Positions 1 through 64,000 of a stretch of DNA of 64,000 bases are shown one piece after another; position 1 is the stretch's first letter; the number at the start of each line of letters is the position of its first letter. The notes beneath the pieces were generated by a model, which saw only the letters and a list, made by a program, of their open reading frames with translations, had not been told where the DNA came from and did no database searches. A program made the position numbers and the translations under genes. The DNA comes from Pseudomonas sp. 8O (GTDB lineage Bacteria > Pseudomonadota > Gammaproteobacteria > Pseudomonadales > Pseudomonadaceae): assembly GCF_902506495.1 (NCBI RefSeq), contig NZ_LR733264.1:2099403-2163402 (forward strand), given 5' to 3'.

Positions 1-638
1 CCCCTGCCCCTGCCCCTGCCGCCAGTCAGCCTCAGGTTGCTCAGAACGACGACCTGCTGCTGCAGGCCTTCCTCCGCGGCGCCGGGCTGGAGCGCCTGCG
101 TCTGGATGCCCAGCAGGCAGCCGCGCAGATGGAAAGCATCGGACGCAGTTACCGCCTGATGGTCGATGGTCTGATCGACGTGCTGCGGGCGCGCAGCAGC
201 CTCAAAGGCGAGTTCCGCCTGCAGCAGACCATGGTGCAGCCCGTGGAAAACAATCCGCTGAAATTCGCGCCCAACGCGGAAGAGGCCCTGCTCCTGCTGC
301 TACGCGGCGGCAATTCGGCGTTCATGTCGGCCGACCAGGCCGTGCAGGACGGCTTCGATGATCTGCGCGCCCATCAGTTGGCCGTCATGGCAGGTGTGCA
401 GGCGGCCATTCGTCACCTGCTGGCGCGCTTCGAGCCGCAGGAACTGGAAGCGCGCATGGGTAAGGGCGGCGGGCTGGCCAGCCTGCTGCCGAACGCTCGC
501 CAGGCTCAGTGTTGGCAGCAGTTCGTCGAACTCTACTCGACCCTTTCGCGCGAAGCCGAAGACGATTTTCAGGACCTGTTCGGCCGCGAGTTCGGCCGGG
601 CCTATGAGCAACATATCGCCCGTCAACGTCGCCCTTGA
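1..638 (+). CDS. tagH: FHA-domain T6SS protein TagH/Fha, C-terminal part
   Basis: The window opens inside this gene; the reading frame begins at base 3 and runs to the TGA at 636-638. The visible part is a Pro/Ala-rich linker followed by the helical C-terminal domain found in the T6SS-associated FHA protein family (Fha1/ImpI/VasC type). The N-terminal phosphothreonine-binding FHA domain lies outside the window. In the H1-type system this protein is the substrate of the kinase PpkA and the phosphatase PppA, both encoded downstream here, and its phosphorylation promotes assembly of the secretion machine. The order fha-tssJ-tssK-tssL-tssM matches the P. aeruginosa H1 locus, which supports the call more than the residues alone do. 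Confidence 0.8.
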   Translation, partial: PAPAPAASQPQVAQNDDLLLQAFLRGAGLERLRLDAQQAAAQMESIGRSYRLMVDGLIDVLRARSSLKGEFRLQQTMVQPVENNPLKFAPNAEEALLLLLRGGNSAFMSADQAVQDGFDDLRAHQLAVMAGVQAAIRHLLARFEPQELEARMGKGGGLASLLPNARQAQCWQQFVELYSTLSREAEDDFQDLFGREFGRAYEQHIARQRRP

Positions 639-652
639 GGGCGTAGACAAGG

Positions 653-1177
653 ATGAGCAACGTGCACAAACGAACACCCCGGCCCGTTCTGTTGGGCTTT
701 CTGCTGGCAGCGCTGAGCAGCGGTTGCAGCAAGGACGCGATGGAGAGTGCCGACACCGAGCAGGGGCCGACCACCGTCGTCCTGCAGTTGCAGGCAGGCG
801 ATGAGCTGAACCCCACCATCGACGGCTACAGCGCGCCCGTACGCGTACGCCTGCTGGAGCTGCGCAGCGCCGCCGCATTCAGCCGGACGGATTACTTCAG
901 CCTCGCCGAACGTGCGGCGGCAAGCCTGGGCAACGAACTGGTGGCTGAGGATGAATGGCTGGTGCATCCCGGCCAGACCCGTGAGTTGACCCGTGTGCTG
1001 GATCCGGCAACCCGCCATCTCGGCCTGTTGGTCGGCTACCGCGAAATCGACCGGGCGCAGTGGCGCCTGGTGCTGGAGCCGAAGCAGGACACGCTCACTC
1101 ATTACCGCATCGACCTCGGGATCAACGCCGCCAGCGCTGCTGAGCTCGCCGCGCCGTCTCGCCTTGACTCTCGCTAA
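653..1177 (+). CDS. tssJ: T6SS outer-membrane lipoprotein TssJ
   Basis: This is a 174-residue lipoprotein precursor. A charged N-terminus is followed by a hydrophobic stretch and a lipobox (L-S-S-G-C) that places the lipidated cysteine at residue 25. The rest looks like the small beta-sandwich TssJ domain, which sits at the inner face of the outer membrane and contacts the periplasmic domain of TssM. It starts 14 bases after tagH and lies 13 bases before tssK, so it is operonic. Length and position match TssJ/VasD/Lip of other H1-type loci. It has no unusual features. Confidence 0.9.
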   Translation: MSNVHKRTPRPVLLGFLLAALSSGCSKDAMESADTEQGPTTVVLQLQAGDELNPTIDGYSAPVRVRLLELRSAAAFSRTDYFSLAERAAASLGNELVAEDEWLVHPGQTRELTRVLDPATRHLGLLVGYREIDRAQWRLVLEPKQDTLTHYRIDLGINAASAAELAAPSRLDSR

Positions 1178-1190
1178 CAGGAGCCCCCTG

Positions 1191-2525
1191 ATGTCCTGGA
1201 ACAACCGTGTGATCTGGTCCGAAGGCATGTTCATCGGCACCCAGCATTTCCAGCAGCACGACCGCTACCTGGAGGCGCTGATCGATGCACGTAGCCGTCC
1301 ACTGTCAGCGGATGGCTGGGGCTTCGCCGATCTGCAGCTCGATATGGGGCTACTGGCACAAGGCAAACTGGCCATCGTCAGCGCCCGTGGCCTGTTACCC
1401 GACGGCACGCCGTTCAATATTCCGCAGGACGACGTGGCGCCAGCGCCGCTGGAAATCCCCGACGACCTGCGCGACGGCGTGGTCTATCTGGCCCTGCCGC
1501 TGCGCCGGGCAGGTGTGCGTGACACCGTCGAAGCGGGTGAAGCACTGGGTGGCGCTCGCTACCGTGGCCAGGTTCGCGAGGTGCGTGACGATAACGCCGC
1601 ATTCGAAAGCCGCGTACCGGTGATGGTCGGCGAACGCGCACTGCGTCTGCTGACCGCCGCCGACGGCCTGCAGGAATACGCTGTACTGGGTGTGGCGCGA
1701 GTCCGCGAAAAACGCGCCGACCGGGCCCTGGTGCTGGACGAACAGTACATTGCGCCACTGCTTGATGTGGCAGCAAGTGCGCCGCTGGCCGCTTTTCGGG
1801 GCGAGCTGCTGGGGCTGCTGCATCAGCGTGGCGAAGCCCTGGCCGGCCGAGTGGTCGCCTCCAGCGCCGGCGGCGCCTCGGAGATCGCCGATTTCATGCT
1901 GCTGCAGCTGGTCAACCGCGCCCAGCCTTTGTTTGCCCACCTGGCCCAGTTGCAACCGTTGCACCCGGAGCGTCTGTACAGCGAACTGCTGGCGCTGGCC
2001 GGTGAGTTCGCCACCTTTGCGAGCGCCGGGCGGCGCCCGTCGGAGTTCCCGATCTACCTGCACGACGACTTGCAAAGCTGTTTCACCCCGGTGATGCAGG
2101 CGCTGCGTGAAGCGCTGTCGATGCTGATCGACAGCAAGGCCGTGCCCATTCCCATCGTCGAGAAGGCCTATGGCGTGCACGTGGCCATGCTGGCCGACCG
2201 CAGCCTGCTGGACAACGCCAGCTTCGTCCTGGTGGTACGCGCCGACATGCCCGCCGAAACCCTGCGCGGACGCTTCGGCCAGCAGAGCAAGATTGGCTCG
2301 GTGGAGCACATTCGCGACCTGGTCAACCTGCAGCTGCCGGGCATCAACCTGCTGCCGCTGCCGGTGGCCCCACGGCAGATCCCGTTCCATGCCGGCTCGA
2401 CCTACTACGAGCTCGACCGTGGCAGCGAACACTGGAAGCAGCTGGCACATTCCGGCGGCTTCGCTTTCCACGTCGCGGGCGAGTACCCCGGCCTGAACCT
2501 GGCCTTCTGGGCAATACGGGGTTAA
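1191..2525 (+). CDS. tssK: T6SS baseplate adaptor TssK
   Basis: A protein of 444 residues. I chose the ATG at 1191, which begins MSWNNRVIWSEGMF, the usual TssK N-terminus, and has an AGGAG ribosome-binding site (1179-1183) just upstream. A longer open frame extends back into tssJ but is not needed. TssK (ImpJ/VasE) is the cytoplasmic trimeric adaptor that docks the phage-like baseplate onto the TssJLM membrane complex through TssL and TssM. The motif GTQHFQQHDRYLE near the start and the C-terminal GEYPGLNLAFWAI are typical of the family. tssL follows after 3 bases. Confidence 0.93.
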   Translation: MSWNNRVIWSEGMFIGTQHFQQHDRYLEALIDARSRPLSADGWGFADLQLDMGLLAQGKLAIVSARGLLPDGTPFNIPQDDVAPAPLEIPDDLRDGVVYLALPLRRAGVRDTVEAGEALGGARYRGQVREVRDDNAAFESRVPVMVGERALRLLTAADGLQEYAVLGVARVREKRADRALVLDEQYIAPLLDVAASAPLAAFRGELLGLLHQRGEALAGRVVASSAGGASEIADFMLLQLVNRAQPLFAHLAQLQPLHPERLYSELLALAGEFATFASAGRRPSEFPIYLHDDLQSCFTPVMQALREALSMLIDSKAVPIPIVEKAYGVHVAMLADRSLLDNASFVLVVRADMPAETLRGRFGQQSKIGSVEHIRDLVNLQLPGINLLPLPVAPRQIPFHAGSTYYELDRGSEHWKQLAHSGGFAFHVAGEYPGLNLAFWAIRG

Positions 2526-2528
2526 TCC

Positions 2529-3860
2529 ATGACGGATCAAGACGACTGGCTGAACAAGCCACCGGCAGCGCAGCCGCAGAACAACGACCGCACCCAGTTC
2601 ATGCCGCGCCCGGGTGGCCGTGGGCCGCAGCCCGCCGCCGAGGCGCCAGCTGCACCGCTGCAGATGCCGGCCGCACCGCTACCGGCAGGCCAGGCCCGTG
2701 GCATGAACCCTCTGGAACAGGCCGCAGGACCGCTGCTGAGCATGCTCACCCGACTGCGCAGCACCCTCGCCCACCCCGCACCGGCCAGCCTGCGTGCACA
2801 GCTGCTGGGCTACCTGCGCCAGTTCGAGCAACGCGCCGAAGCCGCCGGCGTGCCACGCAACGATGTGCTGCTGGCGCGCTACGCGCTGTGTACCGCGCTC
2901 GATGAGGCGGTGCTGAGTACGCCCTGGGGCAGCACCAGCGAATGGGGCAAGCAGAGCCTGCTGATCACCGTGCATAACGAAGCCTGGGGCGGCGAGAAGG
3001 TGTTCCAGCTGCTCGAACACTGCCTGCAAAGCCCGCGTGAACGCCTCGACCTGTTGGAGCTGCTGTACCTGTGCACCAGCCTCGGTTTCGAGGGCCGTTA
3101 TCGGGTCATGCACGACGGCCGCAGCCAGCTGGAGGCGCTGCGCGAGCGCACCGCGGCGACCCTGCACAGCGTGCGGGGCGAACGCGAACACGAGCTGTCG
3201 CCGCACTGGCGCGGGGTCAGCGTGGCACCGGATCGCTTGTCGCGGCTGTTGCCACCCTGGGTTGGTCTGGCCGTGGCGCTGGCACTGCTGCTGTTGTTGC
3301 TGCTGGTGCTGCGGATGAAGCTGACGGCCGATGCCGAACCGGTGTTCCGGCAGATTCACGCCCTGGGCGAGGTACCGGTGCAGAGCATCGAGCCGGCTGT
3401 GGTCAAGCCGCGCGTGGTCGAGCGGCCACGCCTGGCCACCTTCCTCGCCGACGACATTCGCGCCAATCGCGTAGCGGTCGAGGATGGCGTCGACCGTTCG
3501 GTAGTCACCATCCGTGGCGACGAGCTGTTCAGCTCCGGCAGCGCCAGCATCCGCGATGACTTCCAGCCATTGCTGCTGCGCATCGCCGAGGCAATCGCCA
3601 AGGTCAAGGGCCAGGTGCGCATCACCGGGCACAGCGACAATCAGCCGATCGCCACGTTGCGCTTCCCGTCCAACTGGGCGCTGTCGCGCGCCCGTGCCGA
3701 GGAGGTGCTACAGATGCTCGCGGCGCGTACCGGCCAGGCCGAGCGCTTCAGTGCCGAGGGCCTGAGCGACACCGAACCGCTGGCCTCCAATGCCACGGCC
3801 GAAGGACGGGCGAAGAATCGCCGCGTAGAGATCACCGTACTGGCGGAGGGTGTGGAGTGA
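2529..3860 (+). CDS. tssL: T6SS inner-membrane protein TssL with OmpA-like C-terminal domain
   Basis: A protein of 443 residues in three parts. Residues 1-65 are a disordered Pro/Ala/Gln-rich tail. Residues 65-235 are the cytoplasmic DotU/IcmH-like helical domain. One membrane helix rich in Leu lies at about 240-262. Residues about 325-440 form an OmpA-like peptidoglycan-binding domain with GHSDN, NWALSRARAE and NRRVEI motifs. TssL joins TssM and TssJ in the envelope-spanning complex; the OmpA extension anchors it to the cell wall in the 'evolved' class of TssL. Its TGA overlaps the GTG start of tssM by four bases (GTGA), so translation is probably coupled. Confidence 0.93.
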   Translation: MTDQDDWLNKPPAAQPQNNDRTQFMPRPGGRGPQPAAEAPAAPLQMPAAPLPAGQARGMNPLEQAAGPLLSMLTRLRSTLAHPAPASLRAQLLGYLRQFEQRAEAAGVPRNDVLLARYALCTALDEAVLSTPWGSTSEWGKQSLLITVHNEAWGGEKVFQLLEHCLQSPRERLDLLELLYLCTSLGFEGRYRVMHDGRSQLEALRERTAATLHSVRGEREHELSPHWRGVSVAPDRLSRLLPPWVGLAVALALLLLLLLVLRMKLTADAEPVFRQIHALGEVPVQSIEPAVVKPRVVERPRLATFLADDIRANRVAVEDGVDRSVVTIRGDELFSSGSASIRDDFQPLLLRIAEAIAKVKGQVRITGHSDNQPIATLRFPSNWALSRARAEEVLQMLAARTGQAERFSAEGLSDTEPLASNATAEGRAKNRRVEITVLAEGVE

Positions 3861-6800
3861 AGGCGTTGTTCGGATTCATCACCCGCTGGGTCATCCCCGT
3901 GCTCGGGCTGATCGCCCTGAGCCTGATCATCTGGTTCATCGGCCCGCTGCTCAACGTGCTGCAGCCGGCCTGGACGCGCTGGACGCTGATCGTCGTACTG
4001 TTCGCACTGTGGCTCGGCTGGCGCCTGTTCTGCCTGCTGCGCGAACGTCAGCAGGAGCGCAAGGTGCTCGACAGCCTGGCCGCGCAAACACCGCCGGACG
4101 CCGTCAGCGTAGCGACCGCCGAGGAGCTGGCGACCCTGCGCCAGCGCATGGACGAAGCCCTGGCGCTGCTGAAAAAGGCGCGCCTGGGCGGCGATGAGCG
4201 GCGCAACCTGTATCAGCTGCCGTGGTACGTGATCATCGGCCCGCCGGGTTCCGGCAAGACTACCGCGCTGGTCAACTCCGGGCTGAATTTCCCCCTCGCG
4301 GCGCAGCTGGGCGCCGGCGCCATTCGTGGTGTGGGCGGCACGCGCAATTGCGACTGGTGGTTCACCGACGAGGCCGTGTTGCTCGACACCGCCGGGCGCT
4401 ATACCACCCAGGACAGCCACGCCCAGATAGACAAGGCCGCCTGGCTCGGCTTTCTCGACCTGCTCAAGAACCAGCGCGCACGTCGCCCGATCGATGGTGC
4501 CTTCATCGCCATCAGCCTGTCCGACCTGCTGCAGAGCAGCGACAGCGAACGCGCCGCACATGTGGCGGCTATCCGCTCGCGGGTGCAGGAGTTGTACAGC
4601 CAGCTCGGCGTGCGTTTCCCGGTCTACGTCATGCTCACCAAGTGCGACCTGGTGCCGGGCTTCATGGAGTTCTTCGATGACCTCAGCCGTGAGGAGCGCG
4701 CCCAGGTCTGGGGCTTCACCTTCGCGTTGGACGACGGCAAGAGTGTCGGCGGCCCGCTGGAGAGTTTCGACAGCGAGTTCGTCGCTCTCGAACAACGCCT
4801 CAACCAACGTCTGGTCGAGCGCTTGCAGCGCGAACGCGACCCGGCCCGACGTGATCTGATCTACGGCTTTCCGCAGCAGTTCGCCGCGATCAAGAGCCTG
4901 CTCGGCGAATTCCTCAATGGCGTGTTCAAACCCAATGCCTACGAGGAACGCACCCTGTTGCGCGGCCTGTACTTCACCAGCGGTACCCAGGAAGGCAGCC
5001 CGATCGACCGCCTGATCGGTGCCATGGCGCAGAGCATGAGCCTCGACCGTCAGCACCTGGCCCGGCAGAGTGGCAGTGGTCGCAGCTACTTCCTCCAGCA
5101 TCTGTTCAGCCGCGTCGCATTCGCCGAGCGCGGCCTGGTCGGCGTCGACCAGAAAGTCGAGCGCCGCCGCAAATGGCTGGCCATCGGTTCGCTGGCAGCC
5201 AGTGTGCTGCTGGTGCTGGTGGTGAGCACACTGTGGCTGCTCAGCTTCAACGCCAATCGCGACTACATCGCCCAGGTCGGCGCCCGCACTGCGCCTCTGG
5301 AGCAGCAGGTACGCAGCCTCAGCCCGGCGCAGCGCGATGTGCTGGCGGTGCTGCCACTGCTCAGCGCCGTACGCAACCTGGCCGGTGACCCGCCGGACTG
5401 GGCCAAGGGCCTGGGTCTGTACCAGGGCGACATGCTCGAAGAGCAGGCAGCCAGCGTCTATCGCCGCCTGCTGGTGGCCACCTTCGCTCCACGCCTGGTT
5501 AGCCGAATAGAGGAACAGCTGCGCACTGGCGGTGGCTCCGACTACCTCTACGAAGGGCTCAAGGCCTACCTGATGTTCGGCGGTGGCGAGCAGTATGACG
5601 CCGAGTTCATCAAGGCCTGGATCGGTCTGGACTGGGATCAGAGCCTGCCGCGCGATCTGTCGGGCGAGCAACGCCAGGCCCTCGATGAGCATCTGCAGGC
5701 GCTGTTCGAGCGGCGCCCACCGGATGCGCGCCTGGATCAGCGGTTGGTCGACGAGCTGCGCATGCAGCTGCAGCGCCTACCGCTGGCGCAGCGTGTGTAT
5801 GACCGGGTCAAGCGGCAGAAGCTGCCGGCTGGAGTCAGCGACTTCCGTCTCAGCGAGGCCGCCGGGCGCGACGCCGCACTGGTCTTCACGCGCAAGAGCG
5901 GCAAGGCGCTGAGCGACCCGCTGAGCGGTTTCTACACACGCCGTGGCTACCGCGAAGCCTTCCTGCGCGCCAGCGTCAGCCAGGCCAGTGTCGTGGCCGA
6001 GGAACAATGGGTACTGGGCCGTCAGCTCGACAGCACACAGGATGCCGTGAACCTGGCCGCCGATGTGCGCCAGCTGTACCTGCGTGATTACGTGCAACAG
6101 TGGGATGCGCTGCTGGCCGACCTCGACTTCGTGTCGATCACCAGCGTGGCTCAGGCAGCCGACGTGCTGCGGATCCTGTCCGGACCATCCTCGCCGCTCA
6201 AGCAACTGCTGATCGCAGTGGCAGGGGAAACCGACCTGCAGCAGGCGCCCGAGTCCGAAGGCATGGCCAAGCCGACCGACGAGGGTGTCGAGCAACTCAA
6301 GCAGAAACTCGGCTCGCTGCTCGGCCAGTCCCCGGCCGGCAATGCCGTGGCTGCGGTCACGCAGATCGATCCGGTCAGCGCGCATTTCGCCGAACTCAAC
6401 AGCCTGGTCAGCCAGGACCCAACGGCACCGATGGCCATCGATGGCCTGCTGGCAGACCTCAACGCGCTCTACGTGCAACTCAGCAGCATGGTTGGCGCCA
6501 GCGGCGAGGCGCTGCTCGGTGAAGCGAAGAATCAGGCCAGCGCCGCAGCAGCGCGGGCCAACCTGACCGCCGCACGCCAGCCCGCATTGGTCCAGGGACT
6601 GGTACGTTCGGTCGTCGCCGCCAGCACCAACAGCATGATGGGCGGCGTGCGTAACCAGCTCAACGCCGCCTGGCAAAGTGATGTGGTCAACGTCTGGCGG
6701 CAGTCGCTGAGCGGCCGTTACCCGATGGTGCCGGGCAGCCAGCGCGACGCCACGCTGGATGATTTCGGCCAGTTCTTCGGCGTCGGCGGGGTCATGGACA

Positions 6801-7357
6801 GTTACTTCCGCAAGTACCTGCAGCCCTACGTCGATACCTCGGCACGCAATTGGCGCTGGCAGCCAGGCGCGGCGCAGAAGTTGGGTATTTCCGCCGGCGT
6901 GCTGCAGACCTTCCAGCGGGCGGCGCTGATCCGCGACGAGTATTTCCGCAGTGGCGGCCTGCAACCCAGCGTGCGCTTCGACCTCAAACCGGTGAGCATG
7001 GATGCCACCATCAGCCAGTCGCAGCTCGATCTCGACGGCCAGCTGATCGGCTTCGACCACGGCCCGAGCCGGCCGGTCGCGGTGCAATGGCCGAACCCCG
7101 GCAGCATCGGCGTGGTGCGCCTCACGGTGTCGCCACCGGTCGAAGGCGGGCGCTCGGCGCTGACCCTGGAAGGGCCGTGGGCCTGGTTCCGCCTGCTCGA
7201 TCAGTCCGAGCTGATTGGTGGCGCCTCGCCGGACCGCTTCAACCTGCGCGTGCGCCTGGACCGCTCCAGCGTTGCCTACGAACTGCGCGCCAGCAGTGCT
7301 TTCAATCCTTTCAAGAGTCGCGCGGTAGCCGGCTTCACCCTGCCGGAGCGGCTATGA
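3857..7357 (+). CDS. tssM: T6SS inner-membrane core protein TssM (IcmF)
   Basis: A protein of 1166 residues, full length for the family, with a GTG start inside the tssL stop. Two membrane helices lie near residues 10-32 and 41-60. A cytoplasmic NTPase-like domain carries an intact Walker A, GPPGSGKT, at 128-135. A third membrane helix is at about 438-460, followed by a long periplasmic domain that ends in the beta-rich IcmF C-terminal region. TssM spans the inner membrane and periplasm and meets TssJ. The Walker A motif is kept, so this copy may bind nucleotide; not all TssM do. tagF overlaps it by 4 bases (ATGA). Confidence 0.95.
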   Translation: MKALFGFITRWVIPVLGLIALSLIIWFIGPLLNVLQPAWTRWTLIVVLFALWLGWRLFCLLRERQQERKVLDSLAAQTPPDAVSVATAEELATLRQRMDEALALLKKARLGGDERRNLYQLPWYVIIGPPGSGKTTALVNSGLNFPLAAQLGAGAIRGVGGTRNCDWWFTDEAVLLDTAGRYTTQDSHAQIDKAAWLGFLDLLKNQRARRPIDGAFIAISLSDLLQSSDSERAAHVAAIRSRVQELYSQLGVRFPVYVMLTKCDLVPGFMEFFDDLSREERAQVWGFTFALDDGKSVGGPLESFDSEFVALEQRLNQRLVERLQRERDPARRDLIYGFPQQFAAIKSLLGEFLNGVFKPNAYEERTLLRGLYFTSGTQEGSPIDRLIGAMAQSMSLDRQHLARQSGSGRSYFLQHLFSRVAFAERGLVGVDQKVERRRKWLAIGSLAASVLLVLVVSTLWLLSFNANRDYIAQVGARTAPLEQQVRSLSPAQRDVLAVLPLLSAVRNLAGDPPDWAKGLGLYQGDMLEEQAASVYRRLLVATFAPRLVSRIEEQLRTGGGSDYLYEGLKAYLMFGGGEQYDAEFIKAWIGLDWDQSLPRDLSGEQRQALDEHLQALFERRPPDARLDQRLVDELRMQLQRLPLAQRVYDRVKRQKLPAGVSDFRLSEAAGRDAALVFTRKSGKALSDPLSGFYTRRGYREAFLRASVSQASVVAEEQWVLGRQLDSTQDAVNLAADVRQLYLRDYVQQWDALLADLDFVSITSVAQAADVLRILSGPSSPLKQLLIAVAGETDLQQAPESEGMAKPTDEGVEQLKQKLGSLLGQSPAGNAVAAVTQIDPVSAHFAELNSLVSQDPTAPMAIDGLLADLNALYVQLSSMVGASGEALLGEAKNQASAAAARANLTAARQPALVQGLVRSVVAASTNSMMGGVRNQLNAAWQSDVVNVWRQSLSGRYPMVPGSQRDATLDDFGQFFGVGGVMDSYFRKYLQPYVDTSARNWRWQPGAAQKLGISAGVLQTFQRAALIRDEYFRSGGLQPSVRFDLKPVSMDATISQSQLDLDGQLIGFDHGPSRPVAVQWPNPGSIGVVRLTVSPPVEGGRSALTLEGPWAWFRLLDQSELIGGASPDRFNLRVRLDRSSVAYELRASSAFNPFKSRAVAGFTLPERL

Positions 7358-8007
7358 CGATGATGGGTTTCTACGGCAAGGTCGCCAGTCGCGGCGACTT
7401 CATCGAACGCAACCTGACGAAAGACTTCCAACGCGGCTGGGACGCCTGGCTATCGGCTGGCCTGCAGAGCAGCCAGGGCCAGCTCGGCGAAAGCTGGCTG
7501 GACGCCTACCTGACCAGCCCGCTGTGGCGCTTCGCACTCGCCCCAGGCGTCTGTGGTAGCGAGGCCATAACCGGAGTGCTGATGCCGAGCATCGACCGTG
7601 TCGGCCGCTACTTCCCGCTGACGGTCGCCTGCCGTATTCCCTGCGGGCAGCCGCTGCAGGCATTGCAGACGAACGAAGTGTGGTTCGAGCGGATCGAGGA
7701 CCTGCTGCTGAGCACCCTGGAAGAGGGCGCCCGCTTCGAGGACTTCGAAACAGCGGTGCAGAACCTGGAGCCCCTGCCGGCTACGACACTGCCCGTCTAC
7801 GACCAGGCACATGGTCTGCAGCATTGGCCGGTGGTCGATGCGCCGGGGCGTCTGGCGGCACTCGCTGCCGAGGCCTGCAGCGGTGCCAGCCTGTGGTGGG
7901 GGCGTGGCTCGCAACGCATCGCGCCCGGATTGCGCCGTTGTCAGGGGCTGCCACCGACCGAGTCCTTCGCGGCTTATCTGCTGGGCCCGGAGGTCGTCGC
8001 GCAATGA
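7354..8007 (+). CDS. tagF: T6SS post-translational repressor TagF
   Basis: A protein of 217 residues counted from the ATG that overlaps the tssM stop; the second in-frame Met (MMGFYGKVASRGDF) at 7360 is an equally possible start. The N-terminal GFYGKVASRGDFI block is the hallmark of the TagF/ImpM family (DUF2094). In P. aeruginosa TagF holds the H1 system off independently of the kinase by sequestering Fha. Here it lies between tssM and pppA as in the H1 locus. The stop overlaps the pppA start by 4 bases. Confidence 0.9.
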   Translation: MTMMGFYGKVASRGDFIERNLTKDFQRGWDAWLSAGLQSSQGQLGESWLDAYLTSPLWRFALAPGVCGSEAITGVLMPSIDRVGRYFPLTVACRIPCGQPLQALQTNEVWFERIEDLLLSTLEEGARFEDFETAVQNLEPLPATTLPVYDQAHGLQHWPVVDAPGRLAALAAEACSGASLWWGRGSQRIAPGLRRCQGLPPTESFAAYLLGPEVVAQ

Positions 8008-8741
8008 CCGCACTGCATTACCAGTCAGCGGCCTACAGCCATGTCGGCCTGGTTCGTCAGATCAACGAAGACGCCTACCTGGAGCGCCCGGAAGCGGGCC
8101 TCTGGGTAGTGGCCGACGGCATGGGCGGGCACGCGGCCGGCGATTACGTCAGCAGTCTGATCGTCGACAGCCTGCGCCACATCAAGGCGAGCGACACCCT
8201 GAGTGACTATGAGCATGTGCTACGGCTCAGCCTGAGCCAGATCAACGCTGCCGTGCGCGAGCAAACCCACCTGCGTGGCGTGACCATGATGGGTAGCACC
8301 GTGGTGCTGATGGTTGCCCGCGGCGACCAGGGCTTGTGCCTGTGGGCCGGCGACAGCCGCCTGTACCGACTGCGGGCAGGCGAGCTGCAGGCAGTTTCCC
8401 GTGACCACAGCTATGTGCAGGACCTGCAGGACAGCGGCCTGCTCAGCGAAGCCGAGGCGCGCCTGCACCCGCGCGCCAACGTCGTCACCCGCGCGGTGGG
8501 CGTGCAGGACCAGCTGGAGCTCGCCTGCAGCGTCTTCGACATCCAACCGGGCGACACCTGGCTGCTGTGCAGCGACGGCCTTACCCGAACGGCCGAAGAC
8601 CACGAGATCCGCGATGTGCTGGCGCACAACGACCCCTATCAGGTGGTGCGCAGCCTGGTCCATCTAGGCCTGACACGCGGCGCCCCCGACAACATCACCG
8701 CCATCGTCATCAAGGCGAGCGAGCCCGTCTCATGGACCTGA
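8004..8741 (+). CDS. pppA: PP2C-family protein phosphatase PppA of the T6SS
   Basis: A protein of 245 residues. The PP2C metal-binding motifs are intact: an early N-E-D (INEDAYLE), VVADGMGGHAAGD, a later LLCSDGLTR, and the terminal GAPDNITAIVI. It should dephosphorylate the FHA protein, and perhaps PpkA, and so switch off the threonine-phosphorylation pathway. The gene overlaps tagF by 4 bases and ppkA by 10 bases, so kinase and phosphatase are made from one message with probable translational coupling. Confidence 0.93.
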   Translation: MTALHYQSAAYSHVGLVRQINEDAYLERPEAGLWVVADGMGGHAAGDYVSSLIVDSLRHIKASDTLSDYEHVLRLSLSQINAAVREQTHLRGVTMMGSTVVLMVARGDQGLCLWAGDSRLYRLRAGELQAVSRDHSYVQDLQDSGLLSEAEARLHPRANVVTRAVGVQDQLELACSVFDIQPGDTWLLCSDGLTRTAEDHEIRDVLAHNDPYQVVRSLVHLGLTRGAPDNITAIVIKASEPVSWT

Positions 8742-11700
8742 ATATTCCCGGCTTCGACATCGACAGGATGATTGGCGAAGGCGCCATGGCCACCGTCTAC
8801 CTGGCTCTACAACGCTCCCTCGAGCGCAAGGTGGCCTTGAAGATCATGGCCCCGGCGCTGGCGGCCGACGCCTCGTTCTGCGAGCGCTTCCTGCGTGAGG
8901 GCAAGACCCTGGCGCGTCTGGCGCACCCGCATATCGTCACCGTGCACGACATCGGCAATGCCGGCGAGCACTACTACATGGCCATGGAGTACCTGCCCAA
9001 CGGTACCCTGAGTGAGCGTATCGCCGCCGGCCTGAGCCCCGAGCAGGGCTTGCAGTACATCCGCCAGATCGCCTCGGCGCTGGGTTATGCCCACAGCCAG
9101 GGGCTGATCCACCGCGACGTGAAACCGGCCAACATCCTCTTTCGCGCCGACGGTACGGCGGTGCTGTCGGACTTCGGCATCGCCAAGTCACTCGACGACC
9201 GTACCCAGTTCACCCAGGTCGGTTTCGCCGTCGGCACACCCAACTACATGAGCCCCGAGCAGGCGCGCGGGCTGGATATCGACGGCCGCGCCGACCTCTA
9301 CGCGCTGGGCGTCGTGCTCTACGAAATACTGGTCGGTGAGCTGCCGTACATGGGCACCGACGCACTGTCCACGGCACTGGCACACCTGACTCAGCCGTTA
9401 CCGGATCTGCCGCTGCAGCACAGCCGTTATCAGACCCTGCTGCAGCGCCTGCTGGCGAAGAACCCGGATGAGCGTTTCAACAATGCCGGGGAACTGCTAG
9501 CCGCGCTCGATGCCCAGCCAGCACCCGACTCGGATGCCACCCTGATCCGTCCGGCGTTCACTCAGCAAGCCACACTGGGCGCGCCCTCGACGAGTGAACT
9601 GGGGGAGCTGCAACCGGTATCCATCGAGATTCCACGCAGTACGCCGACGTCGGCGGCGACCGTGGCACCCGCACCGACTGCCGCTGCCAGCAGCGCAGCG
9701 GCACGACCGTCCACTGCTAGCAAGGGGCCACGCATGGCGCTGCTGGCGGTTGCCGTGGCTGCTGCGCTGGGCCTCGGTGGCGGCGTCTACTGGTGGCTAG
9801 GCCAGCCATCCGCCGTGGTGGCTTCGGATAGCTCGCCGCAAGACAACGGGCAGGTCGCAGCTGTCGCGCCACTGGCTGACGATACGGGTGAGGCCGGCGA
9901 GCGGCCGCTGCTGATGCCGGGCAAGACCACGCTCTACCAACGCATCCTGGCCAAGCCCGGGGCGCAGCTGTTGAGTGCTCCGGGCACCGCCACCGGCGAA
10001 GCATTACCGGCCTTCTCGGTGCTCTATGTATATGCCCGGCGCAACCAGGACGGCCAGTCCTGGATGCAGGTCGGCGCAGCCAGCGATGGCCGCGTGCAAG
10101 GCTGGATCGCCGCCGAACAGGCTACCGACTGGAAACAGAGCCTGGTACTCAAGTTCACCGAGCGTTCCGGGCGAGCGCCGGTGCTGTTCATGCAGCAGGC
10201 CTCCGACGTCGAACAGCTGATCGACCGCACCAGCCAGGCTCGCGAGCTACTGATTCAGGCACAGAACTATCCCGAGCAGGTACCGCAGGTGGTGGCACTG
10301 GAGCCGACGAGCAGTGCGGTTCCGCAGGACCAGTTCTACCTGATGCCGATCTTCGACTTCCGCGAAGCCTTCGATGCCGAGGGCCAGCCGGTGCAGCTGC
10401 TCAACATTGCCTCGATCGACCCCGGCAGTGCAGCTCAGAGCCCTGCCGACAAGCCGGTCGCTGCCAACGACTCGGGTTTCCGTACCGGCATCGTGCTGGT
10501 GGTCGACACCTCGGTGTCGATGCAGCCCTACATCGACCGCGTGCGCCAGGTGGTCAGCGAGCTGCAGAGCCAGCTGCAGGCGCGCGGTGAGCTGGATAAC
10601 GTCAGCTTCGGCCTGGTCGGCTATCGCAACAGCACGTCGCGCACACCGGGCCTGCAATACCTGAGCAAGACCCTGGTCAGCCTGCAGGAGGGCAGTGATC
10701 CCCAGCGTTTCCTGCGCGCTGCCGAACAGGTTCAGGCGACCACCGTATCCAGCCACTCCTTCAACGAAGACGCCTTCGCAGGCGTCATGCAAGCCGTAGA
10801 AGGCATGGACTGGTCGAGCTATGGCGGCCGCCTGATCCTGCTGGTCAGCGATGCCGGCGCGCTGCGCAAGAACGACCCTTACAGCAGCACCTCGATGAAC
10901 GAGGCCGAGGTACGCCAGGCGGCACTGAGCAAGCAGATCAAGATCTTTGCCCTGCACCTGCGCACCCCCGCTGGCACGGCCAACCACGCCTCGGCCGAGC
11001 TGCAGTATCGGGTGCTGACGGCCGACAGCAACCCGCAGATCGGCGACCTCTACGTCTCAGTGCCGGGCGGTGATGTCCAGGCCTTCGGCGAGCGTGTACG
11101 CGAGATCGGCTCGACCTTCGCCGAACTGGCGCAGCAAGTTCGCGCGCAGCAGGCGCCCGTCACCCCGCAACTGTCAGGGGGAGCCAATCTGGCAGCCAAA
11201 TCGCAGGCCATCGGCTACGCCATGCACATGGATTTTCTCGGCCGCCGCAGCGCCAGCCAGGCGCCGCAGTTGGTCAGCGCCTGGACCGCCGACCGCGACC
11301 TGAGCAACCCGACTCTGCCAACACTGCAGGTGTGCGTGATGCTGACCAAGCTGCAGCTCAACGACCTGCAGCAATCGCTCAAGCTGATCGTCGACGCCGC
11401 GCGCAAGACCAAGACCTCCCCGGCCGACTTCTTCAGCGAGATCGCCAGCGCCAGCGCCTACATGAGTCGCGACCCCTCGGCGCTGCGCCAGGGCGCCAAT
11501 CTGGCGCAGAGCGGTGTGCTCGGCGAGTACCTCGACGGGCTGCCGTATCGCAGTAAGGCACTGAGTATGAGCCAGGACCTCTGGTTGTCGCTGTCGGTGG
11601 CCGAGCAGGAGGACTTCATCGACGAGCTGGAGTCGAAGATTCGCCTCTACGAAACCTTCCACAACGACATGGCCAACTGGGTGCGCTTCGGCAACGCCGA

Positions 11701-11746
11701 ACCAGGCGACGCCCTGTACCGTGTCCCGCTGTCGACGCTGCCATGA
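8732..11746 (+). CDS. ppkA: Ser/Thr kinase PpkA with periplasmic VWA domain
   Basis: A protein of 1004 residues starting at the ATG inside the end of pppA (MDLNIPGFDIDRMIGEGAMATVY). The kinase domain (about 10-265) has the glycine loop GEGAMATVY, the catalytic loop HRDVKPANI and the DFG loop SDFGIAKS. A Pro/Thr/Ala-rich linker leads to one membrane helix at about 335-355. The periplasmic half includes a von Willebrand A domain from about residue 588 with an intact DTSVS metal site. PpkA senses envelope events through TagQRST and phosphorylates the FHA protein, triggering firing of the T6SS. The N-terminal extension possible in the open frame is overlap with pppA only. Confidence 0.95.
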   Translation: MDLNIPGFDIDRMIGEGAMATVYLALQRSLERKVALKIMAPALAADASFCERFLREGKTLARLAHPHIVTVHDIGNAGEHYYMAMEYLPNGTLSERIAAGLSPEQGLQYIRQIASALGYAHSQGLIHRDVKPANILFRADGTAVLSDFGIAKSLDDRTQFTQVGFAVGTPNYMSPEQARGLDIDGRADLYALGVVLYEILVGELPYMGTDALSTALAHLTQPLPDLPLQHSRYQTLLQRLLAKNPDERFNNAGELLAALDAQPAPDSDATLIRPAFTQQATLGAPSTSELGELQPVSIEIPRSTPTSAATVAPAPTAAASSAAARPSTASKGPRMALLAVAVAAALGLGGGVYWWLGQPSAVVASDSSPQDNGQVAAVAPLADDTGEAGERPLLMPGKTTLYQRILAKPGAQLLSAPGTATGEALPAFSVLYVYARRNQDGQSWMQVGAASDGRVQGWIAAEQATDWKQSLVLKFTERSGRAPVLFMQQASDVEQLIDRTSQARELLIQAQNYPEQVPQVVALEPTSSAVPQDQFYLMPIFDFREAFDAEGQPVQLLNIASIDPGSAAQSPADKPVAANDSGFRTGIVLVVDTSVSMQPYIDRVRQVVSELQSQLQARGELDNVSFGLVGYRNSTSRTPGLQYLSKTLVSLQEGSDPQRFLRAAEQVQATTVSSHSFNEDAFAGVMQAVEGMDWSSYGGRLILLVSDAGALRKNDPYSSTSMNEAEVRQAALSKQIKIFALHLRTPAGTANHASAELQYRVLTADSNPQIGDLYVSVPGGDVQAFGERVREIGSTFAELAQQVRAQQAPVTPQLSGGANLAAKSQAIGYAMHMDFLGRRSASQAPQLVSAWTADRDLSNPTLPTLQVCVMLTKLQLNDLQQSLKLIVDAARKTKTSPADFFSEIASASAYMSRDPSALRQGANLAQSGVLGEYLDGLPYRSKALSMSQDLWLSLSVAEQEDFIDELESKIRLYETFHNDMANWVRFGNAEPGDALYRVPLSTLP

Positions 11747-12462
11747 TGATTCGCCTGCAGCAGGTCCTCAAGCAACGTGGCCAGGGCGCACAGCGCTACA
11801 GCCTGGCCATCGAGCAGTTGCAGCTGGAGGCCGGCGCGCAGGTGGCACTGGTTGGCCCCAGCGGCTGCGGCAAGAGCACCTTGCTCGATCTGTTGGCCCT
11901 GGTGCTGCCACCGGATGCCGCCGAAACCTTCAACCTCGAGTTGCCCGGCTCGGTCAGCGATATCGCCGGATTGTGGCGACAGGGCCGGCACAGCCAACTG
12001 GCACAGCTGCGCAGCCACTATCTGGGTTACGTGCTGCAGGCTGGCGGGCTGCTCGGCTTTCTCGATGTGCGCCGCAATATCGCTCTGCCCCGGCAATTGC
12101 TCGGGATGGCAGACAGCGGCCAGGTGCAGCATCTGGCACAGGCGCTGGATGTGCAGGAGCAGTTGGATAAATATCCCGCGCAGTTGTCGATCGGCCAGCG
12201 CCAGCGCGTCAGCTGTGCACGGGCGTTGGCTCACGGGCCGCAATTGCTGCTGGCCGACGAACCCACTGCAGCGCTGGACCCACTCAATGCCGAACGGGTC
12301 ATGCAGTTGCTGCTCGCTCAGGCCACGAAAACCGGGGCGACCTGCGTGGTGGCAACTCACGACGAGGCGCTGGCGCAGCGCGCCGGCCTGACCATCTTGC
12401 GCATGAACTGCCGGCGCGACGCCGACGGCGGTGTCAGCGCCCATCTGGAGCAGGTCGCCTGA
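11743..12462 (+). CDS. tagT: ABC transporter ATPase TagT
   Basis: A protein of 239 residues with Walker A GPSGCGKST at 38-46, the signature LSIGQRQRV and Walker B LLLADEPTAALD. Two adjacent Met codons (11743, 11746) can serve as start. It belongs to the LolD/MacB-like ATPase group. With TagS it forms the inner-membrane ABC complex of the TagQRST sensory module that acts upstream of PpkA. It overlaps ppkA by 4 bases and tagS by one. Confidence 0.9.
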   Translation: MMIRLQQVLKQRGQGAQRYSLAIEQLQLEAGAQVALVGPSGCGKSTLLDLLALVLPPDAAETFNLELPGSVSDIAGLWRQGRHSQLAQLRSHYLGYVLQAGGLLGFLDVRRNIALPRQLLGMADSGQVQHLAQALDVQEQLDKYPAQLSIGQRQRVSCARALAHGPQLLLADEPTAALDPLNAERVMQLLLAQATKTGATCVVATHDEALAQRAGLTILRMNCRRDADGGVSAHLEQVA

Positions 12463-13661
12463 TGCGCCCGCTACTGATCGCCGGGCTGGCCTGGCAGGAC
12501 TATCGTCGCGAGGCACGCCTGTCGGCGTGCGGCGTGCTGGCCCTGGTGGCGGTGATCGCGCCGCTGCTGGTGCTGTTCGGCCTCAAGCACGGCCTGGTCG
12601 GCAGCCTTACCGAGCGCCTGCAACGCGACCCTGCCGTGCGCGAAATCATCCCGCTGGGCGGCACGCGCCTGCAGGCAGACTTCATCGAAGCACTGGGGCA
12701 ACGCGAGGAGGTCGCCTTCGCCATCCCACGTACCCGGCAGATCGCCGCCACCAGCGAATTGCAGGTAACGCCAGGGGAGGCGAGGGTAAGCGTGGAGATG
12801 CTGCCGACGGCAGCAGGCGATCCCTTATTGCAGGACCTGCCGGTGCCGCAGACGCTGCAACAGGTGGTACTCAGTCATACCGCTGCCGAGAAGCTGGGCA
12901 TCACGCCCGGCAGCCAGCTGCAGGCCCGCTTCGGCCGCCAGCGTGGCGCCGACCTGCAGTGGCAACAGACCACCCTGCAGGTCCTGGCTGTGTTGCCGCT
13001 GGCCGCCTTCGAGCGCGATGCGCTGTTCGCGCAAGCGGCGCTATTGGAAGCCGTCGAGGATTACCGCGACGGTCTGTCAGTGGCTGCGCTGGGCTGGCCG
13101 GGCGCAGCGGCGACACAGGCGCCGCGCATTTATCCCGGTTTTCGTCTGTACGCGCGCGCGCTGGATGACGTCGAACCGCTGCGCCAGTACCTGGCCGCAC
13201 AGCAGGTGCAGGTCGTCACCCAGGCAGCGCAGATAGCCCAGGTGAAGGCACTGAGCCGCAACCTCGATTTGCTGTTCTGGCTGATCACCACGCTGGCTCT
13301 GGGCGGCGCAGTGGCAGCCACCAGCGCCGGCGCCCTGGCCGCCGTCGAGCGCAAGCAACGTGAACTGGCCGTGCTGCGCCTGCTGGGCTTCGGCAGCGGC
13401 GCGCTGCTGCTGTTCGTGGTTCTCCAGGCGCTGTACAGCGGCCTGTTCGCCAGCGTCCTGTCGGCCCTGCTGTACCGACTGGCGGAGGGCGGTCTCAACC
13501 ATCTTTTCGTGCAGGTGCCGGGCGATTACGCCAGTCGTCTGCTGCCCGAGCATTACCTGGTGGCCCTCGGTGCCGTTCTGCTGGCCAGCGCCCTTGCCGC
13601 TGCGCTGGGAGGCATGCGCGTGGCCCGGATCGACGCCTCTCAAGGAATTCGTGATGTCTGA
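12462..13661 (+). CDS. tagS: FtsX-like ABC permease TagS
   Basis: A protein of 399 residues. It has one membrane helix near residues 22-45, a large periplasmic domain, then three helices near 265-290, 305-340 and 365-385, with the last one rich in Ala/Leu. This is the FtsX/LolCE/MacB permease layout. It pairs with the ATPase TagT. Its last bases overlap the tagR start by 8, so the whole tagTSR stretch is translationally packed. Confidence 0.88.
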   Translation: MRPLLIAGLAWQDYRREARLSACGVLALVAVIAPLLVLFGLKHGLVGSLTERLQRDPAVREIIPLGGTRLQADFIEALGQREEVAFAIPRTRQIAATSELQVTPGEARVSVEMLPTAAGDPLLQDLPVPQTLQQVVLSHTAAEKLGITPGSQLQARFGRQRGADLQWQQTTLQVLAVLPLAAFERDALFAQAALLEAVEDYRDGLSVAALGWPGAAATQAPRIYPGFRLYARALDDVEPLRQYLAAQQVQVVTQAAQIAQVKALSRNLDLLFWLITTLALGGAVAATSAGALAAVERKQRELAVLRLLGFGSGALLLFVVLQALYSGLFASVLSALLYRLAEGGLNHLFVQVPGDYASRLLPEHYLVALGAVLLASALAAALGGMRVARIDASQGIRDV

Positions 13662-15456
13662 CAGTCGTTTCGCTCCCTCCGCCCTGATACTCGCCACGCT
13701 CGCGCTGACGGCCTGCTCGCCGGGCGATGAGCCACCAGCGGCGAACACACCCGCCACATCTGCGCAGTCCGAAGCTGAAGCTCCCCGCGAGCTCGATGCG
13801 GAGCAATTGGCCAGACTGGACAACCCCAAACCGTTACCCGGCGACGTCAGCCTACCGCTGCCCTGTGGCGGTGAAATGCTGTTCCGCCATGTCTATGTGC
13901 TCACCCAGGGCAGCCTGGACGACCGCGAAGTCAGCCTAGGATATCCGTTCAGCGAAGGTGAGGCTGGCTACAAGCAATCCTTCATCTCCGGCTATCGCCG
14001 CGACTTCATCAACGGCCAGTTCAGCCTGCAGGACCTGGCGCCGCAGTGGCAGAAGCAGATCGCCGAGCGCCTGCCCAGGATCGACGCCGGCAGCCCGTTG
14101 AAACCGATGATGTATTTCATCGGCAAGTACGAGGTCACTGCTCGTCAGTATGCTCAGGTCATGGCCCAGGCTCAGGCGCTGGCCAGTGGCGAGCCTGCAC
14201 CCGCTTGTGCGCCGGTCACCGATATGAGTGGGCGACTGCCGCAGGTGAAGCTGTCGCGTTTCGAGGCAGAGCGTTTTGCAGCGGTCTACAGCGCCTGGCT
14301 GCTGGCCAATCACCGTGATCTGCTACCCGTTAGCGGCAGAGGCAGCAAGGCAGAAGAGGGCGGCGCAGCATTCGTCCGTCTACCCACCGAAGTGGAATGG
14401 GAGTTCGCCGCCCGTGGCGGCTCGCAGGTCAGCCGCCAGGAGCTGGAAGGCCGGCTTTTCCCGCGTCCGGTCGAGGGCAGTGACGATGACGGCCCGCTGG
14501 CTAACTGGGCCGTGTTCAACCAGGTGGCCGGCGGTACCGGACAGGCGCCCCGACTGATGCCGATCGGCACCAAGCAGGCCAATCCGCTGGGGCTGTTCGA
14601 TGTGATCGGTAACGCCGCCGAGATGGTGCAGGAGTCCTTCCAGTTGGTCAGTGCCGGGCGCCGCCAGGGCACCTATGGCGGCTTCGTGGTCAAGGGCGGC
14701 AACTACCTGGAAGGCGAGGGCACGCTGTTCACCGGCATGCGCCGCGAGTACCCGCTGTTCGGTGCAGATGGCAGCGAGCAGCGTAACGAGACCACCGGGT
14801 TTCGGGTAGCCATCGGCGCCTTGTCCGCCCCGCGCTCGCGCTACGACGAGTTGTTCGCTCAATGGCAGAAACAGGGACGCCTGGCTGGACTGACCGATGA
14901 TATCGGCGATGCGGAGGACCCGACGCAACGCCTGGACAGCATCATCGCCGGCGCTACCGACCCACGCTTGCAGGCCGAGCTCGGGCTGGTCAATGAAGAG
15001 CTCAAGCGTAACGTCTCGCTGATCGCCCGCCAGCGCGAAGAGGCCGCTGGCAACCTGATCCAGTCTGCCGCCCTGGTGGCGGAGACCATCAACAACTACA
15101 ACATCCGCCTGACCAACCTGCGCAAGAGTCAGCGCCAGGCGCAGCAGAACAATGATGCCGCTTCGGCGCAGATATTGAGCGGCGCCATTGATAACGGCAC
15201 CAAGGCGCTCAACGGCGCCGTGGCGATCTACATCGACAACATGGCCAGCGGCACCCGCTACACCAACACGGTGATCCAGGTGCAATTCCAGCGCATCAAG
15301 GAAGAACTCGCGCGCAAGCCTGTGATCGGCAACAGCCTGGTCAACCGCGCCACCCTGTTCGTCAATCACGTCGCGCTGTACCGCGCCCAACAGCGTGCCA
15401 ATCCGGCCGAGATCCTCAAGCAGTTGCTGGAAACGCAAGCGGTGCCGCAACCGTGA
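13654..15456 (+). CDS. tagR: TagR, formylglycine-generating-enzyme-like T6SS regulator
   Basis: A protein of 600 residues from the ATG at 13654; upstream in-frame codons lie within tagS. A signal sequence ends in a lipobox-like L-T-A-C with the cysteine at 21, so this copy may be lipidated. The middle carries the SUMF1/FGE-sulfatase fold: YFIGKYEVTARQYAQVM, RLPTEVEWEFAARGG, NPLGLFDVIGNAAEMVQ, GGNYLEGEG and a final TGFRVAIG. A helical C-terminal region follows. In P. aeruginosa TagR is a periplasmic activator that associates with the outer membrane through TagQ and acts on PpkA. Catalytic FGE activity is not implied. Confidence 0.9.
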   Translation: MSDSRFAPSALILATLALTACSPGDEPPAANTPATSAQSEAEAPRELDAEQLARLDNPKPLPGDVSLPLPCGGEMLFRHVYVLTQGSLDDREVSLGYPFSEGEAGYKQSFISGYRRDFINGQFSLQDLAPQWQKQIAERLPRIDAGSPLKPMMYFIGKYEVTARQYAQVMAQAQALASGEPAPACAPVTDMSGRLPQVKLSRFEAERFAAVYSAWLLANHRDLLPVSGRGSKAEEGGAAFVRLPTEVEWEFAARGGSQVSRQELEGRLFPRPVEGSDDDGPLANWAVFNQVAGGTGQAPRLMPIGTKQANPLGLFDVIGNAAEMVQESFQLVSAGRRQGTYGGFVVKGGNYLEGEGTLFTGMRREYPLFGADGSEQRNETTGFRVAIGALSAPRSRYDELFAQWQKQGRLAGLTDDIGDAEDPTQRLDSIIAGATDPRLQAELGLVNEELKRNVSLIARQREEAAGNLIQSAALVAETINNYNIRLTNLRKSQRQAQQNNDAASAQILSGAIDNGTKALNGAVAIYIDNMASGTRYTNTVIQVQFQRIKEELARKPVIGNSLVNRATLFVNHVALYRAQQRANPAEILKQLLETQAVPQP

Positions 15457-15512
15457 GTACGCCAGCCATTGTCTCCAAACATCAATCAACCACAAGCAGA
15501 GAGAGCCTAGCT

Positions 15513-16412
15513 ATGCGTCCATCCACAACGAACCTCACCTCGCAACCTCGTAGCCGCGTCATGACACTCGCCGCTATCGGTTTTGCCTCGATGACCGTAC
15601 TGGTCAGCGGCTGCTCCACCTCCGCCGTCAACCGTGTCGGTAAAACCACCGAGGTCACCTATTACCCAAGCTGCTACCAACCCGTTCAGCACCTGCGCGA
15701 TACCGACTCCAACATGACTCGCTCGATCGCTACCGGCGCCGTGCTGGGTGCAGTCGGCGGCGCCTTGACTGGTGCGTTGACTGCCGACAAGGAAGATCGC
15801 TCGCGTAACGCTGCCATCGGCGCCGCCGGCGGTGCCCTGATCGGTGGCGCAGCGGCCTATTACACCTCCAAGCAACAGCAGATCAGCGATGACCGCCAGC
15901 GCATCGGCTCCTACTCCACCGACATCAATGCCAGTGCCAGCACCTTCGACCGCAGCATCGCCTACGCCGAAGCCTCGCAGAGCTGCTATCAGAAAGAGTT
16001 CACCAGCCTGCTGGAGCAGCGTAAGTCCGGCGCGATCAACGATGTAGAAGGGCGCAAGCGTCTGGCCGAAATCATTGCCGGCCTGAACGAGTCCAACAGC
16101 CTGATCACCGCCGTCAACGGCAAGGCGGGTGAGAACCTGAGCAACTACACCCAGGCCTACGAGGCTGACCTGAAGAACGTCGGAGTCGAGCGCGCCGAAG
16201 TGACCACAGTCGCCAAGGCCCCTGCCAACAAGCCGGTCAAGCAGACCAAGGTGCCTACCGAAGCAGTCAATACCGAGCGCGTTCTGCAGCAGGCCGAAGC
16301 CAAGCAGAGCAAGAGCCAGCAGGTGGCTGTAGCCGGTAGCAACCAGGTCAACAGCATGTGCAGCAACCCGGATATGGGCGACTGGGCACCGATTCCCTGC
16401 CCGAACGTCTGA
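15513..16412 (+). CDS. tagQ: T6SS lipoprotein TagQ
   Basis: A protein of 299 residues when started at the ATG at 15513, which has a GAGAGAG-type ribosome-binding site. A GTG at 15453 overlapping the tagR stop would add 20 residues with no signal-peptide character. The signal sequence ends at a V-S-G-C lipobox, Cys34. Next come Gly/Ala-rich helices typical of glycine zippers (about residues 74-118), then a helical, Lys/Glu-rich C-terminal half. TagQ is the outer-membrane lipoprotein that retains TagR. It is the last recognised machine gene of the T6SS operon. Confidence 0.85.
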   Translation: MRPSTTNLTSQPRSRVMTLAAIGFASMTVLVSGCSTSAVNRVGKTTEVTYYPSCYQPVQHLRDTDSNMTRSIATGAVLGAVGGALTGALTADKEDRSRNAAIGAAGGALIGGAAAYYTSKQQQISDDRQRIGSYSTDINASASTFDRSIAYAEASQSCYQKEFTSLLEQRKSGAINDVEGRKRLAEIIAGLNESNSLITAVNGKAGENLSNYTQAYEADLKNVGVERAEVTTVAKAPANKPVKQTKVPTEAVNTERVLQQAEAKQSKSQQVAVAGSNQVNSMCSNPDMGDWAPIPCPNV

Positions 16413-16504
16413 GTCCTTGCGGATGATTGACTGACCGGACGCGCCGCTGGTCCGCCCTTTCCGGACGGAGCAGCGGCTATCGGAGTTTCTACCAAGGAGG
16501 GCAA

Positions 16505-17410
16505 ATGTCCGACTACCTGATCGGGTTGAGAAACACCCCATCACAGGTCATGGCGCGACAGCGCATCGAAGCCATGATCGACCTGCGCAAGCTCTACACA
16601 GCTATCGATGCCGACCCCGCCATCTCCGGTGCTGGGGTGGTGTACATCGATGCCAATTTCAACGTGGTGACCCTGCGCGAGTTCACCCCGATCTGCAGCA
16701 TCAGGCCCAAGCGCATCATCATTCGTGAAGCCCAGCGCAATGTATCGCCGCAGCAGTTCGTCCAGCAGGTGCAATCCAATCCGCGCGAATCGCGGCTGGT
16801 GGCCGAGAGCGTCAACACCAGCCTGGCCTGTGCCGGCGCGGTGCTGGGCTGGATCGCGATCATCGGCGGCACGGCCATCGTGCCGTTTACGGGTGGGGCG
16901 AGTCTGGTGATCACGACACTGGGCGTGGCGGCCGCATCGGCAAGCTCAGTGCAGTGTATGGCAGGTGCTGCGCGAGTCTATACCGAAGTGAACAACCCGG
17001 AAGCACTCGATAGGCTGGACAGCCAGCAGTGGTATCAGGACGTATCCACAGCACTGGATATCATTTCTCTGGGCGGCGTAGCCGGGGCCGGAGCAACGAT
17101 CTTGCGTGTGATGAACATGCGCAGGGCCATGACAGGGCGAAGCTGGTACCAAAGCCTGAATGGACTGAGCCGTCAGGAACGACGACGGTTGACCAACGAG
17201 ATTCTGGAGAATCGTAATCCAGCACTTACTCCCGCGCTGCGCAAAGCGCTGCAGCGTGGTGGCGAGCTTCCGAAACGCTTCAGCACCAGCGAAATCTCGT
17301 CGACATTGGCGATCAATATCAGAGATGCGCTGGGTGCCGGGATCGGTCTGCTCGGCAGCAACATGGTACAGACCTACGCTATTGGTCTTTACGAGGAGCT
17401 AGAGGAGTGA
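16505..17410 (+). CDS. Probable T6SS effector with membrane-inserting segments
   Basis: A protein of 301 residues with a strong AAGGAGGGC ribosome-binding site at the ATG 16505. I do not recognise an enzyme fold. It has no signal peptide. The middle holds a long Gly/Ala-rich hydrophobic block (about residues 108-156, GGTAIVPFTGGASLVITTLG), a shorter one near 184-203 and a third near the C-terminus (about 274-296, GAGIGLLGSN). This cytosol-made but membrane-active layout, directly after tagQ and overlapping a four-helix membrane protein by 4 bases, fits a pore-forming antibacterial effector with its immunity gene, like P. aeruginosa Tse4. Effector function is inferred from context and hydropathy, not from a recognised domain. 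Confidence 0.55.
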   Translation: MSDYLIGLRNTPSQVMARQRIEAMIDLRKLYTAIDADPAISGAGVVYIDANFNVVTLREFTPICSIRPKRIIIREAQRNVSPQQFVQQVQSNPRESRLVAESVNTSLACAGAVLGWIAIIGGTAIVPFTGGASLVITTLGVAAASASSVQCMAGAARVYTEVNNPEALDRLDSQQWYQDVSTALDIISLGGVAGAGATILRVMNMRRAMTGRSWYQSLNGLSRQERRRLTNEILENRNPALTPALRKALQRGGELPKRFSTSEISSTLAINIRDALGAGIGLLGSNMVQTYAIGLYEELEE

Positions 17411-17859
17411 AGCAGGGACTCGATTTCCTCACGATACTGCGCCGCCATTTTCCGGTCTTCATCGCCGCATTCTTTCTGGCACTGTTTTCCCTGGCGATCA
17501 GTCAGATTCTGCTGCTGGAAGTCCACCCGCCCAGTCTGGATGACTATGGCATCTACATGATGCTGGGCAGTTGCGGGATGTCCTTGTACCTGTGCGCGGC
17601 CAACCTTCTGGTGATTCGCGGCCGCCCCTGGGCAGTATGGCTGATCGTCGCAGCTATGGCGGCCTGCATCCTCGTGGTCATCGGTCACTGGGGCAGACGC
17701 GCACCCGACCTGCTGTATTCCATCAGTCTGCTGCTGCCGTTGGCTACCCTGCTGACGCTCAACAGCAAGCGCTACCGCACCATGCTGACAGCCATGGTGG
17801 AAGTACGCGGTCAGCGCGCGGCGTGGCGTGAGCGCCACAGGAAGACTCGCCAACGCTAA
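17407..17859 (+). CDS. Probable inner-membrane immunity protein for the preceding effector
   Basis: A protein of 150 residues with a GTG start inside the stop of the upstream gene (GTGA). Four hydrophobic helices are visible, near residues 15-36, 46-68, 74-93 and 98-118, with a very basic C-terminal tail (RHRKTRQR). A small polytopic protein tightly coupled to a protein with membrane-inserting segments is the usual arrangement for immunity against pore-forming T6SS effectors, because protection must occur in the inner membrane. No named family is recognised. It lies immediately before the terminator that separates the operon from gyrB. Confidence 0.5.
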   Translation: MKQGLDFLTILRRHFPVFIAAFFLALFSLAISQILLLEVHPPSLDDYGIYMMLGSCGMSLYLCAANLLVIRGRPWAVWLIVAAMAACILVVIGHWGRRAPDLLYSISLLLPLATLLTLNSKRYRTMLTAMVEVRGQRAAWRERHRKTRQR

Positions 17860-17940
17860 CTCAATCTGGTTGCAGACAAAGCGGGGTAGGGAGTAGCTAG
17901 CCATAGCCTGGCTACCGGAGTCCGAACACCCGTTAAAAAT

Positions 17941-17978
17941 GAAAAGCCCCTGTCGATTCGCATCGACAGGGGCTTTTC
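17941..17978. terminator. Bidirectional terminator between T6SS operon and gyrB
   Basis: A perfect 17-bp stem (GAAAAGCCCCTGTCGAT with its reverse complement) closes a TCGC loop. A-rich and T-rich stem ends give a U-tract on either strand. It lies between two convergent transcription units, so it can serve both the immunity gene (+) and gyrB (-). Confidence 0.9.
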
Positions 17979-18022
17979 ATTTCACGCCCACTAGCATGAC
18001 TGACTTGGCAACAGAGTAGCCA

Positions 18023-21550
<3,528 letters not shown>

Positions 21551-21551
<1 letters not shown>

Positions 21552-22654
21552 TAAAGACGCATCGGCATGACAACGTAGGCAGAATCGTCGTTGTCGGCTT
21601 CCTGCAGCAGGGCACTGCTGTTGGAGTCGGAGAGAATCAGGCGCACCTGCTCGGTGCCCATCACGCCCAGCACATCCAGCAGATAGCTAACGTTGAAGCC
21701 AATCTCCAGGCCGCTGCCTGCATAGTCGACAACGATCTCTTCCTCGGCTTCTTCCTGCTCAGGGTTGTTGGCCTGAATCTTCAGCAGACCAGACGCCAGG
21801 GTCAGGCGAATACCACGGTACTTCTCGTTGGACAGAATCGCGGTGCGGCTGAACGCTTCACGCAGGCCCTGACGATCCGCCAGCACCAGCTTGTCACCAC
21901 CACGCGGCAGCACGCGCTCGTAATCCGGGAACTTGCCGTCCACCAGTTTCGAGGTGAAGGTGAACTCGCCGGTGTTGGCGCGGATGTGGTGCTGACCGAG
22001 AACGATGGCAACTTCGGCGTCTTGCTCGGTGAGCAGACGAGCCAGTTCGAGAATACCCTTACGCGGCACGATTACCTGATGCTTGCCTTCCTGCTGGATG
22101 ATCGCTTCCATCGAGCACATGGCCAGACGGTGACCGTCGGTGGCGACCGCACGCAACAGACCACTCTGTACTTCCAGGAGCATGCCGTTGAGGTAGTAGC
22201 GCACATCCTGCTGGGCCATGGCGAAGCTGGTGCGTTCGATCAAACGACGCAACTTGGCTTGCGGCAGGTTGAAAGTCAGCGAACCCGGACCTTCCTCGAC
22301 GGTGGGGAAGTCGTTGGCCGGCAGAGTCGACAGGGTGAAACGACTGCGACCGGCCTTGACCAGCAGCTTCTGATCATCAACACGAATGTCGATCAGCGCG
22401 TCGCTGGGCAGGCTTTTGCAGATGTCCATCAACTTGCGCGCCGGCACAGTGATCTCACCCGGTTCGGCGGCATCTTCGAGTGTGACGCGGCCAACCAGTT
22501 CGACCTCGAGGTCGGTACCGGTAAGCGACAGCTGCTGGCCTTCGACCACCAGCAGCACGTTGGACAATACCGGCAGCGTCTGGCGTCGTTCCACGACACC
22601 GGCGACCAGTTGCAGGGGTTTCAACAGGGCTTCGCGTTGAATAGTGAAATGCAT
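21551..22654 (-). CDS. dnaN: DNA polymerase III beta sliding clamp
   Basis: A protein of 367 residues, the usual length, starting [17 protein letters not shown] and ending VVMPMRL. It shows the three repeated clamp domains by overall sequence. The dimeric ring encircles DNA and tethers polymerase III. It lies 38 bases after dnaA, with a stop-start overlap to recF. Confidence 0.98.
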
Positions 22655-22692
22655 GGTCTAGTCCCTTGCCTCGTGGAGCTGCATTGATTTGA

Positions 22693-24183
22693 TCAGGTTG
22701 TCAGGGTGCGCAGCAGGTTCTTGTAGTCCTCGCGGATGTCCGCGTCGGATCCCCTAAGTTCAGCAATCTTACGGCATGCGTGCAACACCGTGGTGTGATC
22801 GCGGCCGCCGAAGGCCACACCGATTTCCGGCAGGCTGTGATTGGTCAGTTCCTTCGATAATGCCATGGCCACCTGACGTGGCCGGGCGATCGAGCGCGAC
22901 CGACGCTTGGAAAGCAGATCGGTGATCTTGATCTTGTAGTACTCGGCGGTGGTGCGCTGAATATTGTCGATGCTGACCAGCTTGTCCTGCAGGGCCAGCA
23001 GATCCTTGAGCGACTCGCGGATCAGTTCGATGGTGATGTCGCGGCCCATGAAGTGCGAGTGAGCGATCACGCGTTTCAGCGCGCCTTCCAGCTCACGCAC
23101 GTTGGAGCGAATACGCTGGGCAATGAAGAACGCGGCATCGTGCGGCAGATCGACCTTGGCCTGGTCGGCCTTCTTCATCAGGATTGCCACGCGAGTTTCC
23201 AGTTCGGGCGGTTCGACCGCCACGGTCAGGCCCCAGCCGAAGCGCGACTTCAAGCGCTCTTCCAGACCTTCGATCTCTTTCGGGTAGCGGTCGCTGGTGA
23301 GGATCACCTGCTGCCCCCCTTCGAGCAGCGCGTTGAAGGTGTGGAAGAACTCCTCCTGGGAGCGCTCCTTCTTGGCGAAGAACTGGATGTCATCGATCAG
23401 CAGCGCATCGACCGAACGATAGAAGCGCTTGAATTCGTTGATGGCGTTGAGCTGCAACGCCTTGACCATGTCGGCGACGAATCGCTCGGAATGCAGGTAA
23501 ACCACCTTGGCGTTAGGGTTCTTCGCCAGCAGGTGGTTACCCACGGCATGCATCAGGTGAGTCTTGCCCAGGCCGACGCCGCCATAAAGGAACAGCGGGT
23601 TGTAACCGTGCTTGGGGTTGTCCGCCACCTGCCAGGCGGCAGCGCGCGCCAACTGGTTCGACTTGCCCTCGACGAAGTTATCGAAGGTGAAAGTACGATT
23701 GAGGTAGCTGGTGTGCTTCAGGCCACCTTCGACCTGTACGGTACGTTCGGTGCGTGGCGCAACGGCTGGGGTCGGCGGTTGCGGCGCTGAGCCTGCCATG
23801 GAGTCGAAGCTGGCACGCGACGGCTCTTGCTGCGCCGGCGGCGGCACTGGCTTGCTGACGGCTGCTGCTGCCTGCACCTGAGCGGCACGTGCAGCAGCAG
23901 GCAACGGGGCCGTTGGCGCAACACGGGCAGTGGCTGCGCGTTTGCTGCCTATTAATAAGGAAAGCGCAGGTACCAGACCGCCGGCACGCTCACCGAGCAA
24001 CTCAAGCAAACGGCTCAGGTATTTCTCGTTGACCCAGTCGAGTACGAAACGATTCGGCGCATACACGCGCAGCTCGTCGCCTTCGGCTTCGACCTGCAGA
24101 GGACGGATCCAGGTGTTGAATTGCTGGGCCGGCAACTCGTCGCGCAAAAGCTCGACGCATTGCTGCCATAGTTCCACTGACAC
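22693..24183 (-). CDS. dnaA: Chromosomal replication initiator DnaA
   Basis: A protein of 496 residues with a GTG start at 24183. Domain I is residues 1-80; an Ala/Pro/Gln-rich linker runs from 85 to 150. The AAA+ domain carries Walker [10 protein letters not shown] at 201-209 and Walker [10 protein letters not shown]. The C-terminal DNA-binding domain ends with the box-reading helix region [15 protein letters not shown]. It initiates replication at the origin next to it. A DnaA box (24248) lies about 65 bases upstream of the start, consistent with autoregulation. Confidence 0.98.
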
Positions 24184-24616
24184 TGACTATCCCCTATCCA
24201 GGCGGCGATGCAAAAAACAGCAGCCATTGTAACGGCCAACGACCGAGTTATCCACATAGCAGAGGGTAGATGGCCAAGTAAAATCAAAGCCTTAGTTCCA
24301 TTCATCAGGCTTATCAGCCACCCCATAAGCCTTGTGGATAAGCACCCGATAAGCTTCTGTAAAACCTTGGGGATGAACGGTCGGATAACCACGCTGTGGG
24401 TAACCCGGCTTTCTATCCTCAGGCTATATGCAGGACACGCACAGACGAACCACGCCTTTTGGACAGACTTATCATCGCCGGATGAGCAAGCAGAACGCTG
24501 CCATCAGAGGGTTGTCCACAGACATTGGCAGCACCATTCAACATAAACATAGAAAAAGAGCTTTAAACCCTTTTCCTTCTTTCTATTTCTATCTGGTGAA
24601 TAAGGCTGGTTGGAAA
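24184..24616. other. Replication origin oriC between dnaA and rpmH
   Basis: This is a non-coding stretch with DnaA boxes: TTATCCACA 24248-24256, TGTGGATAA 24333-24341, TGTGGGTAA 24395-24403, a weaker TTATCATCG from 24469, and TTGTCCACA 24512-24520. An AT-rich core follows from 24541 (ACATAAACATAG then T/A-rich to about 24595), a candidate unwinding element. The position between dnaA and rpmH is the known oriC location in Pseudomonas. Short open frames across it have no gene-like features. Confidence 0.92.
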
Positions 24617-24645
24617 TTGACCTACCGCGCGGCTTTCTCTAGAAT
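24617..24645 (+). promoter_or_regulatory. Sigma-70 promoter of rpmH
   Basis: TTGACC (24617-24622) and TAGAAT (24640-24645) are separated by 17 bases and lie about 60 bases upstream of rpmH. This is the likely start of the rpmH-rnpA-yidD-yidC message. Confidence 0.75.
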
Positions 24646-24704
24646 TGCCGGTCTCTTAAAACCGGGGTCATACCGACCCTAGTCGATCACCCAGGTAACG
24701 CACC

Positions 24705-24839
24705 ATGAAACGCACTTTCCAACCCAGCACCATCAAGCGCGCTCGCACCCACGGTTTCCGTGCCCGTATGGCCACCAAGAACGGCCGTGCCGTCCTGTCG
24801 CGTCGTCGCGCCAAGGGCCGCAAGCGTCTTGCTGTCTAA
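24705..24839 (+). CDS. rpmH: 50S ribosomal protein L34
   Basis: A protein of 44 residues, beginning [18 protein letters not shown] and ending KGRKRLAV, very rich in Arg and Lys, the standard L34 length. It is a structural protein of the large ribosomal subunit. It lies downstream of oriC and 13 bases before rnpA, an almost universal pairing. Confidence 0.99.
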
Positions 24840-24852
24840 TTAATCCAGACAG

Positions 24853-25257
24853 GTGGTGAGTCGAGGCTTCGGCCGGGAAAAGCGACTGCTGACTCCCCGG
24901 CAATTCAAGGCAGTCTTCGACTCCCCAAGCGGTAAAGCTCCGGGCAAAAGTGTCCTGTTGCTAGCGCGCGATAACCAGCTTGATCATCCCCGCCTAGGTT
25001 TGGTGATCGGCAAGAAGAGCGTCAAGCTCGCCGTCGAGCGCAACCGCATCAAGCGTCAAATCCGCGAGTCCTTTCGCCTCAATCAGGACAACCTGACAGG
25101 CTGGGACATCGTGGTGGTCGCCCGCAAAGGGCTAGGTGATCTGGAGAATGGCGAGCTCGCTCAGCAGTTCGGCAAACTCTGGAAACGCTTGGCCCGAAGC
25201 CGGCCCAGTCGCGACGCAGACTTATCCCCCGGGACAAGCGACAATCCCCATGCGTAA
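24853..25257 (+). CDS. rnpA: Ribonuclease P protein component
   Basis: A protein of 134 residues starting with GTG ([18 protein letters not shown]); a second GTG follows at 24856. The conserved RNR region ([14 protein letters not shown]) is present. RnpA assists the catalytic RNA in 5' maturation of tRNA precursors. The last 8 bases overlap yidD. The C-terminal tail beyond residue 120 ([16 protein letters not shown]) looks disordered. Confidence 0.97.
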
Positions 25258-25495
25258 AGCGGCTCTAGCCTGTATACAGGTTTATCGCTACGCCATCAGT
25301 CCGCTGATGGCAAGTCATTGTCGCTTCTATCCCAGCTGCTCCTGCTATGCCTACGAAGCCATCGAGCAACATGGCTTCCTGCGTGGTGGCTGGCTGGCAG
25401 CACGCCGTCTTGGTCGCTGCCACCCCTGGAATGCCGGCGGTTTCGATCCGGTTCCACCCGTTAAAACATCCCGTTCCCCTTCGATGGCCGAATAA
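25250..25495 (+). CDS. yidD: Membrane protein insertion efficiency factor YidD
   Basis: A protein of 81 residues from the ATG at 25250, which overlaps rnpA. It has the family signature [24 protein letters not shown] and [14 protein letters not shown]. It is a small peripheral inner-membrane protein that helps YidC-dependent insertion. yidC begins 2 bases downstream. Confidence 0.97.
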
Positions 25496-25497
25496 TC

Positions 25498-27243
25498 ATG
25501 GATATCCAACGTTCGATCCTGATCGTCGCCCTGGCAGTCGTGTCCTACCTCATGGTCCTGCAATGGAACGAGGACTATGGCCAGGCTGCCCTGCCAGCCG
25601 AGGTTAGTACCTCGACCGCTGCGACGCCTGCCCTGCCCGACACACCTGCTGCAACTGCCAGCGCCGGCGGCGACGACATCCCAACTGCCGTGGCCGAGCC
25701 GACTGCAGCTGCCGTTGCGCCTACCGCTGCTGCCAGTGACGAGCTGATTCGCGTCAAGACCGATGTGCTGGACCTGGCCATCGACCCGCGTGGTGGTGAT
25801 GTCGTGCAACTGCGTCTACCGCAGTACCCGCGTCGTCAGGATCGCCCGGACGTGCCGTTCCAGCTGTTTGACAACGGCAACGAGCGTACCTACCTGGCGC
25901 AGAGCGGCCTGATTGGCCAGAACGCCCCGGACAAATCCAGCGGTCGTTCCCTGTGGAGCAGCGAGAAGCAGAGCTACGAACTGGCCGAAGGCCAGGACAG
26001 CCTGGTGGTCGATCTCACGTTCAGCGAGAACGGCGTCAACTACATCAAGCGCTACAGCTTCAAGCGCGGCCTCAATCCGCAATGCTCGGCGCGTGAGCAA
26101 CAACTGAAGAAGCCTGGCTGCATCGATCCGTCCGCCTATCAGGTCGACGTGCGTTATCTGATCGACAACCAGAGCGAGCAAGCCTGGAGCGGCAACCTGT
26201 TCGCCCAGCTCAAGCGCGACAACAGCGGCGACCCGTCCTCGACCACCGCTACCGGCACCGCCACCTACCTCGGCGCCGCACTGTGGACCACCGAAGAGCC
26301 GTACAAGAAGGTATCGATGAAGGACATCGACAAACAGTCCTTCAAGGAAACCGTGCAGGGTGGCTGGGTCGCCTGGCTGCAGCACTACTTCGTCACCGCC
26401 TGGGTGCCGAACAAGGACAGCACCAATCTGGTACAGACTCGCAAGGACAGCCAGGGGAACTACATCGTCGGCTTCACTGGCCCGTCCATACAGGTCGCGG
26501 CCGGCGCTCAGGGCGAAACTGGCGCGATCCTCTACGCCGGTCCCAAGCTGCAGGAGCACCTGGGCACCCTGTCTCCGGGCCTGGAGCTGACCGTCGACTA
26601 CGGCTTCCTGTGGTTCCTCGCGCAGCCGATCTTCTGGCTGCTGCAAGTGATCCATGGCGTACTCGGCAACTGGGGCTGGTCGATCATCTTCCTGACCATC
26701 ATCATCAAGCTGATCTTCTTCCCGCTGTCTGCCGCCAGTTACCGCTCGATGGCGCGCATGCGTGCCGTATCACCGAAACTGCAGGCGCTGAAAGAGCAGC
26801 ACGGTGACGATCGCCAGAAGATGTCCCAGGCGATGATGGAGCTGTACAAGAAAGAGAAGATCAACCCGCTGGGCGGCTGCCTGCCGATCCTGGTGCAGAT
26901 GCCGGTCTTCCTCGCCCTGTACTGGGTGCTGCTGGAATCGGTCGAGATGCGTCAGGCGCCCTGGCTGCTGTGGATCACCGACCTGTCGATCAAGGATCCG
27001 TTCTTCATCCTGCCGATCATCATGGGCGCGACCATGTTCATCCAGCAGCAGCTCAACCCGACGCCGCCAGACCCCATGCAGGCCCGCGTGCTGAAGCTGA
27101 TGCCGATCATCTTCACCTTCTTCTTCCTGTGGTTCCCTGCAGGTCTGGTGCTGTACTGGGTAGTCAACAACTGCCTGTCCATCGCCCAGCAGTGGTACAT
27201 TACGCGCAAGATCGAAGCGGCAGCGAAACCGGCCAACGCCTGA
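25498..27243 (+). CDS. yidC: Membrane protein insertase YidC
   Basis: A protein of 581 residues, the gammaproteobacterial long form. An N-terminal membrane helix (about 5-22) is followed by an Ala/Thr/Pro-rich linker and a large periplasmic beta domain (to about 350). The conserved five-helix insertase core follows, with IIIKLIFFPLSAASYRSMA and GGCLPILVQMPVFLALYWVL. It inserts inner-membrane proteins alone or with SecYEG. A clear terminator follows. Confidence 0.98.
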   Translation: MDIQRSILIVALAVVSYLMVLQWNEDYGQAALPAEVSTSTAATPALPDTPAATASAGGDDIPTAVAEPTAAAVAPTAAASDELIRVKTDVLDLAIDPRGGDVVQLRLPQYPRRQDRPDVPFQLFDNGNERTYLAQSGLIGQNAPDKSSGRSLWSSEKQSYELAEGQDSLVVDLTFSENGVNYIKRYSFKRGLNPQCSAREQQLKKPGCIDPSAYQVDVRYLIDNQSEQAWSGNLFAQLKRDNSGDPSSTTATGTATYLGAALWTTEEPYKKVSMKDIDKQSFKETVQGGWVAWLQHYFVTAWVPNKDSTNLVQTRKDSQGNYIVGFTGPSIQVAAGAQGETGAILYAGPKLQEHLGTLSPGLELTVDYGFLWFLAQPIFWLLQVIHGVLGNWGWSIIFLTIIIKLIFFPLSAASYRSMARMRAVSPKLQALKEQHGDDRQKMSQAMMELYKKEKINPLGGCLPILVQMPVFLALYWVLLESVEMRQAPWLLWITDLSIKDPFFILPIIMGATMFIQQQLNPTPPDPMQARVLKLMPIIFTFFFLWFPAGLVLYWVVNNCLSIAQQWYITRKIEAAAKPANA

Positions 27244-27270
27244 TTCGCCAAGGCTTCCAAGCATCAAGCA

Positions 27271-27294
27271 AACGCCCCATGATTGGGGCGTTTT
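27271..27294 (+). terminator. Rho-independent terminator after yidC
   Basis: A 9-bp stem AACGCCCCA/TGGGGCGTT with a TGAT loop is followed by TT. It lies about 30 bases after the yidC stop. Confidence 0.88.
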
Positions 27295-27312
27295 GCTATC
27301 CAGGCATTTGTC

Positions 27313-27335
27313 GTAGGAGCGAGCTCTGCTCGCGA
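27313..27335. repeat. REP-like element (GTAGGAGC family), single copy
   Basis: GTAGGAGCGAGCTCTGCTCGCGA is a short palindromic unit of the Pseudomonas REP type. Related units occur at 28841, 50193-50245 and 55944-56003. It lies between the yidC terminator and mnmE. Confidence 0.75.
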
Positions 27336-27419
27336 ATCTCTGTATCCACAGGCTTTGCAAGCAGAGAACCAGGCTTCCCCTCGTTCCTATATTCAGTCGT
27401 ACGCATCGAGTAAACCGCC

Positions 27420-28787
27420 ATGAACCACGCCCGAGATACCATCGCCGCCGTCGCCACCGCCCAAGGTCGGGGTGGTGTGGGTATCGTGCGGGTATCTGGT
27501 CCTCTTGCGGGTCAATTGGCCCAGGCCATCTGCAGGCGCGAGTTGAAGCCACGCTTCGCTCATCACGGGCCGTTTTATGGCGAGAGCGAGATGACGCTGG
27601 ACGAAGGTCTGGCCATCTACTTTCCCGGTCCCAATTCCTTCACGGGTGAAGACGTACTGGAACTTCAGGGCCATGGTGGCCCGGTGGTGCTCGATCTGCT
27701 GCTACGCCGCTGCATGGCATTGGGTGCACGCCTGGCACGCCCGGGAGAGTTCAGCGAGCGCGCCTTCCTCAACGACAAGCTCGACCTGGCTCAAGCCGAG
27801 GCCATCGCCGATCTGATCGAGGCCAGCTCCGAACAGGCTGCACGCAATGCGCTGCGTTCGCTGCAGGGCGAGTTCTCCAAACGGGTGCATGCACTGACCG
27901 AGTCTTTGATCCAGCTACGCATCTACGTCGAAGCCGCCATCGACTTCCCCGAGGAGGAGATCGACTTTCTCGCCGATGGCCATGTGCTAAGCCAGCTCGA
28001 CAGCGTGCGTGCAAACTTATCCACAGTGCTGCGCGAAGCCGGCCAGGGCGCCTTGCTGCGCGACGGCATGACCGTGGTAATCGCCGGCCGGCCCAATGCC
28101 GGCAAATCCAGCCTGCTCAACGCACTGGCCGGGCGTGAAGCGGCCATCGTCACCGATATCGCCGGCACCACCCGCGACGTGCTGCGCGAACATATCCACA
28201 TCGACGGCATGCCCCTGCATGTGGTCGACACCGCCGGCCTGCGTGACACTGACGACCAGGTCGAGCGCATCGGCGTGGAACGCGCGCTGAAGGCCATTAG
28301 CGAGGCTGATCGCGTGCTACTGGTGGTGGACTCCACAGCGCCGGAAGCGGCTGATCCTTTCGCCCTGTGGCCTGAGTTTCTGGAACAGCGCCCGGATCCG
28401 GCACACGTCACCCTGATCCGTAACAAGGCCGATCTCTCTGGTGAGGCAGTCACACTGCAAACCAGCGCCGATGGCCACGTCACCCTCAGCCTGTCAGCCA
28501 AATCCGCAGACGGCCTGGAACTGCTGCGCGAACACCTGAAAGCCTGCATGGGTTATCAACAGACCGCAGAGAGCGGCTTCAGCGCGCGACGCCGCCATCT
28601 CGAAGCACTGCATCAGGCCGAGCAGCACCTCGAGCACGGCCGCAACCAGCTCACCCTGATGGGCGCAGGTGAACTGCTGGCCGAGGATCTACGCATGGCC
28701 CAACAAGCGCTGGGTGAGATCACTGGCGCCTTCAGTAGCGACGACCTGCTGGGGCGCATCTTCTCCAGCTTCTGCATCGGTAAGTGA
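27420..28787 (+). CDS. mnmE: tRNA modification GTPase MnmE
   Basis: A protein of 455 residues. The N-terminal tetrahydrofolate-binding domain begins [20 protein letters not shown]. The G domain has GRPNAGKSS at 223-231, [10 protein letters not shown] and NKAD. The C-terminus is CIGK, with the conserved cysteine. With MnmG it makes the 5-carboxymethylaminomethyl modification of wobble uridines. Unlike the E. coli arrangement, mnmE here is followed by the second origin-like region and then mnmG. A perfect DnaA box lies inside it at 28017-28025. Confidence 0.97.
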
Positions 28788-28823
28788 AGCCACATACTCA
28801 GGCGCTCTGCATTCACCATCCTC

Positions 28824-29365
28824 TTATCCACAGCTAGCCTGCAGGAGCGGATTTATCCGCGAAAAGAGCATAGGTCGCGTCATCAATCCTGCTCTTGCTG
28901 CCTTCCCGGATTTCATCCGGGCTACGAACTGCAGGCCAGACGCAGGCTGCGTCTCAGACTGGTACCGATGGCAATCGTCGGCTCGCCCAGCCCTCCTTAC
29001 ATAAGCTTGAGACCTATCAAGGGCTAACACGACACTGTGACAATGCCCGGTTTTCAGCCGAATTCCGGGCTCTCTGAAGATTTATTCATAGCGAAATAAA
29101 CCCTGTGGAAAACCACACCTGAACCCTGCCCATAACCCTATGACAAAGCTGGGCGTAACTCCCCCTGTGGGTAACTGGCACTTTCATCCACAGTGGTTCA
29201 GCAGCTTTCTCAGTGGAACCGAGCAGGAATAACACAGGCTTATCATTCGCTGTACACCAGTAGCTGCATGGCTTAGAAAGCTTTATCCACAGAAAAGGTT
29301 CTCTCCATACATAAACATAAAGAACAAGCTTTATAAAAATTCTCTCTTTTCTATTCTTTATAAGC
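28824..29365. other. Second origin-like region between mnmE and mnmG
   Basis: This non-coding stretch carries perfect TTATCCACA at 28824-28832 and 29283-29291, one-mismatch boxes TGTGGAAAA 29104-29112, TGTGGGTAA 29166-29174 and TCATCCACA 29184-29192, and a weaker TTATCATTC from 29240. An AT-rich core runs from 29309 (ACATAAACATAA) to about 29362. The box order and distances to the core copy those of oriC (see findings). Two chromosomal origins have been reported for P. aeruginosa, so this may be the second. Confidence 0.75.
28841..28925. repeat. Two short interspersed palindromes downstream of mnmE
   Basis: A REP-like unit GCAGGAGCGGATTTATCCGC (28841-28860) is followed by a CCCGGATTTCATCCGGGCTAC unit (28905-28925). 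The latter belongs to the same family as the 21-bp inverted repeat at 54200-54259. Both are non-coding and may act in transcript ends. Confidence 0.7.
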
Positions 29366-29550
29366 CTGAGCGCACTTTTCATCAGGATAGGGTCATCAGG
29401 TAAAGGCTCAAGCATAGAAGAACATAGCCAACCAGCTGGCTATTTTTTGTGCAGAAGGCTTCATTCAGCAGGCTGAAGCCCCTATACTTGCCGCCTTTCT
29501 GATCGGGCATGGCGCGAGCGCGCCCGAACGATGGAAGCCTTCGCAGCATG

Positions 29551-29600
29551 CCCGCCCTCATCCGGCGCTATGCGCCACCTTCTCCCCCAGGGAGAAGGGC
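29551..29600. repeat. Double-hairpin repeat upstream of mnmG
   Basis: Two adjacent palindromes, GGCGC-TAT-GCGCC and CCTTCTCCC...GGGAGAAGG, form a common proteobacterial intergenic element. It lies about 70 bases before the mnmG start and could form a 5' leader structure. It also creates a misleading open frame into mnmG. Confidence 0.65.
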
Positions 29601-29671
29601 ATCATGGAGGGCGTCGCTACGCGACTTTCACGCTACAAAAGATCCCTTTCTCAACAGGCACGAGGTGCGTG

Positions 29672-31564
29672 GTGGATTTCCCTTCCCGTTTTGACGTGAT
29701 CGTGATCGGCGGCGGTCATGCCGGTACCGAAGCAGCTCTGGCTGCAGCACGCATGGGCGTGAAGACCCTGCTGCTCACCCACAATGTCGAGACCCTAGGC
29801 CAGATGAGCTGCAACCCTGCCATCGGCGGGATCGGCAAGAGTCACCTGGTCAAGGAAATCGATGCCCTTGGCGGCGCCATGGCCATCGCTACCGACAAGG
29901 GCGGTATCCAGTTCCGTATTCTCAACAGCCGCAAAGGCCCAGCCGTACGTGCGACTCGCGCGCAGGCCGACCGCGTGCTGTACAAGGCCGCAGTACGCGA
30001 GATTCTGGAAAACCAGGCCAACCTGTGGATTTTTCAACAGGCTGCTGATGACCTGATTGTGGAAAACGCTCAAGTCAAGGGCGTGGTCACCCAGATGGGC
30101 CTCAGGTTCCACGCGGATTCCGTGGTGTTGACCACAGGCACCTTCCTCGGCGGACTTATCCACATTGGTCTGCAGAACTACTCTGGCGGCCGTGCCGGTG
30201 ATCCACCTTCCATCGCCCTGGCGCATCGACTGCGTGAACTGCCACTGCGCGTCGGTCGCCTGAAGACCGGTACGCCGCCACGCATCGACGGTCGTTCGGT
30301 GGATTTCTCGGTGATGACCGAGCAGCCGGGCGACACCCCTACGCCGCTGATGTCCTTCCTCGGCAAGCGTGAACATCAACCGAAGCAGATCAGTTGCTGG
30401 ATCACCCACACCAACGCGCGTACTCACGAGATCATCGCCGCCAACCTCGACCGCTCGCCGATGTACTCCGGTGTGATCGAAGGTGTAGGCCCGCGTTATT
30501 GCCCGTCGATCGAGGACAAGATCCATCGCTTCGCCGACAAGGACAGCCACCAGGTGTTCATCGAGCCGGAAGGCCTGACCACCCATGAGCTGTACCCCAA
30601 CGGCATCTCCACTTCACTGCCGTTCGATGTGCAGCTGGAGATCGTGCGCAGCATCCGTGGCATGGAAAACGCCCACATCGTGCGCCCTGGATATGCCATC
30701 GAATACGACTACTTCGATCCGCGTGATCTCAAGTACAGCCTGGAAACCAAGGTCATCGGCGGGCTGTTCTTCGCTGGCCAGATCAACGGTACCACCGGCT
30801 ACGAAGAAGCCGGCGCTCAGGGCCTGCTTGCCGGCTGCAACGCCGCGCTGCGCGCGCAGGGCAAGGAAGCCTGGTGCCCGCGTCGTGACGAAGCCTACAT
30901 CGGCGTACTGGTCGATGACCTGATCACCCTGGGCACCCAGGAGCCGTACCGCATGTTCACCTCGCGTGCCGAATACCGGCTGATTCTGCGTGAGGACAAC
31001 GCCGACCTGCGCCTGACCGAGAAAGGCCGCGAGCTGGGTCTGATCGACGACGAGCGTTGGGCGGCCTTCGAGGCCAAGCGTGAAGGTATCGTGCAGGAAG
31101 AACAGCGCCTGAAGAGCACCTGGGTGCGCCCAGGCACGCCGCAAGGCGATGCCATCGCCGCGCGTTTCGGTACGCCGCTGGCCCACGAATACAACCTGCT
31201 CAACCTGCTGGCTCGCCCGGAGATCGATTACGCCACGCTGGTCGAACTGACCGACGCGCCGGTTGTGGATAACCAGGTGGCCGAGCAGGTAGAGATCAAG
31301 ACCAAGTACGCCGGCTACATCGACCGCCAACAGGACGAGATCGCCAAGCTGCGGGCCAGTGAGGACACCAAACTGCCGGATGACCTGGACTATGCCTCGA
31401 TCTCCGGGCTGTCCAAGGAAATCCAGTTCAAGCTCGGCAGCACCCGCCCAGCCACGCTTGGCCAGGCTTCACGGATACCGGGGGTCACCCCGGCGGCGAT
31501 TTCCCTGCTGCTGATTCACCTGAAAAAACGCAGCGCCGGACAGAAGCTGGAGCAAAGCGCCTGA
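29672..31564 (+). CDS. mnmG: tRNA uridine-5-carboxymethylaminomethyl modification enzyme MnmG (GidA)
   Basis: A protein of 630 residues when started at the GTG at 29672, giving M-D-F-P-S-R-F and exactly the P. aeruginosa length. The open frame extends 47 codons upstream but runs through a repeat element. The FAD-binding motif [12 protein letters not shown] is at the N-terminus, and a conserved [10 protein letters not shown] block follows. It partners MnmE. Two perfect DnaA boxes fall inside the gene (30156 and 31264). Confidence 0.97.
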
Positions 31565-32208
31565 TGTCGGTCACTCATCGTCACGCCGAAGAACTGATCC
31601 AGGGTGCCCGCGAGCTTGGTATCGAACTCAGCGCGCAGCAGCAGGAACAACTGCTCGCCTACCTGGGCCTGCTGATCAAGTGGAACAAGGCTTACAACCT
31701 CACTGCGGTGCGCGACCCCGACGAGATGGTTTCGCGCCATCTGCTCGACAGCCTGTCGGTGGTGCCGTTCGTGGCCGAGCTTGGGGATAACTGGCTGGAC
31801 GTCGGCAGCGGCGGCGGCATGCCCGGTGTTCCGCTGGCAATCATGTTCCCCGAGCGGCGTTTCACCCTGCTCGACTCCAACGGCAAGAAAACCCGTTTTC
31901 TGGTGCAGGTGAAACTGGAGCTGAAACTCGCCAACCTCGAGGTTGTCCACAACCGGGTCGAAGCGTATCGCCCCGAGCAGCCGTTCGACGGTATCAGCTC
32001 GCGGGCGTTCAGCAGCCTGGAAGACTTCAGCAACTGGACACGTCACCTCGGCAGCGTCGACACCTTCTGGCTGGCGATGAAAGGCGTGCACCCGGATGAC
32101 GAGTTGCAAGCTCTGCCGACCGACTTCCGTCTCAGTGCCACGCATGTGTTGCGGGTTCCCGGTTGCCAAGGCCAGCGCCATCTGTTGATACTGCGTCGCT
32201 CGGTCTAA
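31564..32208 (+). CDS. rsmG: 16S rRNA (guanine527-N7)-methyltransferase RsmG (GidB)
   Basis: A protein of 214 residues, with the ATG overlapping the mnmG stop by one base. The SAM-binding motif [18 protein letters not shown] and the following [14 protein letters not shown] are intact. It methylates G527 of 16S rRNA. It lies in the mnmG-rsmG-parA-parB cluster. Confidence 0.97.
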
Positions 32209-32219
32209 GGGGAAAGAAG

Positions 32220-33008
32220 ATGGCCAAGGTATTCGCGATCGCCAATCAGAAAGGCGGCGTGGGCAAAACCACGACGTGCATCAACCTGGCCGCCTCTCTG
32301 GTAGCGACCAAACGCCGTGTGCTGCTCATCGATCTGGACCCGCAGGGCAACGCGACCATGGGCAGCGGTGTCGACAAGCATGGACTCGAACACTCGATCT
32401 ACGACGTACTGATCGGCGAATGCGACCTGAGCCAGGCCATGCAGTTCTCCGAACACGGCGGCTACCAACTGCTGCCGGCCAACCGCGATCTGACTGCCGC
32501 CGAAGTCGCCCTGTTGGAAATGAAGATGAAGGAGAGTCGCCTGCGTTATGCCTTGGCGCCGATCCGCGAGAACTACGATTACATCCTCATCGACTGCCCA
32601 CCGTCTCTGAGCATGCTGACCATCAATGCCCTGGTCGCTGCCGATGGTGTGATCATCCCCATGCAGTGCGAGTACTACGCGCTCGAGGGCCTTTCCGATC
32701 TGGTCAACAGCATCCAGCGCATCGCCCAGCTGCTCAATCCCAAGCTGCAGATCGAAGGTCTGCTGCGCACCATGTATGACCCGCGTATCAGCCTGACCAA
32801 CGACGTCACGGCTCAGCTCAAGCAGCACTTCGGTGACAAGCTGTATGACGTCGTGATACCGCGCAACGTACGGCTGGCCGAAGCACCGAGCTTCGGTATG
32901 CCGGCGCTGGTCTACGACAAACAATCCCGTGGTGCCATCGCCTACCTGGCCTTGGCCGGCGAGCTGGTGCGCCGTCAGCGTGCCGCCGCGAAAACCGCTA
33001 CCGCTTAA
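32220..33008 (+). CDS. parA: Chromosome partitioning ATPase ParA (Soj)
   Basis: A protein of 262 residues from the ATG at 32220, preceded by GGGGAAAGAAG. The deviant Walker A KGGVGKTTT is at residues 11-19, and the conserved DLDPQGNAT and IDCPPSLSMLTINAL blocks are present. It drives origin segregation with ParB on parS. The gene lies 11 bases after rsmG and 11 bases before parB. Confidence 0.97.
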   Translation: MAKVFAIANQKGGVGKTTTCINLAASLVATKRRVLLIDLDPQGNATMGSGVDKHGLEHSIYDVLIGECDLSQAMQFSEHGGYQLLPANRDLTAAEVALLEMKMKESRLRYALAPIRENYDYILIDCPPSLSMLTINALVAADGVIIPMQCEYYALEGLSDLVNSIQRIAQLLNPKLQIEGLLRTMYDPRISLTNDVTAQLKQHFGDKLYDVVIPRNVRLAEAPSFGMPALVYDKQSRGAIAYLALAGELVRRQRAAAKTATA

Positions 33009-33019
33009 GGAACATCCGC

Positions 33020-33889
33020 ATGGCTGCGAAGAAACGAGGTCTGGGTCGAGGTCTGGACGCACTGCTCGGCGGCAACACCGTCAATGCATTGCAGGAAGAG
33101 GCCGCTCAGGTCGACACGCGTGAACTGCAATACGTGCCGCTGGAGCTGATCCAGCGTGGCAAGTACCAGCCGCGCCGTGACATGGACCAGACCGCTCTGG
33201 AAGAGCTCGCTGCCTCCATTCGTGCCCAGGGCGTGATGCAGCCCATCGTCCTGCGCCCCATCGGTGGTGGACGTTTCGAGATCGTCGCCGGTGAACGACG
33301 CTGGCGTGCCAGCCAGCTGGCCGGTCAGGACAAGATTCCGGCCATGGTCCGTGAACTGCCGGATGAAGCCGCCATCGCCATGGCGCTGATCGAGAACATC
33401 CAGCGCGAAGACCTCAACCCGATCGAGGAAGCCGTGGCCCTGCAGCGTCTGCAGCAGGAATTCGAGCTGACCCAGCAACAGGTCGCCGATGCGGTGGGCA
33501 AATCCCGCGTCACCATCACCAACCTGCTGCGCCTGATCGCCCTGCCGGAAGAGATCAAGACCCTGCTTTCCCATGGCGACCTGGAGATGGGGCATGCCCG
33601 TGCACTGCTCGGTTTACCCCTCGAACAGCAGGTTGAAGCTGCGCGACATGTTGTCGCACGTGGCCTGACCGTTCGTCAGACCGAAGCCCTGGTGCGCCAG
33701 TGGCTCAGCGCCAAACCAGCCCCGGTCAAGGCCAAGGCAGACCCGGACATCAGTCGCCTGGAGCAGAAGCTCGCAGAGCGTCTGGGCTCGCCCGTGCAGA
33801 TCAAGCACGGCAGCAAGGGCAAAGGGCAGTTGGTGATTCGCTACAACTCCCTCGATGAATTGCAGGGTGTACTGGCGCACATTCGTTGA
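33020..33889 (+). CDS. parB: ParB partition protein / parS-binding CTPase (Spo0J)
   Basis: A protein of 289 residues. The N-terminal ParA-stimulating basic peptide is KKRGLGRGLDALLG. The CTP-binding domain has GERRWRASQLAG and LIENIQREDLNPIEEA. A helix-turn-helix region follows, then a C-terminal dimerisation domain. It loads at parS, two perfect copies of which lie in recF here, and spreads as a sliding clamp. Confidence 0.97.
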   Translation: MAAKKRGLGRGLDALLGGNTVNALQEEAAQVDTRELQYVPLELIQRGKYQPRRDMDQTALEELAASIRAQGVMQPIVLRPIGGGRFEIVAGERRWRASQLAGQDKIPAMVRELPDEAAIAMALIENIQREDLNPIEEAVALQRLQQEFELTQQQVADAVGKSRVTITNLLRLIALPEEIKTLLSHGDLEMGHARALLGLPLEQQVEAARHVVARGLTVRQTEALVRQWLSAKPAPVKAKADPDISRLEQKLAERLGSPVQIKHGSKGKGQLVIRYNSLDELQGVLAHIR

Positions 33890-33933
33890 AACAATTCAGT
33901 CTGTAGTCCTACTTCTCTCCTACTACAGCACGG

Positions 33934-33962
33934 TTGATCAGGCGCAGGCTGAACCCTATACT
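33934..33962 (+). promoter_or_regulatory. Sigma-70 promoter of the atp operon
   Basis: TTGATC (33934-33939) and TATACT (33957-33962) are spaced by exactly 17 bases, about 58 bases before atpI. It sits right after the parB stop. Confidence 0.8.
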
Positions 33963-34019
33963 CCCCGCGCAATTTTGTCGGCTACGGGCCGAGATTCGGC
34001 GCCTTGCAGGGAGAAGTCG

Positions 34020-34409
34020 ATGGGCATCCCCAGTAAGGTCCCGTTTCATCGTCAGCCAGGTTTTCCGATCCTGATTCTTCAGGCCATCGTGACGGCTGTG
34101 ATCGCAGTTATTTTTGCCGTCAGTGGTGGATGGGTCGCGGCCTATTCGGCACTGCTGGGGGGGCTGATAGCCCTGCTGGCCAACGCGTATTTTGCATTCA
34201 AGGCCTTTCGTTATTTTGGCGCGCGTTCGGCCCGAGCCATCGTCCAGTCGATCTGGGCCGGGGCAATGGGTAAATGGATTATCACGGCAGTGCTGTTTGC
34301 ACTGGCGTTCGTAGGGGTTGAACCACTTGCACCGATGCAGCTGTTCATCGGTTATCTGCTAGGCCTTCTGGCTGCAGCCTGTGCCCCCCTACTCATGAAA
34401 GTTTTCTGA
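34020..34409 (+). CDS. atpI: ATP synthase accessory protein AtpI
   Basis: A protein of 129 residues from the ATG at 34020 (MGIPSKVPFHRQPGFPIL) with an AGGGAGAAG ribosome-binding site. The longer frame upstream crosses the promoter and parB end. It has four hydrophobic helices. AtpI helps assemble the c-ring and is not part of the finished enzyme. It is the first gene of the operon. Confidence 0.9.
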   Translation: MGIPSKVPFHRQPGFPILILQAIVTAVIAVIFAVSGGWVAAYSALLGGLIALLANAYFAFKAFRYFGARSARAIVQSIWAGAMGKWIITAVLFALAFVGVEPLAPMQLFIGYLLGLLAAACAPLLMKVF

Positions 34410-35252
<843 letters not shown>

Positions 35253-35294
35253 TCGACATCGAAAAACCCGAAAACCCCTAACTCGTAACCTTAA

Positions 35295-35546
<252 letters not shown>

Positions 35547-35631
35547 GAGTTCCTGAGTTCGAGGCAGCAGGTGATTGCTGCCTCTTCAGGCTTTTCTTCC
35601 CTGAACACGAGATAGCACGAGGTAAATCGCT

Positions 35632-36102
35632 GTGAACATTAACCTGACCCTGTTCGGTCAAACGATTTCCTTCGCTATTTTCGTCTGGTTTTGCATGAAG
35701 TTCGTATGGCCGCCGCTGACGCTGGCCATGCAGGAACGCCAGAAGAAAATCGCAGAAGGTCTGGATGCTGCCGGGCGCGCTGAGCGCGATCTGCAGTTGG
35801 CCCAGGAACGCGCTGCCCAGATGCTTCGTGAAACCAAAGAGCAAGCTGCCGAGATTCTCGATCGGGCGAACAAGACCGCCAACGCAATCGTCGAAGAAGC
35901 CAAGGCCCAGGCCCGCTCTGAAGGTGAAAAGCTGATTGTTGGCGCCAAAGCCGAAATCGATCTGGAAGTGAACCGTGCCAAGGATCAACTGCGTGCACAG
36001 GTAGCAGCTCTGGCTGTCACCGGCGCCGAGCAGATCCTGCAGTCCTCCGTGGACGGCGCTGCGCACAACGATCTGGTCGCAAAACTGGCCTCTCAACTCT
36101 AA
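35632..36102 (+). CDS. atpF: ATP synthase F0 subunit b
   Basis: A protein of 156 residues with a GTG start at 35632, giving [21 protein letters not shown] single N-terminal membrane helix is followed by a long, highly charged helix ([15 protein letters not shown]) that forms the peripheral stalk dimer. Confidence 0.97.
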
Positions 36103-36114
36103 GCGAGGCTCGCG

Positions 36115-36651
36115 ATGATCAATACCAACACGCTCGCTCGGCCCTACGCGAAAGCTGCGTTTGAGTTTGCCAGTGCTGCACAGCAGGCCGATGCCTGGCT
36201 GAACATGCTGTCGCTGTCCGCGGCTGCGGTTCAAGCGCCGGCCATGGCTCAGCAGTTGGTCAACCCGGCGTTGACCGATGAGCAGAAAGTCAATGTACTG
36301 GCGCAGCTCTGTGCCGGTCACATCGACGCTTCGTTCAGCAACTTCCTGCGCTCGCTGGGCAGCAACGACCGACTGTCGCTGCTCCCGGTGGTACGCGAAC
36401 AATTCGCTGTGCTGAAGGCTGAAGCCGAACGCGCCCTCGATGTCGAGGTCGAGTCGGCTTTCGAGCTCAGTGCTGAGCAATTGCAAACTCTGGCTGCCGC
36501 CCTTTCCAAGCGGCTCGATCGCACCGTCCAGCCCACGCCCGTGGTCAATCCCGCCCTTATCGGTGGTGTTGTCATTCGTGCAGGTGACCTGGTCATCGAC
36601 GGTTCGGTCCGCGGCAAGCTGAACAAGCTGGCCGAAGCGTTGAAATCCTGA
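36115..36651 (+). CDS. atpH: ATP synthase F1 subunit delta
   Basis: A protein of 178 residues starting MINTNTLARPYAKAAFEFA, the family N-terminus, and ending with GGVVIRAGDLVIDGSVRGKL. It connects the peripheral stalk to the alpha/beta head. It lies 12 bases after atpF. Confidence 0.97.
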   Translation: MINTNTLARPYAKAAFEFASAAQQADAWLNMLSLSAAAVQAPAMAQQLVNPALTDEQKVNVLAQLCAGHIDASFSNFLRSLGSNDRLSLLPVVREQFAVLKAEAERALDVEVESAFELSAEQLQTLAAALSKRLDRTVQPTPVVNPALIGGVVIRAGDLVIDGSVRGKLNKLAEALKS

Positions 36652-36666
36652 TTTGAGGGAACTGGC

Positions 36667-38211
36667 ATGCAGCAATTGAATCCTTCCGAAATTAGCGAAA
36701 TCATCAAGCAGCGCATTGAGTCGCTTGATGTATCCGCTCAAGCCCGTAATGAAGGCACCATCGTCAGCGTTTCCGACGGTATCGTGCGCATCTACGGCCT
36801 CGCCGACGTCATGTACGGTGAGATGATCGAATTCCCTGGTGGCGTGTACGGCATGGCCCTGAACCTGGAGCAAGACTCCGTAGGTGCCGTAGTACTGGGT
36901 GGTTACCTGACCCTCGCCGAAGGCATGAGCGCCAAGTGCACCGGTCGCATCCTGGAAGTTCCGGTTGGTCCGGAGCTGCTGGGTCGTGTGGTTGACGCAC
37001 TGGGCAACCCGATCGATGGCAAAGGCCCGATCAACGCCGCCGCTACTGACGCCGTTGAAAAGGTTGCGCCGGGCGTGATCTGGCGTAAGTCGGTCGACCA
37101 GCCGGTGCAGACCGGTTACAAGTCGGTCGATGCCATGATCCCGGTAGGCCGTGGCCAGCGTGAGCTGATCATCGGTGACCGTCAGATCGGTAAGACTGCT
37201 CTGGCCGTCGACGCCATCATCAACCAGAAAGACAGCGGCATCCGTTGCGTCTACGTCGCCATTGGTCAGAAGCAATCGACCATCGCCAACGTGGTACGCA
37301 AGCTGGAAGAAGCTGGCGCGCTGGCCAACACCATCGTGGTTGCAGCTTCGGCTTCCGAATCCGCTGCCCTGCAGTTCCTCGCACCGTACTCCGGTTGCAC
37401 CATGGGCGAATACTTCCGCGACCGCGGTGAAGATGCCCTGATCGTGTACGACGACCTGTCCAAGCAGGCCGTTGCCTACCGTCAGATCTCCCTGCTGCTG
37501 CGCCGTCCGCCAGGCCGTGAAGCCTACCCGGGCGACGTGTTCTATCTCCACAGCCGTCTGCTGGAGCGCGCTTCCCGCGTTTCCGAAGAGTACGTCGAGA
37601 AGTTCACCAATGGCGCCGTGAAGGGCAAGACCGGTTCCCTGACCGCTCTGCCGATCATCGAAACCCAGGCCGGTGACGTTTCCGCGTTCGTTCCGACCAA
37701 CGTGATCTCGATCACCGACGGTCAGATCTTCCTGGAATCGGCCATGTTCAACTCGGGTATCCGTCCGGCCGTCAACGCCGGTATCTCGGTATCCCGTGTG
37801 GGTGGCGCGGCTCAGACCAAGATCATCAAGAAGCTTTCCGGTGGTATCCGTACCGCTCTGGCTCAGTACCGTGAACTGGCGGCATTCGCCCAGTTCGCTT
37901 CTGACCTGGACGAAGCCACCCGCAAGCAGCTCGAGCATGGTCAGCGCGTAACCGAGCTGATGAAGCAGAAGCAGTATGCGCCGATGTCCATTGCCGAAAT
38001 GTCGGTGTCCCTGTACGCAGCCGAGCGTGGCTTCCTGCAGGACGTCGAAGTCGCCAAGATCATCAGCTTCGAGCAGGCCCTGATCGCCTTCTTCAAGCGT
38101 GATCACGCCGACCTGATGGCGAAGATCAACGAGAAGGGTGACTTCAACGACGAAATCGACGCTGGCCTGAAAGCCGGTATCGAGAAGTTCAAGGCCACCC
38201 AAACCTGGTAA
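36667..38211 (+). CDS. atpA: ATP synthase F1 subunit alpha
   Basis: A protein of 514 residues, starting [18 protein letters not shown]. The nucleotide-binding P-loop GDRQIGKT is at about 170-177. It holds the non-catalytic nucleotide sites of the F1 head. Codon use is strongly biased, as expected of a highly expressed gene. Confidence 0.98.
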
Positions 38212-38216
38212 CCGCA

Positions 38217-38236
38217 GCGGGGGCTTCGGCCCCCGC
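38217..38236 (+). other. UUCG-capped stem-loop between atpA and atpG
   Basis: A perfect 8-bp GC stem GCGGGGGC/GCCCCCGC is closed by the tetraloop TTCG with the stabilising C-G closing pair. No T-tract follows, so it is probably an mRNA stability or processing element rather than a terminator. Confidence 0.75.
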
Positions 38237-38259
38237 CTGCTTGAACCAAAAGGTGTGAA

Positions 38260-39123
38260 ATGGCAGGCGCAAAAGAGATTCGCAGCAAGATTGCGAGCAT
38301 CAAAAGCACGCAAAAGATCACCAGCGCCATGGAAAAAGTGGCGGTCAGCAAAATGCGCAAGGCTCAACAGCGCATGGCTGCCGGTCGCCCCTACGCTGAG
38401 CGTATTCGTCAGGTGATCGGTCACCTGGCCAAGGCGAACCCGGAATACCGCCACTCGTTCATGGTGGAGCGTGATGTAAAGCGCGTCGGTTATATCGTGG
38501 TGACCTCGGACCGTGGTCTGTGTGGTGGCTTGAACATCAACCTGTTCAAGGCGCTGCTCAGAAGCCTGAAGGAATGGCGCGACCAGAAGGTCGAGGCTGA
38601 TTTCTGCGTGGTAGGCAGCAAGGGCGCGAGCTTCTTCCGCAGCAACGGGGGCAACGTGGTTGCCGCCATCAGCAAGCTGGGTGAAGAGCCGTCCATCAAC
38701 GACCTGATCGGTAGCGTCAAGGTCGTGCTGGATGCCTACGCTGAGGGCCGTATCGACCGTCTGTATCTGGTGTCGAACAAGTTCGTCAACACCATGACGC
38801 AGAAGCCGGAAGTGCAGCAGTTGCTGCCGCTGGCCGCGAGCGATGCGCAAGGCGTACAGAAAGGTCTGTGGGACTACGTGTACGAGCCGGACGCCCAGCA
38901 ACTGCTGGATGCGCTGCTGGTACGTTACGTCGAGTCGCAGGTCTATCAGTCCGTGGTCGAGAACAGCGCGTGCGAACAGGCTGCGCGGATGATCGCGATG
39001 AAGAACGCAACCGACAACGCCGGTGATCTCATCAAAGACCTGCAGCTGGTTTACAACAAGGCACGTCAGGCAGCGATCACCCAGGAAATTTCGGAAATCG
39101 TCGGCGGCGCTGCCGCGGTTTAA
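38260..39123 (+). CDS. atpG: ATP synthase F1 subunit gamma
   Basis: A protein of 287 residues, starting [20 protein letters not shown], with the conserved C-terminal [15 protein letters not shown] helix. It is the central rotating shaft inside the alpha/beta hexamer. Confidence 0.98.
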
Positions 39124-40530
<1,407 letters not shown>

Positions 40531-40560
40531 GTAACGGGTGCGCCCCCCAGGGGGCGTCCG

Positions 40561-40590
40561 GGCCGGAGCGGGCAGCAGCCCGATCCGGCC
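40561..40590 (+). other. Stem-loop between atpD and atpC
   Basis: GGCCGGA and TCCGGCC pair, continued inside by CGGGC/GCCCG around an AGCA loop with one G/A mismatch. It sits 20 bases before the atpC start and may limit atpC translation or protect the upstream mRNA. Confidence 0.65.
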
Positions 40591-40609
40591 TCTCAACCGA
40601 GGCATTGTT

Positions 40610-41044
40610 ATGGCTATGTCAGTCCACTGCGATATCGTCAGTGCGGAAGAAGAGCTGTTCTCGGGGCTGGTGGAAATGGTCATCGCCCACGGTCACCTTG
40701 GTGACCTGGGTATCCTGCCGGGCCACACCCCGCTGCTGACCGATCTCAAGCCGGGTCCGGTGCGAGTGATCAAGCAGGGTGGCACCGAGGAGGTGTTCTA
40801 CATCTCCGGTGGCTTCCTGGAAGTTCAGCCGAGCATGGTGAAGGTTCTTGCCGACACCGCTGTTCGTGCCGGCGACCTGGATGAAGCCGCTGCCATCGAG
40901 GCGCGCAAGGCTGCCGAGAAGGCACTGAGCGAGAAGGGCACCGAGTTCGACTACGGCAGTGCTTCGGCACGCCTGGCCGAGGCTGCTGCTCAGCTGCGCA
41001 CCATCGACGAAATGCGCAAGAAGTTCGGCGGCCGCAGCCGCTGA
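40610..41044 (+). CDS. atpC: ATP synthase F1 subunit epsilon
   Basis: A protein of 144 residues from ATG 40610 ([19 protein letters not shown]) with a GAGG site 8 bases upstream; the ATG at 40616 is a possible alternative. The N-terminal beta-sandwich has [12 protein letters not shown], and the C-terminal helix pair can inhibit ATP hydrolysis. It is the last gene of the operon. Confidence 0.96.
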
Positions 41045-41062
41045 TCGCGTATCGCGGTATCA

Positions 41063-41097
41063 CGCAAAGGGGCGACTTAGGTCGCCCCTTTGCGTTT
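41063..41097. terminator. Terminator of the atp operon
   Basis: A perfect 14-bp stem CGCAAAGGGGCGAC/GTCGCCCCTTTGCG with a TTAG loop is followed by TTT. It lies 19 bases after atpC. Confidence 0.93.
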
Positions 41098-41167
41098 CTG
41101 GCAAAATAGCGTTTTCTTCGCGCGGCTCTCTGGCCGCGGCCAACTCTTGCCCAGCAAGGAGCTTTCT

Positions 41168-42526
41168 ATGAGTCTGGATATCGTCATTCTTGCCGCTGGC
41201 CAGGGCACGCGGATGCGTTCCGCTTTGCCCAAGGTGCTGCACCCGGTCGCCGACAAACCCATGCTGGGTCATGTCATCGACACTGCACGCAGCCTGCAGC
41301 CGCAAAGCATCCAGGTGGTGATCGGTCATGGCGCCGACAAGGTGCGCGAGCGTCTGGCCGCCGATGACCTGAATTTCGTCATCCAGGCCGAGCAGCTCGG
41401 CACCGGCCACGCCGTGGCTCAGGCTCTGCCGCAGCTCAACGCCGATACCGTACTGATTCTCTACGGCGATGTACCGCTGATCGAAACTGCCACCCTGCAG
41501 CGGCTGATGGCCCTGGTCAGCGATGATCAGCTGGGCTTGCTCACCGTCGAGCTGGCCGACCCGACGGGCTACGGCCGCATCGTGCGTGACGCCGATGGCG
41601 TGGTGCAGGCGATCGTCGAGCACAAGGATGCCAGCGAAGCACAGCGGCAGATCCGCGAGGGCAACACCGGTATTCTCGCCGTACCGGGCAAGCGGCTCGC
41701 CGACTGGCTGGGCCGCCTGTCCAACAGCAATGCCCAGGGCGAGTACTACCTGACCGACGTGATCGCCATGGCGGTGGCCGACGGTCTGGTGGTGGCCACC
41801 GAGCGCGCCGCCGACGAAATGGAAGTGCTGGGTGCCAATGACCGCATCCAGCTGGCTCAGCTCGAATGCCATTACCAGCAGCGCATGGCTCGTCGCCTGA
41901 TGGCCCAGGGTGTCACCCTGCGCGATCCGCATCGATTCGATGTGCGTGGTGAAGTCAGCGTCGGACGCGACGTGACCATCGACATCAACGTCATCCTCGA
42001 AGGCCGCGTGATCATCGAGGATGATGTGCAGATCGGCCCGAATTGCGTGATCAAGGACTCGGTGCTGCGCAGGGGCGCCATCGTCAAAGCCAACAGCCAC
42101 CTGGACGGTGCCGAGATGGGCGAGGGCGCCGATTGCGGCCCGTTCGCTCGCCTGCGTCCGGGCACCAGACTGGGCGCCAAGGCCCATGTGGGCAACTTCG
42201 TCGAACTGAAGAACGCCGTGCTGGGCGAAGGTGCCAAGGCTGGCCATCTGAGCTACCTGGGCGATGCCGAGATCGGTGCGCGGACGAATATCGGGGCCGG
42301 CACAATCACCTGCAACTACGACGGTGCCAACAAATTCCGCACGGTAATGGGCGAGGACGTATTCATCGGCTCCAACAGTGCGCTGGTGGCGCCGGTAACG
42401 TTGGGTGACCGCGCGACCACCGGTGCCGGTTCGGTGGTGACCAGCGATGTGCCTGCAGATACGCTGGCAGTAGGCCGTGCCAAGCAGCGCAATATCGAAG
42501 GCTGGAAGCGCCCCACCAAGAAGTGA
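41168..42526 (+). CDS. glmU: Bifunctional GlcNAc-1-P uridyltransferase / GlcN-1-P acetyltransferase
   Basis: A protein of 452 residues from ATG 41168 ([16 protein letters not shown]), preceded by AAGGAG. The N-terminal pyrophosphorylase motif is [15 protein letters not shown]. The C-terminal left-handed beta-helix holds the acetyltransferase site, with NYDGANKF. It makes UDP-GlcNAc for peptidoglycan and LPS, two steps after GlmS, which is encoded nearby. Confidence 0.97.
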
Positions 42527-42582
42527 ACCCGCTCTGGCCTGGGTGACCAGGCCTGTGGATAACCTGCCGGAGGCAGTTCTGT

Positions 42583-43194
42583 ATGTTCGGTGTGACGGAT
42601 TACCCCGCCTTCGTGGTGGCCTTCATCATCCTGCTAGCCATTCCCGGGCCGGGTAACCTGGCGTTGATCCTGTCCACGGGCAAGGGCGGGATTCGCGGCG
42701 GGCTGGCTTCGACCTTCGGGATCATGCTCGGCGACCAGGTGCTGCTGTGGTTGGCGGTGGCCGGGGTCGCCGCGTTGCTCAAGGCCTATCCGGCAGCCTT
42801 CCATGTGGTGCAGTGGCTTGGCGCCGGCTATCTGGTCTACCTCGGCCTGCGCATGATCCTGGCCAAGCCTGGTGCGGCGCCGACGCTGGACATCAAGCCG
42901 CGGCGATACCTGTGGCAAACCCTGGTGATCACCGTCTTCAACCCCAAGGCCATCATCTTCTACATGGCCTTCTTCCCTCTGTTCATCGATCCGCAGCGCC
43001 ATCAGGGGTTGATTACTTTCGCTTTCATGGCCGTGACCATCATGGCACTGACCTTTCTCTACGGCTTGTTGATCGTGCTGCTGACGCACTTTCTCGCCGA
43101 GCGCATGCGCGCAAATCCCCGTATCGCGCGTGGTCTGGAGAAATTTGCAGGGCTTTGCCTGATCGGTTTCGGCGTCAAACTGACGCTGAACTGA
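42583..43194 (+). CDS. LysE/RhtB-family amino-acid exporter
   Basis: A protein of 203 residues with about six membrane helices. The family motif near the N-terminus is AIPGPGNLALIL, with a later TVFNPKAIIFYMAFFP block. Members export amino acids or analogues; the substrate here is unknown. It sits between glmU and glmR without an obvious link to amino-sugar synthesis. A perfect DnaA 9-mer (42554-42562) lies just before it. Confidence 0.88.
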   Translation: MFGVTDYPAFVVAFIILLAIPGPGNLALILSTGKGGIRGGLASTFGIMLGDQVLLWLAVAGVAALLKAYPAAFHVVQWLGAGYLVYLGLRMILAKPGAAPTLDIKPRRYLWQTLVITVFNPKAIIFYMAFFPLFIDPQRHQGLITFAFMAVTIMALTFLYGLLIVLLTHFLAERMRANPRIARGLEKFAGLCLIGFGVKLTLN

Positions 43195-43247
43195 CCGGCG
43201 GACGCTTGCGGGCATTTCGATCATATGTTTTGATTCGCGCCATTATC

Positions 43248-43260
43248 TTTCGAATCGAAA
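43248..43260. promoter_or_regulatory. Candidate GlmR operator
   Basis: TTTCGAATCGAAA is a palindrome around a central base. It ends 7 bases before the glmR start, and a TTTCGA half lies at 43215-43220. DeoR-family regulators commonly bind TTTCG-type repeats, so autoregulation is a reasonable inference. Confidence 0.5.
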
Positions 43261-43267
43261 CTTAAGT

Positions 43268-44038
43268 ATGTCGAAGCGCAACACGCCGCAACGTCGCCAC
43301 ACCATCCTCGCCATGCTCGCCGAGCAGGGCGAAGTGTCGGTGGACGCCCTGGCGCAGCACTTCGCCACCAGCGAAGTGACGATTCGCAAGGACCTCGCCG
43401 CCCTGGAAAAGAACGGTCTGCTGCTGCGTCGCTATGGCGGTGCGGTGCCAGTACCGCAGGAGCTCATCGGCGAGCCGACGCAGCCCATCTCTCCCTACAA
43501 GCAGGCGATCGCCCGTGCCGGTGTGGCGCGGATTCGCGAGCACGCGCGCATCATCATCGACAGCGGCACCACCACGGCAGCGATGATCCCGCAGCTCGGC
43601 CACAAGCCTGGGCTGGTGGTGATGACCAACTCGCTGGGCGTCGCCAATGCCCTGCGCGAACTCGAGCACGAGCCGGTGTTGCTGATGACCGGTGGCACCT
43701 GGGACCCGCACTCGGAATCCTTCCAGGGCCAGGTGGCCGAGCAGGTGCTGCGTTCCTACGATTTCGACCAACTGTTCATCGGCGCTGATGGCATCGACCT
43801 GGAGCGTGGCACCACCACCTTCAACGAGCTGCTCGGTTTGTCGCGGGTGATGGCCGAAGTGGCCCGAGAAGTCATCGTCATGGTCGAGAGCGACAAGATC
43901 GGCCGGCGCATACCCAATCTGGAACTGCCCTGGAGCAGCTTCCGTACCTTGATTACCGACGAGCGCCTGGATTCCCAGGCTGCCGAACAGATACGCGCGC
44001 GCGGCATCCAGCTGATTCTCGCGCCGCTGGAAACTTGA
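43268..44038 (+). CDS. glmR: DeoR-family transcriptional regulator, probably GlmR
   Basis: A protein of 256 residues. The N-terminal helix-turn-helix shows GEVSVDALAQHFATSEVTIR, followed by KDLAALEKNGLLLRRYGGA. The C-terminal DeoR sensor domain resembles sugar-phosphate isomerases (DSGTTTAAMIPQL, MTNSLGVANAL). Position directly upstream of glmS, 11 bases away, matches the Pseudomonas GlmR that adjusts glmS expression to amino-sugar supply. The ligand is probably a sugar phosphate. Confidence 0.85.
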   Translation: MSKRNTPQRRHTILAMLAEQGEVSVDALAQHFATSEVTIRKDLAALEKNGLLLRRYGGAVPVPQELIGEPTQPISPYKQAIARAGVARIREHARIIIDSGTTTAAMIPQLGHKPGLVVMTNSLGVANALRELEHEPVLLMTGGTWDPHSESFQGQVAEQVLRSYDFDQLFIGADGIDLERGTTTFNELLGLSRVMAEVAREVIVMVESDKIGRRIPNLELPWSSFRTLITDERLDSQAAEQIRARGIQLILAPLET

Positions 44039-44049
44039 GGAGATAAACC

Positions 44050-45900
<1,851 letters not shown>

Positions 45901-45914
45901 GGCCGCTGGCGAAG

Positions 45915-45942
45915 AAAAGCCCGTCCAGATGGACGGGCTTTT
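45915..45942. terminator. Terminator between glmS and map
   Basis: A 12-bp stem AAAAGCCCGTCC/GGACGGGCTTTT with an AGAT loop. A/T-rich ends let it work for glmS (+) and the convergent map (-). Confidence 0.92.
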
Positions 45943-45951
45943 GCGTTTCTA

Positions 45952-46731
45952 TCACGCCGAAATCCTGCTCAGGTGGTGCTCTTCGGGGCGCAGCGTAAGC
46001 ACGCGAACGCCGTCTCGGGTGACCGCCACGGTGTGTTCGAATTGCGCCGAGAGTTGGCCATCTCGGGTCACCACCGTCCAGCCGTCGCGCAGCGTGCGTA
46101 CATCCTCCGTTCCCCGGTTGAGCATGGGTTCGATGGTGAAGGTCATGCCTTCGCGCAGCGTCAGGCCGGTGCCGGCTTTGCCCCAGTGCAGCACTTCGGG
46201 TGGTTCGTGCATTTCCCGGCCGATGCCGTGGCCGCAGTACTCCCTGACCACCGAGTAGCGATGGGCACGGGCATGCCGTTCGATGGCGTGACCAATATCG
46301 CCGAGACGGGCGCCGGGTTTGACGGCTTCGATGCCTTTGCACATGGCCTCATAGGTGACCTGGGCCAGTTGACGCGCCTGTTCCGATACCTCGCCGATCA
46401 GGTAGGTCTTGCTCGAATCGGCGATATAGCCGTTCTTTTCAAGGGTGATGTCGAAATTCACCAGGTCGCCGTCGCGCAGGATATCGTCGGCGCTGGGTAC
46501 GCCATGGCACACCACCTCGTTGCGCGACGTGTTCATGGCGTAGGCGAAACCATACTGTCCCTTGCTCGCCGGGCGCGCCTTGAGTTCCCCCACGATGTAG
46601 TTATCCACAAGGTCATTGACCTGCAGAGTGGACATCCCAAGCAGATCCAGGCGATCCAGATAGCCGAACACGGACGCCAGTAACCTGCCGGACTCCGCCA
46701 TCAGGGCGATCTGTTGCGGCGTCTTGCTCAT
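45952..46731 (-). CDS. map: Type I methionine aminopeptidase
   Basis: A protein of 259 residues. The metal-binding ligands are visible: NFDITLEKNGYIADSS (two Asp), GHGIGREMHE (His), FTIEPML (Glu) and QFEHTVAV (Glu). It removes the initiator Met from nascent proteins. Its ATG overlaps the stop of the small ParD-like gene by 4 bases, so the two are co-translated. Pseudomonas species usually have a separate housekeeping map near rpsB, so this is probably an accessory copy. Confidence 0.93.
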   Translation of the reverse strand: MSKTPQQIALMAESGRLLASVFGYLDRLDLLGMSTLQVNDLVDNYIVGELKARPASKGQYGFAYAMNTSRNEVVCHGVPSADDILRDGDLVNFDITLEKNGYIADSSKTYLIGEVSEQARQLAQVTYEAMCKGIEAVKPGARLGDIGHAIERHARAHRYSVVREYCGHGIGREMHEPPEVLHWGKAGTGLTLREGMTFTIEPMLNRGTEDVRTLRDGWTVVTRDGQLSAQFEHTVAVTRDGVRVLTLRPEEHHLSRISA

Positions 46732-46940
46732 GAGGCGTCCGCCATTCTTGGCGGAGCCACCACGCCGGCTGCACGCATCTCGGCTGCTATTACCTCGTTG
46801 AAGCTCAGCGTCGGGTTCATCTCGCAGAGCATGCCGATGCGAATCCAGAAACCCGCCTGGGCATTGATAGAGCGGCCAGACACGCTGCTCGCCCTGCGAA
46901 TCTGCTCATGCAACTCATCATCGATGTTGACGATGCCCAT
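46728..46940 (-). CDS. Small ParD-like (ribbon-helix-helix-type) protein
   Basis: A protein of 70 residues from the ATG at 46940, which has a clear GAGGAG site; the frame extends 20 codons upstream without a better start. It resembles the ParD-like antitoxin family (PF11903-type): GIVNIDDELHEQIRRASSVS followed by RSINAQAGFWIRIG. No ParE-like toxin is adjacent; the partner gene is map. The role is unknown; DNA binding and autoregulation are plausible. Confidence 0.65.
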   Translation of the reverse strand: MGIVNIDDELHEQIRRASSVSGRSINAQAGFWIRIGMLCEMNPTLSFNEVIAAEMRAAGVVAPPRMADAS

Positions 46941-47115
46941 GAAAATCTCCTCATATATGTTTCGTATATGAATCATATATAACTGCGGGCCTGATATCAC
47001 TTACCGATTATTAACCGGCAAGGCGTGCCCCCCTCATCCATTACACTAGGAGCCGTACCCGCTGCTTACTAAGTGGCAGTCGGGTCACCTGAGTCACGCT
47101 GGAACAGGAGAGAGG

Positions 47116-47346
47116 ATGAAGCGTAGCGATGTGAAACGCAGAACGACCGAGGGTGTTGTGTTCGACACCCAGGTGATGGTCAACCCGGCCAATACCGCTG
47201 AGTGGATCGTATTTTTCAAGAAGGACGCTGGGCGTAGCTTCTTTCTGGTGGATGAGGCCGATCAGGTCGAGACCTTTACCAGTCTGGATGAATTGATGCC
47301 GGAACTGCGGGTGTTGGGCATCAAGCGGGTCGAGGTACAGCTCTGA
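47116..47346 (+). CDS. Conserved small hypothetical protein
   Basis: A protein of 76 residues with a CAGGAGAGAGG ribosome-binding site. It is compact and soluble-looking, with charged residues and the segment WIVFFKKDAGRSFFLVDEAD. No domain is recognised. It is divergent from the ParD-like gene, 175 bases away, and no operon partner follows. Confidence 0.7.
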   Translation: MKRSDVKRRTTEGVVFDTQVMVNPANTAEWIVFFKKDAGRSFFLVDEADQVETFTSLDELMPELRVLGIKRVEVQL

Positions 47347-47567
47347 GTAGTTGCTCACAGTTGCCGTGGATCAACGTGTGGATATCCTTGTGATACCTGG
47401 CTAAAACCCTGATAGGTAGGGGCTTTCAGCGACTTGTACAGAAACTGCTCGCCTGTATGCCCATTATCCACAGAGTGCTTGGATAACAGGCTTTCTATCC
47501 TGTTGATAAGGTTATGTAAGCCTTGTATAGCAAGGCCTTCAGCGCTTTGTACGGTTTCTCGCCAAGC
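47347..47567. other. Intergenic region with DnaA-box-like sites
   Basis: This stretch carries a perfect TTATCCACA (47464-47472), a TGTGGATAT and several TTGATAAG/TGGATAAC-like words. It also has two imperfect copies of a CTTTCAGCG(A)CTTGTAC word (from about 47421 and 47536). It looks less GC-rich than its surroundings. No gene or terminator was found. Confidence 0.5.
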
Positions 47568-48323
47568 TCAATCAGTGCTGCGGCGGTATAGATGGTGATG
47601 TGCCGCGTCGTACAACGCCGATTCGGCGAAGGCGCCGGGATCGAGTACGCGGCCGACCAGGATCAACGCCGTCCGGCGAAAGCCTCTGGCGGCGACCTTG
47701 GCCTCGATATCGGCCAGGGTGCCCAGTACCCAGTCCTGATCCGGCCAGCTGGCCCTGTGGATAACCGCGATGGGGCAGTCGGCGCCGTAGTGCGGCAGCA
47801 GTTCGGCGACGATCGCCGGTAACTGGCGTACGCCGAGGTGGATGGCCATGGTCGCACGGTGCCGCGCCAGATCATGCAACTGCTCACCCTCTGGCATGGG
47901 TGAAGTAGTGCCGTAGCGGGTGAGGATCACGGTCTGGGCGATGCCGGGCAGGGTAAGTTCGGATTCCAGCAACGCCGCGCAGGCGGCAGTGGCGGTGACG
48001 CCGGGGATGATCTCGAAAGGGATACTCAGCGCACGCAGCTCGCGAATCTGCTCGCCAATGGCGCCGTACAGCGATGGGTCGCCGGAGTGCACGCGGGCCA
48101 CGTCCTGGCCACGCTGATGAGCTTGACGCAGCAGCTCGACGATCTCGCCGAGGTGCAGTTCGGCGGTATTGATTACCTGTTCGGCGCTATTACCCCCGAT
48201 AACTGCCTCGGGCACCAGCGAACCGGCATACAGAATGACCGGGCACGAACGGATCAGGCGCTGGCCCTTGACGGTGATCAGCTCGGGGTCGCCGGGGCCG
48301 GCGCCGATGAAATAGACGGTCAT
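47568..48323 (-). CDS. cobM: Precorrin-4 C11-methyltransferase
   Basis: A protein of 251 residues with the tetrapyrrole methylase fold: TVYFIGAGPGDPELITVKG at the N-terminus, VHSGDPSLYGAIGEQ and PFEIIPGVTA. It methylates C11 of precorrin-4 in the aerobic cobalamin pathway. It overlaps cobE by 4 bases. Perfect DnaA 9-mers lie in cobM (47756) and in cobE (48618). Confidence 0.95.
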   Translation of the reverse strand: MTVYFIGAGPGDPELITVKGQRLIRSCPVILYAGSLVPEAVIGGNSAEQVINTAELHLGEIVELLRQAHQRGQDVARVHSGDPSLYGAIGEQIRELRALSIPFEIIPGVTATAACAALLESELTLPGIAQTVILTRYGTTSPMPEGEQLHDLARHRATMAIHLGVRQLPAIVAELLPHYGADCPIAVIHRASWPDQDWVLGTLADIEAKVAARGFRRTALILVGRVLDPGAFAESALYDAAHHHLYRRSTD

Positions 48324-48760
48324 GCTGTGGGTTCTCTATCGAAGGTGGCCAGCGCACAGGTGGCGTTGGCCGTGCGGGTTTTCTCGCCCAGTAATTGGGC
48401 TGTCGTGCCCAGTCGAGTGGCCAGGGCCAGGGCGCAGGGCTCAGCTACAGCGGTGCTGCCCGTTATGGATCGGATGAAAGGACTGCCGGCTTTCTCCGGC
48501 TGGTGGAGCGTGAGCGCTTCGGGGGTGAAGAATGTCAGCTCCAGATTGAGATGCATGGCCAGTTCATGCAGCCCTGGTTCGTCGCGCTTGTGGGCGATGC
48601 TGGCCAATCCAACGAGGTTATCCACAGTCAGCTCATGCTGGGACAGGCTGTGGATGAGCAGGGCAAGCAGGTCTTGCTGGGGGCAATTGCGCCTGCAACC
48701 CAGCCCGGCTACCACCATGGGCGAGGCGTCAGGGCCGGGGTTCGAGGGGCTTGGCATCAT
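48320..48760 (-). CDS. cobE: CobE / CbiG C-terminal-like cobalamin biosynthesis protein
   Basis: A protein of about 146 residues. The start is uncertain: ATG at 48760 or 48757, or TTG at 48763, and no good ribosome-binding site is visible. The CobE fold is suggested by VVAGLGCRRNCPQQDLLALL and the central GLASIAHKRDEPGLHELA. CobE is needed in the aerobic pathway but its exact step is unclear. It is transcribed with cobM and divergently from the riboswitch-cobW unit. Confidence 0.88.
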   Translation of the reverse strand: MMPSPSNPGPDASPMVVAGLGCRRNCPQQDLLALLIHSLSQHELTVDNLVGLASIAHKRDEPGLHELAMHLNLELTFFTPEALTLHQPEKAGSPFIRSITGSTAVAEPCALALATRLGTTAQLLGEKTRTANATCALATFDREPTA

Positions 48761-48860
48761 CAAGGGAGCTCATGCTGTGCAGCGGCGTAGCTCACCATGG
48801 TGCATCCCACCGGTCAACCGCGATTGACCGGCCGCTGCGGCCTGCGTAGCCTTCTCGCTT

Positions 48861-49030
48861 TCGAGGTTCTTCCCGGCAAGCGGCTGGGGAGCTAAGAGGG
48901 AACAGGGTCGATGCCCTGGCTGCCCCCGCAACTGTGAACGGTCTTAAACCCTTCGATACACCACTGCCGTAGGGCGGGAAGGTGAAGGACGCGCAACGCG
49001 CAGACCGTGAGCCAGGAGACCTGCCTCGAC
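48861..49030 (+). promoter_or_regulatory. Cobalamin (AdoCbl) riboswitch
   Basis: The aptamer P1 pairs TCGAGGT (48861) with ACCTGCCTCGA (49019). Core words are GGGAACAGGGTCGATGCCCT, GCCCCCGCAACTGTGA, CCACTGCC, GGGAAGGTGAAGG and the B12 box AGCCAGGAGACCTGCC (49010-49025). It lies about 108 bases before cobW and should repress cobW-cobN expression when B12 is plentiful. The open frame that runs through it to cobW is not coding. Confidence 0.95.
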
Positions 49031-49137
49031 TGACCAGCCAACTGCTCGGACGGGGTGATCCGACGCGGCCAGCGCGCCCTTGCGTGCCCGCCTGCGCGTA
49101 CCCGTCCGCCGAACTTAACGACGCCACGGGGCCCTTC

Positions 49138-50187
49138 ATGAAAACCCTCGCCAAACTGCCTGTCACCATCGTCACCGGTTTTCTCGGTGCCGGCAAAACC
49201 ACCCTGCTGCGTCACCTGTTGGCCCACGCTGAAGGTCGCCGTATAGCGGTGATCGTCAACGAGTTCGGCGAACTGGGTATCGATGGCGAGATCCTCAAGC
49301 AATGCTCCATCGGCTGCAGCGAAGAGGAGGCCAACGGCCGCGTTTTCGAGCTGGCCAATGGCTGCCTGTGCTGCACCGTGCAGGAAGAGTTCTTCCCGGT
49401 GATGCGCGAGCTGGTGGCGCGCCGTGGCGACCTCGACCATATCCTTATCGAAACCAGCGGTCTGGCGTTGCCCAAGCCACTGGTGCAAGCCTTCAACTGG
49501 CCGGAAATTCGCAATGCCTGCACGGTCGATGCGGTGATCACCGTGGTCGACAGCCCTGCTGTGGCCGCTGGCACCTTCGCCGCCTTCCCCGATCAGGTGG
49601 ACGAGCAGCGCAAGCTCGATCCCAATCTGGATCATGAATCGCCCCTGCACGAGCTGTTCGCCGACCAGTTGGCCAGCGCTGACCTGGTGATCCTCAACAA
49701 GGCTGACCTGCTCGACGCCGAGGCGCTGGCCGTGGTGCGCGCCGAGGTGGCCGAGGAGCTGCCGCCGGCGGTCAAGGTGATCGAGGCGCACGGCGGCGAG
49801 CTGCCGCTGGACGTGCTGCTGGGGCTGAACAGCGAAACCGAGCTGCATATCGACAGCCGCCGCACCCATCACGACGATGAAGACGACGACCACGATCATG
49901 AGGAATTCGACTCGTTCCACGTGGAACTACCCGAAGCCGAAGAGGCGCGCCTGCTGGCTGCGTTGAAGGATGCGGTGGCCAAGTACGGCATCCTGCGGGT
50001 GAAGGGCTTCGCAGCGATCCCTGGCAAACCGATGCGCCTGCTGGTGCAGGGCGTGGGCCAGCGCTTCGACCGCCACTTCGACCGCGCCTGGCAGGCCGAC
50101 GAGCCGCGTCTGAGCCGCCTGGTGGTGATCGGCCAACAGCTTGACCGCGCGGCCATCGAGGCCGAGCTGAAAGCGGCGCTGACTTGA
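49138..50187 (+). CDS. cobW: CobW, metal-chaperone GTPase of cobalamin synthesis
   Basis: A protein of 349 residues from ATG 49138 (MKTLAKLPVTIVTGFLGAGK). It has Walker A GFLGAGKTT, the CxCC metal motif GCLCCTV, the guanine motif NKAD and a His/Asp-rich loop HHDDEDDDHDHEE. It is a G3E GTPase that delivers Co(II) to the cobaltochelatase CobN encoded next. The gene contains a GTTCCACGTGGAAC word (49914-49927) resembling parS. Confidence 0.96.
   Translation: MKTLAKLPVTIVTGFLGAGKTTLLRHLLAHAEGRRIAVIVNEFGELGIDGEILKQCSIGCSEEEANGRVFELANGCLCCTVQEEFFPVMRELVARRGDLDHILIETSGLALPKPLVQAFNWPEIRNACTVDAVITVVDSPAVAAGTFAAFPDQVDEQRKLDPNLDHESPLHELFADQLASADLVILNKADLLDAEALAVVRAEVAEELPPAVKVIEAHGGELPLDVLLGLNSETELHIDSRRTHHDDEDDDHDHEEFDSFHVELPEAEEARLLAALKDAVAKYGILRVKGFAAIPGKPMRLLVQGVGQRFDRHFDRAWQADEPRLSRLVVIGQQLDRAAIEAELKAALT
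49913..49928. promoter_or_regulatory. parS-like palindrome inside cobW
   Basis: The 14-bp core GTTCCACGTGGAAC is perfect, but both outer bases differ from the parS consensus (C and T instead of T and A). It lies about 25 kb from oriC, and binding may be weaker. Confidence 0.6.
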
Positions 50188-50192
50188 TAATG

Positions 50193-50245
50193 ATCGCCCG
50201 CAAGCGGGCTCCTACGCACCCTGTAGGAGCCCGCTTGCGGGCGAT
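50193..50245. repeat. Perfect 23-bp inverted REP pair between cobW and cobN
   Basis: ATCGCCCGCAAGCGGGCTCC+TAC (50193-50215) and its exact reverse complement (50223-50245) flank a 7-base loop. It is a head-to-head REP doublet of the GTAGGAGC family. A transcript would form a very stable hairpin 16 bases before cobN, possibly reducing read-through or cobN translation. Confidence 0.9.
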
Positions 50246-50261
50246 TTACTTGGATTCGTAG

Positions 50262-53200
50262 ATGCACTTACTGCGTACCCAGCCCGGCGCCCAACTGCCG
50301 GCCGACAGCATCGCCGACCTTGGCCAGACGCCTGCCGAGCTGGTGATCCTGTGCACGGGTGATTCGCACCTCTCCCTGCTGGCCGAAGCCGCCCGGCAAC
50401 TGCCGGAAGACTACCCCAGCCTGCGCCTGGCCAGCCCGGCGCAGCTGAGCAACAACGCCTCGGTGGACTACTACGTCGAGCAGGTGCTGCAGCATGCCAA
50501 AGTTATCCTGATTTCGGTGCATGGCGGGGTGAGCTACTGGCGCTATGGCGTCGAACGCCTTGTGGAGCTGGGTGCGCGCGGCGCCACGGTGATCATGGTG
50601 CCGGGCGACGACAAGCCCGACCCGGAGCTTAATGCGCTCGGCAACGTCGGTGAGGAAGACAGCCAGCGTCTCTGGCAGTACCTGCGCCAGGGTGGGCTGG
50701 ATAACGCCCGCCAATTGTTCCGCTGCATCGGCAGCCGCTGGCTGGGCCGCGCTGACAGCTGGCAGGAGCCGCAGCCACTGCCACGCGTCAGCCTCTATCA
50801 CCCGCAGCACAGCCCGGCCGCGCTGGCTGACTGGCAGCTGCAATGGCAACCCGGCGCGCCTGTGGTGGCGCTGCTGTTCTACCGCAACCATGTGCAGTCG
50901 GCGAACACGGCCTTCGTCGATGCCTTCTGCGATCACCTCGTCACTCAGGGTCTCAACCCGCTACCCATCGCCGTGGCCAGTCTCAAGGAAGCGGCCTGCC
51001 TGGATCAGGTGCAGACCTGGCTGGACGAGACGAGCGCCGCGCTGATCATCAACACCACCGGTTTCGCGCTATCCAACCCCGAGGCGCCGCAGGCACGGGT
51101 GTTCCGCCGCGATATCCCGGTGCTGCAGGCCATCTGCTCGCTGGACAACCAGACGCAATGGCAGGCCAGCGTCCAGGGCCTGGGCTCGCGCGACCTGGCC
51201 ATGCACGTGGTGCTGCCCGAGCTGGATGGTCGGCTGATCGGCACTGCCATCAGTTTCAAGGGCCTGGCCTGGCGCAGCGAGCGGAGCCAGAGTGACGTGG
51301 TGTGCTACCAGGCACACGAATCGGGTATGGCCTTCATCGCCGAACTGGCGAGTAATTGGTGTCATTTGGCGGTTAAAGGTAACGATCAGAAGCGAATAGG
51401 TCTGATCCTGGCCAACTACCCGACTCGCGATGGCCGCATTGGCAACGGCGTGGGTCTGGATACGCCCGCCGCCGCGCTGAACATCCTCCGTGCGCTGCAG
51501 GTACAGGGCTATCCGGTGGATAACCTGCCGGGTAGCGGCACCGAACTTGTCCACAGCCTGCTCGGCGGCGTCACCAACGACCTCGACGGCCTGGATTCGC
51601 GGCCCTGCGCGCAAAGCCTGGCGCTGGACGACTACCTGAGGTTTTTCCACAGACTGCCTGAGCAGAATCAGCAGGCAGTGCGCGAGCGCTGGGGCGAGCC
51701 GCAGGCCGATCCGATGTTCCGCAGCGGGCGGATGATGGTCGCCGGCCTGCGCTTCGGCCTGACCTTCGTCGGCATCCAGCCGGCGCGCGGCTACCAGCTC
51801 GACCCGGCGGCGGTGTACCACGATCCGGATCTGGTGCCGCCGCATGGTTATATCGCCTTTTACGCCTGGCTGCGTACGGCGTTCTCTGCCGATGCGCTGA
51901 TCCACGTCGGCAAGCATGGCAACCTGGAATGGCTGCCGGGCAAGAGCGTCGGCCTGTCCGAGAACTGTTGGCCGCAGGCGCTGATCGGCCCGTTGCCGAA
52001 TATCTATCCTTTCATCGTCAACGATCCCGGTGAGGGTGCGCAGGCCAAGCGCCGTACCCAGGCGGTGATCATCGATCACCTGATGCCGCCACTGACCCGT
52101 GCCGAGAGCTACGGCCCGCTGCGCGACCTGGAGCGTCTGGCCGACGAGTATTTCGAGGCCAGCCAGCTCGACCAGCGCCGTGCCGTGGAGCTGCGAGGCG
52201 AGATCCTGACCAAGGTGCGCGAGGCCAGCCTCGACCGCGAGCTGGGTCTGCAACTCAACGATGACCCGGAGAGCTGGCTGCCGCAGCTCGACGCCTACCT
52301 GTGCGACCTCAAGGAATCGCAGATCCGCGACGGCCTGCATGTGTTCGGCGAGTCGCCTGCTGGCCAACTGCGCCGCGACACGCTGCTGGCGTTGCTGCGC
52401 ATCCCCCGTGGCGATGGCCAGGGCGCCAATGCCAGCCTGCTGCGCGCGCTGGCGCGTGGCCTGGAGCTGGGCCTCGACCCGCTGGACTGCGACATGGGCC
52501 AGCTCTGGGATGGGTTACGTCCACAGGCGTTGCAGGCTGTGGATAACAGTCTGTGGCGCAGCGTCGGTGATACCCGCGAGCGCCTGGAGCTGCTGGCGCT
52601 GAGGTTGATCGAGCAGCGCCTGGCCGGCGAGTGCATCAGCGATTTCGGCGACGAGGTAGCGCTGATTCTCGATGGGCTGACCGAGCATATCGCGCCTTTG
52701 CTGGATGCCTGCGGCGATGCCGAAATGGGTGGCTTGCTCGCCGCGCTGGCAGGGCGTTTCGTGCCCGCCGGGCCGAGCGGCGCACCGAGCCGTGGGCGCC
52801 TCGACGTGCTGCCCACCGGGCGCAACTTCTTCACCGTCGACGTACGCCACCTGCCCACGCCCACCGCCTGGCGCCTCGGCGTGCAGGCGGCTGACCGTCT
52901 GCTGGAGCGCCATCTACAGGACGAGGGCGACCACCTGCGCCAGCTCGGCCTGTCGGTGTGGGGCACGGCGACCATGCGTACCGGCGGCGACGACATCGCC
53001 CAGGCGCTGGCGCTGATGGGCGTGCGCCCGGTATGGCAGCCGGGCAGCCAGCGCGTCGAGCGCTTCGAGGTATTGCCGCTGGAGCAGCTCGGCCGCCCAC
53101 GGGTGGACGTGACCCTGCGCGTCTCGGGCTTCTTCCGCGATGCCTTCAGCAACCTGATTCGCCTGTTCGACGAGGCCGTGCAGGCGGTGATCGAGCTCGA

Positions 53201-54008
53201 TGAGCCGGAAGACATGAATCCGCTGTCGGCGCGGGTCTGGCGTGAGTCGCTGGCATTGAAGGACAGCGGCCTGGATGAAGGCGAAGCGCGGCGTCAGGCT
53301 GGCTGGCGGGTGTTCGGCGCCAAGCCGGGCGCCTATGGCGCCGGGGTGCAGAACGCCATCGAGGAGCGTCTGTGGCAGAGCCGCGCGGACTTGGCCGAGG
53401 TCTACCTGAACTGGGGTGGCTACGCCTACGGCAGCGGCGCCGAGGGCGCACCCGCTCGGCAGCGCTTCGTCGAGCGTCTGGAGCAGATGCAGGCGGTGCT
53501 GCACAACCAGGACAACCGCGAGCACGACATCCTCGACTCCAACGACTACTACCAGTTTCAGGGCGGCATGCTGGCGGCGGTAGAGACCCTGCGCGGGCTC
53601 AAGGTGGCCAGCTATTTTGGTGACAACAGCCAGCCGGATACGCCGCGCATTCGCACCCTGAAGGAAGAACTCAATCGCGTGGTGCGGGCACGCGCCGCCA
53701 ATCCCAAATGGATCGAGGGCATGAAGCGCCATGGCTACAAGGGTGCCTTCGAGCTAGCCGCGACCATCGACTACCTGTTCGCCTTCGACGCCACCAGCGA
53801 GCTGGTCGATGACCACCAGTACGCGCTGCTGACCGATGCCTACCTGCTCGATAGGGACACCCGCGACTTCATCCAGCAGCACAACCCAGGCGCGCTCAAC
53901 GATATCCTCGAACGCCTGCTGGAAGCCCAGCAGCGCGGCCTGTGGGAGAATCCCGGGCAATACCGCGAAGCCCTGGAGAACCTGTTGCTCGATAGTGAGG
54001 AGTCATGA
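50262..54008 (+). CDS. cobN: Cobaltochelatase large subunit CobN
   Basis: A protein of 1248 residues, full length for CobN/ChlH-type chelatases. Visible blocks include HVGKHGNLEWLPGKSVGLS, GNGVGLDTPAAALNIL, the Gly-rich AGVQNAIEERLW and EHDILDSNDYYQFQGGM. It binds hydrogenobyrinate a,c-diamide and inserts Co2+, powered by the AAA+ subunits encoded downstream as chlI/chlD. There is no conventional strong ribosome-binding site after the REP hairpin. The start ATG could be slightly different, but MHLLRTQPGAQLPAD fits. Confidence 0.96.
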   Translation: MHLLRTQPGAQLPADSIADLGQTPAELVILCTGDSHLSLLAEAARQLPEDYPSLRLASPAQLSNNASVDYYVEQVLQHAKVILISVHGGVSYWRYGVERLVELGARGATVIMVPGDDKPDPELNALGNVGEEDSQRLWQYLRQGGLDNARQLFRCIGSRWLGRADSWQEPQPLPRVSLYHPQHSPAALADWQLQWQPGAPVVALLFYRNHVQSANTAFVDAFCDHLVTQGLNPLPIAVASLKEAACLDQVQTWLDETSAALIINTTGFALSNPEAPQARVFRRDIPVLQAICSLDNQTQWQASVQGLGSRDLAMHVVLPELDGRLIGTAISFKGLAWRSERSQSDVVCYQAHESGMAFIAELASNWCHLAVKGNDQKRIGLILANYPTRDGRIGNGVGLDTPAAALNILRALQVQGYPVDNLPGSGTELVHSLLGGVTNDLDGLDSRPCAQSLALDDYLRFFHRLPEQNQQAVRERWGEPQADPMFRSGRMMVAGLRFGLTFVGIQPARGYQLDPAAVYHDPDLVPPHGYIAFYAWLRTAFSADALIHVGKHGNLEWLPGKSVGLSENCWPQALIGPLPNIYPFIVNDPGEGAQAKRRTQAVIIDHLMPPLTRAESYGPLRDLERLADEYFEASQLDQRRAVELRGEILTKVREASLDRELGLQLNDDPESWLPQLDAYLCDLKESQIRDGLHVFGESPAGQLRRDTLLALLRIPRGDGQGANASLLRALARGLELGLDPLDCDMGQLWDGLRPQALQAVDNSLWRSVGDTRERLELLALRLIEQRLAGECISDFGDEVALILDGLTEHIAPLLDACGDAEMGGLLAALAGRFVPAGPSGAPSRGRLDVLPTGRNFFTVDVRHLPTPTAWRLGVQAADRLLERHLQDEGDHLRQLGLSVWGTATMRTGGDDIAQALALMGVRPVWQPGSQRVERFEVLPLEQLGRPRVDVTLRVSGFFRDAFSNLIRLFDEAVQAVIELDEPEDMNPLSARVWRESLALKDSGLDEGEARRQAGWRVFGAKPGAYGAGVQNAIEERLWQSRADLAEVYLNWGGYAYGSGAEGAPARQRFVERLEQMQAVLHNQDNREHDILDSNDYYQFQGGMLAAVETLRGLKVASYFGDNSQPDTPRIRTLKEELNRVVRARAANPKWIEGMKRHGYKGAFELAATIDYLFAFDATSELVDDHQYALLTDAYLLDRDTRDFIQQHNPGALNDILERLLEAQQRGLWENPGQYREALENLLLDSEES

Positions 54009-54019
54009 AGCGACTCGTT

Positions 54020-54260
54020 CCCGTAGGGCGGGCTAGCCGCCTGTTGCGGTGTTTGGCCGGATCACCGAAGCGGGTGCGGCGTAGCCCACCATTGGCGTCA
54101 CGCCTGGCATCGCCCGGTGGGTTACGCGGCGCGCTGCTCCCCGGCGCGGCTACAAGACCTACGTTCCGCGCCGCTAACCCACCCGGGGGCATGCAGCCCG
54201 TAGCCCGGATGCAATCCGGGAAATGCGCGACCAAAGGCCCCGGATTGCATCCGGGCTACG
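54020..54260. repeat. Composite repeat block between cobN and chlI
   Basis: It includes imperfect GCGTAGCCCACC/GGTGGGTTACGC palindromes (54075-54130) and a perfect 21-bp inverted repeat: GTAGCCCGGATGCAATCCGGG at 54200-54220 with its complement at 54239-54259. It is non-coding. A 93-codon open frame through it has repeat-derived composition and is not considered a gene. Confidence 0.85.
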
Positions 54261-54282
54261 TCCATATCCACGGATCACTGCC

Positions 54283-55284
54283 ATGACCGAACATCACTTC
54301 CCCCTCGCCGCCGTGGTCGGCGCCGATTCGCTGAAGCTGGCGCTGTGCCTGGCGGCTATCGATCCGGCCATCGGCGGTGTGCTGATAGAGGGGCCGCGTG
54401 GCATGGCCAAGTCCACGCTGGCTCGTGGCCTGGCCGATCTGCTCGACGGTGGGCGCTTCGTCACCCTGCCGCTGGGGGCGAGCGAGGAGCGCATCGTTGG
54501 CACCCTGGATCTGGATGCGGCCCTCGGCGAAGGCCGCGCGCAGTTTTCCCCTGGTCTGCTGGCCCGTGCCGATGGCGGCGTGTTGTATGTGGATGAGGTC
54601 AACCTGCTGCCCGATCATCTGGTCGACCTGCTGCTCGATGCCGCCGCCAGCGGGGTCAACCACGTCGAGCGCGACGGCATCTCCCATCGCCACGCCGCGC
54701 GCTTCGTGCTGATCGGCACCATGAACGTCGAGGAGGGCGAACTGCGTCCGCAACTGCTCGACCGCTTCGGCCTCAACCTGGCGCTCGATGGCCAGCCGCA
54801 ACCGGCCGAACGCGCCGAGATCGTCCGTCGCCGTCTGGCCTTCGATGCCGACCCCGCCGCCTTTCTGCAACGCTGGCAGGGCGAGCAGGGCGCCCTGGCC
54901 GAACGTTGCCGCAATGCCCGCCAGCGCCTGGCGGATACTCCGCTGGATGACGCCGCCCTGGGTGAGATTAGCCAGCGCTGCTTCGCCGCCAGCGTCGATG
55001 GCCTGCGCGCCGATCTGGTCTGGCTGCGCGCTGCCCGTGCCCATGCGGCCTGGCGTGGCGCGGCGGCTATCGAGCCTGTGGATATCGATGCGGTGGAGGA
55101 CTTTGTCCTGCGCCATCGCCGTCGCCAGTCGCAACCGCCTGCTGCCACGCCGCCCGAGCAGAGCCAGGCGCCGCAACAGGCGAATGAACAGAGCCAGGGT
55201 GAAGGCCAGTGGGGCGAGCTGCCGGCGCAGCCGCAGGCCATGGGTGAGCGGCGGGTGCCGCCGCGCTGGCCAAAAAAGCCCTGA
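54283..55284 (+). CDS. chlI: AAA+ chelatase subunit (ChlI-like), zero-frame product
   Basis: A protein of 333 residues. AAA+ motifs: a Walker A variant GPRGMAKST near residue 39, LPLGASEERIVGTLDLD, Walker B GGVLYVDEVNLLPDHLV, and RFVLIGTMNVEEGELRPQLLDRFGL. Residues from about 287 to the end form a Gln/Pro-rich linker (PPEQSQAPQQANEQSQGEG) that is typical of ChlD/BchD rather than ChlI. It ends two codons after the heptamer AAAAAAG. It works with CobN as the ATPase small subunit. The same message probably also makes the fused ChlD by -1 frameshifting. Confidence 0.9.
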   Translation: MTEHHFPLAAVVGADSLKLALCLAAIDPAIGGVLIEGPRGMAKSTLARGLADLLDGGRFVTLPLGASEERIVGTLDLDAALGEGRAQFSPGLLARADGGVLYVDEVNLLPDHLVDLLLDAAASGVNHVERDGISHRHAARFVLIGTMNVEEGELRPQLLDRFGLNLALDGQPQPAERAEIVRRRLAFDADPAAFLQRWQGEQGALAERCRNARQRLADTPLDDAALGEISQRCFAASVDGLRADLVWLRAARAHAAWRGAAAIEPVDIDAVEDFVLRHRRRQSQPPAATPPEQSQAPQQANEQSQGEGQWGELPAQPQAMGERRVPPRWPKKP

Positions 55285-55318
55285 GCATCCGCCCGCGCAC
55301 AGCCACTGGCGCGGATGC
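55272..55318 (+). promoter_or_regulatory. Candidate -1 programmed ribosomal frameshift signal
   Basis: The slippery heptamer A_AAA_AAG (55272-55278) is in the correct zero-frame phase. A 6-base spacer with the zero-frame TGA (55282-55284) leads to the stem GCATCCGC (55285-55292) pairing perfectly with GCGGATGC (55311-55318), with a small inner GCC-ACT-GGC stem. A -1 slip leads from ...W-P-K-K into A-L-S-I-R-P-R of the VWA frame. A strong upstream Shine-Dalgarno-like stimulator was not seen. Confidence 0.75.
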
Positions 55319-56033
55319 CCGTAACCGGCCCGGACGACTCGGCGGCGGCCATCGCGGCGCTGCCCGTGCTGGCGTGCACGGTCGTATCGACTGGGCGGCG
55401 ACCCTGCGCCAGGGCCGACCGCAACGCCGCGAACAGTTGGTACTGCGCCCGCGCAGCCAGCAGGCTGAGGAACTCTGGCTGGTGCTGGTCGATGCTTCTG
55501 CCTCGACCCGGCGCCATGGTGCGCTGAGCCGGGCCAAGGGCGTGCTCACCGAAGTGTTCGACAGCGCCTATCGCCAGCGTGCGCGCCTGGCCGTGCTGCA
55601 GGCTGGTGGCCGCGAAGCGCAATGGTTGTGGCAGGGGCGCAAGGCCAGCGCCGAGCTGCATCGCTGGTTGCACGAGTTGGGCGCAGGAGGCGGCACGCCG
55701 CTGCTCGACGCGCTGAATCAGGCCGGCGACTGGCTGCTGCGCCGCCAGCGCGCGAAACCGAACGAGCGCCAGCGCCTGCTGATCCTGACCGATGGCCGTT
55801 TGCGTGATCTTCCAGCGTTGGCGCCGCTGCCGTGTCCGACCCTGCTGCTCGACACCGAACGCGCGCCCATCCGCCTGGGCCGTGCCCGCCAGCTGGCGCA
55901 GGCGCTACAGGCCGAGTACCACCATATCGATGATCTACTGCCTGTAGGAGCCGCGGGGGCGCCTAGCCTCGCGGGTGATGATCGCCGGCAAGCCGGCTCC
56001 TACGGGTTGTCCGTTACCTGGAGAACCCCATGA
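55278..56033 (+). CDS. chlD: VWA part of ChlD (chelatase medium subunit), reached by frameshift
   Basis: In this frame 251 residues follow the shift site; the fused product from 54283 would be 583 residues. Residues just after the shift (ALSIRPRTATGADARNRPG) are basic and look like the ChlD region preceding its VWA domain. The VWA domain has the metal-site LVLVDASAST, then GGGTPLLDALNQAG and LLILTDGRL. No ATG, GTG or TTG occurs in frame between the stop at 55245-55247 and GTG 55374, which would cut off the basic segment. The C-terminal 25 or so residues are translated from a REP element. It ends overlapping cobF (ATGA). Confidence 0.8.
   Translation, partial: ALSIRPRTATGADARNRPGRLGGGHRGAARAGVHGRIDWAATLRQGRPQRREQLVLRPRSQQAEELWLVLVDASASTRRHGALSRAKGVLTEVFDSAYRQRARLAVLQAGGREAQWLWQGRKASAELHRWLHELGAGGGTPLLDALNQAGDWLLRRQRAKPNERQRLLILTDGRLRDLPALAPLPCPTLLLDTERAPIRLGRARQLAQALQAEYHHIDDLLPVGAAGAPSLAGDDRRQAGSYGLSVTWRTP
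55944..56003. repeat. REP doublet within the chlD 3' end
   Basis: GTAGGAGCCG... at 55944 and CGGCTCCTAC ending at 56003 bound two hairpins (GCGGG/CTCGC type and GCCGGCAAGCCGGC). It is the same family as the doublet at 50193-50245, but here it lies inside the open frame of chlD. Confidence 0.8.
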
Positions 56034-56797
56034 AAACCCTGCTGCTGGTCGGTATCGGTGCCGGCGACCCGGACTACATCACCTACCAGGCGATCAAGGC
56101 GCTGCGCCGCAGCGATGTGATCTTCCTGATGGACAAGGGCGCGGCCAAGCACAAGCTCAACGCCTTGCGCCGGGAGATCTGTGCGCGCTTTCTCGATGGC
56201 CGCACGCCGCGTTTCGCCGAAGGCCAGCAGCCGGAACGCGAGCGTGACGTCGCCGACTACCGCGCCAGCGTCGATGAACTCAACCGTGACAAGCAGGCGG
56301 TGTTCGAGCAACTGCTCGACGAGCAGATGGCCGATGGCGAGACGGCGGCCTTCATGGTCTGGGGCGACCCGTCGCTGTATGACAGCAGCATCCGCATCAT
56401 CGAAGCCATCGCCGCGCGCCGTAGTGATTTCACCTACGACGTCATCCCAGGCATCACCAGCCTGCAGGCGCTGACCGCGCGCCACCGCATCCCGCTCAAC
56501 AGCATCGGCCGTGCCGTGGAAATCACCACCGGCCGCCTGCTCGCCGAAGGCTGGCCGCAGGGCGTGGACAGCGTGGCGGTGATGCTCGACGCCAAGGACA
56601 CCTACCGCCGCTTCGTCGGCCACGGCCTGCATATCTACTGGGGGGCCTACGTCGGCACCGCCGATGAAATCCTCATCGCCGGTCCGCTGGATGAGGTGGC
56701 CGAACGCATCGTCACCACCCGCGCCGAGGCGCGCGAGCGCAATGGGTGGATCATGGATAGTTATCTGCTGCGCAAAGAGGGTGTGGCGGAGGCGTAA
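56030..56797 (+). CDS. cobF: Precorrin-6A synthase (deacetylating) CobF
   Basis: A protein of 255 residues with a tetrapyrrole methylase fold: VGIGAGDPDYITYQAIKAL, a central MVWGDPSLYDSSIRIIEAI and DVIPGITSLQAL, and the CobF-specific GLHIYWGAYVGTADEILI. It methylates C1 of precorrin-5 and removes the acetyl group in the aerobic B12 route. It overlaps chlD by 4 bases. A decayed copy of its 3' part lies at 58411-58473. Confidence 0.95.
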   Translation: MKTLLLVGIGAGDPDYITYQAIKALRRSDVIFLMDKGAAKHKLNALRREICARFLDGRTPRFAEGQQPERERDVADYRASVDELNRDKQAVFEQLLDEQMADGETAAFMVWGDPSLYDSSIRIIEAIAARRSDFTYDVIPGITSLQALTARHRIPLNSIGRAVEITTGRLLAEGWPQGVDSVAVMLDAKDTYRRFVGHGLHIYWGAYVGTADEILIAGPLDEVAERIVTTRAEARERNGWIMDSYLLRKEGVAEA

Positions 56798-56855
56798 CAT
56801 GAAGCGCGGTGAAGAAGAGCGCTGTCCTCCCTACGCCTGTGCAAGAGCAGCCCGC

Positions 56856-57752
56856 TTACATCATGAAGTGGCTGGAATCCTCTGCGGGGCCGAGGCTGTT
56901 TTGCGCGCGGCGTATCAAGCGGGGAACCTCGTCGATCAGATAAGCCCAGAATCTGTCGTCGTTCACCGTCTGTTCAACGAGTTGGATTGGCAGGAAGCGC
57001 TGCATTTCGCTGCGAAAATCCGTCTTCACCTGCGGGTCGTTGATCAGCGTAGCTGAGCGCTGTGCAGCTTTTTCCAGGAAGTCGCGAGTTTGCACCCGAT
57101 GGTCGTTGAGTTTGTCGGGCAGCAACTGCAGGGCTGGTTCTATCTTTTGCTGTTTCATCCAGAGCAGATCCCAGAGGTCGCGGCTCTTGATCCGCCCCTG
57201 CCTCAGAATGAATGCCAGGATCTTGTCGACATGGATTTCCTCGAGTGCTTCTGCGTTGAGGATCAGGCCTTGGGTGCCCATGTCCACGCCATAGGGGTTG
57301 AGTAGCGCTCTGGGCGTGCTGATGTAGCTCGGGATGGCGCAGATATCGATATGGATGCGTTGGGCTGGCAGGTTGCGTGCGTCAGGACGTGTCTGCACCT
57401 TCAGCTTCCAGGTATCAACATTGCCGGACTCCTTGCTCGGTTCGCTGACGTCTACACGCAGGCTGTATTTCGCCTGCAACTTTTGGATCAGTGCTTCACT
57501 CATCTGGGCGAAGTCGTCCCGGTTGAAATCGGCGCCACCCGTGAAGTCCAGATCCTCGCTCAGGCGATTGGAGCCATAGCAAGCCCGCAGGCAGGTTCCG
57601 CCGATAAAGCAGAGCTTCTCGAGCAGGCCGGCCTCGCTCAACACCAGCATGATGTCGTGATGCAGCAGTTCCTTTTCTACCACGACGCGCAGGTTGGCCA
57701 GGTCAGGCAGGTTGCCGATGGCCTGGTCTACCAGTTGGTCAAACAAGCTCAT
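56856..57752 (-). CDS. abiEii: AbiEii-type nucleotidyltransferase toxin
   Basis: A protein of 298 residues. The nucleotidyltransferase signature FIGGTCLRACYGS followed by RLSEDLDFTGG and the downstream HVDKILAFILRQ and KSRDLWDLLWM match the AbiEii/AbiGii family (DUF1814). It is the toxin of type IV AbiE systems, which give abortive phage infection. It follows its antitoxin gene with a 14-base overlap. Active-site residues appear intact. Confidence 0.9.
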   Translation of the reverse strand: MSLFDQLVDQAIGNLPDLANLRVVVEKELLHHDIMLVLSEAGLLEKLCFIGGTCLRACYGSNRLSEDLDFTGGADFNRDDFAQMSEALIQKLQAKYSLRVDVSEPSKESGNVDTWKLKVQTRPDARNLPAQRIHIDICAIPSYISTPRALLNPYGVDMGTQGLILNAEALEEIHVDKILAFILRQGRIKSRDLWDLLWMKQQKIEPALQLLPDKLNDHRVQTRDFLEKAAQRSATLINDPQVKTDFRSEMQRFLPIQLVEQTVNDDRFWAYLIDEVPRLIRRAQNSLGPAEDSSHFMM

Positions 57753-58308
57753 TGGCGATGCTCCAGTCGATCAGGTCGAGATTCCTTTTCGCCGCCTTCA
57801 TGTCGCGGATGGCCAGCGCAGGCTTGGCTCGCCACATTCGGCATTTGCTGTCGTAATCGAGCTGTCCCGAGAGCGCTTCGGCTTTCTGCGCGGTGTGAAC
57901 GAATTCGATGGTGCCCCACGAACCGCATTTGATCAGGCTGCTGCGGCCCGACGACATCAGCGTGATCCAGTTCATCGGTATCTGCGAAATGATGCCCGTG
58001 TCGCTCAGCGCCGTTTCCAGGCTTATGTAGTTGAATTCATGTGCGCGCAGGCGCGCCGCAGCATGAAACAGCAACAGGCCGGTTGTCGGTTTGGCTGGCC
58101 GATAGAAGTAGAGGCCACGGCAGATGCGCTCCAGCTTGCCGTCCCTGGCAGCCCGGCTGAGCAATGCGCGGTAGGCCTCGGCGGAAATGTCCGGAACCAG
58201 AGCGCGCATATCCGAAGGCGTGAACAGGTAGCGTTCGGCATTCGCCAAGCTGCTCAGGCCGTCATGGAGGCGGCGTATGGGCTGGACTGTTTCGCGGCGT
58301 TGGCTCAT
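57739..58308 (-). CDS. abiEi: AbiEi-type antitoxin / transcriptional repressor
   Basis: A protein of 189 residues. The N-terminal half looks like a winged helix (YLFTPSDMRALVPDISAEAY, LLSRAARDGKLERICRGLYF), and the C-terminal domain contains NYISLETALSDTGIIS and GTIEFVHT. AbiEi proteins neutralise AbiEii without direct contact and repress their own operon through inverted repeats. An inverted repeat just upstream fits this. Overlap with the toxin gene indicates one operon. Confidence 0.85.
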   Translation of the reverse strand: MSQRRETVQPIRRLHDGLSSLANAERYLFTPSDMRALVPDISAEAYRALLSRAARDGKLERICRGLYFYRPAKPTTGLLLFHAAARLRAHEFNYISLETALSDTGIISQIPMNWITLMSSGRSSLIKCGSWGTIEFVHTAQKAEALSGQLDYDSKCRMWRAKPALAIRDMKAAKRNLDLIDWSIANELV

Positions 58309-58314
58309 CGGAAT

Positions 58315-58357
58315 AACTCAACGGTAAGTGACGATAAGTGTAACTTACTGTTGAGTT
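58315..58357. promoter_or_regulatory. Candidate AbiEi operator
   Basis: AACTCAACGGTAAGT (58315-58329) and ACTTACTGTTGAGTT (58343-58357) are reverse complements at 14 of 15 positions, separated by 13 bases. An additional TAAGTG direct repeat lies inside. It sits 7 bases upstream of the abiEi start. Confidence 0.7.
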
Positions 58358-58410
58358 TTCGCAATGAGACAAGTCCTGATGAGACGACGGATACCACCTC
58401 TTGGTCCGGC

Positions 58411-58473
58411 CAGTGCTTGCGAATCTACCGAGGCGTCTACGTTGGTACGGCCTATGAAATGTTCATCACTGGG
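58411..58473 (+). pseudogene. cobF: Decayed fragment of cobF 3' region
   Basis: The translated segment LRIYRGVYVGTAYEMFITG matches LHIYWGAYVGTADEILIAG of intact CobF at 12 of 19 residues; the bases agree at 41 of 57. No other CobF motif and no start are present. Similarity fades upstream of about 58402, and downstream sequence is replaced by a repeat. It is on the same strand as cobF, on the far side of the AbiE operon. Confidence 0.65.
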
Positions 58474-58534
58474 TCAAATGCCTTGCCTCAGTTTGCTGCG
58501 CAAGAACGGTTCGGCGCAGGGATGACGTTAGGAC

Positions 58535-58560
58535 GGTGGACAAGCAGAGCGTTGTCCACC
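58535..58560. repeat. GGTGGACAA inverted repeat, copy 1
   Basis: GGTGGACAA and TTGTCCACC flank GCAGAGCG. It lies at the end of the first GNAT gene (minus strand) and may act in transcription termination. A related copy is at 59641-59670. Confidence 0.65.
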
Positions 58561-58567
58561 CTACGCG

Positions 58568-59038
58568 TTACTCGTGTTTTGAGTAGGCCTGCAGCGATTT
58601 TTCCATCACGACAGTGCGTTCCGCACCGTGGAGCTCATCGCGAATTTTCCGATAGCCCAGGCTGGCGTAAAAGCCTTCTGCGGTTAGTGAGGATGGTACC
58701 AACAGGGTGAGTATGTCGGCGTTCAGCGCCTGAGCGTGGATCGTTGCCATTAGCTTGCGACCCACTCCGCAGCCCTGATACTTGGGCTCAACGAAGACCG
58801 TTCTGACAACACCGCCGTCGAGGCTGGCGGTGGCGATCAGATCGTCTTGCATTGAGGCGACGAAAACCTTGCGCTTGTTGAGCAAGACCTCAACAGCTTC
58901 TGGCGTGAAGCTTTTCTCGACCTGGGCGATCACCTCGGGCGGATAGTCTTGAGCGTTCGACTCACGTAACGAGGCGATCACGACACGACTGATCGCTGTC
59001 GCATCGTCCTTTGTTGCAAGCCTGATCATGCAGTCCAT
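58568..59038 (-). CDS. GNAT-family N-acetyltransferase
   Basis: A protein of 156 residues from ATG 59038; ATG 59029 (MIRLATKDDA) is equally likely. The acetyl-CoA-binding motif is VRTVFVEPKYQGCGVGRKLM, and the C-terminal GFYASLGYRKI is typical of the fold. The substrate is unknown. It lies next to a second, unrelated GNAT gene in the same direction, 30 bases apart. Confidence 0.88.
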   Translation of the reverse strand: MDCMIRLATKDDATAISRVVIASLRESNAQDYPPEVIAQVEKSFTPEAVEVLLNKRKVFVASMQDDLIATASLDGGVVRTVFVEPKYQGCGVGRKLMATIHAQALNADILTLLVPSSLTAEGFYASLGYRKIRDELHGAERTVVMEKSLQAYSKHE

Positions 59039-59068
59039 GCTGTTCTCGCTCTGTTGCCGTTCAACGAC

Positions 59069-59581
59069 TCAATTGGGGTTATCGATGTTGCTGATTTCTT
59101 CCTGATAAATCCGCATCCCACGTGCCTGGTAATTAGCCAATGCAGCTGGATGATCGAAGGTGCAGGTGTGTACCCAAACGCGCTCGGTCCCCGGCCACTG
59201 CCAGGCCGAGTGAATGGCATGGCTGAGCAGTGGGCCACCTAAGCCGCGGTCGAGAAACTGCGGAGCCAGGCCGAAGTAGCGGATTTCCGTGCTGCGCCCG
59301 TCAGGACGGAACAGCTCGTAGTAACCTGCGATAGCGCCACGGTGATAGGCGACCCAGGTTCGGTGCGCTGGACTTTCGACCATGGCTTGCCACTGTGCGT
59401 CGTCCCAGCTATCCAGATCACCCCATTCCCAGGTCGAGCCGACCAGTTGGTAGAGAAAGCGATTGAGCGCCGGTTGCGGCTCTTCGCACTCAATGATCTG
59501 CAGGTCGCTGCGCTGAGGTTTGACGCGCAGTTGCTCGGTGCTGGTCATCTCCAGGTAGTAGGTGGTGTAGGGCTGGCTCAT
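59069..59581 (-). CDS. GNAT-family N-acetyltransferase
   Basis: A protein of 170 residues from ATG 59581 (MSQPYTTYYLEMTS), which has a GAGG site; the frame extends 20 codons upstream without support. The acetyl-CoA motif is FGLAPQFLDRGLGGPLLSHAI, and the segment QLVGSTWEWGDLDSW precedes it. The substrate is unknown. Confidence 0.88.
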   Translation of the reverse strand: MSQPYTTYYLEMTSTEQLRVKPQRSDLQIIECEEPQPALNRFLYQLVGSTWEWGDLDSWDDAQWQAMVESPAHRTWVAYHRGAIAGYYELFRPDGRSTEIRYFGLAPQFLDRGLGGPLLSHAIHSAWQWPGTERVWVHTCTFDHPAALANYQARGMRIYQEEISNIDNPN

Positions 59582-59969
59582 CACGAACCTCACAGGTAAA
59601 GCCCGACTATAACCCGGAGGCTGACGTGCCCAGGTCATCAAGGGTGGACAAGAAGAGTCTTGTCTACCCTATGCGCTAGTCCATAAGCGGCGCTGCTGAT
59701 TAAGCCGACCGAACAGTGTCCGGATATGGTCGCTCGCTTGGATAGGCTGTGATGCCTATGGCTATCCGTGATTGGTGTGGTCGAATTGCAGACCTCACTC
59801 CAGGCAAAAGGCTGCCGTTGTTCGGCAATACCCTGCCGTTCTTGGTCGATTAATTGAACGCGTACGAGGCTAACTCTCTGTTGTTCCTGGGGGCTGGGTG
59901 AACAGTCTTGCTTGGCGCGAGTCTTGCCTCAGGTGATCTTGTCAATAACGTGCCGGAGGCATGGTTTCG
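59582..59969. other. Intergenic region with one repeat
   Basis: It holds the AGGGTGGACAAGA/TCTTGTCTACCCT inverted repeat (59641-59670), related to that at 58535, and the leader of the gene at 59970. No gene, clear promoter or terminator was identified in the rest. Confidence 0.6.
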
Positions 59970-60407
59970 ATGAGAGTCGATGCAGGAACAAGCTACCCAT
60001 ACGTGAATCAGCGCCAGCAAACTTCCGCCAATCATTCAGTTGCTACGCCCTCTTTGGCCGCTCAATCTGCCACTCAGATTGATGGCACCAAACAGAGTGA
60101 TTTCACCAGCATGACCCGCCAGGAAATGCGTGATTGGGTCAATACTCAAATCAGCAACGGGGAAATGTCACTTGATGACAGGCGGCCCTTCATGGCTATG
60201 ACCTTGAAAATTCCGGTAGGCAGCCTCAGCGGCGAGATACCTGCAGAACGTGATGGCGCGCGTCACGATTTCACGCAGAAGATTCGGGACGGTATCGAGG
60301 GCGCACAATCGCGTAATGACGGAGCGACTCAGAGAATGCTGGAATCCGCTTTGCAAATCATCCAGCGGTCTCAGGGGCAGGTCAGCAGGGTGGATGTGCG
60401 GGCCTAG
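59970..60407 (+). CDS. Hypothetical protein
   Basis: A protein of 145 residues from ATG 59970 (MRVDAGTSYPYVNQRQQ), chosen because GGAGG lies 10 bases upstream; ATG 59961 is only 1 base from GGAGG. There is no signal peptide or membrane helix. The first 45 residues are Ser/Gln/Ala-rich and probably disordered; the rest is helical and charged, with SMTRQEMRDWVNTQISNGEM. I do not recognise the family. It is a single gene, convergent with the TonB receptor. Confidence 0.65.
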   Translation: MRVDAGTSYPYVNQRQQTSANHSVATPSLAAQSATQIDGTKQSDFTSMTRQEMRDWVNTQISNGEMSLDDRRPFMAMTLKIPVGSLSGEIPAERDGARHDFTQKIRDGIEGAQSRNDGATQRMLESALQIIQRSQGQVSRVDVRA

Positions 60408-60455
60408 GTACAAGGGATCGGTTTACCGACCCCTTTCGCGAGGCTCAAACCCACC

Positions 60456-62600
60456 TCACAGCCAACTCCAGGAAACCCCCGTATACACCCCAAACCCTTC
60501 CCCGGGCGTGGAGCGCGCTACATCCGCGCCGTTGTCGTCATAGCCCGGCGTAACGGTGGCGGCATAGCGTTTGTCGGTCAGGTTGCGCAGGTCGAGCCAG
60601 GTTTGCCAGTCGTCCTTCGGCGAGGCGTAGCCGAGGGTGGCGCCGAAGGTGGCGTAGGCATCGGCGTAGTAGGAGTTGGCGTAGTCCACCGCGACCTTGG
60701 AGGCGTATTGGGTGTTGAGGCCTGCGTAAAAGCCGCTCGGGTGGTCGTAGCGCAGTTCGGCCTGGTAGTAGTGGCGTGGCAGGCCAGGCAGGCGGTTGTC
60801 GCCGAAGGCATCGTCGTCGCGGTAATGGAAGTCGCTGAAGGTGTAGGCCTGGCGCAGGCTCAGGGCGCCAGCGGCGCCACCTTGCCACAGCTGGCTGGTC
60901 AGGCCGGCTTCGATGCCCTGATGCACGGTGGGGCTGGCATTGGATTCGGCGAAGACGTTGGGCTCGATCTCGACGGTGAGCAGTTCGTGGCGCACCTGCG
61001 AGTAGTAGTAGGCCAGCTCCCACTGGCCCAGCGCGGAATCACCGCGCCCGCCGACCTCGAAGGTGGTGGCGGTCTGGTTGTCCAGGCTGATGGCAGCGCG
61101 CTGGCGCGCGGCATAGGGCTGCGTGGTGGTGCTGGAGAAGCGCAGTGGCGAACTCCAGAGCATCGACCAGGCATGCGGCGGTTCCACTGAACGGCTGATA
61201 TTGCCGTACAGCTGCACCTCGGGGTTGAGCTGATAGCGCAGGCCGATACGTGGCGCGTAGTCCCAGGTGCTTTCGTCGAGCTTGTCGTCGGTGGCCGGCC
61301 AGGTCACCTGCACGTCGCGGCGGGTATGGATCAGCGCCAAGCCGCTGGTCAGCCACAGGTCAGGCGTCAGCTCCAGTTCGTTGCCGATATGCAGCACGTT
61401 GTCCGAACCCAGGTGCTCGTAGTCGCGCATCAGGGTGCCGGCCGGATAGGGCGTGCCGTTGACGTTGATCGGCAACGCTGCGGTCTCTTTCGCTTTGCTG
61501 CTCGGCAGGTTGGTGGTACTGCGCCAGCCGATGGTGGTGCTGCTGTTGAGCCCGAACAGGGTATGCCGGCGCGTGTAATTCAGGCTGCCACTGATGTCGC
61601 TGTAGTCCACGCGGATACGGTAGGCGCCGCCTCGGTAGGCGGTCTCGGTGATATCCATGGGGTAGTGGTGATAGGCCAGGCCGGCGACCAGGGTGGAGTC
61701 GTCGTCGATGCGCCAGGTGGTCTTGTTGGCCAGCCAGGTGCTGCCGGGCTGGTCACGGTGGGCGTCGATGCGCAGGTTGGCCGCAGCGGCCTGGCGTGGG
61801 TCGTCCTTGAGCTGGGCCTTGCTCAGGCGGCCGGGCGTTTCGTGCTCGGTTTCGCGGTAGCGCAGGTAGAAGCGCGTCTCCAGATTCTCGTTGAGCCGAT
61901 AGCCGAAGTTGGCGGCCACGCCTTTGCCCTTGCCCGATGAGTGATCCTGATAGCCATCGGTTTGGCTGTCGGTGAGGGCGAGGTAATAGTCGAAATCGCC
62001 CAGCACCTGGCCCGAGGCGATGTTGCGCTTCTGGTAACCGTAGCTGCCGGTTTCATAGCGCAGTTGCAGCTTGGGCGCGGTGTAGCCGGTGTGGGTGATG
62101 TAGTCGATGGCGCCGCCCAGAGCCAGCGAGCCGCGATCGAAGCCATTGGCGCCACGCAGCACTTCAGCGCGACTTATCCACAGGGGTTCCAGCAGCTCAT
62201 AGGGCGTGCCGCCAGAGCCGGTCAGCGGCAGGCCGTCGAGCAGGATATGGGTGCCGGAGGCATGCGAGCCGGGGCCACGGTTGATGCCCGAGCCGCGCAC
62301 GCTGATCTTGACGCCCTCGTTGCCGGGCGACTGCGCATAGACTCCGGGCTGGTAGGCCAGCACGTCGGCGACGCCGGCCACTCGGCCCTGCTCGACCTTG
62401 TCCATGTCCACCAGGTTGGTGGCGCCGGGGACCTGTTTCAGCGCTTCCTGCGCGGCCTCGATTTCGCTCAGCGGTGCGCCACTGATTTGCATGGCGTCCA
62501 GTTGCATGGGCTGCTGAGCCAGGGCGATTGGTGCTGCCAGGCAGTTGAAGGTCAGCAGGGCCAGGCGGGCCGGTCGGGCGTATAGCGGCTGGGGCAACAT
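60456..62600 (-). CDS. TonB-dependent outer-membrane receptor
   Basis: A protein of 714 residues with a signal peptide (about 1-28, ending PIALA). The plug domain has ADVLAYQPGVYAQSPGNEG, SVRGSGINRGPGSH and ILLDGLPLTGSGGTP. A 22-strand-like barrel follows, with DLRNLTDKRYAATVTPGYDD near the end and a terminal aromatic SWSWL. The substrate is not known. The position beside cobalamin genes makes a corrinoid or siderophore role worth considering, but no B12 riboswitch was seen upstream. Confidence 0.9.
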   Translation of the reverse strand: MLPQPLYARPARLALLTFNCLAAPIALAQQPMQLDAMQISGAPLSEIEAAQEALKQVPGATNLVDMDKVEQGRVAGVADVLAYQPGVYAQSPGNEGVKISVRGSGINRGPGSHASGTHILLDGLPLTGSGGTPYELLEPLWISRAEVLRGANGFDRGSLALGGAIDYITHTGYTAPKLQLRYETGSYGYQKRNIASGQVLGDFDYYLALTDSQTDGYQDHSSGKGKGVAANFGYRLNENLETRFYLRYRETEHETPGRLSKAQLKDDPRQAAAANLRIDAHRDQPGSTWLANKTTWRIDDDSTLVAGLAYHHYPMDITETAYRGGAYRIRVDYSDISGSLNYTRRHTLFGLNSSTTIGWRSTTNLPSSKAKETAALPINVNGTPYPAGTLMRDYEHLGSDNVLHIGNELELTPDLWLTSGLALIHTRRDVQVTWPATDDKLDESTWDYAPRIGLRYQLNPEVQLYGNISRSVEPPHAWSMLWSSPLRFSSTTTQPYAARQRAAISLDNQTATTFEVGGRGDSALGQWELAYYYSQVRHELLTVEIEPNVFAESNASPTVHQGIEAGLTSQLWQGGAAGALSLRQAYTFSDFHYRDDDAFGDNRLPGLPRHYYQAELRYDHPSGFYAGLNTQYASKVAVDYANSYYADAYATFGATLGYASPKDDWQTWLDLRNLTDKRYAATVTPGYDDNGADVARSTPGEGFGVYTGVSWSWL

Positions 62601-62719
62601 GCGAAGGTTCCATTGAGCGGGCTACGAGTCTGTCTGATGGATGACGCAGGCGATTCGTCACCATCGCCCGCCACCCTACAGAATCCTTCGTTCAGACGCC
62701 TGACGCGTTGCCAGCCGTT

Positions 62720-63337
62720 TCACTCGGCGGAGAAAAACGCGGTTACCTGTGACTGCGCCACGGCGCGGGCCTCCAGCAGGGCCTGATCACCTCTGGCGGT
62801 ACCCTCCACACAGAAGAAGTGCATGTTCCTGAGGCCCACCGTGGCCAGGGCCGCCTGCAGGTAGGGGCGCAGGAAGTCTGGTTGCCGCGCCTGCTCACCG
62901 CTGATCAGCCCACCTGAGGCCAATGCCACGTACACCGGGCGGTCACGTAGCAAGCCAACCTTGCCTTGCGGTGTGCCGTTGAATGTCATGCGTATCCGCA
63001 CGATGTGATCGACCCAGGCCTTGAGTGCCGAGGGGACGGTGTAGTTGTGCATGGGGGTGGCGATCAGCAGCACATCTGCTTCGTCGAGCTGACGGATCAG
63101 CTCGGCGGAGCGGCGCAGGGCGCTGCCGGGCTCTGTCTGGTCACTGTCAGAGGGAGACGCCAGAGCCATGGCATAGTCCCGGTCGACATGTTGCAGATCG
63201 TTGAGGTCGACGTCCTGTACCTCCAGTGAGTGCCGACCAGCGAGGCCGTCGAGCACCTGGTGAGACAGACGCAGGCTTTCTGATTCAGCGCCACGCGTGC
63301 TGCTGATCAGGCGCAGTACACGGATAGCTGCAGGCAT
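62720..63337 (-). CDS. FMN-dependent NADH-azoreductase / NAD(P)H quinone oxidoreductase-like
   Basis: A protein of 205 residues with a flavodoxin-like fold. An N-terminal VLRLISSTRGAESESLRLS loop binds the FMN phosphate. The AzoR-type motif LLIATPMHNYTVPSALKAWV, followed by DHIVRIRMTF, is present. It would reduce quinones or azo compounds with two electrons. It lies 26 bases downstream of the AhpD-like gene, a likely two-gene redox operon. Confidence 0.85.
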   Translation of the reverse strand: MPAAIRVLRLISSTRGAESESLRLSHQVLDGLAGRHSLEVQDVDLNDLQHVDRDYAMALASPSDSDQTEPGSALRRSAELIRQLDEADVLLIATPMHNYTVPSALKAWVDHIVRIRMTFNGTPQGKVGLLRDRPVYVALASGGLISGEQARQPDFLRPYLQAALATVGLRNMHFFCVEGTARGDQALLEARAVAQSQVTAFFSAE

Positions 63338-63363
63338 GGGCGTAACCTCTCTGAGATCGGGCT

Positions 63364-63843
63364 TCAGGCCAGGTCAGCCTTGTCCAGGCCGAACTGCTTG
63401 TCGGCGGAGCCCGGCACGTTACGGAAGGCCACGCTCAGGCGATTCCAGCCATTGATGGCGACCACCAGGAAGCTCAGGTCCGACAGTTCCTGCTCGGAGA
63501 ACTGCTCGCGTACGCTGGCGTAGATGGCGTCGGACACGCCATGCGGCGACAGTTGGGTCAGGGCTTCGGTCCACTCCAGTGCGGCGCGCTCCTGCGCGGA
63601 GAACAGCGGCGATTCGCGCCAGACGACGACATGGTGCAGGCGCAGCTCGCGCTCGCCATGGATCTTCGCTTCCTTCACGTGCATGTCGACGCAGAAGGCG
63701 CAGCCATTGATCTGCGAGGCGCGCAGCATGACCAGATGAGCCAGCGGCGCGAGGAACGGGCTGCGGGTCAGCAGCGTGGAGAATTCGGCGTACTTGCCGG
63801 AGGCTTTGGGAGAGAGTGCAAAGTAGTCGAGGCGCTGGCTCAT
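63364..63843 (-). CDS. AhpD-like / carboxymuconolactone decarboxylase-family protein
   Basis: A protein of 159 residues from MSQRLDYFALSPKASG; upstream Met codons at 63849 and 63852 are possible starts. The CxxC redox motif is in INGCAFCVDMHVKEA, with the following His conserved, as in AhpD-type alkylhydroperoxidases. It may act in peroxide or electrophile defence together with the neighbouring reductase. About 157 bases remain to the window end, with an A/T-rich promoter-like stretch but no gene visible. Confidence 0.85.
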   Translation of the reverse strand: MSQRLDYFALSPKASGKYAEFSTLLTRSPFLAPLAHLVMLRASQINGCAFCVDMHVKEAKIHGERELRLHHVVVWRESPLFSAQERAALEWTEALTQLSPHGVSDAIYASVREQFSEQELSDLSFLVVAINGWNRLSVAFRNVPGSADKQFGLDKADLA

Positions 63844-64000
63844 GGTCATCATCCGTATGCGAGTTGAGAAGAAACCGATGCCCCTCTGCAACTGGCAGAA
63901 CCACTGTGGCTCGGTGGGGACGAATGTACGCAGCAGTGGTCTAGCCACATAGATCCATTTTCGCGGATTTTTATTGATCCACTTTGCGCAACGGTCCTAT

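Follow-up and report, generated by a model that had tools for sequence, protein, structure and literature searches.

A very probable programmed -1 frameshift in the chlD gene of Pseudomonas sp. 8O, retained across the genus

Among the AAA+ proteins that are made in two lengths sharing one ATPase module, a well-known case is that of dnaX of Escherichia coli (tau and gamma). There, an A_AAA_AAG heptamer is followed by a downstream stem and decoded by tRNA-Lys(UUU), zero-frame reading yielding the long form and frameshifting the short. It is the decoding of AAG by tRNA-Lys(UUU) that makes A_AAA_AAG slippery in E. coli. A second described system is the frameshifted chelatase gene chlD (fs-chlD), to which Antonov reportedly devoted a further study in 2020. 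In the account of Antonov (2013, PMC3711429), 23 magnesium chelatase fs-genes from six genera, Pseudomonas included, form one cluster; three cassettes gave 63, 40 and 10% frameshifting in E. coli, and the tested cassettes carried runs of 11, 9 and 7 As, none of which is named in the description of these assays as the Pseudomonas A_AAA_AAG. According to the chlD section of Atkins (2016, PMC5009743), A_AAA_AAR is under strong purifying selection in Pseudomonas and others, a stem of P. protegens is shown, and regulation and divalent cations are already raised for chlD frameshifting. Moreover, a single fs-chlD gives both Co-chelatase subunits in P. aeruginosa, a stage 8 example in Table 1 of Kuznetsov (2022, PMC9227772). 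A preliminary description of the locus studied here had noted that chlD frameshifting yields two chelatase subunits in other bacteria; the relevant parts of these three papers (PMC3711429, PMC5009743, PMC9227772) agree, and they include Pseudomonas itself. Our literature search found no further work on Pseudomonas chlD beyond the studies named above.

The locus lies in a 64-kb stretch of the Pseudomonas sp. 8O sequence (64,000 nucleotides, hereafter the window), where the preliminary description had proposed that chlI and chlD are one gene read two ways by -1 frameshifting. Read base for base, the junction has the heptamer, the stem, the frames and the product lengths that had been claimed for it (Table 1). 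The zero frame ends with CCA AAA AAG CCC TGA, with A_AAA_AAG in the X_XXY_YYZ phase needed for tandem -1 slippage, and a perfect 8-bp stem starts six bases 3′ of the heptamer. The -1 frame opens only past a TGA at 55245-55247, has its first ATG, GTG or TTG at GTG 55374, and runs for 251 codons from the heptamer G to a TGA at 56031-56033. The predicted products thus have 333 aa (zero frame) and 332 + 251 = 583 aa (joined), the zero-frame start being taken at ATG 54283, although the mechanically called ORF begins at an earlier in-frame ATG, 54223. With both strands of the window counted, AAAAAAG occurs a single time, compared with about 2 in shuffled sequence, so the heptamer is not rare per se, and its phase, its place and its conservation are what count.

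Table 1. Positions in the window of the chlD junction, its two reading frames and the neighbouring cobalamin genes
Feature	Positions	Strand	Basis
cobW	49138..50187	+	TIGR02475 over cut-off; ATG 49138 chosen, mechanical ORF starts at GTG 48982
cobN, cobaltochelatase large subunit, 1248 aa	50262..54008	+	TIGR02257 over cut-off; PF02514
chlD zero frame, 333 aa: AAA+ ATPase with lid and Gln/Pro linker; predicted ChlI-like short product	54283..55284	+	Pfam AAA_5, AAA_lid_2, Mg_chelatase; TIGR02442/TIGR02030 below cut-off
Slippery heptamer A_AAA_AAG, in phase	55272..55278	+	Sequence; 138/142 genus loci; 80/80 named loci
chlD -1 frame, 251 aa beyond the predicted shift: basic segment plus VWA domain	55278..56033	+	Pfam VWA_2, VWA
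Zero-frame stop TGA, 3 nt past the heptamer	55282..55284	+	Same spacing in 135/138 loci
5′ arm of the downstream stem, GCATCCGC	55285..55292	+	Sequence, folding, covariation
3′ arm of the downstream stem, GCGGATGC	55311..55318	+	Sequence, folding, covariation
cobF, precorrin-6A synthase	56030..56797	+	TIGR02434 over cut-off

The two frames carry the layout of fs-chlD genes, a ChlI-like AAA+ module in the zero frame and a VWA domain in the -1 frame. In sequence comparisons the zero frame matches the solved ChlI/BchI structures 8osf, 6l8d and 1g8p. The top-scoring NCBIfam model for each part and for the joined product is TIGR02442, putative cobaltochelatase, and no model exceeds its cut-off; the joined 583-aa product reaches 471.8 bits, below the curated cut-off of 779.45. 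This profile spans both parts, as the joined product does, but here the parts sit in two reading frames. Across the genus loci described below, a DxSxS (MIDAS-type) match occurs in 138 of 138, and the P-loop variant GPRGMAKS in 135 of 138 (GPRGTAKS in two, not found in one). The -1-frame stop overlaps the start of cobF in an ATGA at 56030. A scan of positions 50000-57000 with Rfam at gathering thresholds gave no match.

Two repeats lie next to or within these frames. The first is a REP-like intergenic inverted repeat between cobN and chlD (54199-54261), which draws nearly all of 96 genome matches, many of these being a single site counted on both strands. The second (55943-56003, gtaggagcc...ggctcctac) lies within the 3′ end of the VWA frame, and a portion of it has matches at four further genomic places. 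Since the -1 frame has 253 codons in locus L009 and 221-234 in 133 of 138 loci, this repeat may have lengthened the VWA-frame protein.

The genus sample comprised 149 genomes, of which 142 have a chlD homologue at E 1e-20. Each of these 142 loci was read, and 138 keep the heptamer in phase. The remaining four have a broken -1 frame (L050), a zero frame matched only as separate pieces (L097, L098), or run off the contig end (L150). In the genome of L050 (G052) both cobN (split, with an internal stop) and chlD are broken and the heptamer is lost, through pathway loss or sequencing errors. A set of named species has the in-phase heptamer in 80 of 80 loci, 15 of which have a 160-nt junction identical to one in the genus sample; the closest named relatives, at 95-97% identity, include P. 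alcaliphila, P. guguanensis and P. indoloxydans. In both samples, therefore, the heptamer does not drift, and the overlap holds the conserved A_AAA_AAR slippery site of fs-chlD genes. The A run is of exactly six in 136 of the 138 loci and of seven in two. The zero-frame stop that follows at 3 nt in most loci comes at 0 nt in one and at 21 nt in two; every zero frame thus ends 0-21 nt past the heptamer, with no in-frame fusion among the 138. The -1 frame of all 138 shows homology to the VWA part encoded in the window, starting no more than four residues from the heptamer in 132.

A codon analysis of 136 of the 138 loci (L149, 5′-truncated, and L138, which holds N letters, were left out) found no variation in the AAA and AAG codons of the heptamer, unlike elsewhere in chlD, where both lysine codons occur. 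In five-codon windows, the excess of synonymous identity peaks at the heptamer, followed by the 3′ stem arm and the stretch just upstream. Both heptamer codons score 1.0, against a mean of 0.17 and a standard deviation of 0.24 over the gene, and the stem codons +3, +5, +12, +13 and +14 score 1.0, 0.64, 0.95, 1.0 and 0.71. Codon +4 scores -0.22 because it alternates between ATC and ATT, which is a covarying pair of the stem. Distant single codons also match the stem codons (0.98 at -252, 0.91 at -332), and little can therefore be concluded from single columns on their own. Judged from these alignments, the design of the junction is not a product of chance.

Conservation of the stem across Pseudomonas, proposed earlier as a check, was followed in 137 distinct sequences, with a 14-pair stem and 500 shuffles, and the base of the stem proved to be both kept and covarying. 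In this test 88.4% of cells form the stem, and sliding it by one to three columns leaves no more than 49.6%. Changes on both sides affect 72 cells versus 26.6 in shuffles, and none of the 500 shuffles reaches 72, a comparison to be read with the warning of the tool that related sequences can exceed shuffles without any structure. The clearest pair, 18-43, is CG in 76 sequences, UA in 43, UG in 15 and unpaired in three. The outermost pair, 13-54, fails in 52 sequences, including the window species, which explains why eight pairs and not nine had been seen there. The outermost G of the stem is the G of TAG in the 88 loci (of 138) that stop with TAG, a codon that ends the -1 frame of chlD in 32 of 138 compared with 88 of 138 at the recoding stop; as the -1 frame also codes at this G (Gly versus Ser), this link between TAG and stem is not proof of selection on the stem.

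The folding stability of the junction in the window species is modest, with z -1.65 for a 52-nt stretch and z 0.09 for a 101-nt stretch against shuffles; the 48 nt after the heptamer give z -0.92, a stability equalled or exceeded by five of 32 other windows of the gene. Over the genus, these 48 nt rank first in stability among the gene's sampled windows in 86 of 138 loci (mean z -2.88); RNAalifold on the genus alignment kept only six pairs of the stem. The downstream RNA structure known from fs-chlD genes is thus present here as a genus-wide covarying stem, with modest stability in the window species. A stimulator like the Shine-Dalgarno (SD) element of dnaX was sought upstream of the heptamer in the genus loci, and none is clearly conserved: the SD-like duplex energy averages -4.6 at 19-20 nt upstream against -1.8 over offsets, and is lower still at other offsets. 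Because the base of the stem is conserved and covarying and takes in the G of the recoding stop in most species, one might also imagine the stem as a regulated element through which metal or corrinoid supply could set the ChlI:ChlD ratio, a speculation to which we give little credence.

Taken as a whole, these sequence features make it very probable that one mRNA yields two chelatase subunits, both of them predicted, by programmed -1 ribosomal frameshifting. Ribosomes that keep frame would read AAA AAG CCC and stop at TGA 55282, producing a 333-aa AAA+ protein (ChlI/CobS-like). A fraction would slip back one base, with tRNA-Lys(UUU) in both the P and A sites on A_AAA_AAG and the stem ahead, and would then read AAA AAA GCC CTG AGC into a 583-aa protein with the AAA+ module and the VWA domain (ChlD/CobT-like). 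The short and long forms would assemble as the ATPase motor for CobN in aerobic cobalt insertion. From the junction we infer slippage at a useful rate, a ratio of the two products and their assembly. The genome has two tRNA-Lys genes, both with anticodon UUU, and none for tRNA-Lys(CUU), as recognized by an anticodon-loop pattern that misses unusual loops.

The alternative that survives best is that of two ordinary genes, with a VWA protein initiated at its own start or by termination-reinitiation at the zero-frame stop. Half of the loci (69/138) do carry at least one upstream ATG, GTG or TTG in the -1 frame, often at -63, and in the window species the -1-frame codon overlapping the TGA is a CTG. 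However, the open -1 frame of the other 69 has no such codon upstream of the heptamer, and their first downstream start varies from +30 to +210. Nor is the CTG conserved (43 CTG, 63 CTA and 21 TTA of 136). A strong SD-like match with a start-like codon between -66 and +135, by a threshold that we set ourselves and counting at most the first four downstream starts per locus, occurs in only seven of 138. Separate initiation also leaves the invariant codons of the heptamer unexplained, and we regard it as very unlikely.

A second alternative places the slippage in transcription, where RNA polymerase stuttering on the A run would create a mixed mRNA population. The homopolymer is certainly there, and one relative from outside the genus (L164) has a longer run, but the run in the genus is of six or, in two loci, seven As, and RNA polymerase slips poorly on runs as short as these. 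The phase of the heptamer, its trailing G, the spacing and the covarying stem fit the ribosome instead, which leaves transcriptional slippage extremely improbable. The chance that this is a single gene, decayed or wrongly sequenced, is negligible, since three of 142 loci (L050, L097 and L098) look broken but the frame change recurs at an identical position in 138 of the 142 loci and in all 80 of the named set, with both domains conserved. On the data for starts, codons, covariation and A runs, we thus rejected separate VWA initiation, transcriptional slippage and gene decay. Programmed ribosomal frameshifting of one gene, as first proposed, is supported: a conserved ordinary start for the VWA frame near the junction, or a heptamer drifting freely among homologues, would have spoken against it, and a search for both across the genus found neither.

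Regarding the partner of the predicted subunits, chlD (at E 1e-20) and cobN (over the TIGR02257 cut-off) are both present in 142 of the 149 genomes and both missing in the other seven; in a few of the 142, cobN is in pieces. A search of the window genome for CobT gave no match at E 0.001, and no other ChlI-like gene comes near the 271.4 bits of chlD, the next place reaching 28.4 bits. Judged from these CobT and ChlI-like matches, chlD probably supplies both AAA+ partners of CobN. Two of the seven genomes without chlD and cobN hold just a weaker CobN-family gene, which lies in an ORF of 1448-1491 aa and scores under the TIGR02257 cut-off (G060:C4:633806-635170 and G082:C79:34544-36679); neither has a chlD match, and their CobN relative could be of other function. 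As a separate observation, the window genome holds a comM/yifB-type Mg-chelatase-like gene (G000:C4:494478-495073; L152, near base 1500), in which the PF01078 match falls into two neighbouring segments that differ in frame; either the copy is broken or the assembly is in error.

Outside the genus, a class sample gave a homologue at E 1e-25 in 17 of 274 genomes, that of the window included. Among the other 16, the frameshift layout recurs in four (L164, L167, L168 and L170), seven carry a gene fused in frame (in L165 its VWA part is broken once more), and the remaining five resemble separate ChlI-type genes. A CobN-family gene is present in all 11 genomes with either the frameshift layout or the fused gene, and a second full ChlI-like gene was not found in these 11 at E 1e-15, where one of them (G174) has an extra ChlI-like fragment of 49 positions. 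As the seven fused-gene genomes keep the CobN family, a separate short form is not needed everywhere, and in some relatives a single fused protein seems to suffice, unless it is aided by CobS or a different ATPase. A reverse shift like that of dnaX, considered for the fused loci, was rejected: six of the seven have no in-phase A/T-type slippery heptamer near the junction, and the many slippery heptamers of the seventh (L172) are those expected from an AT-rich genome. These fused-gene relatives lend themselves to a natural comparison on the need for the short subunit.

Compared with dnaX, chlD has the identical heptamer, a downstream stem, tRNA-Lys(UUU) and an AAA+ protein predicted in two lengths, but no clear conserved SD-like stimulator, and its polarity is reversed, the zero frame encoding the short form and the shift leading to the long one. 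Compared with the published fs-chlD genes, it is the same gene, with the -1 shift predicted at A_AAA_AAR, the downstream stem and the cobN context, and nothing of substance is different. Frameshifted chlD is therefore already known, and the window provides one more species. On the sequence comparisons made here, the additions are small: relatives with an in-frame fused gene exist, and across the genus the stem has a conserved, covarying base, whereas the sequence of the structure is described as not strongly conserved in the chlD account of PMC5009743. The locus thus confirms a published recoding case in another Pseudomonas and shows how tightly it is retained across the genus.
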